From NCBI GenBank assembly GCA_016771945.1, contig QZLF01000002.1, positions 496,001-560,000 on the forward strand: a stretch of 64,000 nucleotides of DNA. The letters are read 5' to 3'. Of the stretch, positions 1-64,000 are shown one piece after another. The stretch comes from Candidatus Leucobacter sulfamidivorax (GTDB lineage: Bacteria; Actinomycetota; Actinomycetes; Actinomycetales; Microbacteriaceae). The position numbers and the translations under genes are program-made. The notes below the pieces were generated by a model. It saw nothing but the letters and a program-made list of their open reading frames with translations, searched no databases and had not been told where the DNA came from. Within the stretch, counting starts at the first letter, position 1; the number at the start of each line of letters is the position of its first letter.

Positions 1-1674
1 ACCGCGCTCGCCGTGCTCGGCGTGGTGCTCCGCGCCTGCGGCGCCGTGCTGCTCGTGCCCCTCGTCGCCGCACTGTTCGGCGAGGAGCCGGCCTCCGCGT
101 GGCCGTGGGTGCTCTGGCTCGCGGTCGTCACCGCCGCCGGCTGGGCCGTCGACTGGGCGGTCGCCCGCATCGGCTACGAGCTCGGCTTCGGGCTGCTGGA
201 CACCGGTCAGCGCGCCGTCGCCGATCACATCGAGCGCACCCGCCTCGGCTGGTTCACCGCCGAGCGCACGGCGACCGCGCGCCAGGCCGTCGCCGCCACG
301 GGCCCCGAGCTCGTGGGGCTGATCGTCTACCTCGTCACGCCGCTCCTCAGCGCGGTGCTCATGCCGCTCGCGCTCGCGATCGCGCTCCTCCCGATCTCCT
401 GGCAGCTCGGGCTCGCCGCCCTCGCCGGCGTGCCGGTGCTGCTCGGCGCGTACTGGATCGCCGGCCGGCTGGGGCGCAGTGCCGATCGGGCCGCGGCCTC
501 TGCGAACGAGGCGCTGACCGAGCGGATCCTCGAGTTCGCGCGCACCCAGCAGGCGCTGCGCGCGGCCCGCCGGGTGGAGCCCGCGCGCAGCCACGCGGGC
601 GCGGCGCTCGCCTCGCAGCACGGCGCCATGGTCCGGCTGCTGCTCATGCAGATCCCGGGGCAGCTGATCTTCGGGCTCGCGACCCAGATCGCGCTCGTGC
701 TGCTCGCCGCCACCGCCGTCTGGCTCGCCGTGACCGGCAGCCTCACGGCGCCCGAGGCCGTCGCACTCATCGTCGTCATCGTGCGCTACCTCGAGCCCTT
801 CACCGTGCTCGCCGAGCTCTCGGCCGGCGTGGAGGCCACCGCCGGGACCTTGCGCCGCCTGCGCGAGGTGCTCATGGCGCCGCCCGTGCCCTCGGGTGCC
901 GGAGGGGTGGACCGGGACGGCGCGCCGCGGATCGAGCTGAGCGGCGTCTCGTTCCGCTACGACGAGGGCTCGGCTCCGGTGCTCGAGGGCCTCGACCTGG
1001 TGTTCGAGCCGGGCGAGACCACCGCGATCGTCGGGCCCTCGGGCTCGGGCAAGAGCACGATCCTCGCGCTGATCGCCGGGCTGCACGCGCCGACGAGCGG
1101 ATCGGTGCGAATCGGGGAGACCTCACTCGACGCCCTCGACGCCGAGGCCCGGCGGGAGCTCACGAGCGTCGTCTTCCAGCATCCCTACCTCTTCGAGGGG
1201 AGCGTGCGCGAGAACGTGCTGGTCGGGAGCCCCGGAGCGGGGGACGAGGAGCTGCGGCAGGCCTCCGGCCTCGCGCGGGTCGATCCCATCGTCGAGCGGC
1301 TGCCCGACGGCTGGGCGACGCGCGTCGGCGAGGCCGGCGGATCCCTCTCGGGCGGCGAGCGTCAGCGGGTGTCGATCGCCCGCGCCCTGCTCAAGCCCGC
1401 CCCGGTGCTGCTCATCGACGAGGCGACGAGCGCGCTCGACACCGAGAACGAGACGGCCGTCGTGGCGGCGCTCGCGGACGATCCCGTGCCCCGCACCCGC
1501 GTGATCGTCGCGCATCGGCTCGCCAGCATCCGCGCGGCGGATCGGGTGGTGTTCGTCGAGGACGGCCGCGTCGTCGAGCAGGGCGGAGTCGACGAGCTGC
1601 TGGCCGCGGGCGGCCGCTTCGCCGAGTTCTGGCGTCAGCAGGACGCCGCGACCGGCTGGCGCATCGGCGCGTGA
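1..1674 (+). CDS. ABC exporter, fused permease and ATPase, IrtA/IrtB (YbtP/Q)-like; 5' end cut by window
   Basis: The reading frame is open from the first base, so the true N-terminus lies upstream of the window. What remains is about 557 residues: a six-helix exporter-type membrane domain (about residues 1-300) followed by a nucleotide-binding domain. In the latter I see Walker A GPSGSGKST (near 1033-1059), signature LSGGERQRVSIARALL, Walker B VLLIDEATSALD and the H-loop AHRLAS. The membrane segment, with ERLGWFT-like and EFAR(T/A)QxALRA motifs, resembles half-transporters of siderophore systems such as IrtB/YbtQ more than CydC/CydD; this subtype is inference. Such proteins act in the cytoplasmic membrane, usually as heterodimers, so a partner gene is expected just upstream. 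The stop lies 13 nt from the stop of the convergent metH gene, leaving no room for a separate terminator. Confidence 0.85.
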   Translation, partial: TALAVLGVVLRACGAVLLVPLVAALFGEEPASAWPWVLWLAVVTAAGWAVDWAVARIGYELGFGLLDTGQRAVADHIERTRLGWFTAERTATARQAVAATGPELVGLIVYLVTPLLSAVLMPLALAIALLPISWQLGLAALAGVPVLLGAYWIAGRLGRSADRAAASANEALTERILEFARTQQALRAARRVEPARSHAGAALASQHGAMVRLLLMQIPGQLIFGLATQIALVLLAATAVWLAVTGSLTAPEAVALIVVIVRYLEPFTVLAELSAGVEATAGTLRRLREVLMAPPVPSGAGGVDRDGAPRIELSGVSFRYDEGSAPVLEGLDLVFEPGETTAIVGPSGSGKSTILALIAGLHAPTSGSVRIGETSLDALDAEARRELTSVVFQHPYLFEGSVRENVLVGSPGAGDEELRQASGLARVDPIVERLPDGWATRVGEAGGSLSGGERQRVSIARALLKPAPVLLIDEATSALDTENETAVVAALADDPVPRTRVIVAHRLASIRAADRVVFVEDGRVVEQGGVDELLAAGGRFAEFWRQQDAATGWRIGA

Positions 1675-1687
1675 GGCCGCCCGGCCG

Positions 1688-4600
1688 CTACACCGAGAAG
1701 TACTTCGCCTCGGGATGGTGGAAGACGAAGGCGTCGGTCGACTGCTCGGGGTGCAGCTGCAGCTCCTCCGACAGCTCGACGCCGATGCGCCCCGGTCTCA
1801 GCAGCTCCACGACCTTCGTGCGATCCGCCATGTCGGGGCAGGCCGGGTAGCCGAGCGAGAAGCGGGCGCCGCGGTACTTCAGCTTGAAGAAGTCCTCGAC
1901 GCTCTCGGGCTCCTCGGCGCCGAATCCCAGCTCGCCGCGGATGCGCTGATGCCAGTACTCGGCGAGCGACTCCGTCAGCTGCACCGCGAGGCCGTGCAGC
2001 TCCATGTACTCGCGGTAGCGGTCGCCTGCGAACAGTTTCGCCGTGTGCTCGTCGACCCGCGATCCGACCGTGACGAGCTGCACCGCGAACACGTCGGGCT
2101 GACCGGAAGCCTCGACGGCCTCGCGTGAGCGGATGAAGTCCGCGAGGCACAGGTGACGGTCGCGCCGCTGCCGGGGGAAGGCGAAGCGCAGGCGCTCGGC
2201 GCCGACGGGACCTCCGGATCCGCCATCGGGGGCGAGGATCTCTCCTTGGTCTCGACGGGCTTGACCGGCGGAGAAGGCCCGCTCCAGCCCCTCGCCGTGG
2301 TGCAGGATCGCGACCTCGTCGCCATCGCTGTACGCGGGGAAGTAGCCGTAGACGACCGAGGCGTCGAGCATGCCCTCGGTCTGCATGCGGCCGAGCCACT
2401 CGCGCAGCCGGGGGCGCCCCTCGCTCTCGACCAGCTGCTCGTAGCTCGCCGTGCCCTCGCCGCGGCCCGAGCGCAGACCCCACTGCCCCATGAACACGGC
2501 CCGCTCGTCGAGCAGCGCCGCGTAGTCGGCGAGCGGCACGCCCTTGACGATGCGGGTGCCCCAGAACGGGGGAGCGGGTACGGGGTTGTCGGCGGCCACG
2601 TCGCTGCGGGCCGGGAGGTCCGCCTCCTCGGTCACCGTGAGCTGCGCGCCGCGACGGTGGATCCGCTTCTTCAGCGGAGGCAGGCCCACCTCATCGGGCG
2701 AGGCGCCGCGGGCGACCTTCACGAGCGGCTCCATGAGCGCGAGTCCCTCGAAGGCGTCCTTGGCGTAGCGCACCTCGCCCTCGTAGATCTCGGCGAGGTC
2801 GTCCTCGACGTAGGCCCGGGTGAGCGCCGCCCCGCCGAGGATCACCGGGTACTTCCTCGCGAGCCCGCGCGCGTTCAGCTCCTCGAGGTTCTCCTTCATC
2901 ACGACCGTCGACTTCACGAGCAGCCCGCTCATGCCGATCACGTCGGCGCCGTGCTCCTCGGCCGCCGCCACGATCTCCGAGATCGGCTGCTTGATGCCGA
3001 TGTTCACGACGGTGTAGCCGTTGTTCGTCAGGATGATGTCGACGAGATTCTTGCCGATGTCGTGCACGTCCCCGCGCACGGTGGCGATCACCATCGTGCC
3101 TTTCGACGCGGATTCCCCCTCGACCTTCTCCATATGCGGCTCGAGGAATGCGACGGCGGCCTTCATCGTCTCTGCGGATTGCAGCACGAAGGGCAGCTGC
3201 ATCTCGCCGGCGCCGAAGCGCTCGCCGACCACCTTCATGCCCGCGAGCAGCACGTCGTTCACGATGCCGAGCGCCGGGTGGCCGTCGTCGAGCGCCAGCT
3301 GGAGGTCGTCCGCGAGACCCTTCTGCTCGCCGTCGATGATGCGTCGCTCGAGGCGCTCGGTCACGGGCAGGGCCGCGAGCTCGGCCGCGCGCTGGTCGCG
3401 CATGGAGGCGAGGTCGACGCCGCTGAAGATCTCGAGCATGCGCGCGAGCGGATCGTACGTCAGGTTGCCGTCGGCGTCGTACTCCCGGCGGTCCCAGACG
3501 AGGTCGAGGGCGACCTGGCGCTGATCCTCGGGAATCGAGGCGAGGGGCAGGATCTTGGCGGCGTGCACGATGGCCGAGTCGAGCCCCGCCTGCACCGCCT
3601 CGTGCAGGAAGACCGAGTTCAGCACCACCCGGGCCGCGGGGTTGAGACCGAAGGAGACGTTCGAGACGCCGAGCGTCGTATGCAGCCCCGGGTACTTCGC
3701 GGTGAGCTCGCGGATCGCCTCGATCGTCTCGATCGCGTCGCGCCGGGTCTCCTCCTGCCCGGTGGCGATGGGGAAGGTCAGCGCGTCGACGATGATGTCG
3801 CACTCGCGCATGCCCCACTCCGCGACGAGGGCGTCGACGAGGCGGGAGGCGATCCGCACCTTGTCCTCGCGCGTGCGCGCCTGCCCCTGCTCGTCGATCG
3901 TGAGCGCGATCAAGGCCGCCCCGTGCTCCTTCACGAGCGGCATGATGCGCGCGAAGCGGCTCGTCGGTCCGTCGCCGTCCTCGTAGTTCACCGAGTTCAC
4001 GACCGGGCGCCCGCCGATGAGCTCGAGGCCGGCCTGCAGCACGGCCGGCTCGGTCGAGTCCATCACGATGGGCAGGGTCGAAGCGCTCGCGAGCCGGGAG
4101 ACCACCTCGCGGGCGTCCGCCGCGCCGTCGCGCCCGACGTAGTCGACGCAGACGTCGAGCAGGTGCGCGCCGTCGCGGATCTGCGCCTTCGCGATCTCGA
4201 CGCACTCGTCCCAGTCGCCCGCGAGCATCGCCTCGCGGAACGCCTTCGAGCCGTTCGCGTTCGTGCGCTCGCCGATCGCGAGGAAGGAGGCGTCCTGCTT
4301 CAGCGGCACGGCCTGGTAGAGGCTCGAGACCTCGTCCTCGCGCGCCGGGGTGCGCGGAGCGGGGGCGGATCCGCCCAGCCTCTCGACCACCGCGCGCATG
4401 TGCGCGGGCGTCGTGCCGCAGCAGCCGCCGACGAGCGACAGCCCGAACTCGCGCACGAACTGCTCCTCGGCGACCGCGAGCTCCTCGGGGGTGAGCGGGT
4501 AGACGGCGCCGTTCGGCCCGAGCACGGGGAGCCCCGCGTTCGGCATGACCATGACCGGCACCTGCGAGTGCTTCGACAGGTAGCGCAGGTGCTCGCTCAT

Positions 4601-5314
4601 CTCGGCGGGTCCCGTGGCGCAGTTGAGGCCGATCGCGTCGACGCCCATCGCCTCGAGCGTGGCGAGCGCCGCCCCGATCTCGGAGCCCATGAGCATGGTG
4701 CCCGTCGTCTCGACCGTGACCTCGACGAAGATCGGCAGCCGCACCCCCGTGCGCTCGGCGGCGAGCTTGCAGCCGTTCACGGCGGACTTCGTCTGCAGCA
4801 GATCCTGGCTGGTCTCGATGAGCAGCGCGTCGGCGCCGCCCCGCGTGAGGCCCACCGCCTGCAGCGCGAAGGTCTCCTTCAGATGGGCGTACGTCGTGTG
4901 CCCGAGGCTCGGCAGCTTCGTGCCGGGGCCGATCGAGCCCAGCACCCAGCGCGTGCGGCCGTCGGCCGCCTCGGCGGCCTCCACCGCCTCGCGCGCGATG
5001 CGCGCGCCGGCCTCGGAGAGCTCCTCGATGCGGTCGTCGATGCCGTAGTCGCCGAGATTCGACCAGTTGGCGCCGAAGGTGTTCGTCTCGATCGCGTCGA
5101 TGCCGACCGCGAGATAGCCGTCGTGGATCGCCCGGATCATGTCGGGGCGCGAGACGTTCAGGATCTCGTTGCAGCCCTCGAGCCCCTGGAAGTCCTCGAG
5201 CGTGGGGGCGGCGTCCTGCAGCTGCGTGCCCATGGCGCCGTCGGCGATGACGACGCGCTCGCGCATCGCGGTGAGCAGGGCTTCGGATCGAGGCGGGAGC
5301 TGCGGGTCGTTCAC
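1688..5314 (-). CDS. metH: cobalamin-dependent methionine synthase
   Basis: Transfers the methyl group of 5-methyltetrahydrofolate to homocysteine via methylcobalamin in the cytosol, the last step of methionine synthesis. At 1208 residues it is full length. Domains in order: homocysteine-binding TIM barrel (about 1-320) with zinc-ligand cysteines in GLNCATGP and GGCCGTTP (near residue 296); pterin-binding barrel (about 340-620); B12 cap and B12-binding domain with DVHDIGKN, whose His (near residue 750) is the lower cobalt ligand; and the AdoMet activation domain up to the C-terminus. The GTG start at 5314 is preceded by a -10-like hexamer 6 nt away, suggesting a leaderless message; an ATG five bases upstream is out of frame. 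Odd point: the activation domain carries an extra stretch of about 25 residues around AFSAGQARRDQGE that coincides with a palindromic repeat-like DNA segment. No cobalamin riboswitch box was seen upstream. Confidence 0.97.
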   Translation of the reverse strand: MNDPQLPPRSEALLTAMRERVVIADGAMGTQLQDAAPTLEDFQGLEGCNEILNVSRPDMIRAIHDGYLAVGIDAIETNTFGANWSNLGDYGIDDRIEELSEAGARIAREAVEAAEAADGRTRWVLGSIGPGTKLPSLGHTTYAHLKETFALQAVGLTRGGADALLIETSQDLLQTKSAVNGCKLAAERTGVRLPIFVEVTVETTGTMLMGSEIGAALATLEAMGVDAIGLNCATGPAEMSEHLRYLSKHSQVPVMVMPNAGLPVLGPNGAVYPLTPEELAVAEEQFVREFGLSLVGGCCGTTPAHMRAVVERLGGSAPAPRTPAREDEVSSLYQAVPLKQDASFLAIGERTNANGSKAFREAMLAGDWDECVEIAKAQIRDGAHLLDVCVDYVGRDGAADAREVVSRLASASTLPIVMDSTEPAVLQAGLELIGGRPVVNSVNYEDGDGPTSRFARIMPLVKEHGAALIALTIDEQGQARTREDKVRIASRLVDALVAEWGMRECDIIVDALTFPIATGQEETRRDAIETIEAIRELTAKYPGLHTTLGVSNVSFGLNPAARVVLNSVFLHEAVQAGLDSAIVHAAKILPLASIPEDQRQVALDLVWDRREYDADGNLTYDPLARMLEIFSGVDLASMRDQRAAELAALPVTERLERRIIDGEQKGLADDLQLALDDGHPALGIVNDVLLAGMKVVGERFGAGEMQLPFVLQSAETMKAAVAFLEPHMEKVEGESASKGTMVIATVRGDVHDIGKNLVDIILTNNGYTVVNIGIKQPISEIVAAAEEHGADVIGMSGLLVKSTVVMKENLEELNARGLARKYPVILGGAALTRAYVEDDLAEIYEGEVRYAKDAFEGLALMEPLVKVARGASPDEVGLPPLKKRIHRRGAQLTVTEEADLPARSDVAADNPVPAPPFWGTRIVKGVPLADYAALLDERAVFMGQWGLRSGRGEGTASYEQLVESEGRPRLREWLGRMQTEGMLDASVVYGYFPAYSDGDEVAILHHGEGLERAFSAGQARRDQGEILAPDGGSGGPVGAERLRFAFPRQRRDRHLCLADFIRSREAVEASGQPDVFAVQLVTVGSRVDEHTAKLFAGDRYREYMELHGLAVQLTESLAEYWHQRIRGELGFGAEEPESVEDFFKLKYRGARFSLGYPACPDMADRTKVVELLRPGRIGVELSEELQLHPEQSTDAFVFHHPEAKYFSV
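2248..2266. repeat. short palindromic (REP-like) segment inside metH
   Basis: GGTCTCGACGGGCTTGACC is an imperfect inverted repeat (GGTC...GACC outer arms). It resembles a palindrome I recall as common between genes in Microbacteriaceae (GGTCGAGCTTGTCGAGACC, three mismatches to the reverse strand). It lies in frame in the extra residues of the MetH activation domain. The resemblance is from memory and not verified. Confidence 0.4.
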
Positions 5315-5320
5315 CCCATC

Positions 5321-5326
5321 AGTGTA
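5321..5326 (-). promoter_or_regulatory. predicted -10 element of metH (leaderless)
   Basis: Read on the minus strand this is TACACT, ending 6 nt before the GTG start at 5314. With the usual 6-7 nt between -10 and +1, transcription would begin at or next to the start codon. No good -35 hexamer and no Shine-Dalgarno sequence is seen. Confidence 0.55.
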
Positions 5327-5381
5327 GGCGCGGGCGGATGGGGGGATGATGAGGTGCCAGGGTCTTGACGTCCGTCACCTA

Positions 5382-5538
5382 TGCCATTCCGTGCACGCAG
5401 GGCGCCCGAATGCGGGAAGGCTCCGCGGCGCACGAGAAGCATGCGGCACACGAGAAGCATGTCGAAAGGTCAATAGTCGTGGTCCGTTTCGAAGAACGCC
5501 ACGATTATTGACCTTTCGGGGCGGTTCGTGACGGGTCT
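5382..5538. repeat. dispersed palindromic element, family P1, copy 1
   Basis: Related along its length to the second copy at 25081-25212. The core is a long hairpin at 5463-5518: 20-nt arms starting CGAAAGGTCAATA, pairing with one G-T wobble around a 16-nt loop. It is followed by a conserved tail GGCGGTTCGTGACGGGT. On the left, a degraded form of the GC-rich hairpin of copy 2 is visible, and a stretch CACGAGAAGCATG is tandemly duplicated here but single in copy 2. Together with flanking bases it fills the 305-nt divergent gap between metH and the hydrolase gene, in which I see no gene. The AT-rich arm is unusual for this genome. Confidence 0.8.
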
Positions 5539-5619
5539 TTCAGAAGACCCTGGATGATGAAGTGCGTGCGGCGGCGCCCGAAGGCGGCGCGAGGACGCCG
5601 CGAGACGGGAGGCCGGATC

Positions 5620-6462
5620 ATGCTCGACCCCGATGAGGACGGCGCGCTGGGCGCATGGCTCGAGGAGGTGCAGGCGCAGGACGCCGCGTGGGACGGCGTC
5701 CCACGCAGTCCTGCGGAGACCCTGGCCTACGGTGAACGCCCCGAGCAGGTCGTCGACCTCTGGGTCCCCGCCTCGGGCGCGGGCGGCCCGCTCGTGATCA
5801 GCCTGCACGGCGGCTACTTCGAGGCGGAGTTCGACCGCTCCCTGCACGTGCCGATCGTCAGGCGGCTGCTCGCCGAAGGCTTCTCCGTCGCCAACGTGGA
5901 GTACCGCCGGATCGGCTCCGGGGGCGGGCCCGAGGAGTCGGTCGCCGATGTGCACGCAGCCGTCGACGCCGTCGCCGAGCGGCTGGCGCCCCCGGCGATC
6001 GCCGTCTTCGGCCACTCCGCCGGAGGCTACCTCTGCGGTGCGCTCGCCGCGCACCCCCGGGTCGACCTCGTGGTGCCGCTCGCCGCGGTGAGCGATCCCG
6101 CCGGGGCGGCCCGAGCCGGGTGGGACGAGGGCTCGATCGCGCGCTGGATCGCCGCGGGCGCGGTGCGTCATCCCGAGGGCTACGAGGTGCCGACCCTGGG
6201 GGCGCAGCCGCGCACCGGCACCGAGCACCTCGTCGTGCACGGCGTCGCCGACACCGTGGTCGGCGTGGAGCAGTCGCGCGCCCTCGTGGAGGCGCGGCTG
6301 CGCGCGGGCGACCGGGCCCGTCTGGTCGAGCTCGAGGGCGAGGGGCACTACGGCTTCCTCGATCCGCGCGAGGCGGCCTTCGGGGCCCTGCGCGAGGGAC
6401 TGCTCCGATGGCGCGATGCCGTGGACGGGGAGGCCGCCCGGACCGTTCCGCACGAACAGTAG
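5620..6462 (+). CDS. alpha/beta hydrolase (esterase/lipase, BD-FAE/kynurenine formamidase-like)
   Basis: 280 residues with the hallmarks of a serine hydrolase: oxyanion-hole motif HGG at residues 63-65, nucleophile elbow GHSAGG with Ser133, an Asp in VVHGVADTVV and a His in EGEGHYGF as likely triad members. No signal peptide, so probably cytosolic. Substrate cannot be told from sequence; small ester or amide hydrolases of the BD-FAE/DLH type are the nearest families I recognise. The ATG at 5620 was chosen over an upstream ATG at 5554 because GGGAGG lies 7 nt before it and family homology begins after it. The TAG stop (6460-6462) is also the first half of a -10 hexamer for the next gene. Confidence 0.8.
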   Translation: MLDPDEDGALGAWLEEVQAQDAAWDGVPRSPAETLAYGERPEQVVDLWVPASGAGGPLVISLHGGYFEAEFDRSLHVPIVRRLLAEGFSVANVEYRRIGSGGGPEESVADVHAAVDAVAERLAPPAIAVFGHSAGGYLCGALAAHPRVDLVVPLAAVSDPAGAARAGWDEGSIARWIAAGAVRHPEGYEVPTLGAQPRTGTEHLVVHGVADTVVGVEQSRALVEARLRAGDRARLVELEGEGHYGFLDPREAAFGALREGLLRWRDAVDGEAARTVPHEQ

Positions 6463-6465
6463 AGT
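6460..6465 (+). promoter_or_regulatory. predicted -10 element of the DUF3995 gene, overlapping upstream stop codon
   Basis: TAGAGT, whose first three bases are the stop codon of the preceding hydrolase gene, lies 6 nt before the ATG at 6472, so a leaderless transcript is predicted. No Shine-Dalgarno is seen. Confidence 0.5.
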
Positions 6466-6471
6466 GGCCGC

Positions 6472-6897
6472 ATGAGCAGGGGGACGATTCCGAGGCTGGT
6501 GGCGTGGGCCGGCCTGACCGCGGCCGGCGTGCTGCACGCGATCTGGGCGTCGGGGTCCCCCTGGCCCGCGAAGAATCGCCGGCGGCTCGGCGAGGCCGTC
6601 GTCGGCAACGCGAAGGCGATGCCCGAGGCGGAGGCCACCTGGGCCGTCGCGGGCGCGGCGTTCACCGGCGCGGCCCTCGTCGCGGGCGGATTCGGCGAGG
6701 GCCGTGTCGCCGTGGGGCTCAGGCGCCTGATGGGCGCCGGCCTCCTCGCGCGGGCCGCGCTCGGGGGCGACGCGGCGCTCGCGGCGCTCGGGCTGCCGCC
6801 TGCGGGGAAGCGGTTCCGCGAGCTCGATCGCCGGTACTATCGGCCGCTCTTCGCGGTGCTCGGTCTCGCCGTGCTCGCCGGCGCGCGCAGGCGCTGA
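6472..6897 (+). CDS. DUF3995 family membrane protein
   Basis: 141 residues with about four hydrophobic segments. The N-terminal pattern HAIWASGSPWP (residues 22-32) is the signature I associate with DUF3995, a family of small actinobacterial membrane proteins of unknown role. An arginine-rich C-terminus (ARRR) probably faces the cytoplasm. The gene follows the hydrolase by 9 nt but seems to have its own -10 element. No function can be assigned. Confidence 0.7.
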   Translation: MSRGTIPRLVAWAGLTAAGVLHAIWASGSPWPAKNRRRLGEAVVGNAKAMPEAEATWAVAGAAFTGAALVAGGFGEGRVAVGLRRLMGAGLLARAALGGDAALAALGLPPAGKRFRELDRRYYRPLFAVLGLAVLAGARRR

Positions 6898-7017
6898 TCC
6901 GCGGACGCCGTCGCTGGGCGCTGCCCCGCGCCCAGCCTGAGCGCGATACCCAGCGGGCGGGCGTAATCTGGTGAGGAGCGCCCCGATCCGCGGGGCACGG
7001 GGCCCGGAGGGCGACGC

Positions 7018-7704
7018 GTGCAGACGATCAGCTACAACCTGCGGAAGAATCGCGCGCTGAAGGAGATCGAGGGGCTCGCCGAGCAGCACGCCGTCGACAT
7101 CCTCTGCCTGCAGGAGGCCGATGCGGTGACCCTGCCCGCGCATCTCGGTCACATGCGCCTCGTGCGCGCGACCGAGAAGAATCGGCTCGGCCTCGCGATG
7201 TACGTGCGCGAGGATCGCTTCCAGGTGCGCGAGGCGCACGCGTTCCAGCTGAAGAAGTCGCTGCACGACCGGGTGCTGCAACCGGCTCACGAGCGCCTGC
7301 TCGGCGCTCGCCTGCACGACCGGCAGACGGGCCGCGACCTCGTGGCCGCCTCCTTCCACGCGGCGCCCCTCACCGCCCTGAACTCGCTCAGGCGCCATCA
7401 GATCAGCACGGCGCTCGGCGAGCTGCGCCAGCTGGGACCGGGCCTGCCCGCGCTCATGGTGGGCGACTACAACTACCCGGTGTTCAAGGATCGGCTCGAC
7501 CGGCACATGCGCGACGAGGGGTACGACCTCACCCGCAGCGACAAGCGCACCTACACGCGGTACAAGATGTTCCGCGGCCACTACGACTTCGCGACCTCGA
7601 CGGGGCTGCGTGTCGACAGCGTGCGCACCCTCGAACGGGGCACGAGCGATCACCTGCCGATCCTCGTCTCGGCGGCCTTCGAGGAGCAGCTCGCCGCGGC
7701 CTGA
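7018..7704 (+). CDS. endonuclease/exonuclease/phosphatase (EEP) family hydrolase
   Basis: 228 residues. The EEP metal-dependent phosphodiesterase motifs are present in order: Asn7 in YNLRKN, Glu33 in LQEAD, GDYNY (residues 149-153) and the terminal SDHLPI (residues 210-215) with the catalytic Asp-His pair. Such enzymes cleave nucleic acids, phospholipids or inositol phosphates; nothing here fixes the substrate, and the lack of a signal peptide suggests a cytosolic enzyme. The start is GTG with GGAGG 8 nt upstream. A TAATCT hexamer at 6964-6969 could be its -10. It converges on coaA 30 nt away. Confidence 0.8.
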   Translation: MQTISYNLRKNRALKEIEGLAEQHAVDILCLQEADAVTLPAHLGHMRLVRATEKNRLGLAMYVREDRFQVREAHAFQLKKSLHDRVLQPAHERLLGARLHDRQTGRDLVAASFHAAPLTALNSLRRHQISTALGELRQLGPGLPALMVGDYNYPVFKDRLDRHMRDEGYDLTRSDKRTYTRYKMFRGHYDFATSTGLRVDSVRTLERGTSDHLPILVSAAFEEQLAAA

Positions 7705-7734
7705 GCGGATCCGCTGGAGCTTCGCGGGGATCCG

Positions 7735-8799
7735 CTACAGCTTGCGCAGCAGAACTTTCTGTACTCGGTGGTCCGCCTCCTTGCGCAGCACGAGCGAGGC
7801 GCGCGCGCGAGTCGGCCGGATGTTCTCGATGAGATTGGGCTCGTTGATGCCCTTCCAGAACTCGTGCGCGAGCGCCCGCGCCTGCTCCTCGGTGAGGCCC
7901 GCGAACCTGCGGAAGTGCGACTCCGGATTGCGGAACGCCTCGTCCTTGAGGCGGAGGAAGCGCTCCGTGAACCAGTTCTCGATGTCGCTCGTGCGGGCGT
8001 CGACGTAGATCGAGAAGTCGAAGAGGTCGGCGACCGCGAGCGGGCGCTCCATCGAGGCCGGCTGCAGCACGTTCAGCCCCTCGACGATGAGGATGTCGGG
8101 GCGGCGCACGACCGTGAACTCGCCCGGGACGATGTCGTACACGAGGTGGCTGTAGTGCGGGGCCCGCACCTCCGGCACCCCGGCCTTGACCTGAGACACG
8201 AAGCGCAGCAGCGCGCGACGGTCGTACGACTCGGGGAAGCCCTTGCGGTGGGCGATTCCCCGCCGCTCGAGCTCGGCGTTCGGGTAGAGGAACCCGTCGG
8301 TCGTCACCAGCTGCACGTTCGGGGTCTCCGGCCAGCGGGCGAGGAGATCCCGCAGGATGCGCGCGACCGTCGACTTGCCGACCGCGACCGAACCCGCGAT
8401 GCCGAGCACGAAGGGGGAGTGGCGGTCCTCCTCGAGCTGCAGGAAGCTGCGGGTCCGCCGGTGCACCTCGCGCGTCGCGGTCGCGTACTGGTTCAGCATG
8501 CGGCTGAGCGGCAGGTACACCTCGCCGACCTCGGCGAGGTCGAGCGGCTCGTTCAGGCCGCGGAACGAGGCGAGCTCGTCCTCGGTCAGCGGCATCGGCG
8601 TCTCGCCCGCGAGATGCGCCCATTCGTCGCGGCCGATCTCGAAGAACGGCGAGATGACGTCGGGGCGCGTGAGCGCCTGCGTCTCGGTGCCGGGCGCCGA
8701 GGAGCCCGCCTGGGTGTCTGCGACGGGCGCCGAGGAGCCCGCCTGCGTGTCTGCGACGGACGCCGAGGCGTCCGTCTGCGTCTCTGTGGTCTCAGTCAT
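7735..8799 (-). CDS. coaA: type I pantothenate kinase
   Basis: Phosphorylates pantothenate with ATP, the committed step of coenzyme A synthesis, in the cytosol. The P-loop is in [12 protein letters not shown] (Lys142), and the remainder shows type I features such as [20 protein letters not shown] and IVEGLNVLQ. It is 354 residues, longer than the usual 310-320, because of an N-terminal disordered segment (about residues 1-42) made partly of an 11-residue tandem repeat ([11 protein letters not shown]). The catalytic core starts near [13 protein letters not shown], as in other actinobacterial CoaA. It diverges from glmS with only 31 nt between the two start codons, so both promoters overlap there. 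Confidence 0.95.
8692..8757. repeat. 33-nt tandem repeat in the coaA N-terminal coding region
   Basis: Two adjacent 33-nt units (8692-8724 and 8725-8757) differ at one base. A third degenerate unit follows to about 8786. They encode repeated [11 protein letters not shown] in the disordered N-terminus of CoaA. The in-frame unit length suggests replication-slippage expansion. Confidence 0.9.
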
Positions 8800-8817
8800 C
8801 GCTCTTCATCGTGCCAC

Positions 8818-8823
8818 TAAACT
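8818..8823 (+). promoter_or_regulatory. predicted -10 element of glmS (leaderless)
   Basis: TAAACT ends 7 nt before the ATG at 8831, predicting initiation at or beside the start codon. On the opposite strand the same bases read AGTTTA, so the coaA promoter probably overlaps it. Confidence 0.55.
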
Positions 8824-8830
8824 TGGCCGC

Positions 8831-10681
<1,851 letters not shown>

Positions 10682-10685
10682 CGCC

Positions 10686-11129
10686 ATGATCATCGGCATC
10701 GGGGTGGATACGGTCGACATCGAGCGCTTCGGTCGGCAGCTCACCCGCACCCCGGCGCTGCTCGAGCGGCTGTTCGCTCCCGCCGAGCGGGAGCTGCCGA
10801 TGCACTCGCTCGCGGCGCGCTTCGCGGCCCGCGAGGCGCTCATCAAGGCGCTCGGCGGGTCGCACGGCCTCGGCTGGCACGACATGGAGGTGGTGCGCGG
10901 CGACGACCGCGTGCCCGCCTTCGCCGCGACGCCGGGGCTGAACCGGGAGATGGCGGCCAGGGGGGCGGATCGGGCGCACCTCTCGATGACCCACGAGGCC
11001 GGGGTCGCGACCGCGTTCGTCGTCATCGAAGCGGCGATCGGAGGATCGCTCGCGGGCGGATCGGGCGCCGCCCGATCGATCGCCGGCGGGTCGGCCGCCG
11101 AGCCGTCGGCGGAGGGGGAGCGCTCATGA
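10686..11129 (+). CDS. acpS: holo-[acyl-carrier-protein] synthase
   Basis: Transfers 4'-phosphopantetheine from CoA to apo-ACP. The magnesium-binding residues of the family are visible: Asp8 in IGVDTVDIERF and Glu50 in FAAREALIKALGG. The SMTHEAGVATAFVV segment closes the fold. The enzyme proper ends near residue 120; the remaining ~25 residues are a low-complexity Gly/Ser/Ala tail (GGS repeats) that I do not recognise from the family. It begins 4 nt after glmS and its stop overlaps the alr/tsaE start (ATGA). Placement next to glmS and alr is usual in actinobacteria. Confidence 0.95.
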   Translation: MIIGIGVDTVDIERFGRQLTRTPALLERLFAPAERELPMHSLAARFAAREALIKALGGSHGLGWHDMEVVRGDDRVPAFAATPGLNREMAARGADRAHLSMTHEAGVATAFVVIEAAIGGSLAGGSGAARSIAGGSAAEPSAEGERS

Positions 11130-12805
11130 GGACCGGATCGATGCGCATCGCCGAGATATCGCCCGCGGCCATCCGCCACAACGTGCGGCGGATCCGCGAG
11201 GTGACCGGGGGCGCCGCCGTCATCGCGGTGATCAAGGCCAACGGCTACGGGCACGGCTCGCTGATCGCCGCGCAGGCCGCGATCGAGGGCGGGGCGGAGC
11301 TGCTCGGGGTGACCGACCTCGAGGAGGCGCTCGGGCTGCGCGACCAGGGCGTCGAGGCCCCCATCCTGTGCTGGCTGCACGGCGTGAACGCGGATTTCGA
11401 CGCCGCGATCGCGGATCGCATCGAGATCGGGGTGAGCCATCTCGCCCAGCTCGAGGCGGTGGCCGCCGCGGCCGCCCGAGCGCGCGGCACCGCGACCGTG
11501 CAGTTCAAGGTCGACACGGGGCTCAGCCGGAACGGCGCGGCCCCGGTCGAGTGGGCCGAGCTCTTCGCCCGCGGAGCCGAGCTCGAGCGCGCGGGCCTCG
11601 TGCGGGTGCGCGGCGTCTTCAGCCACCTCGCGAACGCGGGGGAGGATCGCGACCGCGAGCAGGCGGGTCGCTTCGACGTCGCGGTCGAGATGCTCCGGGC
11701 CGCCGGCTGCGAGCCCGAGCTCGTGCACCTCGCCGCCTCGGCCGCGACCCTCACCTCGCCCCACCTGCACTACAACGCGGTGCGGGTCGGGGTCGCCCTC
11801 TTCGGGCTCAGCCCCTTCGCCGCCCGCAGCTCCGCCGAGCTCGGGCTGATCCCGGCGATGACGCTGAAGAGCGAGATCGTGGCGCTGCGCGAGGTGGCGG
11901 CGGGCACGGGCGTCTCCTACGGCTACAACCACATCGTGCAGAACGACACGACGCTGGCCCTCGTGCCGATCGGCTACGCCGACGGCATGCCGCGCGCGCT
12001 CAACGGCGCGGGAGCCACCGTCGCGATCGCGGGGCACCACTGCCCGATCGTGGGGCGCATCGGCATGGACCAGTGCATCGTCGACCTCGGCAGCCTCGCC
12101 AGGCGCGTCGGCCTCGGCGAGCCCGTCGTGCTCTTCGGCGATCCCTCGACCGGGGTGCCGCCGGTCGAGGTCTGGGCCGAGCTCATGGGCACGATCAACT
12201 ACGAGATCATCGTGGGCATCGGATCCCGCGTCGTGCGCGTGGCCGTGGACGAGGACCCCGCTTCCGGACCCGGACCGTCGGAGGCACCCGGATCCGCCCC
12301 CGCTCCCGCCTCCGTCGAGCGGCTCGAGATCGCGGATCCCGACGCCATGCACGAGCTGGGCCGGCGCCTGGGGGCCCGCCTCGCCGCGGGGGACCTCGTG
12401 ATCCTGACGGGCCCGCTCGGCGCCGGCAAGACGACGCTCGCCCGCGGCATCGGCGAGGGGCTGGGTGTCCGGGGACCGGTGACGAGCCCGACCTTCGTGC
12501 TCGCTCGCACGCACCCCTCGCTCGTGGGCGGCGCACCGCTCGTGCACGTCGACGCCTACCGCCTGGCCGACCCGGCCGAGCTCGACGACCTAGACCTCGA
12601 CTTCGAGGGGTCGGTGGTGGTCGCCGAATGGGGCGCGGGCATGGTGGAGGAGCGCGGATCCTGGCTCGAGATCGTCGTCGAGCGGCCGGAGGGCGCCGGC
12701 GCGGGTGCGTCGGGCGAGACCGAGAGCTACGAGGAGACGCTGGTCGAGCCGCGCACGGTGACGATCTCCGGCCACGGCAGCCGCTGGGCGGGAGGGGCGC
12801 TGTGA
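11126..12805 (+). CDS. alr-tsaE: fused alanine racemase / TsaE (t6A complex ATPase)
   Basis: A single 559-residue frame joins two enzymes. Residues 1 to about 375 are a PLP alanine racemase supplying D-alanine for peptidoglycan: the PLP lysine is Lys37 in VIKANGYGHG, followed by VDTGLSRNG, GYADGMPRAL and GRIGMDQ. A Pro/Ala/Gly-rich linker (about 375-395) leads to a TsaE domain (about 395-559) with Walker A GPLGAGKTT (Lys435), VTSPTFVL and HVDAYRL; TsaE drives the TsaBD t6A-transferase cycle with ATP. No internal stop separates the two, and the linker looks like a genuine tether. M6 is an alternative start. tsaB follows with a 4-nt overlap and tsaD two genes later, so both halves sit in their expected operon. 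Confidence 0.93.
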   Translation: MRTGSMRIAEISPAAIRHNVRRIREVTGGAAVIAVIKANGYGHGSLIAAQAAIEGGAELLGVTDLEEALGLRDQGVEAPILCWLHGVNADFDAAIADRIEIGVSHLAQLEAVAAAAARARGTATVQFKVDTGLSRNGAAPVEWAELFARGAELERAGLVRVRGVFSHLANAGEDRDREQAGRFDVAVEMLRAAGCEPELVHLAASAATLTSPHLHYNAVRVGVALFGLSPFAARSSAELGLIPAMTLKSEIVALREVAAGTGVSYGYNHIVQNDTTLALVPIGYADGMPRALNGAGATVAIAGHHCPIVGRIGMDQCIVDLGSLARRVGLGEPVVLFGDPSTGVPPVEVWAELMGTINYEIIVGIGSRVVRVAVDEDPASGPGPSEAPGSAPAPASVERLEIADPDAMHELGRRLGARLAAGDLVILTGPLGAGKTTLARGIGEGLGVRGPVTSPTFVLARTHPSLVGGAPLVHVDAYRLADPAELDDLDLDFEGSVVVAEWGAGMVEERGSWLEIVVERPEGAGAGASGETESYEETLVEPRTVTISGHGSRWAGGAL

Positions 12806-13431
12806 GCCTGGTGCCCGCGCTCATCGCCATCGACACCTCGATCGGCACGAGCGTGGCGGTCGGAGCCGGCGGCGAGGTCTTCGAGTTCGAGAGCGCCGAC
12901 CGGCGCGGCCACACCGAGGCGATCGGCGAGCTGATCGCGGCGGGTCTCGACGCGCCGGGCGTCTCGCCGGCGCGGATCACGGGAGTCGTGGTCGGCATCG
13001 GTCCCGGTCCCTTCACCGGTCTGCGGGTCGGCATCGCCGCGGCGAAGGCGCTCGCCGCAGGGCTCGGCGTGCCGCTGCTGCCGCTCTCGGGCCACGAGGC
13101 CGTGGCGTTCGAGGCGATGTCCCGTACTCCCGATGAGCGCCCCGTTCGCGTGCTGCAGGACGCGAGGCGCAGGGAGCTCTTCGTCACCGAGTACACGGGC
13201 CTCGATGCCCGGGGTCTGCCGGCGCGCAGCGCGGACGCCCACCTGCTCGCCCGCGCCGACTGCGTCGAGGAGGAGCGGGACGTCTGGCCCGAGCGCATCC
13301 CGGCCGCAGGGCTGCTCCGCCTCGCCGAGCTGCGGCTCAGGGCGGGGCGCGGCTTCGAGCCGGACCGCGCCCTCTACCTCCGCGCGCCCGATGCCGCCCA
13401 GCCGAGAGCCCCGAAGCGGGTGAGCGCGTGA
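12802..13431 (+). CDS. tsaB: tRNA t6A37 threonylcarbamoyltransferase complex dimerization subunit TsaB
   Basis: 209 residues. The inactive ASKHA-fold partner of TsaD: it opens [14 protein letters not shown] and has the typical [23 protein letters not shown] block (about residues 61-83). It forms a heterodimer with TsaD and recruits TsaE. The GTG start overlaps the preceding stop (GTGA); the frame stays open upstream, but homology starts at ALIAIDTS. It lies between the alr/tsaE fusion and rimI, the usual order. Confidence 0.93.
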
Positions 13432-13913
13432 GCGGGGCGAGCCCGACGCGGGACCGCGAACTGAGCATCAGGCCCGCATCGATCGACGACCTCGACGCGA
13501 TATGGGCCATCGAGGCGGCCGTCTTCGCCTCCGAGGCCTGGAGCCGCGAGATGATGCGCGAGGAGCTGACCGGGGATCACCGCGTCTACCTCGCCCTCGT
13601 CGACGGGGCGGGCGCGGTGCGCGGCTACGGCGGGCTGCTCGCAGTCGGCGCGGAGGGGGACGTCCAGACGATCGCGCTCGACCCGGCTTCCCGGGGCGGG
13701 GGCCAGGGGCGGCGCCTCATGAACGCGCTGCTCGACGCCGGCGAGGGGCTCGGCGTGCGCGAGGTCTTCCTCGAGGTGCGCGCCGACAATCCGGTCGCGC
13801 GGGGGCTCTACGCCTCGCTGGGTTTCGAGGAGATCGGCGTGCGTCCCCGCTACTACCAGCCCGACGGCATCGACGCGATCGTGATGCGACTGGAAACGGG
13901 GGAGCGTCGATGA
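13428..13913 (+). CDS. rimI: ribosomal protein S18 alanine N-acetyltransferase-like GNAT protein
   Basis: 161-residue GNAT fold. The N-terminal [17 protein letters not shown] and the acetyl-CoA pyrophosphate loop in [18 protein letters not shown] are clear, as is the C-terminal [20 protein letters not shown] typical of RimI. Family members acetylate the N-terminal alanine of ribosomal protein S18, and some acetylate other proteins. The tsaB-rimI-tsaD order is conserved and supports the name. GTG start with 4-nt overlap on both sides. Confidence 0.88.
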
Positions 13914-14992
13914 GCACGCGGGAACCTCTGGTCCTGGGCATCGAGACGAGCTGCGACGAGACCGGCATCGGCATCGTGCGGGGCCGCACCCTGCTCGCCA
14001 ACACGATCGCCTCGTCGATGGACGAGCACGCCCGCTTCGGCGGGGTCGTGCCCGAGGTGGCGGCGCGGGCGCACCTCGAGGCGCTCACCCCCACGATCGA
14101 GAAGGCCGTCGCCGAGGCCGGGATCCGCCTCGACGATCTCGACGCGGTCGCGGTGACCTGCGGGCCGGGCCTCGCAGGCGCCCTCATGGTCGGGATCGCC
14201 GCCGCGAAGGCGCTCGCCATCGGCCTCGGAAAGCCGCTGTACGCGGTCAACCACCTCGTCGGGCACGTGGGGGCGGATCTGCTCCAGGGTGAGGGGCTGC
14301 GCGAGGTCTCGGGCCCCGTCGGCGAGCTCGAACTGCCCACGGTCGCGCTGCTCGTCTCGGGCGGGCACACCTCCCTGCTGCTCGTGCGAGACCTCGTGGG
14401 CGAGGTCGAGCTGCTCGGCGAGACCATCGACGATGCGGCGGGGGAGGCCTTCGACAAGGTGGCGCGCCTGCTCGGGCTGCCCTACCCCGGCGGCCCGCAC
14501 ATCGACCGGGTCGCGGCCGAGGGCGATCCCGCGGCCATCCGCTTCCCGCGCGGGCTCACGCTGCCCAAGGACCTCGAGCGGCACCGCTACGACTTCTCGT
14601 TCTCGGGGCTGAAGACCTCTGTGGCGCGCTGGGTCGAGAAGCGCACCGCCGAGGGGCTGCCGATCCCGGTGGCCGACGTCGCCGCGAGCTTCCGCGAGGC
14701 CGTGGCCGACGTGCTCACCGCGAAGGCGATCGCCGCGTGCCGCGACTTCGGCGTGCCCCGGCTGCTGCTCGGCGGGGGCGTCGCCGCGAACGCGCGGGTG
14801 CGCGAGCTCGCGGCCGAGCGCGCGGCGGCGGCCGGCGTCGAGCTGCGCGTGCCGCCGCTGTCGCTGTGCACCGACAACGGGGCCATGATCGCCTCGCTCG
14901 GCGCCCAGCTCGTCATGGCCGGGCATGCGCCCTCGGGCCTCGGCTTCGGCGCCGACTCGACGCTGCCGGTGACCGCGGTGCAGGTGCGCTGA
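13910..14992 (+). CDS. tsaD: tRNA t6A37 threonylcarbamoyltransferase subunit TsaD
   Basis: Catalytic subunit that moves the threonylcarbamoyl group onto A37 of ANN-decoding tRNAs. 360 residues, opening [15 protein letters not shown]. Metal ligands are visible: His115 and His119 in NHLVGHV and Asp322 in [19 protein letters not shown] marks the nucleotide site. The ATG at 13910 overlaps the rimI stop (ATGA); the frame is open further upstream but homology begins here. Last gene of the glmS operon; it converges on the radical SAM gene 31 nt away. Confidence 0.97.
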
Positions 14993-15023
14993 GCCATTCC
15001 GTCCCGCTCGGGGGAGGCGCGGC

Positions 15024-16094
15024 TCAGAACAGGGTCGGCGCGTCCGGCGCTCCGGGCGTCGCGGAGCCGGCGGCCCGAGCCAGCGCGGCCGGAGAGGGGG
15101 CGCCGCGCGGCCGCTCGAGGCCGTAGCGGCGGATGAGCGGGCGGATCCGCCCCGCCAGCTCCATGCGATAGCCCTGCGGCGCACGGCTGCTGCTGCCCGG
15201 GTACAGCTTGCGGTAGGCGGGCACGAGCTCGGGGTGGCAGCGCTCGAGCCAGGCGAAGAACCACGGCTTGACGTGGGCGCGCAGGTGCAGCGGGCCGTAG
15301 AGCACCGACTGCGCCCCGGCGTCGCGGATGTCGCGCAGCAGGCGGGAGAGGTGGGCGGCGCCGTCGGTGAGGTGCGGCAGCACCGGCATGAGGAAGACCT
15401 CGCAGGCGAAGCCCGCCTCGCGGGCGGCCGCGATCGTCTCGAGCCGGGCCCGTGCGCTCGGGGTGCCGGGCTCGATCGACTGCTGCAGCTCGGGGTCCCC
15501 GATCGCGATGGACATGGCGAGCGAGACGCCCGAGCGCTCGCGCGCCTCGGCGAGCAGCGGCAGGTCGCGCCGCAGCAGCGTGCCCTTCGTGAGGAGCGAC
15601 AGCGGCGTGCCGCTGCGACTCAGCGCGCCGATGATGCCGGGCATCAGCCGGTAGCGGCCCTCGGCCCGCTGGTAGGGGTCGGTGTTCGTGCCGAGCGCGA
15701 CGTGCTCCCGCCGCCACGAGGGACGGGCGAGCTCGCGGCCGAGCACCTCGGCGACGTTGACCTTCACCACGATCTGCGAGTCGAAGTCGGCGCCCGTGTC
15801 GAGCTCGAGATAGCGGTGGGAGCCGCGCGCGAAGCAGTAGACGCAGGCGTGCGAGCAGCCGCGGTAGGGGTTGATCGTCCAGGTGAACGGCATCGAGGAG
15901 GCGCCCGGTACCCGGTTGAGGGCGCTCTTGGCGAGCACCTCGTGGAAGACCACGCCCCGGAACTCGGGCGAGCGCACCGTGCGCAGGTGCCCGGGCATCG
16001 CCGCGACCTCGCTCAGGGCGAGGCCGGGAAGGGCGTCGTCCGGCGGCGCCCCCGGTCGATCCGGCTGCACCACGCTCTGTCCGCTCCATCTCAC
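15024..16094 (-). CDS. Rv2578c-family radical SAM protein (SplB-related), probable SOS gene
   Basis: 356 residues. The iron-sulfur motif CxxxCxxC is Cys80, Cys84, Cys87 in RGCSHACVYCFARGSH. The surrounding text (SALNRVPGASSMPFTWTINP, VALGTNTDPYQRAEGRY, LLTKGTLLRRDLPLL) matches the mycobacterial Rv2578c family. These are radical SAM enzymes distantly related to spore photoproduct lyase; the reaction is not established to my knowledge. The GTG at 16094 is chosen because the family begins with a (M/V)RW...Q motif, seen here as VRWSGQ, although the frame is open far upstream. A perfect palindromic LexA box sits 9 nt upstream of the start, implying DNA-damage induction and a role in repair or damage tolerance (inference). 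Confidence 0.9.
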   Translation of the reverse strand: MRWSGQSVVQPDRPGAPPDDALPGLALSEVAAMPGHLRTVRSPEFRGVVFHEVLAKSALNRVPGASSMPFTWTINPYRGCSHACVYCFARGSHRYLELDTGADFDSQIVVKVNVAEVLGRELARPSWRREHVALGTNTDPYQRAEGRYRLMPGIIGALSRSGTPLSLLTKGTLLRRDLPLLAEARERSGVSLAMSIAIGDPELQQSIEPGTPSARARLETIAAAREAGFACEVFLMPVLPHLTDGAAHLSRLLRDIRDAGAQSVLYGPLHLRAHVKPWFFAWLERCHPELVPAYRKLYPGSSSRAPQGYRMELAGRIRPLIRRYGLERPRGAPSPAALARAAGSATPGAPDAPTLF

Positions 16095-16102
16095 GGGTTT
16101 AT

Positions 16103-16118
16103 TCGAACATATGTTCGA
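16103..16118. promoter_or_regulatory. LexA (SOS) box
   Basis: TCGAACATATGTTCGA is a perfect 16-bp palindrome matching the actinobacterial SOS consensus TCGAAC-N4-GTTCGA. It lies 8 nt upstream of the radical SAM gene start on the minus strand and would overlap its promoter. Confidence 0.9.
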
Positions 16119-16186
16119 GTGAATCGCAAGCGGGAGTGGATCCCGGTTCCGGGAAATGCGCCGGGAAGCCGGGAAGGAGGCGCGGA

Positions 16187-17101
16187 TCAGCGCGCGGCGA
16201 GCGCGCGCTCGCGCGAGGGCGCCACGCCGTACTCGCGCTTGAACGCCCGGGAGAAGGTGTCGACGTCGACGAAGCCGCTGCGGTGGGCGGCCTCGGCGAC
16301 GGAGCTGCCGGATCGCAGCAGCCGCTGCGCGATCTCGAGGCGGCGACGCCTGATGCAGGCGGCCGGGGCGTCGCCCCCGTCGTGCGCGAAGAGCTTCTGG
16401 GTGTAGCGCAACGAGATGTGGAAGGCGCGCGCGAGCGACTCGGGGGTGAGCTCCGGGTCCGCGGCGTGCTCGTCGACGTGCAGCCGCAGCGCGAGGGCGA
16501 GCAGTTCCGCCTCGAGCGGCGGGGGAGCCGAGGGCCGATCCGCGGAGATCGCCGCCCGCAGCAGGGAGGCGAGCGATTCGGCGATCGCCTCGTCCTCGAC
16601 CCGGTTCCGCTGTCGGCTCTCGGGGTCGATCGAGCCCGCCAGAGCGGCGAGCGCCCGCAGCGGACCGCTCGGGTGCAGCACCCGGGCCGTGAGATCCTCG
16701 AACGCGTTGCCCACCCGCGACACGGCGCGGCGGGGCAGCTGCAGCACGATCTCGCTCATCTGCGCGGGGAACGCGAGCGTGTACGGGGCCGAGGCGTCGT
16801 AGAGCGCGGCGGCTCCCGGCGTCAGCCGGGCCGTGCGGCCGTGCTGGGAGACGGATCCGGATCCGCTGCGATGCAGCGAGAGCAGGATGTCCTCGCGGGG
16901 GCTCTCGGCGATGACGGCGCGATCCCGCACCACCTCGGAGGCGCGGCTCGCGACTGCGGTCAGCGTGACCCCCGGCGCCAGCTCGACCTGCTCCAGGCTC
17001 GCCTGGAAGAGGGGATTCGCCGAGCGCACCCGGAGCGGCACGAAGGCCGTGCTGCAGGCCTGCATCCATTCGGATACCGATGCGACCTCCGCGTGCAACA
17101 T
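16187..17101 (-). CDS. AraC-family transcriptional regulator of the nitrilase cluster
   Basis: 304 residues: an N-terminal AraC_binding_2-like sensor region (about 1-180, with ILLSLHRSGSGSVSQHGR and LTPGAAALYDA) and a C-terminal double helix-turn-helix (about 205-304; FHISLRYTQKLFAHDG, then EAAHRSGFVDVDTFSRAFKR). The layout resembles regulators such as NitR and FeaR. The ATG at 17101 is preferred over upstream starts because sensor homology begins right after it. It diverges from the nitrilase gene, and three short repeats lie between them. It most likely activates the nitrilase/aldoxime genes in response to a nitrile- or aldoxime-related effector; that is inferred from position. Confidence 0.85.
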   Translation of the reverse strand: MLHAEVASVSEWMQACSTAFVPLRVRSANPLFQASLEQVELAPGVTLTAVASRASEVVRDRAVIAESPREDILLSLHRSGSGSVSQHGRTARLTPGAAALYDASAPYTLAFPAQMSEIVLQLPRRAVSRVGNAFEDLTARVLHPSGPLRALAALAGSIDPESRQRNRVEDEAIAESLASLLRAAISADRPSAPPPLEAELLALALRLHVDEHAADPELTPESLARAFHISLRYTQKLFAHDGGDAPAACIRRRRLEIAQRLLRSGSSVAEAAHRSGFVDVDTFSRAFKREYGVAPSRERALAAR

Positions 17102-17174
17102 GCCCCGATTGTAGGTTTCGCGAGCCCGGGGCGCCAGAGGCGGGATGCGCGACGGCCCCGCCGAGGCCGGGATC

Positions 17175-17236
17175 GTGCGCGGAATGCCGGATCCGCCCCC
17201 GCGTGCGCGAATCGTCGGATGCCGTGCGCGCAATCC
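17175..17236 (+). promoter_or_regulatory. direct repeats, candidate AraC-regulator operator
   Basis: The motif GTGCGCG followed by (N)AAT occurs at 17175, 17203 and 17224. The first two also share a CGGAT extension. The last two are exactly 21 bp apart, the spacing of AraC-type half-sites, and the last ends just before the expected -35 of the nitrilase promoter. The rest of the 213-nt divergent gap shows nothing else clear. Confidence 0.5.
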
Positions 17237-17261
17237 CTGGGCCTCCCTCCCCGCGCCTTTC

Positions 17262-17267
17262 TAGCCT
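17262..17267 (+). promoter_or_regulatory. predicted -10 element of the nitrilase gene
   Basis: TAGCCT lies 47 nt upstream of the ATG at 17315, leaving a leader of about 40 nt that contains a good Shine-Dalgarno (GAAGGGGAG, 17300-17308). No consensus -35 is present, which fits an activator-dependent promoter. Confidence 0.45.
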
Positions 17268-17314
17268 GAGGACACCGCGGCGACGAGGCCGCGACGAACG
17301 GAAGGGGAGCTCCC

Positions 17315-18370
17315 ATGACCGACTACACCCACCAGTTCCGAGCGGCGACCGACTACACCCACCAGTTCCGAGCGGCCGTCGTGCAGGCGGAGCCCGTCTG
17401 GCTCGACCTCGAGGGCGGGATCGACAAGGTGATCGCGCTCTCGCGCGAGGCGAAGCGGAACGGCGCGCAGATCGTCGCCTTCCCCGAGACCTTCATCCCC
17501 GGCTACCCCTGGTACCTCTGGCTCGACTCGGTCGCCTGGCAGTCGCAGTTCACCGTGCGCTACGCGCAGAACTCCCTCGAGATCGGCAGCGAGCAGTGGA
17601 AGCGCATCGAGCGCGCGGCGGCGGAGATCGGGATCACGATCGCACTCGGCTTCAGCGAGCGCGAGGGCGGCTCGATGTACATGGCCCAGGCGCTCATCGA
17701 CGACACGGGCCGGACGCTCATGACGCGACGGAAGCTGAAGCCCACTCACGTCGAGCGCACCCAGTTCGGCGACGGCGACGGATCCGACTTCGAGGTGGTC
17801 GACACTCCCGTGGGACGCGTCGGCGCGCTCAACTGCTGGGAGCACCTGCAGCCGCTCACGAAGTACGCGCTCTTCGCGCAGCAGGAGCAGCTGCACATCG
17901 CGGCCTGGCCGAGCTTCTCGATCTTCGAGGGGGCGGTGAACGCGCTCGGCGCCGAGGTGAACAACGGCGCCTCCCGCCAGTACGCCGTCGAAGGCCAGAA
18001 CTTCGTGCTCGCACCGTGCGCCGTCGTCGGCGAGGCCGCCCAGGAGCTCTTCTGCGACACCGACATGAAGAAGCAGTTCCTCGGGGTCGGCGGCGGCTAC
18101 GCGCGCATCTACGGGCCCGACGGGCGCTCGCTCGCCGAGCCGCTCGACCCGGCCGAGGAGGGGATCCTCTACGCCGACATCGACTACGCGGGCATCCTCG
18201 CCGCGAAGAACGCCGCGGATCCCGTCGGCCACTACTCGCGCCCGGACGTGTTCGCGCTGCATCTGGAGAAGCGGGGGCGCCTGCCGAAGGTCACCGCCGA
18301 GCCGGTGCGTGCCGAGGCGCCCGAGGCCGCGGCCGCCGAGGCCGAGGCGCAGCCGGTGACGAGCCTGTGA
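17315..18370 (+). CDS. nitrilase (carbon-nitrogen hydrolase family)
   Basis: 351 residues; hydrolyses an organic nitrile to the carboxylic acid and ammonia. The catalytic Glu-Lys-Cys triad is visible: Glu58 in FPETFIPGYP, Lys140 in RRKLKPTHVER and Cys174 in ALNCWEHLQP. The wording around Cys174 and GASRQYAVEGQNFVL is that of true nitrilases acting on aromatic or arylaliphatic nitriles rather than of amidases. Odd features: the first 10 residues after Met (TDYTHQFRAA) are repeated exactly, and the C-terminus ends in a Glu/Ala-rich tail. Next to an aldoxime dehydratase gene, it would complete an aldoxime-nitrile-acid route. Expression is probably under the divergent AraC protein. Confidence 0.93.
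   Translation: MTDYTHQFRAATDYTHQFRAAVVQAEPVWLDLEGGIDKVIALSREAKRNGAQIVAFPETFIPGYPWYLWLDSVAWQSQFTVRYAQNSLEIGSEQWKRIERAAAEIGITIALGFSEREGGSMYMAQALIDDTGRTLMTRRKLKPTHVERTQFGDGDGSDFEVVDTPVGRVGALNCWEHLQPLTKYALFAQQEQLHIAAWPSFSIFEGAVNALGAEVNNGASRQYAVEGQNFVLAPCAVVGEAAQELFCDTDMKKQFLGVGGGYARIYGPDGRSLAEPLDPAEEGILYADIDYAGILAAKNAADPVGHYSRPDVFALHLEKRGRLPKVTAEPVRAEAPEAAAAEAEAQPVTSL
17317..17376 (+). repeat. exact 30-nt tandem duplication at the nitrilase N-terminus
   Basis: Bases 17317-17346 and 17347-17376 are identical. They encode TDYTHQFRAA twice, in frame. The native N-terminus was presumably one copy, since nitrilases usually begin about 10 residues before the AVVQAEPVW strand. Confidence 0.95.
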
Positions 18371-18423
18371 CTGCCGCTCAACCATCCCTGACCGAAAGGA
18401 ACCCGAAGACCCTGGAGACACCG

Positions 18424-19471
18424 ATGTCGAATGGCCTCGTCTCTTCGATCGCTCCGCACCTGCGGCGCCCGGACCGTACGCCGAAGCACCGTCCGGGCAC
18501 CTATCACCCGCCGTATCCCACCTTCTCGGCCCGCTTCGGCGAAGAGGTGAAGGCCGTGGTGATGGCGTACTACGGGGTGCAGGTGCGCGATGCCGGCGAC
18601 CCGGGGCTCGCCGTCGCGCTCGACGAGATCCGCGACGCCTTCGTGGCCGACGGCGGCCCCGAATACTGGGATCGTGCCCACTACGTCGACGGCGAGGGCT
18701 ACACGACGATCATCAGCATCGCCTACTGGACCGATCCCGAGGTCTTCGCGGGGTGGCAGGCCGCCCACGGAGAGCCGTGGACGGCGGCCTCCCGCGCCGA
18801 CGACGGCATCGGCTTCTTCCTCGAACTCGTCACCCCCTCGGTCGAGCGTCTCGAGACGATCTTCTCGGCCACCGACGTGCCGGAGGGCGTGGCGGCGGCC
18901 GCCCCCGGTTTCAGCGATGCGATCGAGGAGCACTACTACTTGGGGGTCGATGCGCGGCCGCATCCCCATGAGCCAGACCGATCCGCTCTACCCAGACGGC
19001 GAGCCGAAGCTGGCGGTCGACGGGCCGGTGCGCACGATCGTGCTGCACGAGAACGCCTGCCTCATCCGCTCGGGCGAGGACCTCACCGACACCGGCGAGA
19101 CGGAGCGATGTTTCTACATGGAGCAGGTGGAGCCGATGCTGCAGGCCGGCATGCAGTTCCTCTGCGATGAGGGGGCCGCGATCGGCTGCTTCGAGAGCCG
19201 GTACATGAGGGTGCTCGACGAGCGGAACCGGCCGACCGACCGCACCTTCGGGATGAGCTGGTGGCGGGACCTCAGCGCGCTCGAGGAGTGGGCGGCCGGG
19301 CATCCATCGCACCTGAAGATCTACGGCTCCGGAATGAAGCACCTCTCGACCTTCGGGCCCGAGACCCGCCTGCGCCTGTACCACGAGGTGACGGTGCCGG
19401 CGGCGAACGAGCAGCGCTTCGTCTACGTCGGCTGCCACGATCGGACGGGGCTGCTGCGGGCCTTCGGCTGA
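18424..19471 (+). pseudogene. oxd: aldoxime dehydratase (phenylacetaldoxime type), interrupted by a +1 frameshift
   Basis: Haem enzyme that dehydrates aldoximes to nitriles. The N-terminal half is read from ATG 18424 (frame with SSIAPHL, YHPPYPTFSARFGEE, GYTTIISIAYW, DGIGFFLEL). Homology then switches frame at the TT of 18940-18941, after EEHYY, and resumes as GSMRGRIPMSQTDPLYP to the stop at 19471. Removing one T gives about 348 residues, the family length. As written, translation ends at 19170 with a 248-residue product that lacks the C-terminal half, including the conserved RSG serine and the histidines of HPSHLKIY and RLYHEVTV that correspond to haem-ligand and catalytic histidines. Either a recent mutation or a single-base sequence error. 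It follows the nitrilase by 53 nt, in the same apparent operon. Confidence 0.9.
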
Positions 19472-19528
19472 GCGATCGAATCGGTGGATGCCGCCCTCTG
19501 CGAGTTCGCGCTCTCGGAGGAGGTGCGC

Positions 19529-19834
19529 ATGTCGGCTGAATCGATCACCACGATCGTCGGAATCGTCGTTCTGCTGCTCGCCCTCGCGAGTGGCTTCGGG
19601 TGGATGATCCACCGCATGGACGGCCGGCTCACCGAGACGCGTACGGACCTCTCGGGTCAGATCTCCGATCTGCGTACCGAACTCAGAGGTGAGATCGCAG
19701 ATGTTCGTCAGGACGTCAGCGAGGTGCAGCGCGGCCTCAATGCGGTACAGGTGTCCGTCGCGCGCTTGGAGGTGTCGGTCGCGGGTCTGGAGGCGTCCGT
19801 CGCGCGCCTGGAAGGACCGCCGAGGCGGCACTGA
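19529..19834 (+). CDS. small membrane-anchored coiled-coil protein of unknown function
   Basis: 101 residues: one N-terminal transmembrane helix (about residues 7-26, TIVGIVVLLLALASGFGW) followed by a heptad-like region (about 30-93) rich in DLRxEL, VARLEVSV and GLEASVARLE repeats, predicted as a long coiled coil. Such membrane-tethered coiled-coil proteins occur widely but have no assigned role. ATG 19529 has GGAGGAGG 6-13 nt upstream; a GTG at 19484 is an alternative. No homologue can be named from sequence alone. Confidence 0.6.
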   Translation: MSAESITTIVGIVVLLLALASGFGWMIHRMDGRLTETRTDLSGQISDLRTELRGEIADVRQDVSEVQRGLNAVQVSVARLEVSVAGLEASVARLEGPPRRH

Positions 19835-19983
19835 TACTTTCCTGACCCTTCACCTCAACAACACGCTGCGGGGCTTCGAAAGCGTGCCGGTGCGGGTGTC
19901 GATGGCGGCGTAGCCGCTCGTCACCCGCCCGGGAACGGGCCGGGGCGATCAGACGAGTGTCTCGCGCGGGTCCCGTCCCGCGC

Positions 19984-20574
19984 TCAGGACGAGACGGCGA
20001 GCACGGCGATGAGCACCACGAAGGCGATGTTGCCGACGTAGATGACCCGCTCGAAGAAGCCGAACAGACCGCGCCGCTTCGCGATCGCGCACGCGAGCAT
20101 CCCCACCGCGCCGACCGCGGCGATCACCCCGAAGACCGTCGACCACGTCGCCGCCGCCGCGTGACCGGCGTCGTGCAGCGCGCCGCCGGCGACGAAGGCC
20201 GCCGCAGTGGCGGGACCGAACGCTCCGAAGGCGAGAACGGTGTGGATGCGCCCGACGCCCGTCACGGGCTCGCCCGGCGGGTCCATGCGGAGGAAGGGGA
20301 TCAGCAGTCGCGACACGGCGTACACGGCGAGGAGCACCGCGGTCACGACGCCCGCGTCGCTGAGCAGGCCGCTGACCGCGTAGATCGCCGCGATCCCGGC
20401 GATCCCCGAGCTGATGGTCGAGGTCGCGATCCACGGACGGTAGCGCGTGAGATGGTACTGGCTCACCGGGTCGCGGAAGGGGCTGAGCCCGGTCGGCAGC
20501 ACATGCACCGCCACCAGTCCGGCTATCGTCACGACCATCGCCGCGAGTGCGACCCAGCCCGCCACAACGGTCAT
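19984..20574 (-). CDS. DUF998 family membrane protein
   Basis: 196 residues with about six transmembrane segments. The pattern DPVSQYHLTRYRPWIATS in the first loop and RIHTVLAFGAF are typical of DUF998 proteins, for which no function is established. GGGGGA lies 5 nt before the ATG. The gene is isolated: it converges on the coiled-coil gene (149 nt gap with no recognisable feature) and is followed upstream by a 150-nt stretch before the tRNA terminator. Confidence 0.75.
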   Translation of the reverse strand: MTVVAGWVALAAMVVTIAGLVAVHVLPTGLSPFRDPVSQYHLTRYRPWIATSTISSGIAGIAAIYAVSGLLSDAGVVTAVLLAVYAVSRLLIPFLRMDPPGEPVTGVGRIHTVLAFGAFGPATAAAFVAGGALHDAGHAAAATWSTVFGVIAAVGAVGMLACAIAKRRGLFGFFERVIYVGNIAFVVLIAVLAVSS

Positions 20575-20726
20575 CGCAATCCCCCGTCTCGTGAGCGGGC
20601 GGCCGCGGAATCGAGCCGCTCATCGGCTCGGCCGATCAGACACAGACTATCCACCACGGCGCCCTCAGGGCCATCCCCGTTCTCGAAAACGCCGGTGAGC
20701 GCTGTCGACCGCGGCGCCGGGACGAG

Positions 20727-20766
20727 AAAACCCTCGACTCCCGCGGAGTGACGCGGCAGTCGAGGG
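20727..20766 (-). terminator. intrinsic terminator downstream of tRNA-Arg
   Basis: On the minus strand, CCCTCGACT and AGTCGAGGG (20766-20758 and 20739-20731) form a perfect 9-bp stem, with an inner CCGCG/CGCGG stem in the loop, followed by TTTT (20730-20727). It is the clearest U-tract terminator in the window. Confidence 0.85.
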
Positions 20767-20788
20767 TGCGTGCCTGACCTGGAAACAG

Positions 20789-20861
20789 TGCCCCCGGAGG
20801 GATTCGAACCCCCGACCTACGGTACCGGAAACCGGCGCTCTATCCCCTGAGCTACGGAGGC
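20789..20861 (-). tRNA. tRNA-Arg (anticodon CCG)
   Basis: 73-nt cloverleaf on the minus strand: acceptor GCCTCCG pairing with CGGGGGC, D-arm GCTC/GAGC, anticodon loop TTCCGGT with CCG at 20828-20826, T-loop TTCGAAT. Position 33 is U and 37 is G, as expected. CCA is not encoded. Reads CGG codons. It lies 198 nt from the divergent argS gene. Confidence 0.97.
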
Positions 20862-21044
20862 CGGGTCAAGACACCAGATCAGCCTAGCGCACGGGCGGGC
20901 GCCTCGCCGACGGGCGCCCGTCGGAGGGCCCCGGTCGATGCGCACGGGTTCGACCGCTGCACACGGGATATCGCGCGGCAACGCGTGTGCGACGGCTGTG
21001 CGACGGCTGAAGTCGTGTGCAGCGAAGCGCCGGTCGGGGAGAAC
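20862..21044. other. tRNA-Arg / argS divergent intergenic region
   Basis: No gene is seen. It contains two imperfect GTGCGACGGCTG-type direct repeats (around 20985-21010) of unknown meaning and must hold the tRNA promoter. Confidence 0.4.
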
Positions 21045-21050
21045 TAGAAT
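21045..21050 (+). promoter_or_regulatory. predicted -10 element of argS (leaderless)
   Basis: TAGAAT ends 8 nt before the GTG at 21059. No Shine-Dalgarno is present in the gap. Confidence 0.55.
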
Positions 21051-21058
21051 TGACCTTC

Positions 21059-22798
21059 GTGACGCCACAAGAACTCGCCAGCCATCTCGCCCGCATCCTC
21101 GCCGACATCATCGCGGAGCGAGGCGAGGGCGCAGCCGAGGGCGGCGATCGGAGCGGCACGGGCGCGGCGGCGACCGGCATCGAGGTGACCGAGGCCGACA
21201 CCGCGGTGGAGCGTCCGAAGAACCGCGAGCACGGCGACTGGGCCTCGAACGCCGCGATGAAGTTCGCGAAGCGGATCGGCGCGAACCCGCGCGAGCTGGC
21301 GCAGGAGATCGCGAGCCGCGTCGCCGGGATCGACGGCGTCGCGAAGGCCGAGGTCGCCGGCCCGGGCTTCATCAACATCACCCTCGACGCGGCGAGCGCG
21401 GGCGAGACGGCCCGCCGCATCGTCGAGCAGGGCGCGGCCTACGGCACGGGCGACTCCCTGCGGGGCGAGCGGATCAACCTCGAGTTCGTGAGCGCGAACC
21501 CGACGGGCCCCCTGCACATGGGGCACACCCGCTGGGCGGCGCTCGGCGACTCGATCTCGCGCGTGCTGCGCGCGGCGGGCGCCGAGGTGACGAACGAGTA
21601 CTACATCAACGACGCCGGCGCGCAGATGGACAAGTTCGGGCGGTCGGTGCTCGCCGCCGCCCTCGGCGAGGACACCCCCGAGGACGGGTACCCGGGCGAG
21701 TACATCTCCGAGCTCGGCAGGAAGGTGATCGCCGAGCAGCCGGATCTGCCCGACCTCGCCGCCGTCGATCGCGGTGCGGCGCTCGAGCTCGCCCAGGAGC
21801 TCGCCTACCGGCAGCAGCTCGCCGAGATCAAGGACTCGCTCGAGCGCTTCAACGTGCACTTCGACGTCTTCTTCTCCGAGCGCACCCTGCACGCCCCGGG
21901 CGACCTCGTCGGCGACGACTCCGGCGATCGGGCCCCGAGCCCCATCGAGGCCGCGATCGACCGCCTGCGCGAGCAGGGGCACGTCTTCGAGGACCACGGC
22001 GCGATCTGGGTGCGCACGACCGACTTCGGCGACGACAAGGATCGCGTCTTCACCCGCGGCAATGGCATCTACACCTACTTCGCGGCCGACGCCGCGTACT
22101 ACCTCTCGAAGAAGGATCGCGGCTTCGGCGAGAAGATCTACCTGCTGGGCGCGGATCATCACGGCTACATCGGCCGCCTCACCGCCATCGCGGGCGCCGC
22201 GGGCGACGACACCGAGAAGGACATCACGGTGCTCATCGGCCAGCTCGTGAACCTGGACGGGGCGCGGCTCTCGAAGCGCGCGGGCAACATCATCGAGCTC
22301 GACGACCTGCTCGAGTGGCTCGGCAGCGACGCGCTGCGCTACTGGCTGGCCCGCTACCCCGCCGACTCGCCGCTCGCGCTCGACGGCGAGAAGCTGCGCA
22401 GCCGCACGAACGACAACCCGGTGTTCTACGTGCAGTACGCGCACGCCCGCACCTGCGCGGTCGACCGCAACGCCGCCGCCGCGGGGGTCGACCGCAGCGC
22501 CTTCGCGCCCGAGCTGCTGACGCACGAGACCGAGGCCGAGCTGCTCGGCAAGCTGCAGGAGTACCCGCGCGTCGTCGCGGGCGCCGCCGAGCTGCGCGAG
22601 CCGCACCGCGTCGCGCGCTACCTCGAGGAGCTCGCGGCCGCCTTCCACCGCTGGTACGACAACTGCCGGGTGATCCCGCAGGGCGACGAGCCCGTGGAGG
22701 ATCTGCACCGCACCCGCCTCTGGCTGAACGATGCGGCCGGCCAGGTGATCCGCAACGGCCTCGACCTGCTCGGCGTCTCCGCCCCGGAACGGCTGTAG
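21059..22798 (+). CDS. argS: arginyl-tRNA synthetase
   Basis: 579 residues, class I synthetase charging tRNA-Arg. The N-terminal Add-1 domain contains [13 protein letters not shown]; the HIGH-type motif is HMGH (153-156) in [20 protein letters not shown] (near 405) occupies the KMSKS position; the DALRB anticodon domain ends in [14 protein letters not shown]. The GTG at 21059 ([11 protein letters not shown]) fits homology, although the frame is open a little further upstream. It opens the argS-DUF2993 pair (2-nt gap). Confidence 0.97.
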
Positions 22799-22800
22799 CC

Positions 22801-23652
22801 ATGGCTCGGGAAGCGGGGGAGACGGATCGGGCGGCGACGCAGGTGCTGCCGGACCTCGAAGCGCAGCCGGATGAGGCGGATCGGCCGAAGCCCGTGCGCA
22901 AGCGCCGCTGGTGGCTGCGCATCCTCATCGTGGTGGTGGTGCTCGGCGTGATCGCCGGCGCCGCCGAGATCGTGCTGCGGGCGGTGATCCCGAGCATCGT
23001 GTCCGACCAGGTGCGCGAGCAGCTGAAGCTCTCGGACGACCACCCGGTCGACGTCGAGCTGGGCGGATCGACGGTGCTCTCCGCCCTCACGGGCCGCGTG
23101 GGGCCGATCGAGGTCGAGGTGCCGGACGCCCCGCTGTTCGAGGGCATCGTGGCGACCCTCGCGGTCGAGGCGCAGTCGCTGCCCTTCGACCCCACGAAGG
23201 GCGAGATCGAGGGGGCGCGCGCGGGCGTGCTGATCCCCGCCGAGAGCGTCGGCACCGTGGTGAAGCTCGCGACGCAGGGCATGGCCGACACCGGTCAGGT
23301 GGGCAACGGCGTGATCGCCGTCGGCCGCACGATGAACCTCTTCGGCGCGGAGGTCACCCTCTCGGTGACGCTCCAGATCACGGCGCAGGACGGCGACCTG
23401 TGGATCGAGCCGGTCAAGATCGACGCCGCGGGCTTCGACCTCACGGCCGAGCAGATCCGGACGGTGACCGGCGATGCGCTCGACGGGATGCTGACCGCGC
23501 ACGAGGTCTGCGTCCGGGACCGCCTGCCGGTCGGCGTGACGCTCACCGACGTCCGGCTCTCGAGCACCGGGTCGGTCACGATCGCTGCAGACCTCTCGCC
23601 GACGATCCTCTCCGATCCGAAGCAGCAGGCGTTCGGCAGCTGCGACAGCTGA
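22801..23652 (+). CDS. DUF2993 (LmeA-like) single-pass envelope protein
   Basis: 283 residues. A charged cytoplasmic N-terminus (KPVRKRRWW) precedes a transmembrane helix (about 41-62), and the extracytoplasmic part shows DUF2993 features: ELGGSTVLSALTGRVGPIEVEVPDAPL and DLTAEQI. In mycobacteria, the DUF2993 protein LmeA affects lipomannan maturation; a lipid-binding role at the envelope is plausible here but unproven. ATG 2 nt after the argS stop, so translationally coupled to it. Confidence 0.8.
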   Translation: MAREAGETDRAATQVLPDLEAQPDEADRPKPVRKRRWWLRILIVVVVLGVIAGAAEIVLRAVIPSIVSDQVREQLKLSDDHPVDVELGGSTVLSALTGRVGPIEVEVPDAPLFEGIVATLAVEAQSLPFDPTKGEIEGARAGVLIPAESVGTVVKLATQGMADTGQVGNGVIAVGRTMNLFGAEVTLSVTLQITAQDGDLWIEPVKIDAAGFDLTAEQIRTVTGDALDGMLTAHEVCVRDRLPVGVTLTDVRLSSTGSVTIAADLSPTILSDPKQQAFGSCDS

Positions 23653-23673
23653 ACCGGAGCGGCGCCGAGCCGG

Positions 23674-23679
23674 TAGAAT
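23674..23679 (+). promoter_or_regulatory. predicted -10 element of lysA (leaderless)
   Basis: TAGAAT ends 7 nt before the ATG at 23687; the GGCGG between them is a poor ribosome site. Confidence 0.55.
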
Positions 23680-23686
23680 CGGGCGG

Positions 23687-25075
23687 ATGAGCGCTGCGAA
23701 CGAGATCGACCCCCGCGTGTTCCCGGCGACCGCCCGGCGCGGCCGCAGCTGCGGGCAGTTGAAGCTCGGCGGCATCCGCGCGACCGAGCTGATCGAGCGC
23801 TTCGGCTCGCCCCTCTACGTCGTCGACGAGCAGGTGGCGAGGGATCGCGCGCGGGCGATACGCGAGGCGCTGCAGGGCGAGTTCCGGCGGATCGGCACCG
23901 AGGCCGCGGTCTACTACGCGGGCAAGGCGTTCTTCTGCGTCGAGGTCGCCCGCTGGATGGCCGAGGAGGGTCTCGGCGTGGACGTCGCGAGCGGCGGGGA
24001 GCTCGCGGTGGCGCTCGCCGCCGGCGTCGACCCGGCGCGCATCGGCTTCCACGGCAACAACAAGAGCGAGGCCGAGATCGCGCGCGCGGTCGTGGCCGGC
24101 GTCGGCACCCTCATCATCGACAGCGAGCAGGAGATCGAGCGGATCGCCGCCGCGGCCGCGGCGGCGGGTCGGCGCCAGCGCGTGCGCCTGCGCATCAACA
24201 GCGGCGTGCACGCGGGCACCCACGACTTCCTGGCGACCTCGCACGAGGACCAGAAGTTCGGTCTGCCGATGGATCGCGCGATGGAGGTCGTCGGGCGGAT
24301 CGCGGCGCACGAGAGCCTCGACTTCGTGGGCCTGCACTGCCATATCGGCTCCCAGATCTTCGCCACCGACGGCTTCCGGGAGTCGGCGCGACGCCTGATC
24401 GGGCTCTACGGCGAGCTCGCCGAGGCCCTCGGCGGGCCGGTGCCCGAGCTGAACCTCGGCGGCGGCTTCGGCATCGCCTACACCTCGGCGCAGGCCGACG
24501 AGGCGCCGGACATCGCGAGCGTGGCCCGCGAGCTCGCCGACATCGTCGCGGAGGGCTGCGCCGAGGCGGGGATCCCGCTGCCGAGGCTCGCCTTCGAGCC
24601 GGGCCGCAGCATCATCGGGCCCGCGGGCGTGACCCTCTACACGGTGGGCACGACCAAGGCGGTGGCGCTCGCCGGCACCGACGCGGTGAACGCCGACGCC
24701 GGCTGGGCCGAGCGCCTCTACGTCAGCGTCGACGGGGGCATGAGCGACAACGCCCGCCCGGCGCTCTACGGCGCCGACTACCAGGTGCGCATCGCGAACC
24801 GCGCGAGCGACGCGGCGCCCGCCCTCGTGCGGGTGGTCGGCAAGCACTGCGAGTCGGGCGACATCGTGGTGCAGCGCGACGTGATCCCGGGGGACGTGGC
24901 TCCGGGGGATCTGCTCGCGGTGGCGGCCACGGGCGCCTACTGCTGGTCGCTGTCGAGCAACTACAACTACGTGCCCCGGCCTCCCGTGGTCGCGGTGCGG
25001 GACGGCGAGGCGCGCCTGATCGTGCGCGGCGAGACCGAGGACGAGCTGCTGGCGCGCAGCGTGATCCCCGACTGA
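23687..25075 (+). CDS. lysA: diaminopimelate decarboxylase
   Basis: PLP enzyme making lysine from meso-diaminopimelate. 462 residues. PLP lysine is Lys80 in VYYAGKAFFC; HCHIGSQIF, LNLGGGFGIAY, FEPGRSIIGPAG and the substrate-binding KHCESGD follow in the standard order. The first ~25 residues are an actinobacterial extension. The argS-(DUF2993)-lysA-hom-thrB order is common in actinobacteria. A perfect 12-bp GC hairpin, part of repeat P1, starts 6 nt after the stop and may aid termination, though no U-tract is present. Confidence 0.97.
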   Translation: MSAANEIDPRVFPATARRGRSCGQLKLGGIRATELIERFGSPLYVVDEQVARDRARAIREALQGEFRRIGTEAAVYYAGKAFFCVEVARWMAEEGLGVDVASGGELAVALAAGVDPARIGFHGNNKSEAEIARAVVAGVGTLIIDSEQEIERIAAAAAAAGRRQRVRLRINSGVHAGTHDFLATSHEDQKFGLPMDRAMEVVGRIAAHESLDFVGLHCHIGSQIFATDGFRESARRLIGLYGELAEALGGPVPELNLGGGFGIAYTSAQADEAPDIASVARELADIVAEGCAEAGIPLPRLAFEPGRSIIGPAGVTLYTVGTTKAVALAGTDAVNADAGWAERLYVSVDGGMSDNARPALYGADYQVRIANRASDAAPALVRVVGKHCESGDIVVQRDVIPGDVAPGDLLAVAATGAYCWSLSSNYNYVPRPPVVAVRDGEARLIVRGETEDELLARSVIPD

Positions 25076-25080
25076 CGAGC

Positions 25081-25212
25081 TGCCTTCCCGCAGCACGACC
25101 GGCTGCGGGAAGGCCTCGCAGCGCACGACAAGCATGCCGAGAGGTCAATAATCGTGGTGTTCCTTGAAAAACACCACGATTATTGACCTCTCGGCGCGGT
25201 TCGTGACGGGTT
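25081..25212. repeat. dispersed palindromic element, family P1, copy 2
   Basis: Two hairpins. Hairpin I: GCCTTCCCGCAG (25082-25093) with its exact complement at 25103-25114. Hairpin II: perfect 25-bp arms (25137-25161 and 25170-25194) starting CCGAGAGGTCAATAATC, around an 8-nt loop. Then the same GCGGTTCGTGACGGGTT tail as copy 1 at 5382-5538. In the stem, A-T pairs of copy 1 (CGAAAGG/CCTTTCG) become G-C here (CGAGAGG/CCTCTCG), a compensated change. No protein is expected from it. Confidence 0.88.
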
Positions 25213-25629
25213 CTCCAACCTCAGGGGTCGTACCCCGCGTGTGAGCGGGACCGGTCGCAGGCGTACCATGTCTCTCGTCGGTGGCGAAGACCGGTGCCCC
25301 GCCTGCTTCGCTGGAATTCGAGGCAGTGGTTGCGGGCGTCCGACCCCGGCGCATCCCGGTGAGGGTGGGCGATCCCTGTAGGATGGGGAGGTCCGACCGG
25401 GAACCAAGACTCCGTTCGCTCGGCTTCAGGGGCCAATCCGGGTCCGCTCGCCAGGGGGATCGCACCGGCCGCGGCCGCCGGGCTCTCCGCCCGCGGGCCG
25501 CGCGTCGACCGCGATCCCGATCCCGGCGCCCCGCCGTTCGGTCGCGTCGTTCGCGATCGGGACCGCGGGAACTCGAACGGGAGCGTGCGACGAGCGCAGG
25601 CACCGAGACGAACACGGGAGAATGACGAA
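25213..25629 (+). promoter_or_regulatory. long structured leader region of hom-thrB
   Basis: About 400 nt with no convincing gene. TAGGAT at 25379-25384 is a candidate -10, which would give a GC-rich leader of about 240 nt. In it, CGCGATCCCGATCCC (25510-25524) can pair with GCGATCGGGACCGCG (25553-25567), 13 of 15 positions, shortly before the ribosome site GGGAG near 25615. This could attenuate hom-thrB. I recognise no known riboswitch, T-box or Thr/Ile-rich leader peptide. A 114-codon open frame across it has no family features. Confidence 0.4.
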
Positions 25630-26967
25630 GTGAACGCATACCGCGATCTGCGTGTGGCGCTGCTGGGCTGCGGCTCGGTGGGCGCCCAGGTGGCACGCCT
25701 CATCATCGAGCAGGGCGACGAGCTCGCGGCCCGTGTCGGGGCGCGGCTCAGGCTGACGGGCATCGCGGTGCGCTCCCTCGACGCGGAGCGCGACGTGGAG
25801 CTGCCGCGGGAGCTCTTCACGACCGACGCGGAGCAGCTCGTGCTGGGCGCCGACATCGTGGTCGAGCTCATGGGCGGCATCGAGCCCGCCCGTGCGCTGA
25901 TCCTGCGCGCGCTCGAGGGCGGCGCCGACGTCGTCACCGCCAACAAGGCGCTCATCGCCACGCACGGCCCGGAGCTCGCCGACATGGCCGAGCAGGTGGG
26001 CGCGCAGCTCTCCTACGAGGCCGCCGTCGCCGGCGCGATCCCGATCATCCGGCCGCTGCGCGAGAGCCTCGCGGGCGACCGCATCACCCGCGTGCTCGGC
26101 ATCGTGAACGGCTCCACCAACTACATCCTCGACCGCATGGACCGCTTCGGCGACTCGGCCGAGGACGCGATGCGGGTCGCGAGCGAACTCGGATACCTCG
26201 AGGCGGATCCCACGCTCGACGTCGAGGGCTACGACGCGGCGCAGAAGGCCACGATCCTCGCGAGCATCGCCTTCCACACCGAGGTGCCGGTCGAGTCCGT
26301 GCATCGCGAGGGCATCACCGGGGTGACGGCGGAGCAGATCGAGGCCGCCAAGCACGCGGGCTACGTCATCAAGCTGCTCGCGATCGCCGAGCGGCTCATC
26401 GCGGCCGACGGCACCCCCGGCATCTCCGCCCGCGTCTACCCGGCGCTCATCTCGCGAGACCATCCGCTCGCGGCGGTGCACGGCGGCAAGAACGCCGTCT
26501 TCGTCGAGGCCGAGGCCGCGGGCGAGCTCATGTTCTACGGCGCGGGGGCCGGCGGCGTCGAGACCGCCTCGGCCGTGCTCGGCGACCTCGTCTCCGCGGC
26601 GCGCCGGCACGTAGTCGGCGGCCCAGGGATCCCGGGATCCGCGCACGCGGACCTGCCGCTGCTGCCCGTCGGCGAGGTCACCACGAGCTACCAGATCATG
26701 CTGCAGGTGCGCGACGAGCCGGGCGTGCTCGCGGCGATCGCGGGCATCCTCGCTCGGCACGGGGTCTCGGCCGCGAGCGTCGAGCAGACCGCGGCGCAGG
26801 CCGACGAGGCGGCGGATCGGACCGCGGGCGCCGAGCAGACGGCTGCCCTGGTGATCGGCACGCACCGGGCGCGCGAGGCCGATCTCGCGGCCACGGTCGA
26901 GGCGCTGCGCGAGAGCGCGGCGGTCACGGCCGTCACGAGCGTGCTGCGACTCGAGGGGGACTCATGA
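25630..26967 (+). CDS. hom: homoserine dehydrogenase
   Basis: 445 residues; reduces aspartate semialdehyde to homoserine with NAD(P)H. Rossmann motif GxGxxG at residues 13-18 (LLGCGSVGAQVARL); VTANKALIATHG, IVNGSTNYIL and EADPTLDVEGYDAAQKATIL are the catalytic-domain signatures. A C-terminal ACT domain (about 355-445, YQIMLQVRDEPGVLAAIAGIL) suggests threonine feedback; it carries an extra Ala/Gln/Asp-rich loop of about 15 residues. GTG start with GGGAG about 10 nt upstream. Overlaps thrB by 4 nt (ATGA). Confidence 0.97.
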   Translation: MNAYRDLRVALLGCGSVGAQVARLIIEQGDELAARVGARLRLTGIAVRSLDAERDVELPRELFTTDAEQLVLGADIVVELMGGIEPARALILRALEGGADVVTANKALIATHGPELADMAEQVGAQLSYEAAVAGAIPIIRPLRESLAGDRITRVLGIVNGSTNYILDRMDRFGDSAEDAMRVASELGYLEADPTLDVEGYDAAQKATILASIAFHTEVPVESVHREGITGVTAEQIEAAKHAGYVIKLLAIAERLIAADGTPGISARVYPALISRDHPLAAVHGGKNAVFVEAEAAGELMFYGAGAGGVETASAVLGDLVSAARRHVVGGPGIPGSAHADLPLLPVGEVTTSYQIMLQVRDEPGVLAAIAGILARHGVSAASVEQTAAQADEAADRTAGAEQTAALVIGTHRAREADLAATVEALRESAAVTAVTSVLRLEGDS

Positions 26968-27884
26968 CCCAGCTGCGCGTACGCGTACCGTCCACCAGCG
27001 CCAACCTCGGCCCCGGCTTCGACACCCTGGGCATCGCCCTCGCCTATGCGGACGAGCTCATCGTGGCCACGCGATCCGCCCCCGGCGCGACCGTGCGGGT
27101 GACGGGCGTCGGCGAGGGGGAGGTGCCGTGCGACGAGACCAACCTCGTCGTGCGCTCGGCCGCCCACGTCTACGAGCGCCTCGGCCGCACGATGCCGGGC
27201 CTCGAGATCCACGCGCACAATCGCATCCCGCACGGCCGCGGCATGGGCTCGTCGGGATCCGCCATCGTGGCGGGCGTCATGATCGCGGCGGGCCTGCTCG
27301 CCGACGCCCCCGCCGATCCGCTGCGGCTCGACGAGGACCGCCTGCTGCGCTTCGCGACCGACCTCGAGGGGCACCCGGACAACGTCGCCCCCGCGCTCTT
27401 CGGCGGCCTGACGATCGCCTGGACCGGGGAGGACGGCCCGCGCTTCAAGCGGCTCATGGTGCACCGCGGCATCTCGCCGCTCGTGCTGGTGCCCGAGTTC
27501 CGGATGTCGACCGAGCTCGCGCGCAGCCTGCAGCCGAAGCAGGTGCCGCACGAGGACGCAGTGTTCAACGTCTCGCGCTCGGCGCTGCTCGTCGCCGCGC
27601 TCACCCAGAGCCCCGAGCTGCTCTTCGAGGCCACCGAGGACCGCCTGCACCAGGACTACCGCGGCGAGGCGATGCCCGCGACGCGCGACCTCATCCGGGA
27701 GCTGCGCGACGCCGGCCACGCGGCGGTCGTCTCGGGGGCGGGGCCGTCGATCCTCGTGCTCGCGGCCGATCCCGCCGAACGGCTCGAGGCCGCGGAGATC
27801 GCCGCCATCCGGGCCGAGGCCTGGCAGCCGCTCTTCCTCGCCGTGGACAACCGAGGTGCTACAGTAGAGGAGATCCCTGCGTAG
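26964..27884 (+). CDS. thrB: homoserine kinase
   Basis: 306 residues, GHMP kinase phosphorylating homoserine on the way to threonine. VPSTSANLGPGFDTLG (8-23) and the ATP loop PHGRGMGSSGSA (89-100) are diagnostic; GHAAVVSGAGPSIL is the third GHMP motif. Translationally coupled to hom by a 4-nt overlap. thrC is not adjacent, unlike in many actinobacteria. Confidence 0.97.
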   Translation: MTQLRVRVPSTSANLGPGFDTLGIALAYADELIVATRSAPGATVRVTGVGEGEVPCDETNLVVRSAAHVYERLGRTMPGLEIHAHNRIPHGRGMGSSGSAIVAGVMIAAGLLADAPADPLRLDEDRLLRFATDLEGHPDNVAPALFGGLTIAWTGEDGPRFKRLMVHRGISPLVLVPEFRMSTELARSLQPKQVPHEDAVFNVSRSALLVAALTQSPELLFEATEDRLHQDYRGEAMPATRDLIRELRDAGHAAVVSGAGPSILVLAADPAERLEAAEIAAIRAEAWQPLFLAVDNRGATVEEIPA

Positions 27885-28052
27885 CACACTCCAGCGACGT
27901 CGTCGCGTGAGCGAACGGGTGGATCGTTTCCTCGCCGAACAGGCGGTGCCGAATGGCAGTGCCGAAGCGGTGATTCATTGCACGATCGTGTGCGGATCCC
28001 CGGGGCCGCGAAGGCTCCCGGCCGCGCTGCGTGCGTTCCCGAAAGGAATACC
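27885..28052 (+). promoter_or_regulatory. rho leader region
   Basis: 168 nt without a gene between thrB and rho. It ends with a good ribosome site GAAAGGA (28041-28047) before the GTG start. Rho genes often autoregulate in their leaders, but I see no strong conserved structure here. Confidence 0.3.
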
Positions 28053-29984
28053 GTGGAGCAGAACTCCGAAGAGACCACTGCGCCCGTCCAGGCGCAGACC
28101 GATGACGACCAAACCCGGCCCGGCGAGGCCGAGGCGCCCGAGGCGCCCGTCCGCCGCCGCGCCTCGCGCCGGGTGACGGCGCCCGCCGGCGAGGTCGTGC
28201 AGGCAGAGCCCCCGGCTCAGGCTCCGGCCGAGCCCGTGGCGGAGGCGCCCGCCGCCGAGCCCGCCGCGCCCGCCGAGGCGCCCAAGAAGCGCCAGTCCCG
28301 CGCCCGCAAGAAGGTCGAGGACGCCCCGGCCGAGGCGAGCGCCGACGCCGCCGCGCCGACCACCGATGCCGCGTCCGCCGACAGCGCTGCCGCCGATGGC
28401 GCCGAGGCCGCCGAGTCCGAGTCCGCCGCACCGAAGCGCCGCGCCACCCGCAGCCGCAGCAAGAAGGCCGCGGAGGAGGGCGCGCCCGCCGAGGGCGCCG
28501 CCGATGCCGAAGCCGAGGCCGCGGCCCCGGCCGCGCAGGCCGTTGCCGGGACCGAGACGCCCGCCGAGGCCGGCGCCGAGAACGGCTCCGCGCAGGGCGA
28601 GCAGGCCGCCGCGGAGCGTCCCTCCCGCGGCCGCGGATCGCGGCGCGCGAAGGCCGAGCCGAAGGCGGAAGCGGCGGGCGACGAGCCCGGCGAGGACGCG
28701 GAGAAGGCCGAGCGGCCGGAGCGTCCCGCGAGGGGTGCGCAGAACGGCGCGCAGCAGGCCAAGAACGGCGAGAGCCAGTCGCGCTCGAGCCGCACGCGTC
28801 AGCGCGAGCGCAAGCGCCGCCAGGGCGACGACCTCGAGCCCGAGATCGCCGAGGACGACGTGCTGCTGCCCATCGCGGGCATCCTCGACGTGCTCGACAA
28901 CTACGCCTTCGTGCGCACGAGCGGCTATCTGCCCGGCACGAACGACGTCTACGTGTCGCTCGGCCAGGTCAAGAAGTACGGCCTGCGCAAGGGCGACGCC
29001 GTGGTCGGCGCGATCCGCCAGCCCCGCGACGGCGATGGCGGCGGCCGCCAGAAGTACAACGCGATCGTCAAGGTCGACACCGTGAACTCGCGGCCCGCCG
29101 AGGAGAACCAGACGCGCCCCGAGTTCGCCGTGCTCACTCCGCTGAGCCCGGAGCAGCGACTGCGCCTCGAGACCGAGCCGCAGCGCCTGGCCACCCGCCT
29201 GGTCGACGTCTTCGCGCCCATCGGCAAGGGGCAGCGCGGCGTCGTCGTCGGCGCCCCGCGCACGGGCAAGAGCACCCTGCTGCTCGAGGCCGCCGACGCG
29301 ATCGCGAAGAACCACCCCGACGCGCACCTCATGCTCGTCACGGTCGACGAGCGGCCCGAGGAGGTCACCCGGCTGCAGCGCACCGTCGCCGGCGAGGTGA
29401 TCGCCTCGACCTTCGACCGCTCGGCCGAGGACCACGCGACCGTCGCCGAGCTCGCGGTCGAGCGCGCCAAGCGCCTCGTCGAGCTGGGGCACGACGTGGT
29501 GGTGCTCATCGACTCCCTGACGGCCCTCGTCGGCGCCTACAACCTGCTGGGCCCCGCCGCGAGCCGGCAGCCCGCGGGCCTCGTCGACCCGGCCGCCCTC
29601 GTCCCGGTGAAGCGCATCCTGGGCGCCGCCCGCAGCATCGAGAACGGCGGATCGCTCACGATCCTCGCCGCCGCGCAGTCGGGCTCCGCCTCGGACGACG
29701 CGATCCTCGCCGAGCTGCTCGGCACCGCGAACCTCGAGCTGCGACTGAGCCGCGAGCTGGCCGATCAGCGGCTGTTCCCCGCGGTCGACATCGCGGCGTC
29801 GGGCACCCGCCACGACGAGCTGCTCGTCGGCGACGCGGAATCCCAGGTGGTCGGCCGGCTGCGCCGGGCCCTCGCCGGGCGCGACGCCGCCGAGGCGCTC
29901 GAGTTCGTGCTGCAGCAGCTGCGCGACACCGGCTCGAACGTCGAGTTCCTCGCGCTGGCCCAGCGCACCCAGGGCCGCGCCTGA
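28053..29984 (+). CDS. rho: transcription termination factor Rho
   Basis: 643 residues; hexameric RNA helicase that ends transcription. The first ~240 residues are a disordered Ala/Glu/Pro/Arg-rich extension with basic patches ([21 protein letters not shown]), typical of high-GC actinobacterial Rho and thought to bind RNA. The RNA-binding core begins near [20 protein letters not shown]. Walker A is GAPRTGKST (400-408, Lys406), and DEVTRLQR-like, VVVLIDSLT and the Q/R-loop regions follow. The frame opens earlier at 27978, but GTG 28053 has the Shine-Dalgarno. Few other U-tract terminators are visible in the window, consistent with heavy use of Rho. Confidence 0.97.
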
Positions 29985-30003
29985 TCCCGGGCGCGGAGGG
30001 AAG

Positions 30004-31077
30004 ATGTTCGAACAGGTCGAAGGCCTCGTCGCCGAGCACGGCCGGCTGCAGGACGAGCTGGCCGATCCCGCGCTGCACGCCGACGCCGCGCGCTCGAAGC
30101 GCGTCAACCGGCGCTACGCCGAGCTGAGCAAGATCAAGGCCGCCTACGAGCAGTGGCGGCAGCTCGGAGACGACCTCGAGGCCGCGCGGGAGCTCGCGAA
30201 GGAGGACGAGGCCTTCGCCGAGGAGATCCCGGGGCTCGAGGAGGCGCTCGCCGAGTCGCAGGAGAAGGTGCGCCGGCTGCTGATCCCGCGCGATCCAGAC
30301 GACGCCCGCGACGTGATCCTCGAGATCAAGGGCGGCGAGGGCGGCGCCGAGTCGGCGCTGTTCGGCGGCGACCTGCTGCGCATGTACATGCACTACGCCG
30401 AGTCCAAGGGCTGGAAGACCGAGATCCTCGAGAAGGACGAGAGCGACCTCGGCGGCTACAAGAACGTGCAGGTGGCGATCAAGTCGAACGCGAGCGACCC
30501 CTCGCAGGGGGTGTGGGCGCACCTCAAGTACGAGGGCGGCGTGCACCGCGTGCAGCGCGTGCCGGTCACCGAGTCGCAGGGGCGGATCCACACCTCGACG
30601 ACGGGCGTGCTCGTCTACCCCGAGGTGGACGAGCCCGAGGAGGTCGAGATCAACCAGAACGACCTCAAGATCGACGTCTACCGCTCGTCGGGCCCCGGCG
30701 GCCAGTCGGTCAACACCACCGACTCGGCGGTGCGCATCACTCACCTGCCCTCCGGCATCGTGGTGGCCATGCAGAACGAGAAGTCGCAGCTGCAGAACCG
30801 CGAGGCGGCCATGCGCGTGCTGCGGGCCCGCCTGCTCGCGAAGCAGCAGGAGGAGGCCGCGGCCGAGGCCTCGGCGCACCGCTCGAGCCAGATCCGCACG
30901 ATGGATCGCTCGGAGCGGATCCGCACCTACAACTTCCCCGAGAACCGCATCGCCGACCACCGCACCGGCTACAAGGCGTACAACCTCGACGCCGTGATGA
31001 ACGGCGCGCTCGACCCGGTCATCGAGTCGTGCATCCGCATGGACGAAGAACAGCGCCTCGCCGAACTCGGCCAGTAG
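30004..31077 (+). CDS. prfA: peptide chain release factor 1
   Basis: 357 residues; reads UAA/UAG and releases the peptide. GGQ is at residues 232-234 in [17 protein letters not shown]. The stop-recognition tripeptide is PVT in [14 protein letters not shown], as I recall from other actinobacteria. AGGGAAG precedes the ATG. The rho-prfA neighbourhood is conserved, but the usual next gene, prmC (which methylates the GGQ glutamine), is displaced 4.4 kb downstream. Its TAG stop forms the start of the next gene's -10. Confidence 0.98.
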
Positions 31078-31080
31078 CAT
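31075..31080 (+). promoter_or_regulatory. predicted -10 element of the MFS gene, overlapping prfA stop
   Basis: TAGCAT begins with the prfA stop codon (31075-31077) and ends 6 nt before the ATG at 31087, predicting a leaderless mRNA. Confidence 0.5.
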
Positions 31081-31086
31081 GACCCT

Positions 31087-32490
31087 ATGACCGCGCGTCG
31101 CCCGATCCTGCCCTGGCTGGTCTGGGGCGCGGCCGCGCTCGCCTACGCGGTGGCGGTCGTCAACCGCTCGTCGCTGTCGGCGCTGGGACCGGCGGCCCAG
31201 GAGCACTTCGGCATCGACGCGACCACGCTCGCGATGTTCGCGGTGATCCAGCTCGTGGTCTACGCGGCGCTCCAGATCCCGGTGGGCGTGCTGCTCGACC
31301 GCTTCGGCTCGACCGTCATGATCCTGAGCGGCGGGGTGCTCATGATCGCGGGCCAGCTCGTGATGGCCACCGTCTCCGAGGTGTGGTTCGCGATCCTCGC
31401 CCGCATCCTCGTCGGCGCCGGCGACGCCTGCACCTTCATCAGCGTGATCCGCATGCTGCCGGAGTGGTTCTCGGTGCGGCAGATCCCCACACTCAGCCAG
31501 TTCACCGGTCTCATCGGCCAGGCGGGGCAGCTCGTCTCGGTGACGCCGCTCGCCCTGCTCGTCGGCATCGCCGGCTGGACGGGCGGCTTCCTCGGCGTGG
31601 TCGCGCTGGGCCTGCTCGTGACGCTGCTCGGGGCGGTGGTGCTGCGAGACCGACCCGGCGTCGGCACGCTGCTCGAGCGCGTGTTCGGACGCGCCGGCGG
31701 TGCCACGCGGCACGCCCGCTCGCTCGGCCAGGCCGACACGACGGGCACGCTCACCGCGCTCGCCCCGCCGCCGACGAGCCTGATGCCCGCGGCCCCGGCC
31801 CGGCGCCCGCGCCGCGTGCCGGGCGCGGGGTTCTGGCAGAGCGCGAAGCGCCTGCTCGCGATCCCGGGCGTGCGACTCGCGTTCTGGGTGCACTTCACCT
31901 CGCCCTTCGCCGCGACGGTGTTCATCCTGCTCTGGGGCACGCCGTTCCTCACCGGCGGCGTCGGCCTCGACCCGGGCGCCGCGCGCTCCCTGCTGAGCCT
32001 GACGATCCTCTCGAGCATGGCGGCCGGGCTGCTGCTCGGCCCCCTCACCTCCCGCTTCCTCGAGAAGCGGGTGCTCTTCAACATCGTCATCACGCTGGCG
32101 GTCGCCGCGGTCTGGATCGCCGTGCTGGTGTGGCCCGTCTCACCGCCCGTGTGGCTGCTGGTCGTGCTCGTCATCGTGATGCCGCTCGGCGGCCCCGCCT
32201 CGCTCATCTCCTTCGAGGTGGCGCGCTCGCACACCCCGCGCAGCTTCGCCGGCTTCGGCACGGGCCTCGTGAACACGGGCGGCTTCATCTCGGCGCTGCT
32301 CGTGATCCTGCTCATCGGGCTCGTGCTCGACCTGCAGGGCGCGGGCTCGCCCGAGCTCTACACGCTCGGCGCCTTCCGCTGGGCCTTCGCCGTGCAGATC
32401 CCGTTCTGGGGGCTCGGCCTGACGATGATCCTCGTCGAGCGGCGTCGCACGCTCCGCTGGATGAACGAGCACGGCCGCTCCCTGCGGTAG
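31087..32490 (+). CDS. major facilitator superfamily transporter
   Basis: 467 residues with about 12 transmembrane helices and a long basic cytoplasmic loop in the middle (about 205-260, with PARRPRRVPGAGFW). LLDRFGSTVMIL is the inter-helix 2-3 MFS motif. The overall wording (VVNRSSLSALGPAAQEHFG near the N-terminus) resembles actinobacterial nitrate/sugar-phosphate-type MFS members, but the substrate is unknown. It sits between prfA and prmC, so it looks like an insertion into a conserved block. Confidence 0.85.
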   Translation: MTARRPILPWLVWGAAALAYAVAVVNRSSLSALGPAAQEHFGIDATTLAMFAVIQLVVYAALQIPVGVLLDRFGSTVMILSGGVLMIAGQLVMATVSEVWFAILARILVGAGDACTFISVIRMLPEWFSVRQIPTLSQFTGLIGQAGQLVSVTPLALLVGIAGWTGGFLGVVALGLLVTLLGAVVLRDRPGVGTLLERVFGRAGGATRHARSLGQADTTGTLTALAPPPTSLMPAAPARRPRRVPGAGFWQSAKRLLAIPGVRLAFWVHFTSPFAATVFILLWGTPFLTGGVGLDPGAARSLLSLTILSSMAAGLLLGPLTSRFLEKRVLFNIVITLAVAAVWIAVLVWPVSPPVWLLVVLVIVMPLGGPASLISFEVARSHTPRSFAGFGTGLVNTGGFISALLVILLIGLVLDLQGAGSPELYTLGAFRWAFAVQIPFWGLGLTMILVERRRTLRWMNEHGRSLR

Positions 32491-32532
32491 CCCGCTCGCG
32501 CCTCCCCATCCTGCCCTGCTCCGCTCTGCGCC

Positions 32533-32598
32533 GCCCGCAATAGTGCAGTTGTTGTCGTCGCCTCAGAGTTGGACGACAACAACTGCATCTTCGCGGGC
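32533..32598. repeat. palindromic repeat, family P3, copy 1 (left of nuclease gene)
   Basis: A strong hairpin: TGCAGTTGTTGTCGTC pairs perfectly (16 bp) with GACGACAACAACTGCA around a 12-nt loop, extended by outer GCCCGC/GCGGGC. A related, decayed copy lies at 33719-33785 on the other side of the DUF559-type gene. Confidence 0.85.
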
Positions 32599-32714
32599 GG
32601 GCGGCGGGCCCCCGTTCGCAGTGCCCAGGGTCGAGGCGGCTGAAAGCTGTATGAGTTCGACCGATAGCTGGGGATAACCCGGTTTCCGTCGACGCTGTCA
32701 GCCACGCTGAAACC

Positions 32715-33686
32715 ATGCCCTCGTATCCTCCTCTGCCGAGAGAACTCGGCGATGAATTCAGCACCGTTCTGGAACAGAGCCTCGGAGTCACCGCCGGTCG
32801 TCTGAGATCGAGCGACTTGGAAGCGCCCTTCCGCGGTACGCGCATGCGCGGACCGACGCGTGCTGAGATCGACGCCGAGGCCGAAATCTCGAAACGGTAC
32901 AAGTTGCGGCACAAACGCGAACTCGCTCTGATCCGCTCTCTCGGCCGGAGACTGGTTCCGGGCCAGTTCGTCAGCCACAGAAGCGCCGCCCTGCTCTGGG
33001 AAGCGCCCATGCGCTGGACTCGCGAACCGTTGCTGCATGCGACGGCGCTGCGGCCGAAGACTCAGCCGCGAATCAGAGGAGTGATCGGGCATGCGATGAA
33101 CGTCGAACGCTGCGGAATCCGGCAGCGGGACGGGGTGGCAGTCGCCGATCCCGCCACTACCTGGGCGATGCTCGCCGATCTGCCGCTCGCGGAACTTGTC
33201 GCGGTCGGTGACTACTTCGTGCGGGTCTACCGGCCGGGCTATGGGCGGCGCAACGTCGGACGGCCGTCGCACGCGACCATCGCGGATCTCGAACGCACGG
33301 TTTCGCTCGGGCGCTGGCGGGGCCAGCCTCGCCTCGAGTGCGCGTTGAGGCTAATTCGGGAGGATTCGTGGTCGCCGAAGGAGTCGGCGGTCAGGGTTGA
33401 GCTCGTGGCGGCCGGGTTGCCCGAACCGGTACTGAACGTCGACCTCTTCGATGTGGAGGGCAGCTTCATCGCCTGTCCCGACATGGTGTACCCGGAGTAT
33501 CGGGTCGCGGTGGAATATCAGGGCGAAATGCACAATGAGACGTACGCGGAGGACATTGAGCGGGTCGAACGTCTGCGCGCGGCGGGCTGGATCGTCATCC
33601 AGGTGACCAAGGTGCTCCTCGCGCGGCCGAGAGAACTGGTGCGACGGGTCGAGAGGGACCTGCGCGCACGCGGCTGGCGGGGATGA
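32715..33686 (+). CDS. DUF559-type (PD-(D/E)xK, Vsr-like) endonuclease-domain protein
   Basis: 323 residues. The C-terminal ~110 residues have the Vsr/DUF559 fold pattern: Glu223 in PKESAVRVEL, Asp256 in CPDMVYPEYRVAVEYQG, Glu267-x-Gln269, then LRAAGWIVIQVT. The usual third residue is Lys or Asp rather than Gln, so activity is uncertain. The N-terminal part (about 45-190, with SHRSAALLWEAPMRW and ATTWAMLADL) resembles the AbiEi-like N-terminal regions of similar Microbacteriaceae proteins; this is a recollection. Codon use is less GC3-biased than in neighbours (many AAA, TTG, GAA, ATT codons), and palindromic repeats lie on both sides, which together suggest acquisition by transfer. Function unknown; a defence or toxin-like role is possible. 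Confidence 0.7.
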   Translation: MPSYPPLPRELGDEFSTVLEQSLGVTAGRLRSSDLEAPFRGTRMRGPTRAEIDAEAEISKRYKLRHKRELALIRSLGRRLVPGQFVSHRSAALLWEAPMRWTREPLLHATALRPKTQPRIRGVIGHAMNVERCGIRQRDGVAVADPATTWAMLADLPLAELVAVGDYFVRVYRPGYGRRNVGRPSHATIADLERTVSLGRWRGQPRLECALRLIREDSWSPKESAVRVELVAAGLPEPVLNVDLFDVEGSFIACPDMVYPEYRVAVEYQGEMHNETYAEDIERVERLRAAGWIVIQVTKVLLARPRELVRRVERDLRARGWRG

Positions 33687-33718
33687 TCGCGATGGTGGGG
33701 CTGCCTGGCCGGCTCTCG

Positions 33719-33785
33719 ACCCGCAACAGTGCAGTTGATGCTGTCCCGCCGTGGCTAAACGACAACGCCTGCATCATTGCTGCTT
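33719..33785. repeat. palindromic repeat, family P3, copy 2 (right of nuclease gene)
   Basis: ACCCGCAACAGTGCAGTTGATGCTGTC aligns with GCCCGCAATAGTGCAGTTGTTGTCGTC of copy 1; the right arm (GACAACGCCTGCATCATTGC) is its imperfect complement, so the hairpin is partly decayed. The rest of the 119-nt gap before cysE holds nothing else I recognise. Confidence 0.65.
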
Positions 33786-33805
33786 GCAGCAGCTCCAGGA
33801 ACCGC

Positions 33806-34381
33806 TCAGATCACGTAGAAGTCGGCCTCGTCAGGCCGCTCGGCGCGCGCGAGCGGCGAGCCGCGCCGGGGCCGCGCCTGCGCCGGGATGCCGGTGAGCG
33901 TGCTCCAGGGCTCGGCCGAGTTCACGACGACCGCGTTGGCGCCCACCGCGCAGTCGTGGCCGAGCACGACCGGTCCGAGCAGCTTCGCACCGGCGCCGAT
34001 GACGCAGCGGTCGCCGATCGTGGGGTGGCGCTTGCCGGTGTCGTGGCCGGTGCCGCCGAGCGTCACGCCGTGGTAGATGAGCACGTCGTCGCCGATCTCC
34101 GCCGTCTCGCCGATCACGACGCCCATGCCGTGGTCGATGAAGAGGCGCCGGCCGATGCGCGCTCCGGGGTGGATCTCGATGCCGGTGAAGAAGCGCGTCA
34201 GCTGGGAGAGCGCGCGGGGCAGGAAGCGCATGCCGCGCCGCCACATCGCATGCGCGACGCGGTGCCACCAGACCGCGTGCAGGCCCGAGTAGGTGAGGAA
34301 CACGGAGACGCCGCCCCGCGCGGCCGGGTCGTGGCTGCGCGCGGCGGCGACGTCTTCGCGGATGCGGCTGAAGATGCTCAA
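33806..34381 (-). CDS. cysE: serine O-acetyltransferase
   Basis: 191 residues; makes O-acetylserine from serine and acetyl-CoA for cysteine synthesis. The left-handed beta-helix with hexapeptide repeats is clear: [22 protein letters not shown], then [21 protein letters not shown] and [18 protein letters not shown]; the DH pair in FIDHG is catalytic. Start: no ATG or GTG fits the N-terminus; a TTG at 34381 ([14 protein letters not shown]) gives the family length but has no good Shine-Dalgarno, so translation may depend on coupling to cysK, whose stop is 23 nt upstream. Confidence 0.92.
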
Positions 34382-34404
34382 GTCGACTGGGGAGCCCGGG
34401 GGCT

Positions 34405-35340
34405 TCAGACCTCGAGATCCTCGAACAGCACGGTCGAGAAGTAGCGCTCGCCGAAGTCGGGGACGACGACGACGATCCGCTTGCCCGCGTTCTCGGGGCG
34501 CTTCGCGACCTCGACGGCGGCCCAGACCGCGGCGCCGCCCGAGATGCCGGCGAGGATGCCCTCGTCGGTGCCGAGGGCGCGCGCCTTCGCGATCGAGTCG
34601 GCGAGCGTCACGTCGATGACCTCGTCGTAGACCTCGCGGTCCAGGATCGCCGGGATGAAGTTCGCGCCCAGACCCTGGATCTTGTGGGGGCCGGGCTCGC
34701 CGCCCGACAGGATCGGCGAGTCGATCGGCTCGACCGCGACCACCTTGATGTTCGGGTTCTGCTCCTTGAGGTAGCCGCCCGCGCCGGTGATGGTGCCGCC
34801 GGTGCCGATGCCCGAGACGAGGATGTCGACGGTGCCGTCGGTGTCGTTCCAGATCTCCGGGCCGGTGGTGGCGCGGTGGATCGCGGGGTTGGCGGGGTTC
34901 GCGAACTGCTGGGCGAGCACGGCGCCCGGGGTGTTCGCGGCGATCTCCTCGGCCTTCGCGACGGCGCCCTTCATGCCGAGGGGGCCCTCGGTGAGCACGA
35001 TCTCGGCGCCGTAGGCCGCGAGCAGCTTGCGGCGCTCGATGCTCATGGTCTCGGGCATGGTGAGGATCACGCGGTAGCCGCGCGCGGCGCCCACGAAGGC
35101 GAGTGCGATGCCGGTGTTGCCGCTCGTGCCCTCGACGATGGTGCCGCCGGGCTGCAGCGCACCCGACTGCTCGGCCGCGTCGATGATGGCGATGCCGATG
35201 CGGTCCTTGACGCTGCCGGCGGGGTTGTAGAACTCGAGCTTTGCGAGCACCTCGGCGCCGGCGCCGTCGGTGACGCGGTTCAGGCGGACGAGCGGCGTGT
35301 TGCCGAAGGCCTGCGTGATGTTCTCGTTGATCCGTGCCAT
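34405..35340 (-). CDS. cysK: cysteine synthase A (O-acetylserine sulfhydrylase)
   Basis: 311 residues, PLP enzyme forming cysteine from O-acetylserine and sulfide. [13 protein letters not shown] holds the PLP lysine, [11 protein letters not shown] the substrate loop and [15 protein letters not shown] the phosphate-binding loop. The C-terminal third ([18 protein letters not shown]) is complete. First gene of a cysK-cysE operon; the two proteins normally form the cysteine synthase complex. Its -10 and a palindrome lie about 65-80 nt upstream. Confidence 0.97.
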
Positions 35341-35403
35341 GGGTGAGCCTCAATCCTTCGCTGTGAGTCGTGTCAACCCGCGGGCGGGTCGCGAACCACC
35401 CAA

Positions 35404-35420
35404 AACTATACCGCCTAGTT
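35404..35420. promoter_or_regulatory. cysK promoter with overlapping inverted repeat
   Basis: AACTA-N7-TAGTT is a 5-bp inverted repeat. On the minus strand the same stretch contains TATAGT (35410-35405), a good -10 for cysK. A repressor bound here would block the cysK-cysE promoter. The AT-rich character stands out from its surroundings. The regulator is unknown. Confidence 0.5.
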
Positions 35421-35499
35421 ATCAGATCATTCGCCTGAGGTTATGTTTTGCGACGCGAGATGACGTGCGTCCGATGCTGTGAACGGTCTTCACGGTGAC

Positions 35500-35505
35500 T
35501 AGGGT
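35500..35505 (+). promoter_or_regulatory. predicted -10 element of prmC (leaderless)
   Basis: TAGGGT ends 7 nt before the GTG at 35513. The GGGGGA between them is too close to the start codon to act as a normal Shine-Dalgarno, which supports leaderless initiation. Confidence 0.45.
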
Positions 35506-35512
35506 TGGGGGA

Positions 35513-36400
35513 GTGCATACGGAAAGCGAGGGCCGCCCGGTCGGCGAGCTGATGGGCGAGATCGCGGATCGCCTGGGCGCCGCGGGCATCGAGCATCCGG
35601 CGGCGGACGCCGAACTGCTGCTCGGGCATGTGCTGGGGGTCTCCCGCGGGCGCGTGCAGGCGCTCGCCGTCACGGGATCCCGCGCCTCCGCGGAGCAGGC
35701 CGAGGCGGCTCTGGATCTCGCCGGCGAGCGCGCCCGTCGCGTGCCGCTGCAGCACCTGACAGGGCGGGCGCCGTTCCGCGGCATCGAGCTCGAGGTCGGC
35801 CCCGGCGTCTTCGTGCCCCGCCCCGAGACCGAGGGGGTGGCGCAGCTCGCGATCGACGCGCTCGCGTCCGTGCCCGATCCGGCGCCGACGGCCGTGGACC
35901 TCTGCACCGGCAGCGGCGCGATCGCCCTCGCGATCGCGAACGAGGTGCCCACGGCCCATGTCTGGGCGGTGGAGAAGAGCCGCGAGGCGCACGCCTGGGC
36001 CGAGCGCAACGTCTCGGCGCTCGGGGACGGCCGGGTGGGGCTGCTGCTCGGCGATGCGGCGGATGCCGCGGCCCTGCTGCCCGAGGGGCTGCTCGGCCGG
36101 GTGCACGTGCTGGTATCGAACCCGCCCTACGTGCCCGACGCGATGGTGCCGCGCGATCCGGAGGTGCGCGATCACGACCCGGGGCTCGCCCTCTACGGCG
36201 GCCCCGACGGTCTCGACCTCGTACGGGTGATCAGCAAGGTCGGCCTCGAGCTCGTCGCCCCGGGCGGCGCGATCGTGATCGAGCACGCGGAGACGCAGGG
36301 CGCGGCGATCCGCTCGCTGCTCGCGGCCGACGGCTGGCGCGCGCCGGCCACGCACCCCGACCTCACGCTGCGCGACCGCACGACGACCGCCGTGCGCTGA
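35513..36400 (+). CDS. prmC: peptide chain release factor N5-glutamine methyltransferase
   Basis: 295 residues; methylates the GGQ glutamine of release factors with AdoMet. The N-terminal helical domain precedes the Rossmann methyltransferase with FVPRPETEGV, DLCTGSGAIALAIA and the catalytic NPPY in VLVSNPPYVPD. GTG 35513 is preferred to GTG 35495 by homology and -10 position. It is normally adjacent to prfA; here four genes intervene. A palindromic repeat follows 17 nt after the stop. Confidence 0.95.
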   Translation: MHTESEGRPVGELMGEIADRLGAAGIEHPAADAELLLGHVLGVSRGRVQALAVTGSRASAEQAEAALDLAGERARRVPLQHLTGRAPFRGIELEVGPGVFVPRPETEGVAQLAIDALASVPDPAPTAVDLCTGSGAIALAIANEVPTAHVWAVEKSREAHAWAERNVSALGDGRVGLLLGDAADAAALLPEGLLGRVHVLVSNPPYVPDAMVPRDPEVRDHDPGLALYGGPDGLDLVRVISKVGLELVAPGGAIVIEHAETQGAAIRSLLAADGWRAPATHPDLTLRDRTTTAVR

Positions 36401-36417
36401 GCCGGGCCGCCGGATCC

Positions 36418-36499
36418 GTGAAAGCACCCCTTGGGGGTGAGAGCACCCATTGGGGGTGACCCCCTGGGGGTGCTTTCACCCCCGAGGCATGCTCTCGCG
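36418..36499. repeat. palindromic element, family P2, copy A
   Basis: 82 nt between the convergent ends of prmC and an MFS gene. GTGAAAGCACCCC (36418-36430) pairs perfectly with GGGGTGCTTTCAC (36467-36479), and GAGAGCA (36439-36445) can pair with TGCTCTC (36490-36496), allowing alternative folds. It aligns along its full length with copy B at 61664-61743. Confidence 0.85.
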
Positions 36500-36500
36500 G

Positions 36501-37748
36501 TCAAGGCGCGGGTTGTCCCGCGCCGATCCGCGCGCTCGTCAAGAACACGGCTGCCAGCACGAGCCCGATCACCGATGCGCTCGCCGTGAAGAGCCACGAC
36601 AGATGCCACCCGCCGGCCGCGACCGCCAGTGCCGTCAGCACGACGGGGCCGACCAGATTCGCGGCGTTGAACACCTGGGTCATCAGGCCGATCACCGCCG
36701 AGGGAGCCCCGCCGGGAGGGGCGATGTCGACCGCGACTCGGGTGAGCGTCGCGGGGATCGTGGCCGCCGTGCCCGAGAAGAGACCGGCGATGGCGAGCTG
36801 AACCCAGTGCCCGCCCGGCACGGCGGACCACTCCGGTGCGAACAGCAGCACGGTGAGCACCAGCATCGACACCATGCCGAACACCACCATCGACCGCCGG
36901 GAGGCGCCGCGCTGCAGCGCCACTCCCGCGAGCACGTTGCCCACGCCGTTGAGACCACCGACGATCGCGGTCGCGAGCCCCGCCGCGAGCGGTCCGATCC
37001 CGGAGTCCGACACGATGTCCGGGAGGAAGCCGATGATCGCGCCCCATTGCAGGGTGTACATCGAGAACATCACCGTCAGCATCCACGGCATGAGCGCGGC
37101 CACCGTCTTCCCGATCGCCCGCACGGCGAGCCTGAGATTCACGGCCGCGGCGCGATCCCGCGGTACGACGAGGCGCGCCAGCACGAGCCCGACGACCGAG
37201 AGCACCGCCATGACGATCCACCAGCCGTGCCAGGTCATCACCGGCGGAGGCGAGAGCAGCAGGACGCCGGCGGTCACCGCCAGGAACACCGCGATGCCCT
37301 GGAAGGCCGCGAGCCAGCCCATGGCGATGCTCGCGCGGCTGGTGGGGACCCAGCGGCGGACCAGCGGAGGGCCGACGACCGAGACGAAGAGGAAGCCGAT
37401 CCCCTCGACGATGCGGGTGGCCATCAGCTGCCAGGTGTGCGTCGCGAAGGCGCCGGCGAGCGAGCCGAGCGCGAGCAGCAGGAGGCCGATGAGCAGCGTG
37501 GTGCGCAGACCCAGGCGCTCGGAGAACACCGAGGCGGAGAGGCCGAGCAGCATCGAGGCGAGCTGCACGATGCCGAGCAGCACGCCGGCGTCGACGAGGC
37601 TCATGCCCAGGTCTTCGCGGATCCACTGCATCGCCCCGGGGAACTTCCAGACGTGCATCGCGGCGATCACCGAGCACGCGACGATCACGATCCACACGCG
37701 GTCAGGGGTTCGGGCCCCTGCCGCAGGCGGGGGATCGGGAGCTGCCAT
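36501..37748 (-). CDS. major facilitator superfamily transporter
   Basis: 415 residues with 12 predicted transmembrane helices. The N-terminal half shows VFSERLGLRTTLLIGLLLL (MFS loop 2-3 motif) and MATRIVEGIGFLFVSVVGPPLVRRW (CynX/NimT-like wording). Such members export or import small organic anions or cyanate; the substrate here is unknown. ATG at 37748. It diverges from the PadR-regulated ABC operon, sharing a 109-nt gap, so it could be under the same palindromic operator. Confidence 0.83.
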   Translation of the reverse strand: MAAPDPPPAAGARTPDRVWIVIVACSVIAAMHVWKFPGAMQWIREDLGMSLVDAGVLLGIVQLASMLLGLSASVFSERLGLRTTLLIGLLLLALGSLAGAFATHTWQLMATRIVEGIGFLFVSVVGPPLVRRWVPTSRASIAMGWLAAFQGIAVFLAVTAGVLLLSPPPVMTWHGWWIVMAVLSVVGLVLARLVVPRDRAAAVNLRLAVRAIGKTVAALMPWMLTVMFSMYTLQWGAIIGFLPDIVSDSGIGPLAAGLATAIVGGLNGVGNVLAGVALQRGASRRSMVVFGMVSMLVLTVLLFAPEWSAVPGGHWVQLAIAGLFSGTAATIPATLTRVAVDIAPPGGAPSAVIGLMTQVFNAANLVGPVVLTALAVAAGGWHLSWLFTASASVIGLVLAAVFLTSARIGAGQPAP

Positions 37749-37791
37749 GGGGTTCAGGATATCGGCGGCTTGCGCCGCATCCCAGCGCGGG

Positions 37792-37817
37792 TTACTGTGT
37801 AACTAGTTACTCGGTAA
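37792..37817. promoter_or_regulatory. palindromic operator, probably for the PadR regulator
   Basis: A 26-bp near-palindrome centred on CTAG: TTACTGTGTAACT and, on the other strand, TTACCGAGTAACT match at 11 of 13 positions. The core GTAACTAGTTAC (37799-37810) is perfect. ATGT/AC-type repeats of this kind are usual PadR targets. It lies 41 nt before the padR-like gene and 44 nt before the divergent MFS gene. Confidence 0.7.
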
Positions 37818-37857
37818 TCATCTTGAATACCGGTCTCGACTTCCGATGGAGGATCCC

Positions 37858-38466
37858 GTGTCCGTGAAGCACGCCATGCTCGCCCTGCTGTCGGCGCAGC
37901 CCTCGTCCACCTACCAGCTGCGCAAGCGCTTCGACGACTCCACCGGGCAGAGCTGGCCGCTCAACATCGGCCAGGTCTCCACCACGCTGCAGCGCCTCGA
38001 GCGCGACGGGCTCGTCCTCCGCGACGACGCGGGGGCCGACGATCCCGCCGGGGGGCAGCCCTGGCGGCTCACGCAGGCGGGGCGCGCCGAGCTCGAGGCC
38101 TGGTGGGACAGGCCGGTGGTCGCCGAGCAGCGGGGGCGCGACGAGCTCGTGGTCAAGCTCATGCTCGCCACCGTCGCCCCGGGCGTCGACATCGCGGCGC
38201 TGATCCAGTCGCAGCGCGCGGCGACCCAGCGCTCGATGCACGACCTCACCCGGCTGCGGCGCGATCTCGACGCCGACGACCTGGTGGGCCGCCTCGTGCT
38301 GGACCACCACCTCTTCATCGCCGAGGCCGAGCTGCGCTGGCTCGACGACGTCGAGGCCGGCGTGGTGCGCTCGGCGCAGCGCGGCCGCGGCGCCGCCGGG
38401 CGGGGCGGGGCGGGGGAGGCCGCCCCCGCGGGGGCGGACGAGGCGAGCGAGCGGAGCGCGCGATGA
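37858..38466 (+). CDS. PadR-family transcriptional regulator
   Basis: 202 residues: an N-terminal winged helix (about 1-75; VKHAMLALLSAQPSSTYQL, GQVSTTLQRLERDGLV) and a C-terminal dimerising helical domain, ending in a Gly/Ala-rich tail. GTG start with GGAGGA 5 nt upstream; an upstream ATG at 37846 is less likely. It overlaps the ABC ATPase gene by 4 nt, so the three genes form an operon. By analogy with other PadR-ABC sets, it should repress its own operon until an inducing antibiotic or peptide is present (inference). Confidence 0.88.
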   Translation: MSVKHAMLALLSAQPSSTYQLRKRFDDSTGQSWPLNIGQVSTTLQRLERDGLVLRDDAGADDPAGGQPWRLTQAGRAELEAWWDRPVVAEQRGRDELVVKLMLATVAPGVDIAALIQSQRAATQRSMHDLTRLRRDLDADDLVGRLVLDHHLFIAEAELRWLDDVEAGVVRSAQRGRGAAGRGGAGEAAPAGADEASERSAR

Positions 38467-39254
38467 CCGCCGCTGACCGGGAGGCCGGGCGGGAGACCGC
38501 GCCGGACGCGGCCGTCGCATCCGTCTCGCATCCGGTCCTGGAGCTGCGCTCGGCGAGCCGCACCCACGGATCGGGCGCCCGCGAGGTGCTGGCGCTCGAC
38601 CGCGTCGACCTCGCGGTCGCGGCGGGCGAGTTCATCGCGGTGATGGGGCCGTCGGGCTCGGGCAAGTCGACCCTGCTGAATCTCGCGGGCGGGCTCGACG
38701 AGCCGAGCTCGGGCGAGGTGCGCGTCGAGGGCGTGCCGCTCGCGGGCCTCGGGCCCCGCCGGCTCGCCCGGCTGCGCCGCCGCAGCGTCGGCTACGTGTT
38801 CCAGGACTTCAACCTGCTGCCCGGCCTCACCGCGGCGGAGAACGTCGCCTTCCCGCTCGAGCTCGACGGCTGGGGCCGGCGCCCCGCCTTCTCGGCGGCC
38901 CGCTCGGTGCTCGAGGAGTGCGGCATCGCCGAGCTCGCGGATCGCCGGCCCGAGGACATGTCGGGCGGCCAGGCGCAGCGCGTCGCCATCGCACGGGCGC
39001 TCGTCGGCCCGCGCCGGCTGCTGCTCGCCGACGAGCCGACCGGTGCGCTCGACAGCGGCACGGGCTCGGCGATCCTCGAATTGCTCAGGAACCGGGCGGA
39101 TCGCGGCGCCGCCGTGGTGATGGTGACGCACGAGGCGCGCTTCGCGGCCTGGGCCGACCGCACGGTCTACCTGCGCGACGGTCGCGTCTCGGGGGCGACC
39201 GGCCCCTCCGACCCGGGCGAGCTGCTCGCCGCGCGCGCGGAGACCGGGCCGTGA
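38463..39254 (+). CDS. ABC transporter ATP-binding protein (MacB/LolD type)
   Basis: 263 residues. Walker A GPSGSGKST (62-70, Lys68), Q-loop FQDFNLLPGLTAAENV, signature MSGGQAQRVAIARAL, Walker B LLLADEPTGALDS and H-loop MVTHE. The FQDFNLLP and PTGALDS wording is typical of the MacB/FtsE-like subfamily that energises FtsX-type permeases. Coupled by 4-nt overlaps to the PadR gene upstream and the permease downstream. Confidence 0.93.
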   Translation: MTAADREAGRETAPDAAVASVSHPVLELRSASRTHGSGAREVLALDRVDLAVAAGEFIAVMGPSGSGKSTLLNLAGGLDEPSSGEVRVEGVPLAGLGPRRLARLRRRSVGYVFQDFNLLPGLTAAENVAFPLELDGWGRRPAFSAARSVLEECGIAELADRRPEDMSGGQAQRVAIARALVGPRRLLLADEPTGALDSGTGSAILELLRNRADRGAAVVMVTHEARFAAWADRTVYLRDGRVSGATGPSDPGELLAARAETGP

Positions 39255-42200
39255 CCGTGCCGGCAGGGACGGGCTCGGCCGAGACCGGTCCGGCCGAGGC
39301 CGAACCCGCCGCGACCCCCTTCGCAGCCTGGCGCCCGGTGCTGCGCCTCGCCCGGCGCGACGCGAGGCGGCATCTCCGGCGCACGATCCTCGCGGCCCTG
39401 CTCATCGGGCTGCCGGTCGCGGGCCTGGTCTCCTTCGTCTCGGTCTCGAACCCCGGCACCCCGACCCGGGACCGGGTGCTCGCGAGCATCCCCGACGGTG
39501 CTCAGGCGGTCGTCACCGCGACCGCGCTGCCGCGCGAGCTGCCGCCCTTCCCGCAGCTGCCGGAGGGTCCGCCCGGCCCGTGGATCGACGACCCGGAGAC
39601 CGTCCCCGCGAGCGCGGCCGAGATCGCCGCCGAGCTCGCTCCCGGGAGCCGGCTCGCGGAGTTCTGGATCTCGCCCCGCCTCATCGTCTCGCCAGACCTC
39701 GACCTGTCGCCCGGAGAGCAGCGGAGCTCCGCGGCGGGCGCCGAACGCGTCGACGGCGCATCCCTCGACCGCCTCGCCACCGCCGAGCTGCGCGAGGCGA
39801 GCCCGCAGGCGCTGCCGCTCCTGATGCCGGCCGCGGCCGCGGGCCGGCAGCCCGAGAGCCCCGACGAGGTGCTCGTGAGCCGGGCGCTCGCCGAGCGCCT
39901 GGGCCTCGCGCCGGGGGACGAGCTGGGTTTCGTCGCCCCGCCCGACAGCGGCGTGCGCAGCTCGGATGGCAACGCGGCCGCCGCGATGCAGGACTCGGCG
40001 CGCGGCTACCGGGTGGCCGGCATCGCCGAGGGCGGCGCCTACCTGGCCTGGGCCCCGGCGGGGTGGCTCTCGGGGCTGGTCTCGGCGCATCCGCAGGGCG
40101 TGCAGGGGCACTGGCTGGTGCTCGGCGACGCCCCCGTCACTTGGGAGCAGGCGAAGCGGCTGAATGCGCTGCAGGCCTTCGCGGTGTCGCGCCACGTGCT
40201 CGAGCACTACCCGGCCCCCGACGAACTGCACCCGGTCGAGATCGACCCGACGGCCTACCTCGAGGCGGCCGTCGGCGTGATCCTCTTCGCGGCGGTCGGC
40301 GGGCTGCTCGTGCTCTTCCTCGTCACGCCGGCGCTCGCCATCTCGGCCGAGCAGTCCAGGCGCACCCTCGGCCTCGCCGCGGCGGCGGGGGCGGCGCCCC
40401 GCGACCTCAGGCGCGCGATCCTCGCGCAGGGACTCGTCCTCGGCGCTGCCGGAGGAGTGGCGGGCGCCATCCTGGGCGTGGCGGGCGCGCTCGGCTTCGG
40501 GGCGTGGCTCGGCGCGATGGAAGCGGGATCCGGTGTCGAACAGCCGCGCTACGGCGCCGCCGCGGCGCTCGCGCACCTTCCCTGGTGGACGCTGCCGGTC
40601 GGCGTCGCGATGGCGATCCTGCTCGGCCTGATCGCGGCGCTGGGCCCCGCGCGCAGCGCCGCCCGGCTCGCTCCCGTCGACGCGCTGCGGGACCGCCGTC
40701 CGGCGCCCGGGCGCCGCGAGCGCCGGCGCCGCCGCTTCGCGCTCGTCGCCGGTCCGGTCCTCCTGGTGCTCGCCGTCGCGCTCGGCGCCGCCACCCTGCT
40801 CGCACCGGTGCCCGCGTATCCGGAGGGCATCGACTTCGCCGGTTTCCCGCCGGGCACCCCGCCGCCCGGTGCCGACGCGCTCGCGCTGCTGGTGCTCGTC
40901 GCGGTGCTCGCGGCGGCGGTCGGCCTCGCGCTCACGGTCGCCGCCCTGCTGCCGCGACTGGGTCGCGGCGGAGGCCGCATCGGCGCGCGCAGCCGCCCAG
41001 CGTGGCGGCTCGCCCTGCGCGACACCGCCGACCACCCCTCCCGCACCGTCCCGGCCGTGCTCGGCGTGGTCTTCTCGCTGCTCGCGGCCTCCTACCTGCT
41101 CGTGCTGAACGCCTCGGCGCACGAGAACTGGCGCGAGGGCGGCACCACGCTCGACTGGCGGGGCACCTTCATCGTGTCGCCGCAGGTGCCGATCGCACCC
41201 GAATTCGACCGGGCGCTCGCCGAGGGCGTGCTCGCCGAGGTGTCCCGGGATCTGCCGCAGGTCACCGGCGGTCTCCCGGTCGAAGGGGTGTCGATGCGCT
41301 CCTCGGTGCTGCTGGAGGCGCTGCCGCCCGAGGGGCGCGAGTGCCCGACCGGCCAGGCGATCCACACCGCCTCGGCGCGCGAGCTCGGCGTCCCGCTGCG
41401 CTGCGTCAGCGTCGCCTCGGGCGCGGCGTACCAGGACAACATCCGCTTCGGCAGCCCGTTCGGCACCTGGAACCCGCCCGTGCTGATCAGCGGCGAGACG
41501 CTGCGGGCGATGCGCCTCCCCGGCGGAGAGGAGGCCGCGCGCGTGCTCGAGGCGGGCGGGGTCGTGGTGGGCAACGCCGCCCTCGTCGACGACGAGGGGA
41601 GGGTGCGCATCGCCGCGGGACCCTGGGGCACGGCGACGCTCGTCGACGCCGAGCGCGAGGTGCGTCTGCCCGCCGCCTTCCTGCGCGGCATGGGCGTGCC
41701 CCTCGCCATGACCCCCGAGACGGCGCGCGGGCTCGGCGTCGACGCGATCGACCTCGCGGGGCTGCTCGCCGAGACCTCGTCGCCGATCGACGAGCGGGTG
41801 CTGGCCGGGCTGTGGCGGCTCGACGTGGGCGAGCTCGCGTGGGTCGGCGTGCCCGACGTCTCCGATGCCCTGGGCGCGTCCGACGAGCCGATGAGCCGGG
41901 CGCTCGCATGGGGCCCGATCCTGCTGCTCGCGCTCGTCGCGGTCGTCGCGACGGCGGTGGCGGTGCTGCTCTCGGCCACGCAGGGCCGCCGCGACGCGGC
42001 GACCATGCACGCGGTGGGGGCGGATCGCGCCATGCTCGTGCGGCTCGGCCTCGCCCGCGCCGGCGTGATCCTCGCCTGCGGCGCGCCGGTGGGGCTGGCC
42101 GCGGGCCTGGCGCTCGGCGCCTACCAGGTCGCCTGGAACCGGCGCCTCGAGGCGAGCGGCGCCTGGCTCGACACGGTGCCGGTGTGGAGCGCGCAGTTCG

Positions 42201-42292
42201 GGATCGCGGCCGGCGTGGTTGCCGCGGGCCTCGTCGCGGCCCTGATCCTGACCCGCCCGCCGCGCCGTCTCGTGCGCCGCGGTCTCGACTGA
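39251..42292 (+). CDS. FtsX-like ABC permease
   Basis: 1013 residues with the ten-helix layout of large FtsX-type permeases: one N-terminal helix (about 38-60), a large extracytoplasmic domain, three helices around residues 340-480 (VGVILFAAVGGLLVLFL, LVLGAAGGVAGAILGVAGAL), a second block (about 510-620), another extracytoplasmic domain and a terminal helix set. Such permeases with MacB-like ATPases export peptides or antibiotics or regulate envelope processes by mechanotransmission. GTG start overlaps the ATPase stop by 4 nt. Substrate unknown. Confidence 0.88.
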   Translation: MTVPAGTGSAETGPAEAEPAATPFAAWRPVLRLARRDARRHLRRTILAALLIGLPVAGLVSFVSVSNPGTPTRDRVLASIPDGAQAVVTATALPRELPPFPQLPEGPPGPWIDDPETVPASAAEIAAELAPGSRLAEFWISPRLIVSPDLDLSPGEQRSSAAGAERVDGASLDRLATAELREASPQALPLLMPAAAAGRQPESPDEVLVSRALAERLGLAPGDELGFVAPPDSGVRSSDGNAAAAMQDSARGYRVAGIAEGGAYLAWAPAGWLSGLVSAHPQGVQGHWLVLGDAPVTWEQAKRLNALQAFAVSRHVLEHYPAPDELHPVEIDPTAYLEAAVGVILFAAVGGLLVLFLVTPALAISAEQSRRTLGLAAAAGAAPRDLRRAILAQGLVLGAAGGVAGAILGVAGALGFGAWLGAMEAGSGVEQPRYGAAAALAHLPWWTLPVGVAMAILLGLIAALGPARSAARLAPVDALRDRRPAPGRRERRRRRFALVAGPVLLVLAVALGAATLLAPVPAYPEGIDFAGFPPGTPPPGADALALLVLVAVLAAAVGLALTVAALLPRLGRGGGRIGARSRPAWRLALRDTADHPSRTVPAVLGVVFSLLAASYLLVLNASAHENWREGGTTLDWRGTFIVSPQVPIAPEFDRALAEGVLAEVSRDLPQVTGGLPVEGVSMRSSVLLEALPPEGRECPTGQAIHTASARELGVPLRCVSVASGAAYQDNIRFGSPFGTWNPPVLISGETLRAMRLPGGEEAARVLEAGGVVVGNAALVDDEGRVRIAAGPWGTATLVDAEREVRLPAAFLRGMGVPLAMTPETARGLGVDAIDLAGLLAETSSPIDERVLAGLWRLDVGELAWVGVPDVSDALGASDEPMSRALAWGPILLLALVAVVATAVAVLLSATQGRRDAATMHAVGADRAMLVRLGLARAGVILACGAPVGLAAGLALGAYQVAWNRRLEASGAWLDTVPVWSAQFGIAAGVVAAGLVAALILTRPPRRLVRRGLD

Positions 42293-42325
42293 GGGCCGCC
42301 CGAGAATCGCCTCGAGGTCGAGGAG

Positions 42326-42331
42326 TAGGCT
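42326..42331 (+). promoter_or_regulatory. predicted -10 element of the sua5 homologue (leaderless)
   Basis: TAGGCT ends 8 nt before the ATG at 42340; no Shine-Dalgarno in between. Confidence 0.5.
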
Positions 42332-42339
42332 GGATCCTC

Positions 42340-43005
42340 ATGGCCCAGGTGTTCGACTGCAGCGACAGCTCTCAACTGCTGACGGCCGCGCGCGCGGCGC
42401 GCCAGGCCATCGGCCGGGGCGAGCTCGTCGTGCTGCCGACCGACACCGTCTACGGTCTCGCCGCCGACGCCTTCTCGCCCGAGGCGGTGCAGCGCCTGCT
42501 CGACGCCAAGGGCCGCGGCCGCCAATCGCCGCCGCCCGTGCTCGTGCCGAACACCGCGACGCTCGCGGCGCTCGCCGCGGAGGTGCCCGCGGCCGCGGCC
42601 GCACTGGCCGAGGCCTTCTGGCCCGGCCCGCTCACGATCGTGCTCCTCGCGAATCCGAGCCTCAGCTGGGATCTCGGCGACACGGGCGGCACCGTGGCGC
42701 TCAGGATCCCGGACCACGAGCTGACGCTCGAGCTGCTGCGCGAGACCGGCCCGCTGGCGGTCTCGAGCGCGAACCTCACCGGCGAGCCGGCCGCGCGCAC
42801 GGCGGCCGAGGCGCGGCGCATGCTCGGCGACGCCGTCGCGGTGTACCTCGACGCGGGGGAGAGCCCCGGCGACGGCACCGCGTCGACCATCGTCGACGGG
42901 ACCGGGCTCGGCGCCGACGGCGGCACCCTCCGCATCCTGCGGGAGGGCGGGGTCTCGCGCGAGGCCATCGCCGAGCTGCTGCCGCGGGTGACGATCGAGG
43001 GCTGA
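42340..43005 (+). CDS. tsaC: L-threonylcarbamoyladenylate synthase (TsaC/Sua5)
   Basis: 221 residues; makes threonylcarbamoyl-AMP from threonine, bicarbonate and ATP, the first step of t6A. LVVLPTDTVYGLAADA and SSANLTGEPAA are the YrdC-domain signatures; KGRGRQSPPPVLV is the substrate loop (KxR...SKxxP in others, here SPPP). It has only a short C-terminal tail, so it is nearer TsaC length than full Sua5. With tsaB, tsaD and tsaE also in this window, the t6A pathway is complete. The prmC-sua5-wecA-atp order is conserved in actinobacteria. Confidence 0.93.
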   Translation: MAQVFDCSDSSQLLTAARAARQAIGRGELVVLPTDTVYGLAADAFSPEAVQRLLDAKGRGRQSPPPVLVPNTATLAALAAEVPAAAAALAEAFWPGPLTIVLLANPSLSWDLGDTGGTVALRIPDHELTLELLRETGPLAVSSANLTGEPAARTAAEARRMLGDAVAVYLDAGESPGDGTASTIVDGTGLGADGGTLRILREGGVSREAIAELLPRVTIEG

Positions 43006-43006
43006 G

Positions 43007-44227
43007 GTGCTCACCTTCCTGGCGGTCGCCGCCGTCGCCGCCGGGGTGACGGCGATCGCCTCCGTCGCCGTGCTGGCGCTCAGCCGCCGTCTGCGCCTCG
43101 CCCCGGCGCTGCGCGAGCGCGACGTGCACCAGGTGCCCACACCGCGCCTGGGCGGGGTGGCCATGTTCCTCGGCATCCTCGTCGCCACGTTCGTGGCGAG
43201 CCTCTTCGACACGGGGGTCGAGACCTCGCAGCTGTGGGCGCTGCTGGGGGCCTGCGCCATCATCGCGGTCATCGGCGTGCTCGACGACCTCTTCGATCTC
43301 GACTGGATGATCAAGCTGGCGGCCCAGCTGCTCGCCGCGGGGCTGCTCGCCTGGCAGGGCGTGCAGATCGTCTCGCTGCCGTTCGGCGACACCCTGGTCG
43401 TCGGATCCCCCTCCGTGAACTTCGTGCTGACCGTCGTGCTCATGACCCTGGTGATGAACGCGGTGAACTTCGTCGACGGCCTCGACGGCCTCGTCGCCGG
43501 CGTCGCGATCATCGCGAACTCGGTCTTCTTCGTCTACACGCAGCTGCTCACGGCGGAGACCGGCGGCGACTCCTCGATCACGCTGGCGGCGCTCATCGCG
43601 GCGGTGGTCGTCGGCATCGCCGCGGGTTTCCTGCCCTTCAACTGGCACCGGGCGCGCATGTTCATGGGCGACACGGGGGCGCTGCTCATCGGCCTGCTCA
43701 TGGCGACCTCGACGGTCTCGGTGACGGGGCAGCTGAACCCGGCGGCGCTCGATCAGAAGCTGGTGCTCGCGAGCTACATCCCGATCATCCTGCCCATGGC
43801 CGTGCTCGCGCTGCCGCTCGCCGACTTCACGCTGGCGGTGCTCAGGCGGCTGCGCGCGGGCAAGAGCCCGTTCTCGGCGGATCGGAAGCACCTGCACCAC
43901 CGCCTGCTCGACATGGGCCACTCGCCCGTGCAGGCCGTGTGCATCTTCTACCTCTGGACCGCCGTGATCTCACTCGCGTGCCTCCTCGTGTTCACGATGC
44001 AGGAGTTCTTCTGGCCCGCGGTCGTCGCGATCTCGGGGGGCGCCCTGTGCCTGGTCGTGACGCTGACCCCGCTCGTGCGGCTGCGCGATTGGATGGCTCA
44101 GCGGGGCTTGCTACGGTTGAGCGTGCCCGCGAGGCTTCCCGACGGGGAGGCGAGCACCGGGACGGGCACCCAGACGGACGCAGAGACGGACGCAGAGACG
44201 AATCCCGACGAGAGGATCCAGCAGTGA
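43007..44227 (+). CDS. MraY/WecA-like undecaprenyl-phosphate glycosyl-1-phosphate transferase
   Basis: 406 residues with about 11 transmembrane helices. Family motifs in order: GVLDDLFDLDW, NFVDGLDGLVAG (catalytic Asp cluster), HRARMFMGDTGALLIG and KHLHHRLLDMGHS. WecA-type enzymes start surface glycan synthesis by loading a sugar-1-phosphate onto undecaprenyl phosphate; the sugar is unknown here. GTG start 1 nt after the sua5 stop. The C-terminal tail carries a 12-nt tandem repeat (44173-44184, 44185-44196) encoding acidic DAET units. Overlaps the next gene by 4 nt. Confidence 0.9.
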   Translation: MLTFLAVAAVAAGVTAIASVAVLALSRRLRLAPALRERDVHQVPTPRLGGVAMFLGILVATFVASLFDTGVETSQLWALLGACAIIAVIGVLDDLFDLDWMIKLAAQLLAAGLLAWQGVQIVSLPFGDTLVVGSPSVNFVLTVVLMTLVMNAVNFVDGLDGLVAGVAIIANSVFFVYTQLLTAETGGDSSITLAALIAAVVVGIAAGFLPFNWHRARMFMGDTGALLIGLLMATSTVSVTGQLNPAALDQKLVLASYIPIILPMAVLALPLADFTLAVLRRLRAGKSPFSADRKHLHHRLLDMGHSPVQAVCIFYLWTAVISLACLLVFTMQEFFWPAVVAISGGALCLVVTLTPLVRLRDWMAQRGLLRLSVPARLPDGEASTGTGTQTDAETDAETNPDERIQQ

Positions 44228-44742
44228 CCGACGCCGCGCAGCCGGCCGTGCCCGAGGCGACTCCGGAGACGACTCCCGGGGGACCGGGCGAACCGCCGGC
44301 CGAGCGCCGCATGCCCTCGTCCCAGCCGGTCCTGCTGCGGGCCCTGCTCTGGGGCTCGGTCGCGACCCTCGCGCTGCTGATCGTCTGCGGCGGCGTGGGC
44401 TGGCTGATCGCCGGAGTCCCCGGGCTCGTCGGCGGCGCGCTGGGCGCGGCCTTCGCGGGGGTCTTCCTGGGCCTCACGATTGCGAGCATCGCGGCGGGCA
44501 ACCGCCTCATCGAGAGCGACTTCTATGTGGTCGCCTTCTTCGCGATCGTGGTCGGCGGCTGGGTGCTGAAGTTCGTCGCGTTCATCGTCGCGGCGGTGCT
44601 GCTGCGGGACCAGCCCTGGCTCGATCCGAAGATCCTCTTCTTCTCGCTCATCGCGGGCGTGCTGGTCTCGCTCGCGATCGACGTCGTCATCGTGATGAAG
44701 AGCCGGCTGCCGTACATCTCGGATCCGAAACCCGGGGCCTGA
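44224..44742 (+). CDS. AtpI-like membrane protein upstream of the ATP synthase operon
   Basis: 172 residues: a Pro/Glu-rich N-terminus (about 1-38) and four transmembrane helices. Its position directly before atpB and its small four-helix layout match the poorly conserved AtpI of actinobacteria, which helps assemble the c-ring in some bacteria. Sequence identity to AtpI is not obvious to me, so the name rests mainly on position. GTG start overlapping the upstream stop. Confidence 0.65.
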   Translation: MTDAAQPAVPEATPETTPGGPGEPPAERRMPSSQPVLLRALLWGSVATLALLIVCGGVGWLIAGVPGLVGGALGAAFAGVFLGLTIASIAAGNRLIESDFYVVAFFAIVVGGWVLKFVAFIVAAVLLRDQPWLDPKILFFSLIAGVLVSLAIDVVIVMKSRLPYISDPKPGA

Positions 44743-44824
44743 GCCCGGGCGCCCGGCCCGCGGGGGAACCGCGGGCGAACCGCGGACGGAGCCGGGCGAG
44801 TTTCGCCGTCGGCGAAGTTCTTGA

Positions 44825-44830
44825 TAGGAT
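44825..44830 (+). promoter_or_regulatory. candidate -10 element of the atp operon
   Basis: TAGGAT in TTGATAGGATCG, with a weak -35 candidate TTCGCC at 44802-44807 (17-nt spacing). A small TTCGCC/GGCGAA hairpin lies at 44802-44816, just upstream of the -10. Confidence 0.4.
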
Positions 44831-44871
44831 CGTTACGTTCCCTGCGCGGGCTGCGCGGCGCGTGATTACGC

Positions 44872-45765
44872 ATGCACTGGGGGCACGACCATCGTTCGAC
44901 GCTGTGCGGATGCTTCTTCGCACCCCGAATCAGGAGACTGGCGCTGTTCGCTAACGCTGTGCACCTCGTGACCCCGAACCTCCTCTCGAGCGAGGAGGGC
45001 GGCGGCTTCCATCCGCCGTCGATCACCGACTTCTTCCCGGACGGAGTGCTCTTCCAGGGCACCCCCTTCGAGATGAACCGCATCATGATCATCCGCGTGA
45101 TCATGACCGTCGTGCTGCTGCTGCTGTTCTGGCTTGGCACGCGGAAGATGCGCGTCGTCCCCGGCCGCGGACAGTCGATCACCGAGATGGCGCTCGGCTT
45201 CGTCCGCGTGAACGTCGCCGAGGATCTGCTCGGCAAGGTCGACGGCCGCCGCTTCCTGCCGATCCTCACCGCGATCTTCTTCACGATCCTGTCGTTCAAC
45301 ATCACGGGCATCATCCCGGGCTTCAACATCGGCGTCTCCGCGGTGATCGGCCTGCCGCTCACGCTGGCCATCGTGTCGTACGTGACCTTCATCTACGCCG
45401 GCATCAAGAAGAGCCCGAAGAACTTCTTCAAGAACTCGCTGTTCCCGGCGGGCGTGCCGTGGCCGCTCTACATCATCGTCACGCCGATCGAGTTCTTCTC
45501 GACCTTCATCCTGCGGCCCATCACGCTGACGCTCCGTCTGCTGATGAACCTGCTGGTCGGCCACCTGCTGCTCGTGCTCTTCTTCAGCGCGACCAACTTC
45601 TTCCTCCTCGAGGGCGAGGGCTTCTTCAAGCTCTTCGGCGTCGGCACCTTCGTGGTCGGCTTCGCCTTCACCCTCTTCGAGATCCTGGTGGCGTTCCTCC
45701 AGGCCTACATCTTCACCATTCTCACCGGCGTCTACATCCAGCTCGCGCTGGCTGAAGAGCACTAG
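44872..45765 (+). CDS. atpB: ATP synthase F0 subunit a
   Basis: Membrane half-channel subunit moving protons past the c-ring. Helices run from about residue 70; the essential Arg lies in ITLTLRLLMNLLVGH, and GFAFTLFEILVAFLQAYIFTIL is the terminal helix pair. The start is uncertain. ATG 44872 gives 297 residues but an atypical Cys/His/Arg-rich leader. GTG 44959 (VHLVTPNLL) is in frame. A clean AGGAG (44932-44936) sits 7 nt before an in-frame CTG at 44944, which would give an N-terminus (M)FANAVHLVTP. First gene of atpBEFHAGDC. Confidence 0.96.
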   Translation: MHWGHDHRSTLCGCFFAPRIRRLALFANAVHLVTPNLLSSEEGGGFHPPSITDFFPDGVLFQGTPFEMNRIMIIRVIMTVVLLLLFWLGTRKMRVVPGRGQSITEMALGFVRVNVAEDLLGKVDGRRFLPILTAIFFTILSFNITGIIPGFNIGVSAVIGLPLTLAIVSYVTFIYAGIKKSPKNFFKNSLFPAGVPWPLYIIVTPIEFFSTFILRPITLTLRLLMNLLVGHLLLVLFFSATNFFLLEGEGFFKLFGVGTFVVGFAFTLFEILVAFLQAYIFTILTGVYIQLALAEEH

Positions 45766-45777
45766 AAACCTCGATAA

Positions 45778-46056
<279 letters not shown>

Positions 46057-46075
46057 GTCGTCCACCTTTCCCTAG

Positions 46076-46641
<566 letters not shown>

Positions 46642-46642
<1 letters not shown>

Positions 46643-47418
46643 TGGGCAGTGCGTCACGCGAGGCGCTGGCCAAGGCCAGTGCGGCGCTGAGCGGCATCAT
46701 GGCACCCGGCACCGGCCGGGAGCTGCTGGCCGCCGCCGCGCAGATCGACGCCGCTCCGGCGTTGGGAGCGGTGCTCGGCGACGCCTCGATCGAGAGCGCG
46801 GCGAAGGCGCAGCTCGCCGAGCGGGTCTTCGCGGGCGCCAAGTCTGACGCGCGGCGGGTGCTCGTCGCGGCCGTGAGCGAGAGCTGGTCGAACCAGGCCG
46901 AGCTCGTCGCCGGCATCGAGGAGCTGGGGCTCAGGGCCGAGTCGGTCGTGAACACCGGCCTCGCCGATGAGCTGCTCGCCGCGGCGAGCGCGATCGACGG
47001 CAGCCACGAGCTCGAGCTCGCGCTCGGCAGCAAGCTGAGCGATCCGGCGGCGAAGACGGCGCTGGTCGAGCGGCTCTTCGCCGGCAAGCTCTCGGAGTCG
47101 GCGCTCGGCGTCGTCGGCCACCTCGTGGCGAACCCCCGCGGCCGCCGCGTGGGCGCCGCGCTGCGCGAGAGCGCGCGCGTCGCCGCCGACCAGGGCGGCA
47201 GCGAGCTCGCCACCGTCACGGTCGCCGGACCGCTCTCCGCGGCCCAGCAGAACCGCCTGGCCGAGCTGCTCCAGCAGAGCGCCGGCCGCCCCGTGCGCGT
47301 GACCACGGTCGTCGATCCCTCCCTGATCGGCGGCGTGCGCGTGCAGATCGGCGACGATGTGATCGACGGCAGCGTCAGCTCGCGACTCGAGGATCTCCGC
47401 CAGCGACTCGCCGGCTAG
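46642..47418 (+). CDS. atpH: ATP synthase F1 subunit delta
   Basis: 258 residues, longer than the ~180 of many bacteria because of an extra N-terminal helical segment, as is usual in actinobacteria. The C-terminal signature [21 protein letters not shown] and [21 protein letters not shown] identify it. Links the b stalk to the top of the alpha3beta3 head. Confidence 0.95.
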
Positions 47419-47467
47419 AGCACAACTTTTCACCCCGGGGTCGCCCGGTACAGACAGAGGAAACGAA

Positions 47468-49096
47468 ATGGCAGAACTCACAATCAGCCCCGACGAGATC
47501 CGCGCCGCGCTGAACGACTTCGCGAAGTCGTACGAGCCGGCCGCGGCAGGCAAGACCGAGGTCGGTACCGTCATCGACGCGGCCGACGGCATCGCGCACG
47601 TCGCCGGACTCCCCGGAGTGATGGCCAACGAGCTCGTCCGCTTCGCCGACGGCACGCTCGGCCTCGCGCAGAACCTGGACGAGGGCGAGATCGGCGTCGT
47701 CGTGCTCGGCGAGTTCACCGAGATCGCCGAGGGTCAGCAGGTCACCCGCACCGGCGAGGTGCTCTCGGTGCCCGTGGGCGAGGGCTACCTCGGCCGCGTG
47801 GTCGACCCGCTCGGCAACCCGATCGACGGCCTCGGCGAGATCGCCGGCATCGAGGGCCGCCGCGCCCTCGAGCTGCAGGCCCCCGGCGTGATGGCCCGCA
47901 AGTCGGTGCACGAGCCGCTGCAGACCGGCATCAAGGCGATCGACGCGATGATCCCGGTCGGCCGCGGCCAGCGCCAGCTCATCATCGGCGACCGCCAGAC
48001 GGGCAAGACCGCGATCGCGATCGACACCATCATCAACCAGAAGGCCAACTGGGAGTCGGGCGACGTCAGCAAGCAGGTGCGCTGCATCTACGTCGCCATC
48101 GGCCAGAAGGGCTCGACCATCGCCTCGGTGAAGGGCGCGCTCGAGGACGCGGGCGCGATGGAGTACACCACCATCGTGGCCTCGCCGGCCTCGGATCCCG
48201 CGGGCTTCAAGTACCTGGCGCCGTACACCGGTTCGGCCATCGGCCAGCACTGGATGTACGCCGGCAAGCACGTGCTCATCATCTTCGACGACCTGTCGAA
48301 GCAGGCCGAGGCCTACCGCGCCGTGTCCCTGCTGCTGCGCCGCCCACCGGGGCGCGAGGCCTACCCGGGCGACGTCTTCTACCTGCACTCCCGCCTGCTG
48401 GAGCGCTGCGCGAAGCTCTCGGACGAGCTCGGCGCCGGCTCGATGACCGGCCTGCCGATCATCGAGACCAAGGCGAACGACGTCTCCGCCTACATCCCGA
48501 CCAACGTGATCTCGATCACCGACGGCCAGATCTTCCTGCAGTCCGACCTCTTCAACGCGAACCAGCGCCCCGCGGTCGACGTGGGCATCTCGGTGTCGCG
48601 CGTCGGCGGCGACGCCCAGGTGAAGTCGATCAAGAAGGTGTCGGGCACCCTGAAGCTCGAGCTCGCGCAGTACCGCTCGCTCGAGGCCTTCGCGATGTTC
48701 GCCTCCGACCTCGACGCGGCTTCGCGCCGTCAGCTCGCACGCGGCGCCCGTCTCACCGAGCTGCTGAAGCAGCCGCAGTACTCGCCCTACCCGGTCGAGG
48801 AGCAGACGGTCTCGATCTGGGCCGGCACCAACGGGTACCTGGACGACGTTCCGGTGGAGGACATCCTCCGCTTCGAGCGCGAGTTCCTCGACTACCTGGG
48901 CCGCAACAGCGAGGCGCTCACGGTGCTGCGCGACACCAACGTGCTCGACGACGACACCGTCGCCGAGCTCGAGGCTAAGATCGCGGCGTTCAAGCTCGAG
49001 TTCCGCACCTCGTCGGGGCAGGCTCTCGCCGAGCAGTTCGAGGAGCTGCCCGAGGAAGAGATCCAGCAGGAGCAGCTGGTCGTCACCAAGAAGTAG
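47468..49096 (+). CDS. atpA: ATP synthase F1 subunit alpha
   Basis: 542 residues, non-catalytic nucleotide-binding subunit. Walker A GDRQTGKT (174-181), [34 protein letters not shown] and VGLSVSRVGG-like [12 protein letters not shown] are present. The C-terminal ~30 residues are an acidic, Gln-rich tail ([10 protein letters not shown]) common in actinobacteria. AGAGGAAACGAA precedes the ATG. A strong hairpin separates it from atpG. Confidence 0.98.
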
Positions 49097-49098
49097 CG

Positions 49099-49136
49099 GA
49101 GCGGGCGGGATGCTCGAGCGTCCCGCCCTCCCGCTC
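49099..49136 (+). other. intra-operon stem-loop between atpA and atpG
   Basis: GGGCGGGA (49103-49110) pairs perfectly with TCCCGCCC (49121-49128) around TGCTCGAGCG, extended by GAGCG/CGCTC-type outer pairs to 49136. It begins just after the atpA stop. No U-tract follows, so it is more likely a processing or stability element, or a partial terminator, than a full stop. Confidence 0.6.
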
Positions 49137-49177
49137 GACGATCATCGAACCAGACGCGAACCAGACACAGGAGAGAC

Positions 49178-50068
49178 ATGGGAGCGCAACTTCGGGTCTA
49201 CCGGCAGAAGATCCGTTCTGCCCAGACGACCAAGAAGATCACCCGTGCGATGGAGCTGATCGCAGCCTCTCGCATCCAGAAGGCGAAGGCGCGAGTCGAG
49301 GCCACCACGCCGTACGCCCGGGCGATCACGCGCGCAGTGTCGGCGGTCGCCACGCACTCGAACTTCGACCACCCGCTGCTCACCGAGCCCGAGACGGTGA
49401 CCCGCGCCGCGGTGGTCATCTTCACCTCGGATCGCGGCCTGGCCGGCGCCTTCAACTCGCAGGTGCTCCGCGAGGCCGAGGAGCTCAGCGAGCTGCTGCG
49501 CTCCGAGGGCAAGGAGATCACCTACTACCTGATCGGCCGCAAGGCGCAGGGCTACTTCTCGTTCCGGCACCGCCGGGCCGAGCGCGTGTGGACGGGCTTC
49601 ACCGAGAGCCCCGTGTTCGAGAACGGCAAGGAGATCGCCGACGCCTTGCTCGAGGCCTTCTCGCAGGACACCGCCGAGGGCGGCGTCGATGAGATCCACC
49701 TCGTCTACAACCGCCTCATCAGCATGGTCACCCAGCTGCCCCAGGTGCATCGCCTGCTCCCGCTGCAGGTCGTGGAGGGCGTGGCCGAGCCCGGCTCGGG
49801 TCAGGAGCCGCTCTACGAGTTCGAGCCCGATCCCGACAGCGTGCTCGACAAGCTGCTGCCGGCCTACATCGAGTCGCGCCTGTTCAACGCGCTGCTCGAG
49901 TCGGCCGCTGCGAAGCACGCGGCGACGCAGAAGGCGATGAAGTCGGCGAGCGACAACGCCGACACCCTGATCCGCGATTACACCCGTCTGGCGAACAACG
50001 CCCGTCAGGCGGAGATCACCCAGCAGATTTCCGAGATCGTCGGCGGCGCCGACGCCCTCGCCGACTAA
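49178..50068 (+). CDS. atpG: ATP synthase F1 subunit gamma
   Basis: 296 residues, central rotor shaft. N-terminal helix [20 protein letters not shown] and C-terminal helix [31 protein letters not shown] are the paired coiled-coil signatures. CAGGAGAG lies 5 nt before the ATG. Two adjacent CGAACCAGAC-like repeats lie in the 81-nt gap to atpA. Confidence 0.97.
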
Positions 50069-51541
<1,473 letters not shown>

Positions 51542-51543
51542 TC

Positions 51544-51804
51544 ATGGCCGCCCTGAACGTCAGCGTCGTCTCGGCCGACCAGGAGATCTGGACCGGCGGG
51601 GCCTCCCAGGTCATCGCGAAGACCGTCGAGGGCGAGATCGGCATCCTGCGCGGGCACGAGCCCATGCTGGCGCTGCTCGCCCAGGGCGAGGTGCGCGTGA
51701 CCATCGACGACGGCACGAAGATCACGGTCGACGCCGAGGGGGGCTTCCTCTCGGTCGACCACGACAACGTGACCATCGTCGCTTCCCGCGCAGCTCTGAT
51801 CTGA
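51544..51804 (+). CDS. atpC: ATP synthase F1 subunit epsilon, short form
   Basis: 86 residues: only the N-terminal beta-sandwich (LNVSVVSADQEIWTGGASQVIAKT, GEIGILRGHEPMLALL). The C-terminal helical hairpin (about 45 residues) that inhibits ATP hydrolysis in E. coli and Bacillus is missing, though the stop is clean and the next gene follows closely. Such short epsilons are known in some actinobacteria. ATG 2 nt after the atpD stop. Confidence 0.93.
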   Translation: MAALNVSVVSADQEIWTGGASQVIAKTVEGEIGILRGHEPMLALLAQGEVRVTIDDGTKITVDAEGGFLSVDHDNVTIVASRAALI

Positions 51805-51827
51805 CGCTGCGGGTTCCCGCCCCCTCG

Positions 51828-52655
51828 ATGCACGTCCTGCTGCCGCCCTCGGAGACCAAGCGCTCCGGGGGCGGCGGCGTGTTCGCCCCCGAGGCACTCG
51901 CGCACGACCGGGCGCTGCAGAGGACGAGGGCGCAGGTGCGGCGGGCGCTGCTCGAGCTGTGCCGGGACGAGGAGGCGGCCGCGAAGGCGCTGAAGCTCGG
52001 CGCCAAGAACCGCGGCGAGATCGCGCACAACCGGGCCCTCCGCAGGCCCGCCGCCGCCCCCGCGATGCCCGCCATCGAGCGCTACACCGGTGTGCTCTAC
52101 GACGCGCTCGACCCGCTCCATCTCGATGTCGGCGCGCGCGGGTGGATCACGGCGCACGTCTCGGTGCAGTCAGCCCTCTTCGGCCTCCTCGCTGCGGACG
52201 ACGCCATCCCCGCCTACCGGCTCTCCGCCTCGACCCGGCTCCCGGGGCTCGGGGCGCCGCTCGCGAACGTCTGGCGCGACGCGCACGCGCGCATCGACCG
52301 GCGCGGGCCCGGCTGGATCCTCGACATGCGCTCGAAGGACTACGCGGCCCTGGCCCCGCTGCCCGAGGGTGCCGGCGTCCTCCTGCAGGTCGCCCAGCGC
52401 GAAGCGGACGGCACGGCGCGGGCGCTCAACCACTTCAACAAGGCCGCGAAGGGACTGCTGCTGCGCAGGCTCGCGCTCTCCGGCGCGGCACTCGACGATG
52501 CCGACGACTTCGCCGCCTGGGCCGCGGGCGAGGGCCTCGAAGTCGAGCTCGATCCGGCCGCGTCGGGGGCTGCGGCGACGGCGACGCTCGTGCTGCCCGC
52601 GCGCGAGGCGGGCGCGCCGCCCGGCGCGGTGCTCGCAGCGGTGAGCGCAGGATAG
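51828..52655 (+). CDS. yaaA: YaaA/DUF328 family peroxide-stress protein
   Basis: 275 residues. MHVLLPPSETKRSGGG at the start, GVLYDALD, WILDMRSKDYAALAPLP and HFNKAAKGLLLRRLAL are conserved YaaA blocks. In E. coli YaaA lowers free iron during peroxide stress and binds DNA; a similar role is inferred. It follows atpC by 23 nt and may be read from the atp operon. Its TAG stop doubles as the start of the next gene's -10. Confidence 0.9.
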   Translation: MHVLLPPSETKRSGGGGVFAPEALAHDRALQRTRAQVRRALLELCRDEEAAAKALKLGAKNRGEIAHNRALRRPAAAPAMPAIERYTGVLYDALDPLHLDVGARGWITAHVSVQSALFGLLAADDAIPAYRLSASTRLPGLGAPLANVWRDAHARIDRRGPGWILDMRSKDYAALAPLPEGAGVLLQVAQREADGTARALNHFNKAAKGLLLRRLALSGAALDDADDFAAWAAGEGLEVELDPAASGAAATATLVLPAREAGAPPGAVLAAVSAG

Positions 52656-52658
52656 GCT
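52653..52658 (+). promoter_or_regulatory. predicted -10 element of the PP2C gene, overlapping yaaA stop
   Basis: TAGGCT begins with the yaaA stop codon. Transcription would start near 52665, giving a ~20-nt leader with AGGGGA before the ATG at 52685, so this mRNA is not leaderless. Confidence 0.45.
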
Positions 52659-52684
52659 GAACGGGTGATCTCCAGGGGACGTCG

Positions 52685-53518
52685 ATGATCGCGCGAGGCG
52701 TGAACGCGGTGCGCAGGCGCCTCCGCGCCGCACCGGGATCGGAGATCGAGGTCGAGCTCTCGTGGTTCGGGGCGAGCGACGTCGGGCACCGGCGGGAGAC
52801 CAACCAGGACAGCTATCTCACCGTGCCGCCGATCTTCGCGGTCGCCGACGGCATGGGCGGGCATTCGGCGGGCGAGATCGCCTCGGCCGCGGTCGTGCGC
52901 CGGCTGGCCGAGCTGGGCGGGCCGATGCCGATCGCGGCGAACGACGTCGACGAGGCGCTCTCCGACGCGGTCGCCGACATGGAGCTCGACGCGGGGGAGA
53001 CCGAGCTCGGCACGGGCACCACCGTCACCGGCGTCGTCTTCGGGGAGGACGAGGGGCGGCCGACCTGGACGGTCTTCAACATCGGCGACTCCCGCGTGTA
53101 CCAGTACTTCAAGGGCGCGCTCACCCAGATCACCGTCGACCACTCGGTCGTGCAGCACCTGATCGACACGGGGCAGATCACGGCCGACGAGGCCGAGTTC
53201 CATCCACACGCCAATGTGATCACCCGGGCCGTGGGGCTCGGGGAGGAGCCCGCGGCCGACTACGGGCAGCTCGCCCTCATCCCGGGTCAGCGGCTGCTGA
53301 TCTGCTCCGACGGGCTGACGAAGGAGCTGACCGACGTCGGCATCCAGCACTTCCTCGCGACCGCGGAGACCGCCGAGGGCGCGGCTCGGCAGCTGCTGGA
53401 GCACGCGCTCGGCAACGCGGGCCGCGACAACGTCACCGTCATCGTGATCGACGTGCACGCGGTCGGCGACACGCGGGACACCGCCGACATCGCGACCCTC
53501 GAGCAGACGCGGCCGTAG
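52685..53518 (+). CDS. PP2C-family serine/threonine protein phosphatase
   Basis: 277 residues, cytosolic, no transmembrane helix. Metal-binding aspartates and other PP2C motifs appear in order: SDVGHRRETNQDSYL, VADGMGGHSAGEIAS, LGTGTTVTGVVF, FNIGDSRVYQ, DHSVVQHLID, ITRAVGLG, LLICSDGLTKELTD and GRDNVTVIVID. It is of the PstP/PrpC type but lacks the membrane anchor of mycobacterial PstP and is away from Ser/Thr kinase genes in this window, so its partner kinase is unknown. Confidence 0.92.
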   Translation: MIARGVNAVRRRLRAAPGSEIEVELSWFGASDVGHRRETNQDSYLTVPPIFAVADGMGGHSAGEIASAAVVRRLAELGGPMPIAANDVDEALSDAVADMELDAGETELGTGTTVTGVVFGEDEGRPTWTVFNIGDSRVYQYFKGALTQITVDHSVVQHLIDTGQITADEAEFHPHANVITRAVGLGEEPAADYGQLALIPGQRLLICSDGLTKELTDVGIQHFLATAETAEGAARQLLEHALGNAGRDNVTVIVIDVHAVGDTRDTADIATLEQTRP

Positions 53519-53555
53519 GGCCGCGGCGCGTTCGGCTGGGCCGACGCTGCGCCCG

Positions 53556-54914
53556 CTACGCCCCGGCGGCGGTGAAGGCGTCGTCGAGGGTGCGCACGAC
53601 GAGCGCGCAGAGCTCGTCGGTGAACTGCAGCGAGGGCAGGAAGCGGATCACGTTCGAGTAGGCGCCCGCACTCAGCAGCAGCACGCCGCGCTGCCCGGCG
53701 AAGTCGATGACCTGCTGCACGAGGCCGGGGTCGTGCTCGAGCGTGCCGGGCTTCACGATCTCGATCGCGAGCATCGCGCCCTTGCCGCGCACCTCGGCGA
53801 TCGCGGGGTGCTTCGCGGCCAGGCCGCGCAGCCCGTCGCCGAAGACCTCCTCGATGTGCCTCGCGCGTTGCAGCAGGCCGGCGGACTCGATCCGCTCGAA
53901 CACCGCGACCGCCGCCGCGCAGGAGACGGGGTTGCCGCCGAAGGTGCCGCCGAGGCCGCCGGGCAGCGATGCGTCCATGATCTCGGCCCGGCCGGTGATG
54001 CCCGCGAGCGGGAGGCCGCCCGCGATGCCCTTGGCGGTGAGGATGATGTCGGGCACCACGCCGAACTGCTCGATCGAGAACATGGTGCCGGTGCGCGCCA
54101 TGCCGGCCTGCACCTCGTCGGCGATGAAGACGACGCCGTTCGCGCGGCACCACTCGACGAGCGCAGGCAGGTAGCCGTCGGCCGGTACGATGAAGCCGCC
54201 CTCGCCCTGGATGGGCTCGACGACGAGGCAGGCCAGATCCTCGACGCCCGCGACCTTCTCGAGGTAGGCGATCGTGCGGGCGGCCGCCTCGGGGCCCGAG
54301 AGCCCGTCGCGCAGCGGGTAGGAGTTGGGCGCCTTGTAGATGTCGCCGACGCGGGGGCCGTAGCCGGCGGCGTAGGGCGCGGCCTTGTAGTTCATGCTCG
54401 AGGTGAGCAGGGTGCGGCCGTGGTACGCGTGGTCGAGCACGGCGACGCCGGGCCTGCGGGTGTAGCGGCGGGCGATCTTGACGCCGTTCTCGACGGCCTC
54501 GGCGCCCGAGTTCATGAGCAGGGTCTTGGCCCCGCCGCCGCCCGGGAAGTACTGCGAGAGGTACTCGGCCACGCGCACGTAGGGCTCGTAGGGCGTCATC
54601 GTGAAGAGCGTGTGGGTGACCTTGGCCATCTGCTCCTGAGCCGCCGCGACGACCGCGTCGTCGGTGTGCCCGATCGTGGTGACGCCGATGCCGCCGCAGA
54701 CGTCGACGATGTGGTTGCCGTCGACGTCGACGATGATCGAGCCGTGCGCGCGCTCGATGTAGATCGGCGCGACGCTGTGCACCCCGGGCGGCACCACTGC
54801 CTTGCGTCGCTCGTGGATCTCGCGGCTGCGGGGGCCGGGGATCTCGGTGACGATCCGGGGCTCCTGAGCGATATCGGCGGCGATCTCGGTGGCGGTTTCG
54901 GTGACGATGCTCAT
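53556..54914 (-). CDS. gabT: 4-aminobutyrate aminotransferase-like class III transaminase
   Basis: 452 residues, PLP enzyme transferring an omega-amino group to a 2-oxoacid. GGIGVTTIGHTDDAVV, MNSGAEAVENGVKIAR, VVEPIQGEGGFIVPADGYL, FIADEVQAGMARTG and Lys295 in LTAKGIAGGLPLAG are the GabT signatures. The N-terminal ~25 residues are a Thr/Ala-rich extension. GABA use is likely but other omega-amino acids are possible; no succinate-semialdehyde dehydrogenase gene is nearby. Converges on the PP2C gene, 37 nt apart. The minus-strand -10 TAGGCT lies 7 nt before its ATG. Confidence 0.92.
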   Translation of the reverse strand: MSIVTETATEIAADIAQEPRIVTEIPGPRSREIHERRKAVVPPGVHSVAPIYIERAHGSIIVDVDGNHIVDVCGGIGVTTIGHTDDAVVAAAQEQMAKVTHTLFTMTPYEPYVRVAEYLSQYFPGGGGAKTLLMNSGAEAVENGVKIARRYTRRPGVAVLDHAYHGRTLLTSSMNYKAAPYAAGYGPRVGDIYKAPNSYPLRDGLSGPEAAARTIAYLEKVAGVEDLACLVVEPIQGEGGFIVPADGYLPALVEWCRANGVVFIADEVQAGMARTGTMFSIEQFGVVPDIILTAKGIAGGLPLAGITGRAEIMDASLPGGLGGTFGGNPVSCAAAVAVFERIESAGLLQRARHIEEVFGDGLRGLAAKHPAIAEVRGKGAMLAIEIVKPGTLEHDPGLVQQVIDFAGQRGVLLLSAGAYSNVIRFLPSLQFTDELCALVVRTLDDAFTAAGA

Positions 54915-54921
54915 GCGGCCA

Positions 54922-54927
54922 AGCCTA
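54922..54927 (-). promoter_or_regulatory. predicted -10 element of gabT (leaderless)
   Basis: TAGGCT on the minus strand ends 7 nt before the ATG at 54914; no Shine-Dalgarno in the gap. Confidence 0.55.
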
Positions 54928-54964
54928 CTCCTGTCGCGGGCGCGCCCACAGCGCCCGTCTCTTC

Positions 54965-57163
54965 TCAGCCGAGACCGTGCGAGGTCAGCTCGGCGAGGAA
55001 CGGGCGCGCCGCGAGCGCCTCGGCGAGCTCGCGCGCGCGGGCGGCGTGCCGCCGCATCCCCGCGGAGTCCCCGAGCGTCCGGAGGAGCAGGGCGATCGCC
55101 GTGTCGACCGGACCGTAGCTGCAGGTGCCCTGCCAGATCCCGAGCCCGCTCCACGGCTCGAGGCGTTCCAGGTAGCGGGTGCAGAGCTCGGCGTCGCCGA
55201 GCCCCGCGACCGCGCGGGCGCCGACCGCGTGCCCCGCGAGCCAGGTGGCGTCGTCCTGGGCGAGATCGAGCGCGAGGGCGGCGCGCGTGCGGGCGGAGTC
55301 GGGATCCGCCCGGACGGAGGCGAGCGCGGCGGCGCTCTGGAAGGCGGGGATGCCCGGCTGCGCGGTCGCGAGGCCAGTGAGCATGGGGGCGAGCTCGTCG
55401 ATCCTGCCCTGGGCGAGGCGCAGCGCGATGAGCTGTCCGGCGTAGGCCGCGGCGGCCCTGGCCGGCGAGACCGGCGTGAAGAGCTGCTGCGCCTGCGCGG
55501 CGAGGCGCTCGCACTTCTCGTCATCGCCGTCGAGGTGGGCGATCGCGGCGCGCACGAAGAGCAGCGCCCACTGCCGCCCGGCATCGCCGATGCGGCTGAC
55601 GGTCCCGGCCAGGTCCTGCACGGCCCGGCGCGCGTCCGCTCCCCGGCCGTCCTGCAGCGCGACGGAGAAGCGCAGCTGGGCCGCCTCGAAGGCGGCCACG
55701 GGGTCGCCCAGGCGATCCGCGAGCCGCGTGAGCTCCTCGGCGGCCGCGCGCCGCACCGGCAGATCGGCCGGCGCCCCGAGCGCCATGTAGGCGAAGGGGA
55801 GCACGCGGGCCCGGGTCTCGTCGGAGACCGAAAGCTCGAAGGCCTCGGTGAAGAGCTCGCGGCTGCGGGCCGCGACGCCGACGAGCGAGGAGGCGAGGCT
55901 CGCGGCGGCGAGCACGGGCGCGCGCAGCTCGGGATCGCCGAGGCGCGGCAGCGCCCGCTCGAGTATCGTGCGGACCTCCGGGATCGGCCTCCCGCTCGTG
56001 CTGCTCGCGCCGAGCTGCAGGAGGGCGAAGCAGGCGGCCGCGGTCGCCTCGTCGTCGCCCGAGTCGAGGGCCTCGCGGGCGGCGTCGAGCAGGGTGCTGA
56101 GATGCGCGGGATCGCCCGCGAGGCGCTGGGAGTCGCCGAGCTCGATGCGCAGCATGAGGCGCGTGGACCGATCCGCCTCCGGCACTTCGAGGCAGCGCGA
56201 GAGCCAGAGCACGGCCTCCTGGTGCGCGCCGCTGCGGTTCGCGGCGGCCGCGACCTCGCGCGCGGTCGCGATGGCCTCGGCGGGATCGAGCCCGGCGAGG
56301 GCTCCGCGCAGCTGCTCCTCGTGCTCGCCCCCGGAGGCGTCGGCGCCGTCGGCGGCCGCGACGACCGGGTACGGCCCGGCCGCGGCGGATGCCGTGGCGC
56401 CGAGCGCCTCGGCCTCGGCGGCTGCGAGCCAGGGCCCGGGGACCACCCCGAGCTCGTCGCGCAGGCGCCGCCGCGCCGTGTTCGCAGCGGCGAGGGCCTC
56501 CCCGCGCCGGCCGGCCAGCAGCAGCGCCCGCACGCGCAGGGCCTGCCGGCGCTCGTCGAGGGGATCCGCCGCGTGCAGGCGCTCGGCCTCGATCGCGGCC
56601 CACACCGGGCGTCCGAGGCGGATCGCGGCCTCGAGCCGCAGATCCTCCGCCCCGCGCAGCGCCGCCTGCAGGCCGCGCTCGGCGGAGGCGATCTCGGGCA
56701 GGTGCTCGATGTCCGTGTACGGCCGTCCGCGCCACAGCGCGATCGCGGCCTCCGCGGCGTCCGAGGCGGCCGCGGCATCCCCCCGATCCAGCAGCTCCTC
56801 GGCGCGGCGGGCCAGCGCGGCGAGATGCCTGGCATCGGTCTCGCAGCCGAGCGCGTAGCCGCCCGGAGAGGTGACCACGATGCCCTCGCCCCAGGCCCCG
56901 CGCAGGCGGCTGACCTGGTTCTGGATGGCCTGGCGGAACTGCCGGGGCGCGTCGCGCTCCCAGACGGCCTCGGCGATCCGCTCGACCGGCACCGGGGCGG
57001 GTGCTCCCAGGGCGAGGCGGGCGAGGATCCGCCGCTGCGTCGCGCTGAGGGGCGCCTCGGAGCCCGGAGCCTCGGGCCCCGGAGCGTCGGGCTCCAGAGC
57101 CTCGGCGCTCGGCCTCTCGACGCGGCATTCGCCGATCACGCACAGTCGCAGCGCAGGGGTCAT
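54965..57163 (-). CDS. SARP-type transcriptional regulator (OmpR-like DNA-binding, BTAD, TPR)
   Basis: 732 residues. Residues about 5-105 form the OmpR/PhoB-like winged helix of SARPs (LSATQRRILARLALGAPAPVP, RQAIQNQVSRLRGAWGEGIVV, GGYALG). About 110-250 is the bacterial transcriptional activation domain (WRGRPYTDIEHLPEI, LRVRALLLAGRRGEALAAA, LRDELGVVPGPWL). The rest is an Ala-rich helical TPR-like array without the NB-ARC ATPase of AfsR. No signal or membrane segment. It diverges from a giant surface-protein gene with a SARP-style 11-bp direct repeat between them, so that gene is the probable target. Confidence 0.88.
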   Translation of the reverse strand: MTPALRLCVIGECRVERPSAEALEPDAPGPEAPGSEAPLSATQRRILARLALGAPAPVPVERIAEAVWERDAPRQFRQAIQNQVSRLRGAWGEGIVVTSPGGYALGCETDARHLAALARRAEELLDRGDAAAASDAAEAAIALWRGRPYTDIEHLPEIASAERGLQAALRGAEDLRLEAAIRLGRPVWAAIEAERLHAADPLDERRQALRVRALLLAGRRGEALAAANTARRRLRDELGVVPGPWLAAAEAEALGATASAAAGPYPVVAAADGADASGGEHEEQLRGALAGLDPAEAIATAREVAAAANRSGAHQEAVLWLSRCLEVPEADRSTRLMLRIELGDSQRLAGDPAHLSTLLDAAREALDSGDDEATAAACFALLQLGASSTSGRPIPEVRTILERALPRLGDPELRAPVLAAASLASSLVGVAARSRELFTEAFELSVSDETRARVLPFAYMALGAPADLPVRRAAAEELTRLADRLGDPVAAFEAAQLRFSVALQDGRGADARRAVQDLAGTVSRIGDAGRQWALLFVRAAIAHLDGDDEKCERLAAQAQQLFTPVSPARAAAAYAGQLIALRLAQGRIDELAPMLTGLATAQPGIPAFQSAAALASVRADPDSARTRAALALDLAQDDATWLAGHAVGARAVAGLGDAELCTRYLERLEPWSGLGIWQGTCSYGPVDTAIALLLRTLGDSAGMRRHAARARELAEALAARPFLAELTSHGLG

Positions 57164-57215
57164 TCCTGCATGCTACGGCCCCGCCGCCGTGCCGCGCACC
57201 CGCCGCGACCCCCTG

Positions 57216-57233
57216 TGTTAGTGAGCTGTTAGC
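57216..57233. promoter_or_regulatory. candidate SARP-binding direct repeat
   Basis: TGTTAGT (57216-57222) and TGTTAGC (57227-57233): two heptamers with 4-nt spacing, i.e. an 11-bp period, exactly the layout of known SARP boxes. It lies in the 130-nt gap between the SARP gene and the surface-protein gene and is AT-rich relative to its surroundings. Confidence 0.6.
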
Positions 57234-57293
57234 GGTCTCTGGTGCCATGAGGGGGGGGTGATTCGAACGATTCGGAGAGTCGACGGGAGCGAC

Positions 57294-60200
57294 ATGATGG
57301 GGACTCGCAGATTCTTGGGCGTCGCTGCGGCGATCGCGCTCCTGGCGGGAGCGGTCCCGACCGCGGCGTTCGCGGAGGAGACGCCGGACATGGAGCAGGT
57401 TTCGGCCGTGGACCAGGTCGCGGCCGTGGAGCAGACGCCGGCCGTGGCTCCTGCGGATCCTCCGCCCGCACCGGCCGATCCCGCGGCGGAGCCGGAGCGG
57501 TCCGCCGAGGCGCCGACCGGCGAGAGCCCGGAGAATCCGGAACCGGCCGACGGCCCCCCGGCAGACGCCGCCGCGATCGCAGCCACCCCGAGCACCGCCG
57601 CCCCGAGCACCGACGAAGCGCGGGAGGGCGTGTCGACCGCCGCCCCGCGGACCGCATCCCTCGGTGATTCCGCAGCCGCGTTCGCTTCCGCATCCGCGTT
57701 CGCCTTCGCCCCGATGGCCGGCGGAGTCGACCACGCCGTCATCTACGAGAACGGCCCGGGCTCGCCCGTCATCGGCACGGCGACGGTCTCTCCCGCGGAC
57801 TGGCTCGCGGGCGACATCGTGACGATCACCGTCAACCTGAGCCGGGCGAAGCAGACGTACCCGGTCGACGAGCCGTACTGGAACGGTGAACGCTGGATCA
57901 GCGAGTACAGCTACGGCGCCTACGAGATATCGGTGCAGACCACGGAGTTCGCCGAGCCATGGTCGACCAACGGAGGCTCCGCCTACGCGTCGAGCTGGCT
58001 ATGGCGGGCCTCTTCGAGCATCGAGGACGGGGAGAAGCTGCCGATCGGCAACTACGTGTTCCAAGGGGTCGCGAAACTCGATCGCAGCGCGCAGGGCGGG
58101 AGCTGGGGCGGCCCCTACGGAGGCATCAAGGTCACGGTGCCGCTCAGCGAGAGCCAGCCGACGACGCCGCGCTATCTGGGCGGCGGCTTCCGCTGGGGCG
58201 CCGCGCTGAACGATCCCGTCGCGAACTTCGAGCACGCCCCGGATAACGCCGAGCCGAAGCTGGTGATCTTCACGAATACCTCGAGCGACGTGGAGGACGA
58301 CCCTTCCGCGATGACCGCCTCCTGGGACTTCGGGGACGGCACGAGCTCGGCGGAGTGGTCGCCGACCCATCGCTACGAGCAGCCCGGCAGCTACACCGTG
58401 ACGCTCACGGTGACCGACAGCTCGGGCCGCAGCGACGTCGTGCAGAAGGAGGTCCGGGTGGTCGCCGGGCTCGTGGTGAACTCGACGGGCGACCTGCCCG
58501 CGAGCGATCCGGTGCAGGGCTGCGACACGGGCGGCACCGTCACGGGAGGCGCGCCCGAGTGCACGCTGCGCGCCGCGATCCAGGCCGCGAATGCTGCGGG
58601 CGGCGGCGAGATCTCCTTCGATATCGAGGGATCGCCCGCCATCCCGCTCGGTTCGGCGCTGCCGGCGATCACGACGCCGACGACGATCGACGGCACGACG
58701 CAGGCGGGGGGCTGGGTCGAAGTCAGCGGCGGCGGGAATGCGGTCATCGCGCTCGGCGACGGCACCGCGACGCTGACGGGCCTGGCATTGCACGGGGCCG
58801 CGCGCGCGGTGACCGTCTCCGGCGGCACCGGGCACGTCGTCGAGGGCAATCGGCTGGGCGTGAACCTCGCGGAATCGGCGACGGGCGACACCCCGGTGGG
58901 CGTGCTGCTGGAGGGCGGCGACATCGCCGCCGTGCGGAACAACACGATCTCCGCAGCGCAGGTGGGCGTGATGGGCGTCGCCGAGGGCGGCATCATCGGC
59001 GAGGTCGGCGGCAACAGCATCGGAGCGACCGGGGCCGGTGCGCCGCTCGGCGACGTCGAGATCGGCGTGCTGCTCGTGGGCTCGGGCCCCTCGATGATCG
59101 GGAACAACCTGGTGCGGTCGACGAAGTTCGGTGTGATGGTGGCGAGCGCGCAGGCGGCAGGCACCTCCGTCACCGGCAATCGCGTGGGCACGACGGGCGC
59201 CTCGCCCTTCGCGGATCAGGGCACGGGCATCGTGATCGAGGCCGCCGCGAACGTCACGGTCGAGGGCAACACGGTGGTCGCGGGGGACTGGGGCGGGATC
59301 CTCGTCGCGGGCAGCGTGCAGGCGACCGTCGCCGGCAGCCAGATCGAGTTCCACTCGCCCACGGGGCCGGTGCTCGAAGGGCCCGCCACCGCGAGCGGCG
59401 CGACGATCACGGGCAACACCGTCACGGCGACGGAGTCCGTGAGCGTCGGGATCGGCTCGTGGGCCGATGCCGCGGGGCTCGCCATCTCCGGCAACACCGT
59501 CACGGCCGCGGGAGCGGGCGGCGTCTCGCTGAACGGCGGCGCAGGACACGCGATCGCCGACAACGTGCTGGGCGCGGCCGGCGCGCCGTTGCGAGGCGGT
59601 GTCCGGTTGATCGACACCGACGCGCCGACCGTGACGGGCAACACGGTGTTCGCCGAGGGCCAGGGCGTCTACGTGCACGGCGACGGGGCAGGGGCGACGA
59701 TCTCGGGCAACGGGGTGACGGGCGATGCGGCGGGCAACTCCACCGGCATCCTCGTCGACGACGAGCGCACAGGAGTCGCGATCACGGGCAACACGGTGGC
59801 CGACGCCGGGCGGGCGGGCATCCAGGTCGACGCGCCGGGGGCTCAGCTGACGGAGAACACCATCGCGAACGGGGGCGTCGGCATCGTCGCAGACGGCGCA
59901 GGCCTCACGATCCGCGACAACCGGATCGGTGCGACCGCCGGTCTCGCGGCCTTCCCCGGGAACCGGGGCACCGGAATCCTTCTCGACACGGGCGACGCTG
60001 TGATCCGCGACAACGTCGTCGTCGGATCGGGAGGCGACGGCATCCGCATCGGCCCCGACGCGACCGGCACCCTGCGCGCGAACCGGATCTGGGACACCGC
60101 GGGCCTGCCGATCGCCGCGCCCGACGCGGCCCCGCAGCTCGCGGCCGCGCTGATCTCCGACACCGCGTCGGCGACGCGGACGACGCTGCTCGTGACGGGC

Positions 60201-61178
60201 ATCCCGGGGGCCGCGGCCGGCACGATCGAGGTGTTCGCGAACGACTCCTGCGAGGCCGACGGCGGCGAGGCGAAGGTCGTCACGGGCATCACGCGCCAGA
60301 CGAAGCCCGGTCGCACCGAGCAGATCATCCAGTTCGAGAGCTCGCGCGACCACTTCACACTCACGTACACCGCCGCGGACGGGGCGACGAGCCGACTGTC
60401 GAGCTGCGAGGATCGCGACGCGTACCCGGACGGTGACGGTGACGGCTCGCCCGATCCGCTCGACGCCCTCATGGGCGCCGAGAGCGATCCGACGGTCGGC
60501 GTCATCGCGACGACGAACGAACAGCTGCTGGTCGCGGCCGTGGCGGATCGCGACGACGCGGCGGGCATCGGCGGCGGCAGGCTCGAGCAGTTGCGGGCGG
60601 TCGACGACCCCGCCCCGGGCTCGCATCCGAGCGGCTGGGCGCTGCCCTACGGCACGCTCTCCTTCCGCGTCGCAGGCCTGGAGCCGGGCGCCACGGCGCG
60701 GGTCATGCTGACGACGTTCTTCGCCGACGAGCCGCTGCAGGGCGACGCCTACTGGAAGTACGGCGCCGCATCGCCGGGCGCCGCCGCGGGCTGGTACGAC
60801 TTCGCGCCCGACGCCGCGACGGGCACCGGGGCCGAGCGCAGCAGTGCGGACGTGCCGGGGCTCGGCTACCGCGTCATCCATCTGCTGACGCTGATCGACG
60901 GTGCGCGCGGCGACGAGGACGGCGCGATGAACGGCTCGATCACCGATCCCGGCGGGCCGGTCGTCTTCGCGGGTTCCGATGCTCCCGTCGTGACCCCGAG
61001 CGGCCCCGCGACGCCGCCTCGGGCGGCGGCTCCGGGGCTCTCGGCCACGGGTGCCGACGGCGACGCGGGTCAGGCGCTGCTGTGGGCGGCGGCGGGGGCG
61101 ATCCTCCTGGGTGCGTTGCTGCTGCGCCGACGTGGCGCCCGCCGACCGGGGGAGCGCCACCGGCCCGCGGCCGGGTAG
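57294..61178 (+). CDS. large cell-wall-anchored surface protein with PKD domain and parallel beta-helix
   Basis: 1294 residues. Signal peptide (GTRRFLGVAAAIALLAGAVP, cleavage near AFA-EE); a Pro/Ala/Glu-rich disordered stretch (about 30-130); a beta-rich region; a PKD domain (about 315-395; NTSSDVEDD, ASWDFGDGTSS, SYTVTLTVTDSSG); the CTLRAAIQAANA motif found before right-handed beta-helices; then about 440 residues (about 505-945) of beta-helix repeats built on xxxITGNTVTxx units; an acidic DGDGDGSPDPLDA calcium-binding-like segment (near 1045). The C-terminus has LSATG (1249-1253), a hydrophobic helix and a basic tail (LLRRRGARR), a variant sortase signal. Likely an adhesin or glycan-binding protein. 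ATG 57297 is an equally possible start. Its TAG stop begins the next -10. Confidence 0.88.
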   Translation: MMGTRRFLGVAAAIALLAGAVPTAAFAEETPDMEQVSAVDQVAAVEQTPAVAPADPPPAPADPAAEPERSAEAPTGESPENPEPADGPPADAAAIAATPSTAAPSTDEAREGVSTAAPRTASLGDSAAAFASASAFAFAPMAGGVDHAVIYENGPGSPVIGTATVSPADWLAGDIVTITVNLSRAKQTYPVDEPYWNGERWISEYSYGAYEISVQTTEFAEPWSTNGGSAYASSWLWRASSSIEDGEKLPIGNYVFQGVAKLDRSAQGGSWGGPYGGIKVTVPLSESQPTTPRYLGGGFRWGAALNDPVANFEHAPDNAEPKLVIFTNTSSDVEDDPSAMTASWDFGDGTSSAEWSPTHRYEQPGSYTVTLTVTDSSGRSDVVQKEVRVVAGLVVNSTGDLPASDPVQGCDTGGTVTGGAPECTLRAAIQAANAAGGGEISFDIEGSPAIPLGSALPAITTPTTIDGTTQAGGWVEVSGGGNAVIALGDGTATLTGLALHGAARAVTVSGGTGHVVEGNRLGVNLAESATGDTPVGVLLEGGDIAAVRNNTISAAQVGVMGVAEGGIIGEVGGNSIGATGAGAPLGDVEIGVLLVGSGPSMIGNNLVRSTKFGVMVASAQAAGTSVTGNRVGTTGASPFADQGTGIVIEAAANVTVEGNTVVAGDWGGILVAGSVQATVAGSQIEFHSPTGPVLEGPATASGATITGNTVTATESVSVGIGSWADAAGLAISGNTVTAAGAGGVSLNGGAGHAIADNVLGAAGAPLRGGVRLIDTDAPTVTGNTVFAEGQGVYVHGDGAGATISGNGVTGDAAGNSTGILVDDERTGVAITGNTVADAGRAGIQVDAPGAQLTENTIANGGVGIVADGAGLTIRDNRIGATAGLAAFPGNRGTGILLDTGDAVIRDNVVVGSGGDGIRIGPDATGTLRANRIWDTAGLPIAAPDAAPQLAAALISDTASATRTTLLVTGIPGAAAGTIEVFANDSCEADGGEAKVVTGITRQTKPGRTEQIIQFESSRDHFTLTYTAADGATSRLSSCEDRDAYPDGDGDGSPDPLDALMGAESDPTVGVIATTNEQLLVAAVADRDDAAGIGGGRLEQLRAVDDPAPGSHPSGWALPYGTLSFRVAGLEPGATARVMLTTFFADEPLQGDAYWKYGAASPGAAAGWYDFAPDAATGTGAERSSADVPGLGYRVIHLLTLIDGARGDEDGAMNGSITDPGGPVVFAGSDAPVVTPSGPATPPRAAAPGLSATGADGDAGQALLWAAAGAILLGALLLRRRGARRPGERHRPAAG

Positions 61179-61181
61179 CCT
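61176..61181 (+). promoter_or_regulatory. predicted -10 element of the OsmC-like gene, overlapping upstream stop
   Basis: TAGCCT begins with the stop codon of the surface-protein gene and ends 6 nt before the ATG at 61188, predicting a leaderless mRNA. Confidence 0.5.
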
Positions 61182-61187
61182 GGCTGC

Positions 61188-61667
61188 ATGGGCGACAGGC
61201 ACGAGTACCGCATCGGCGTCGAGTGGATCGGCAATCGCGGCACGGGCACGAGCGGCTACCGCGACTACGGCAGGCAGCTCGTCGTGCGGACCGCCGACGG
61301 CCGCGAGCTCGCGGGCTCGGCCGATCCGACGTTCCACGGCGACCGCAACCGTTGGAACCCCGAGGAGCTGCTCGTCGCCGCCCTCGCCCAGTGCCACATG
61401 CTCTCCTACCTCCACATGGCCGTGCGTGCGGGCGTGGTCGTCACGGCCTACGCCGACGAGGCCGAGGGGACGATGGTGCAGGAGGGGCTCGGCGGCCGCT
61501 TCACCGAGGTGCTGCTGCGTCCGGTCGTGACCGTCGCCGACGCCTCGATGGTCGACGCGGCGCGGGCGGCGCACGCCGAGGCCTTCGAGCACTGCTTCAT
61601 CGCGAGTTCGGTCAACTTCCCCGTCCGCCACGAGCCCACGATCCTCGTCGCCGACCCTCTGCGGTGA
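61188..61667 (+). CDS. OsmC/Ohr family protein
   Basis: 159 residues. The two redox cysteines of the family are present: Cys69 in ALAQCHMLSYLHMA and Cys136 in AFEHCFIASSVNFPV. WNPEELLVAALAQC is the OsmC helix motif. Family members reduce organic hydroperoxides with dihydrolipoamide or mycothiol-type thiols; the exact substrate is unknown. The stop codon lies within repeat element P2 copy B. Confidence 0.9.
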   Translation: MGDRHEYRIGVEWIGNRGTGTSGYRDYGRQLVVRTADGRELAGSADPTFHGDRNRWNPEELLVAALAQCHMLSYLHMAVRAGVVVTAYADEAEGTMVQEGLGGRFTEVLLRPVVTVADASMVDAARAAHAEAFEHCFIASSVNFPVRHEPTILVADPLR

Positions 61668-61743
61668 AAGCACCCTTCGGGGGTGAGAGCACCCGTCGGG
61701 TGACCTGCCCCAGGGGTGCTCTCGCCCCAAGTATGCTCTCGCG
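61664..61743. repeat. palindromic element, family P2, copy B
   Basis: Aligns over about 80 nt with copy A at 36418-36499: same GTGAAAGCACCC start, internal GGGGGTGAGAGCACCC, then GGGGTGCT(C/T)TC and a final (C/T)ATGCTCTCGCG. Here GAGAGCACCC (61685-61694) pairs with GGGGTGCTCTC (61713-61723). It starts in the OsmC stop codon and runs toward metG. Confidence 0.85.
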
Positions 61744-61827
61744 CCGCGGAGCGTTGGGGGCGGGGCGGGGGGCTCGTGGCGGTACACTCGCCCGCGTAAC
61801 AGGGCCGAGTGGCGCCGCGATCCGCCA

Positions 61828-61833
61828 TAGAAT
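61828..61833 (+). promoter_or_regulatory. predicted -10 element of metG (leaderless)
   Basis: TAGAAT ends 7 nt before the ATG at 61841; no Shine-Dalgarno in the gap. Confidence 0.55.
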
Positions 61834-61840
61834 TGAACGC

Positions 61841-63433
61841 ATGCCCGATCGCAAGCGGTTCTTCCTCACCACGCCCATCTTCTACGTGAACGACGCCCCC
61901 CACATCGGGCACGCGTACACGGAGGTGGCGGCCGACGTGCTCGCGCGGTGGCATAGGCAGGCCGGCGACGACACCTGGTTCCTGACCGGCACCGACGAGC
62001 ACGGTCAGAAGATCCTGCGCACCGCGACCGCGAACGGCGTGGCTCCCAAGGAGTGGGCGGATCGCCTCGTCGAGACCGCCTGGAAGCCGCTGCTCGACAC
62101 GATCGACATCTCGAACGACGACTTCATCCGCACGACCGACGCGCGCCACGAGGAGGGCGTCGCGGTGTTCCTGCAGAAGCTCTACGACGAGGGGCACGTC
62201 TACGCGGGCGAGTTCGAGGCGCTCTACTGCGTCGGCTGCGAGGAGTTCAAGCCGAAGAGCGAGATCGTCGACGGCACGGGCGCCTTCGAGGGTGAGAAGG
62301 TCTGCGCGATCCACTCGAAGCCGCTCGAGCTGCTGCAGGAGAAGAACTACTTCTTCAAGATGAGCGCCTTCCAGGACCGCCTGCTCGCGCTCTACGCCGA
62401 GCGTCCCGACTTCGTGCAGCCCGCGAGCGCCCGCAACGAGGTCATCGCCTTCGTGCAGCAGGGACTCGAAGACCTGTCGATCTCGCGCACCTCCTTCGAC
62501 TGGGGCATCCCGATCCCGTGGGACGACACGCACGTCACCTACGTCTGGTTCGACGCGCTGCTCAACTACGTCACCGCGATCGGCTACGGCAGCGACGACC
62601 CCGCCACCGCGGCCGAGTTCGCGCGCCGCTGGCCGGGCAACCACCTGGTCGGCAAGGACATCCTGCGCTTCCACGCGGTCATCTGGCCGGCCATGCTCAT
62701 GGCGGCGGGCCTCGAGGTGCCGGAGCACGTCTTCGCGCACGGCTGGCTGCTCGTCGGCGGCGAGAAGATGTCGAAGTCGAAGCTCACCGGCATCGCGCCG
62801 AACGAGATCACCGACACCTTCGGCAGCGACGCGTTCCGCTACTACTTCATGCGCGCGATCTCCTTCGGCCACGACGGCTCGTTCAGCTGGGAGGACCTCT
62901 CGGCCCGCTACCAGGCCGAGCTCGCCAACGGCTTCGGCAACCTCGCGAGCCGCGTGCTCGCGATGAACGCGAAGTACTTCGGCGGCGTCGTGCCCGCGGC
63001 CGGCGAGGAGGCCGAGGCGGACCTGGCGATCCGCGAGCTGGCCGCCTCCGTCGCGGCGGCGGCCGATGCGCGCATCGAGACCTTCGCGATCCACGAGGCC
63101 ATCGCCGAGGTGTGGCGGCTCGTCGACGCGCTGAACGGCTACATCACCGAGCAGGAGCCGTGGGTGCTCGCGAAGAGCGAGGCGGATCGCGACCGCCTGG
63201 GCACCGTGCTCGCGACCGCCACCGAGGGCCTGCGCGCGCTCGCCGAGCTGCTGCACCCCGTGATCCCGATCGCGACGGCGAAGCTGTGGGCGGCGCTCGG
63301 CGCCGAGGCGACGCTCGGTGCGCTGGACGCGCAGCCGATCCGCGAGGCCGGACGCTGGGGGCGCCTGCCCGCGGGCGCGCCGCAGCAGCCGCTCGCCGTG
63401 CTGTTCCCCCGGATCGAGGTCGAGACCCAGTGA
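61841..63433 (+). CDS. metG: methionyl-tRNA synthetase
   Basis: 530 residues, class I synthetase. HIGH motif is HIGH (21-24) in VNDAPHIGHAYTEV; KMSKS is residues 309-313. The connective-peptide knuckle keeps YCVGC plus a distal CAIH, fewer cysteines than E. coli MetG, as is usual for the actinobacterial type; there is no C-terminal tRNA-binding EMAP domain. The frame is open upstream, but the start is fixed by the RFFLTTPIFYVND homology and the -10. Overlaps tatD by 4 nt (GTGA). Confidence 0.97.
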   Translation: MPDRKRFFLTTPIFYVNDAPHIGHAYTEVAADVLARWHRQAGDDTWFLTGTDEHGQKILRTATANGVAPKEWADRLVETAWKPLLDTIDISNDDFIRTTDARHEEGVAVFLQKLYDEGHVYAGEFEALYCVGCEEFKPKSEIVDGTGAFEGEKVCAIHSKPLELLQEKNYFFKMSAFQDRLLALYAERPDFVQPASARNEVIAFVQQGLEDLSISRTSFDWGIPIPWDDTHVTYVWFDALLNYVTAIGYGSDDPATAAEFARRWPGNHLVGKDILRFHAVIWPAMLMAAGLEVPEHVFAHGWLLVGGEKMSKSKLTGIAPNEITDTFGSDAFRYYFMRAISFGHDGSFSWEDLSARYQAELANGFGNLASRVLAMNAKYFGGVVPAAGEEAEADLAIRELAASVAAAADARIETFAIHEAIAEVWRLVDALNGYITEQEPWVLAKSEADRDRLGTVLATATEGLRALAELLHPVIPIATAKLWAALGAEATLGALDAQPIREAGRWGRLPAGAPQQPLAVLFPRIEVETQ

Positions 63434-64000
63434 GCAGTGAGCCGCAGGCCGAGCCTGCCGAGACCGGAGGCGGGCCGACCGGTGGGCTGCGCAAGCGCTC
63501 GTCGTCGGCGGCCGGGAACGGCGGATCGCGCGACCTGACCCGGCCCCCGGCCCCCGAGCCGCTGCCCGTCCCGGTCTACGACAACCACACGCACCTCGAG
63601 TTCGAGGACGGGCTCGACGTGCTCGACCCGCTCGACTCGCTCGCGCGAGCCGAGGCCGTGGGCGTCGCGGGCGTCGTGCAGGTGGGCACCGACCTCGAGA
63701 CGAGCCGCTGGGGCGCCGAGCTCGCGGCGAGCGACCCGCGCGTGCTCGCCGCGGTGGCGCTGCACCCGAACGAGGCGCCGAAGCTCTTCGCCGCGGGGAG
63801 GCTGTGCGAGCAGCTCAGCGAGATCGCCCGCCTCGCCGCGCAGCCGCGCGTGCGCGCGGTGGGGGAGACGGGGCTCGACTTCTTCCGCACCGGAGAGGAC
63901 GGCCGCGACGCGCAGATCGAGTCGTTCGAGGCGCACATCGACATTGCGAAGGCGAACGGCATCGCCCTGCAGATCCACGACCGCGACGCGCACGAGGCCG
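63430..64000 (+). CDS. TatD-family metal-dependent hydrolase/DNase; 3' end cut by window
   Basis: First ~190 residues are present and the frame stays open to the window edge. After a disordered ~45-residue N-terminus, YDNHTHLEF carries the His53-x-His55 metal pair; VALHPNEAPKL, AVGETGLDFFRTG (metal Glu) and LQIHDRD follow. TatD proteins are 3'-5' nucleases with roles in repair and RNA quality control. The metG-tatD-(rpf/ksgA) order is common in actinobacteria. Confidence 0.9.
   Translation, partial: MSSEPQAEPAETGGGPTGGLRKRSSSAAGNGGSRDLTRPPAPEPLPVPVYDNHTHLEFEDGLDVLDPLDSLARAEAVGVAGVVQVGTDLETSRWGAELAASDPRVLAAVALHPNEAPKLFAAGRLCEQLSEIARLAAQPRVRAVGETGLDFFRTGEDGRDAQIESFEAHIDIAKANGIALQIHDRDAHEA

Follow-up and report, generated by a model that had tools for sequence, protein, structure and literature searches.

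The repeats closest to those described here are MITEs of the ERIC, RUP and Correia type, SPRITE, the REP/RAYT (GTAG) and CGTC palindromes, and TRIT. MITEs of the type named are 100-250 bp in size, and TRIT is a conserved dispersed family. BOX and RUP are described as having terminal inverted repeats and target duplications, and the ERIC copy numbers given are 30 for E. coli K-12 and as many as 711 for Photorhabdus (PMC10969869, PMC3049150). SPRITE is presented as a dispersed, terminator-like hairpin repeat that is enriched near gene 3' ends and in which an 18-bp duplex precedes a U-rich tract (PMC3049150). For REP/RAYT repeats, the account in PMC3733652 gives stems of 5-13 bp (GTAG) and 8-9 bp (CGTC), with a tag, and has the CGTC repeats lacking a dedicated transposase. 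TRIT figures as a terminator model in an actinobacterium, from the mycobacteria (PMC3526491).

We have analysed a stretch of 64,000 nt from the genome of Candidatus Leucobacter sulfamidivorax, called the window below, which contains two copies of a long palindrome. As a whole, the results favor the view that the family to which they belong consists of non-autonomous MITE-like insertion elements, a reading to which we assign a probability of about 0.74, because the copies are dispersed, share inverted-repeat ends and are flanked by direct repeats. Like the ERIC, RUP and Correia elements they are short, strongly base-paired, mostly intergenic and without a transposase gene. Unlike them they have another sequence, their copy number of 24 is near the low end and the arms of their core are more conserved than the rest. 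The features of the two copies, in window coordinates, are as follows; R1 and R2 are models described below.

5345..5357, + strand: left direct repeat GATGATGAGGTGC, candidate target-site duplication of copy 1; it abuts the element, is 12/13 identical to the right repeat and is part of the seven-copy test
5358..5552, + strand: whole element of copy 1, 195 bp, ends CAGGGTCTTG...GAAGACCCTG, recognised from the repeat family
5358..5460, + strand: A-half of copy 1 (nhmmer E 3.3e-16, not among the seeds)
5425-5442/5443-5460, + strand: 18-bp tandem duplication private to copy 1, absent from the other 10 of 11 aligned copies
5461..5520, + strand: core palindrome of copy 1 (arms, R1 match, folding against shuffles)
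5553..5565, + strand: right direct repeat GATGATGAAGTGC of copy 1, holding ATG 5554, the start of a mechanical ORF
25082..25114, no strand assigned: extra hairpin of copy 2, with 12-bp arms 25082-25093/25103-25114; by eye no counterpart among the other 10 aligned copies
25088..25135, + strand: partial A-half of copy 2 (R2 match C2:521088-521134, E 1.8e-5, with this copy not in the model; nhmmer E 3e-8)
25136..25195, + strand: core palindrome of copy 2, with perfect 26-bp arms (arms, R1 match, folding against shuffles)
25196..25227, + strand: B-half remnant of copy 2 (GCGGTTCGTGACGGGTTCTCC...), from the 11-copy alignment; right limit approximate

Both palindromes had been proposed in a sequence-only reading of the window, and their arms, their folding and the matches to a half-arm all confirm them. 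The arms of the copy 2 core (25136-25161/25170-25195, + strand) are 100% complementary across an 8-nt gap; they had been called perfect, correctly, and 25 bp long, one less than the 26 bp measured. The inner arms of copy 1 (5463-5482/5499-5518) have the reported 20 nt and single wobble, and are 95% complementary. Relative to 200 dinucleotide shuffles of the + strand, the cores of copy 2 and copy 1 fold with z values of -11.9 and -8.0, respectively, and 0/200 shuffles did as well. Within the window, the half-arm AGGTCAATARTCGTGG with up to 3 mismatches matches only the four arms of the two copies, and 0/100 shuffles gave as many matches. The same reading was accurate about the tail GCGGTTCGTGACGGGT, which is present in both copies, about the paired stem change from CGAAAGG/CCTTTCG to CGAGAGG/CCTCTCG, about the tandem duplication in copy 1 and about the contrast with the surroundings, since the two cores have a G+C content of 48% and 50% and the window as a whole 72%. 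It went astray in taking two hairpins as the common form, the outer hairpin being peculiar to copy 2, and in limiting the element to 5382-5538, which is too short for copy 1, where the hairpin lies inside the longer element. The two copies are 84% identical over 94 nt by BLAST. They are not remnants of one segmental duplication, a possibility raised at the same time: when a 1601-nt query around copy 1 is compared with copy 2, the match is confined to the element, and outside the arms the mean identity among the 11 aligned copies is 52-62%.

By Pfam domains, the neighbors of copy 1 are a metH-type gene (1688-5314, minus strand) and an alpha/beta-hydrolase gene, and those of copy 2 are genes for a lysA-type decarboxylase and a homoserine dehydrogenase. 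The mechanical start of the hydrolase gene, ATG 5554, is inside the right direct repeat; the in-frame ATG 5620, behind GGGAGG (5607-5612), looks the likelier start. A simple promoter scan places a sigma-70-like match (9/12) at 25125-25152, where it overlaps the left arm of copy 2; shuffles lead one to expect 0.0.

A BLAST search of this genome with copy 2 returned 27 rows; as a palindrome is matched on both strands, they represent 15 places. From these 15 copies we built the covariance model R1 (Infernal), which finds 24 distinct places at E<=1e-3, 15 of them its own source copies; a further place (C2:88879), with an E value of 0.84, was left out of the 24. Further copies, whose absence would have counted against the sequence-only reading, thus exist in this genome. 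The core is 60 nt long in 20/24 copies. All 24 lie outside the genes predicted by our own gene finder, which is small, uncurated and trained on the window (9 between tandem, 8 between divergent and 7 between convergent genes). When 11 copies are turned to one orientation and aligned, identity is 78-84% in the arms, 62% in the A-half, 61% in the B-half and 52% in the loop. Something therefore keeps the arm sequence itself, which the notion of a neutral relic leaves unexplained and which counts against the MITE-like reading.

From the alignment it is also clear that the hairpin forms no more than the center of a larger element. When the sequences flanking all 24 cores were searched with nhmmer, the A-half, whole or in part and up to about 115 nt long, was found beside 11 of them, 8 of which are seeds; the three non-seeds are L010 (E 1.6e-16), copy 1 and copy 2, in which the match covers just the inner 55 nt. 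The long copies have their A-half on a single side of the core, which gives the elements an orientation. R2, a sequence model built from 8 rows of the A-half, matches copy 1 at C2:501358-501441, window 5358-5441, copy 1 being itself in the R2 alignment. R2 detects no strong A-half away from a core in this genome, where the weak matches are C1:1300703 (E 0.0015), C4:272741 (E 0.013) and others weaker still; six congeners gave it nothing at E<=0.003. At their outer ends the elements carry inverted repeats of the C(C)AGGGTCTTC type. Both ends could be placed in 7/24 copies, which measure 195 (copy 1), 262, 253, 223, 244, 121 and 119 bp; in the remaining 17/24 they could not be, some of these being judged by eye alone. 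In the copy at C3:399180 there is a match (E 3.5e-4) between the opposite end and positions 1-55 of the A-end model; the inverted repeat may therefore be long, if imperfect. The seven delimited copies are flanked by direct repeats of length 5-13, weak in L137, L003 and L018. Their summed score is 32, whereas 5000 re-pairings of the flanks averaged -4.8 and never exceeded 15; 4/7 of these pairs had already been spotted by eye before this test. Copy 1, for example, lies between GATGATGAGGTGC and GATGATGAAGTGC.

Taken together, the 24 dispersed copies, the terminal inverted repeats, the target-site duplication and the lack of coding capacity support, for this genome, the earlier suggestion of a MITE-like element mobilised in trans. 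A full copy, about 195-262 bp long, comprises an inverted repeat, the A-half, the 60-nt palindromic core, the B-half and a second inverted repeat, and there are forms of about 120 bp as well. The element would have been moved or copied, and its target duplicated, by a transposase that acted on the ends in trans; this enzyme may since have been lost. The mobiliser search covered two transposase families, RAYT and ISL3, and found it in neither. The ends GGGTCTTC, which resemble ISL3 ends, had suggested ISL3, but there are 0 ISL3 matches in the genome, whose assembly is 94% complete. The RAYT transposase (PF01797) was found in 0/13 genomes, this one included, and a control in the same search matched 5/14. 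Although the elements resemble REP/RAYT and CGTC repeats in being short palindromes in species-specific families, they differ in their arms, of 20-26 bp in the two window copies, and in having, by eye, no tag common to the 11 aligned copies; a REP element in the RAYT sense, another of the earlier proposals, is not supported, its transposase having been found in none of the genomes searched.

A 23-nt end sequence (up to 3 mismatches) occurs 5 times in this genome, always at hairpin copies. An end-sequence scan of 299 genomes of the family has matches in 35, this one included, with one or two scattered matches in each of the others. The nearest congeners, judged by the flank of copy 1, are G241 and G224 (86-87% nucleotide identity over about 640 nt). 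Neither has an R1 match under the stricter Infernal filters; both are drafts, G241 just 76% complete. In G241 the gene adjoining copy 1 has a different neighbor and there is no clean empty site. At the G244 site orthologous to our copy L014 the sequence CGACCTCTCG lies 59 nt from the facing stop, versus 61 here, perhaps as a half-lost palindrome. CCTCTCG is present there at that position; in an unanchored test the alignment is not significant, since 233/3000 random windows and 15/87 intergenic ones score as high. The same convergent gap (G244 L228:17550-17700) holds repeated units like CGCCGTCGATCCTGCC beside this possible lone right arm.

How the copies are placed relative to genes bears on the best surviving rival, that the palindrome is a bidirectional intrinsic terminator in which inner stem, A/U tract and outer stem are arranged symmetrically and serve the genes on both sides, as in pneumococcal SPRITE or TRIT. 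We consider this unlikely. Compared with random 60-nt placements in the intergenic gaps of the window and of ten 20-kb stretches of the same genome, a facing gene 3' end lies within 60 nt of 6/24 copies (24% expected) and within 125 nt of 11/24 (37% expected, P 0.25), and 8/24 copies, copy 1 among them, lie between divergent genes with no facing 3' end at all (30% expected). This genome thus has no enrichment near gene 3' ends, and random intergenic placement fits a tolerated insertion element and not a terminator. The core also departs from SPRITE in being symmetrical and without a tail, and TRIT, compared by description and not by sequence, likewise differs in view of the random placement here. 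Four copies (L014, L018, L020 and L021) do carry TTTTT after the inner stem, as a terminator should; copies 1 and 2, however, read ATTATT with no U run, and the simple scan called no terminator-like site at copy 2.

In related bacteria the same explanation fares better. Two further Microbacteriaceae, Leucobacter chinensis (G051) and Subtercola lobariae, have 14 and 10 places, respectively. All 10 in S. lobariae are within 60 nt of a gene 3' end (30% expected, P 5e-6). In L. chinensis 10/14 are within 125 nt (28% expected, P 0.001) and 3/14 within 60 nt (16%, P 0.38), and in congeners 11/16 are within 125 nt (27%, P 5e-4), this count using 16/20 places and omitting four of G244. For S. lobariae and L. 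chinensis the null comes from the DNA surrounding the copies, and for the congeners from stretches of G246, G096 and G244, 200 kb in each. Convergent genes flank 11 of 21 further loci of the family, and A-tracts and T-tracts lie between the inner and outer stems in the L. chinensis and G244 copies. Their placement gives the palindromes of the relatives the look of SPRITE-type terminator repeats. We therefore keep the terminator explanation for the relatives and disfavor it, on placement, for the copies of the genome analysed here, which are better accounted for as MITE-like insertions.

The relatives' palindromes raise the question of how they are linked to ours. R1 has matches in 20/198 other genomes of the family and in 5/53 congeners under the stricter filters; because it scores structure as well as sequence, its matches in other genera are biased toward the look of our own family. 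As far as these matches were read, they lack the outer ends, and the palindromes are mostly about 60 nt long with other inner stems. The core is 60 nt in 9/14 L. chinensis copies (61 in the other five) and in 10/10 of S. lobariae, and the outer half-site GARAGGTC recurs across this genome and its relatives. Common half-site and common length speak for some link between our core and the relatives' palindromes, through descent or through the same recogniser. All 14 L. chinensis places have the exact arm GGTCAAAAAGTGTCGA with its mirror; about 6/10 of S. lobariae keep both 19-nt arms, GAGAGGTCGAAATCTCTCC/GGAGAGATTTCGACCTCTC, and four are changed (read by eye). The congener G244 has 11 places, of which the seven read carry GARAGGTCRAAA with varying inner stems. 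A near-constant inner stem therefore holds for only the two genomes, and our own genome and G244 are looser.

Pattern scans give a similar picture. A scan of named genomes with GAGAGGTCRAAAN{22,44}TTTYGACCTCTC, which allows 46-68 nt between the outer bases (54 nt apart in a 60-nt core) and so is less biased than R1 toward length, though not toward the half-site, returned 12 stretches. L. chinensis accounts for three of them and S. lobariae for eight; the last is from an AT-rich MAG and is probably unrelated. An earlier scan of this kind with our own dialect found 0 stretches, the records of our own genome possibly being excluded there. In a class-wide scan 25/296 genomes match, ours included, and among the matches listed only those of our genome are palindromic by eye. 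A palindrome scan of 200 kb in each of G246, G096, G244 and our own genome (G000) found no CGARAGG arms in G246 or G096; it is an insensitive scan, which recovered just 2/6 known copies in the stretches of G000 and 1/2 in those of G244.

Some further observations concern these palindromes. Four in S. lobariae (L252, L254, L258 and L264) extend outward by 7-11 paired bases, one mismatch allowed, of which the inner four (AATC/GATT) are common and the remainder varies by copy, as if by local template switching or by selection as longer hairpins. Our copy L136 (C4:106574) and L109 (G209:C27:26220) are hairpins of different dialects upstream of the same gene pair, whose proteins are 84% and 88% identical; in G209 a small predicted reading frame separates the hairpin from the gene pair. 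Arms of the sequence GGGGTGARAGCACCC define a second dispersed family of palindromes, found at window 36434-36482 and 61661-61728 and at L230:715-763, L235:2248-2296 and L236:12042-12090. With up to 2 mismatches these arms have 5 matches in the window against 0.56 expected, 6 (three facing pairs) in 200 kb of our own genome and, in 200 kb each, 3 in G246, 1 in G096 and 1 in G244. Finally, G121, of the same genus as L. chinensis, has at L061, L072 and L091 a palindrome family with TTGACGAAAAGCAGGGTG or near-variant arms, once as two neighboring copies.

The constancy of arms and length bears on a further alternative, that the palindrome is the DNA target of a sequence-specific protein, which may be a regulator, a recombinase or a factor in chromosome organisation, and whose changes the dialects would track. 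Binding to the hairpin had been among the first suggestions, and is possible. The recurrence of GARAGGTC at near-constant length favors such a target, as does the retention of arms while loops diverge, with both exact 16-mers in 14/14 L. chinensis copies. Against it, the few genomes with R1 matches imply that nothing essential is involved, gene neighbors are hardly common between genomes (a few pairs, which we judge, by estimate and not by computation, to be no more than chance), inner stems vary in our genome and in G244, and there is no protein candidate. We regard this alternative as somewhat less probable than the terminator. A broader idea, about as unlikely as the terminator, is that several Microbacteriaceae contain a class of 60-nt intergenic palindromes, with GARAGGTC as outer half-site and a species-specific inner stem, that marks a trans-acting recogniser, a protein or transposition machinery, of shifting specificity; our MITE would then have been built around such a site.

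It remains to consider the pairing of the stem. Over 15 copies, pairing is kept in 91.3% of the 345 cells of a hand-written stem. Two-sided changes occur in 18 cells, where shuffles give 9.6. The covariation score of 0.213 compares with 0.133 in shuffles; a value as high was reached in 0/500 of them, and slid structures gave at most 0.079. Pairing across copies is therefore genuine, even though the number of pairs with a two-sided change, 6, was equalled in 158/500 shuffles and is not exceptional. The sequence-only reading had gone on from pairing to selection for it, a step that is too strong. Template switching at replication is described as able to match both arms in one event (PMC8794818), and paired changes need not mean selection on RNA because template switching can also make them. 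In a loop-inversion test for template switching the loops proved nearly self-complementary.

Selection on RNA should favor G-U over A-C. On the strand predicted to be transcribed, in copies of four sets that have exactly one facing gene 3' end, we counted 24 G-U and 20 A-C, so the wobble test is flat and the covariation of the stem does not by itself show selection on RNA; a first count of 25 G-T to 12 A-C was discarded, as it mixed copies with A-halves in opposite directions. The covariation term of RNAalifold is small (-0.78), and an Rfam search of the window matched only a tRNA (20789-20861) and nothing at either copy. A structured RNA under pairing selection, be it the small RNA first proposed or a 3'UTR element, is therefore very improbable in spite of the covariation, which template switching could equally produce, and the element of this genome has no sign of working as RNA. 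For the MITE-like element that we prefer, the core arms may stay matched because hairpins formed by single strands template their own repair through template switching, because a protein binds the arms, or both.

These elements would constitute a new MITE-like family in Microbacteriaceae, as repeats of this type were not found described for Leucobacter or Microbacteriaceae in the open-licence literature. They also provide a worked example of the point that covarying stems alone do not show RNA selection. The dialects of the different species, for their part, offer a natural experiment for asking why long palindromes of bacteria stay similar to one another inside one genome.
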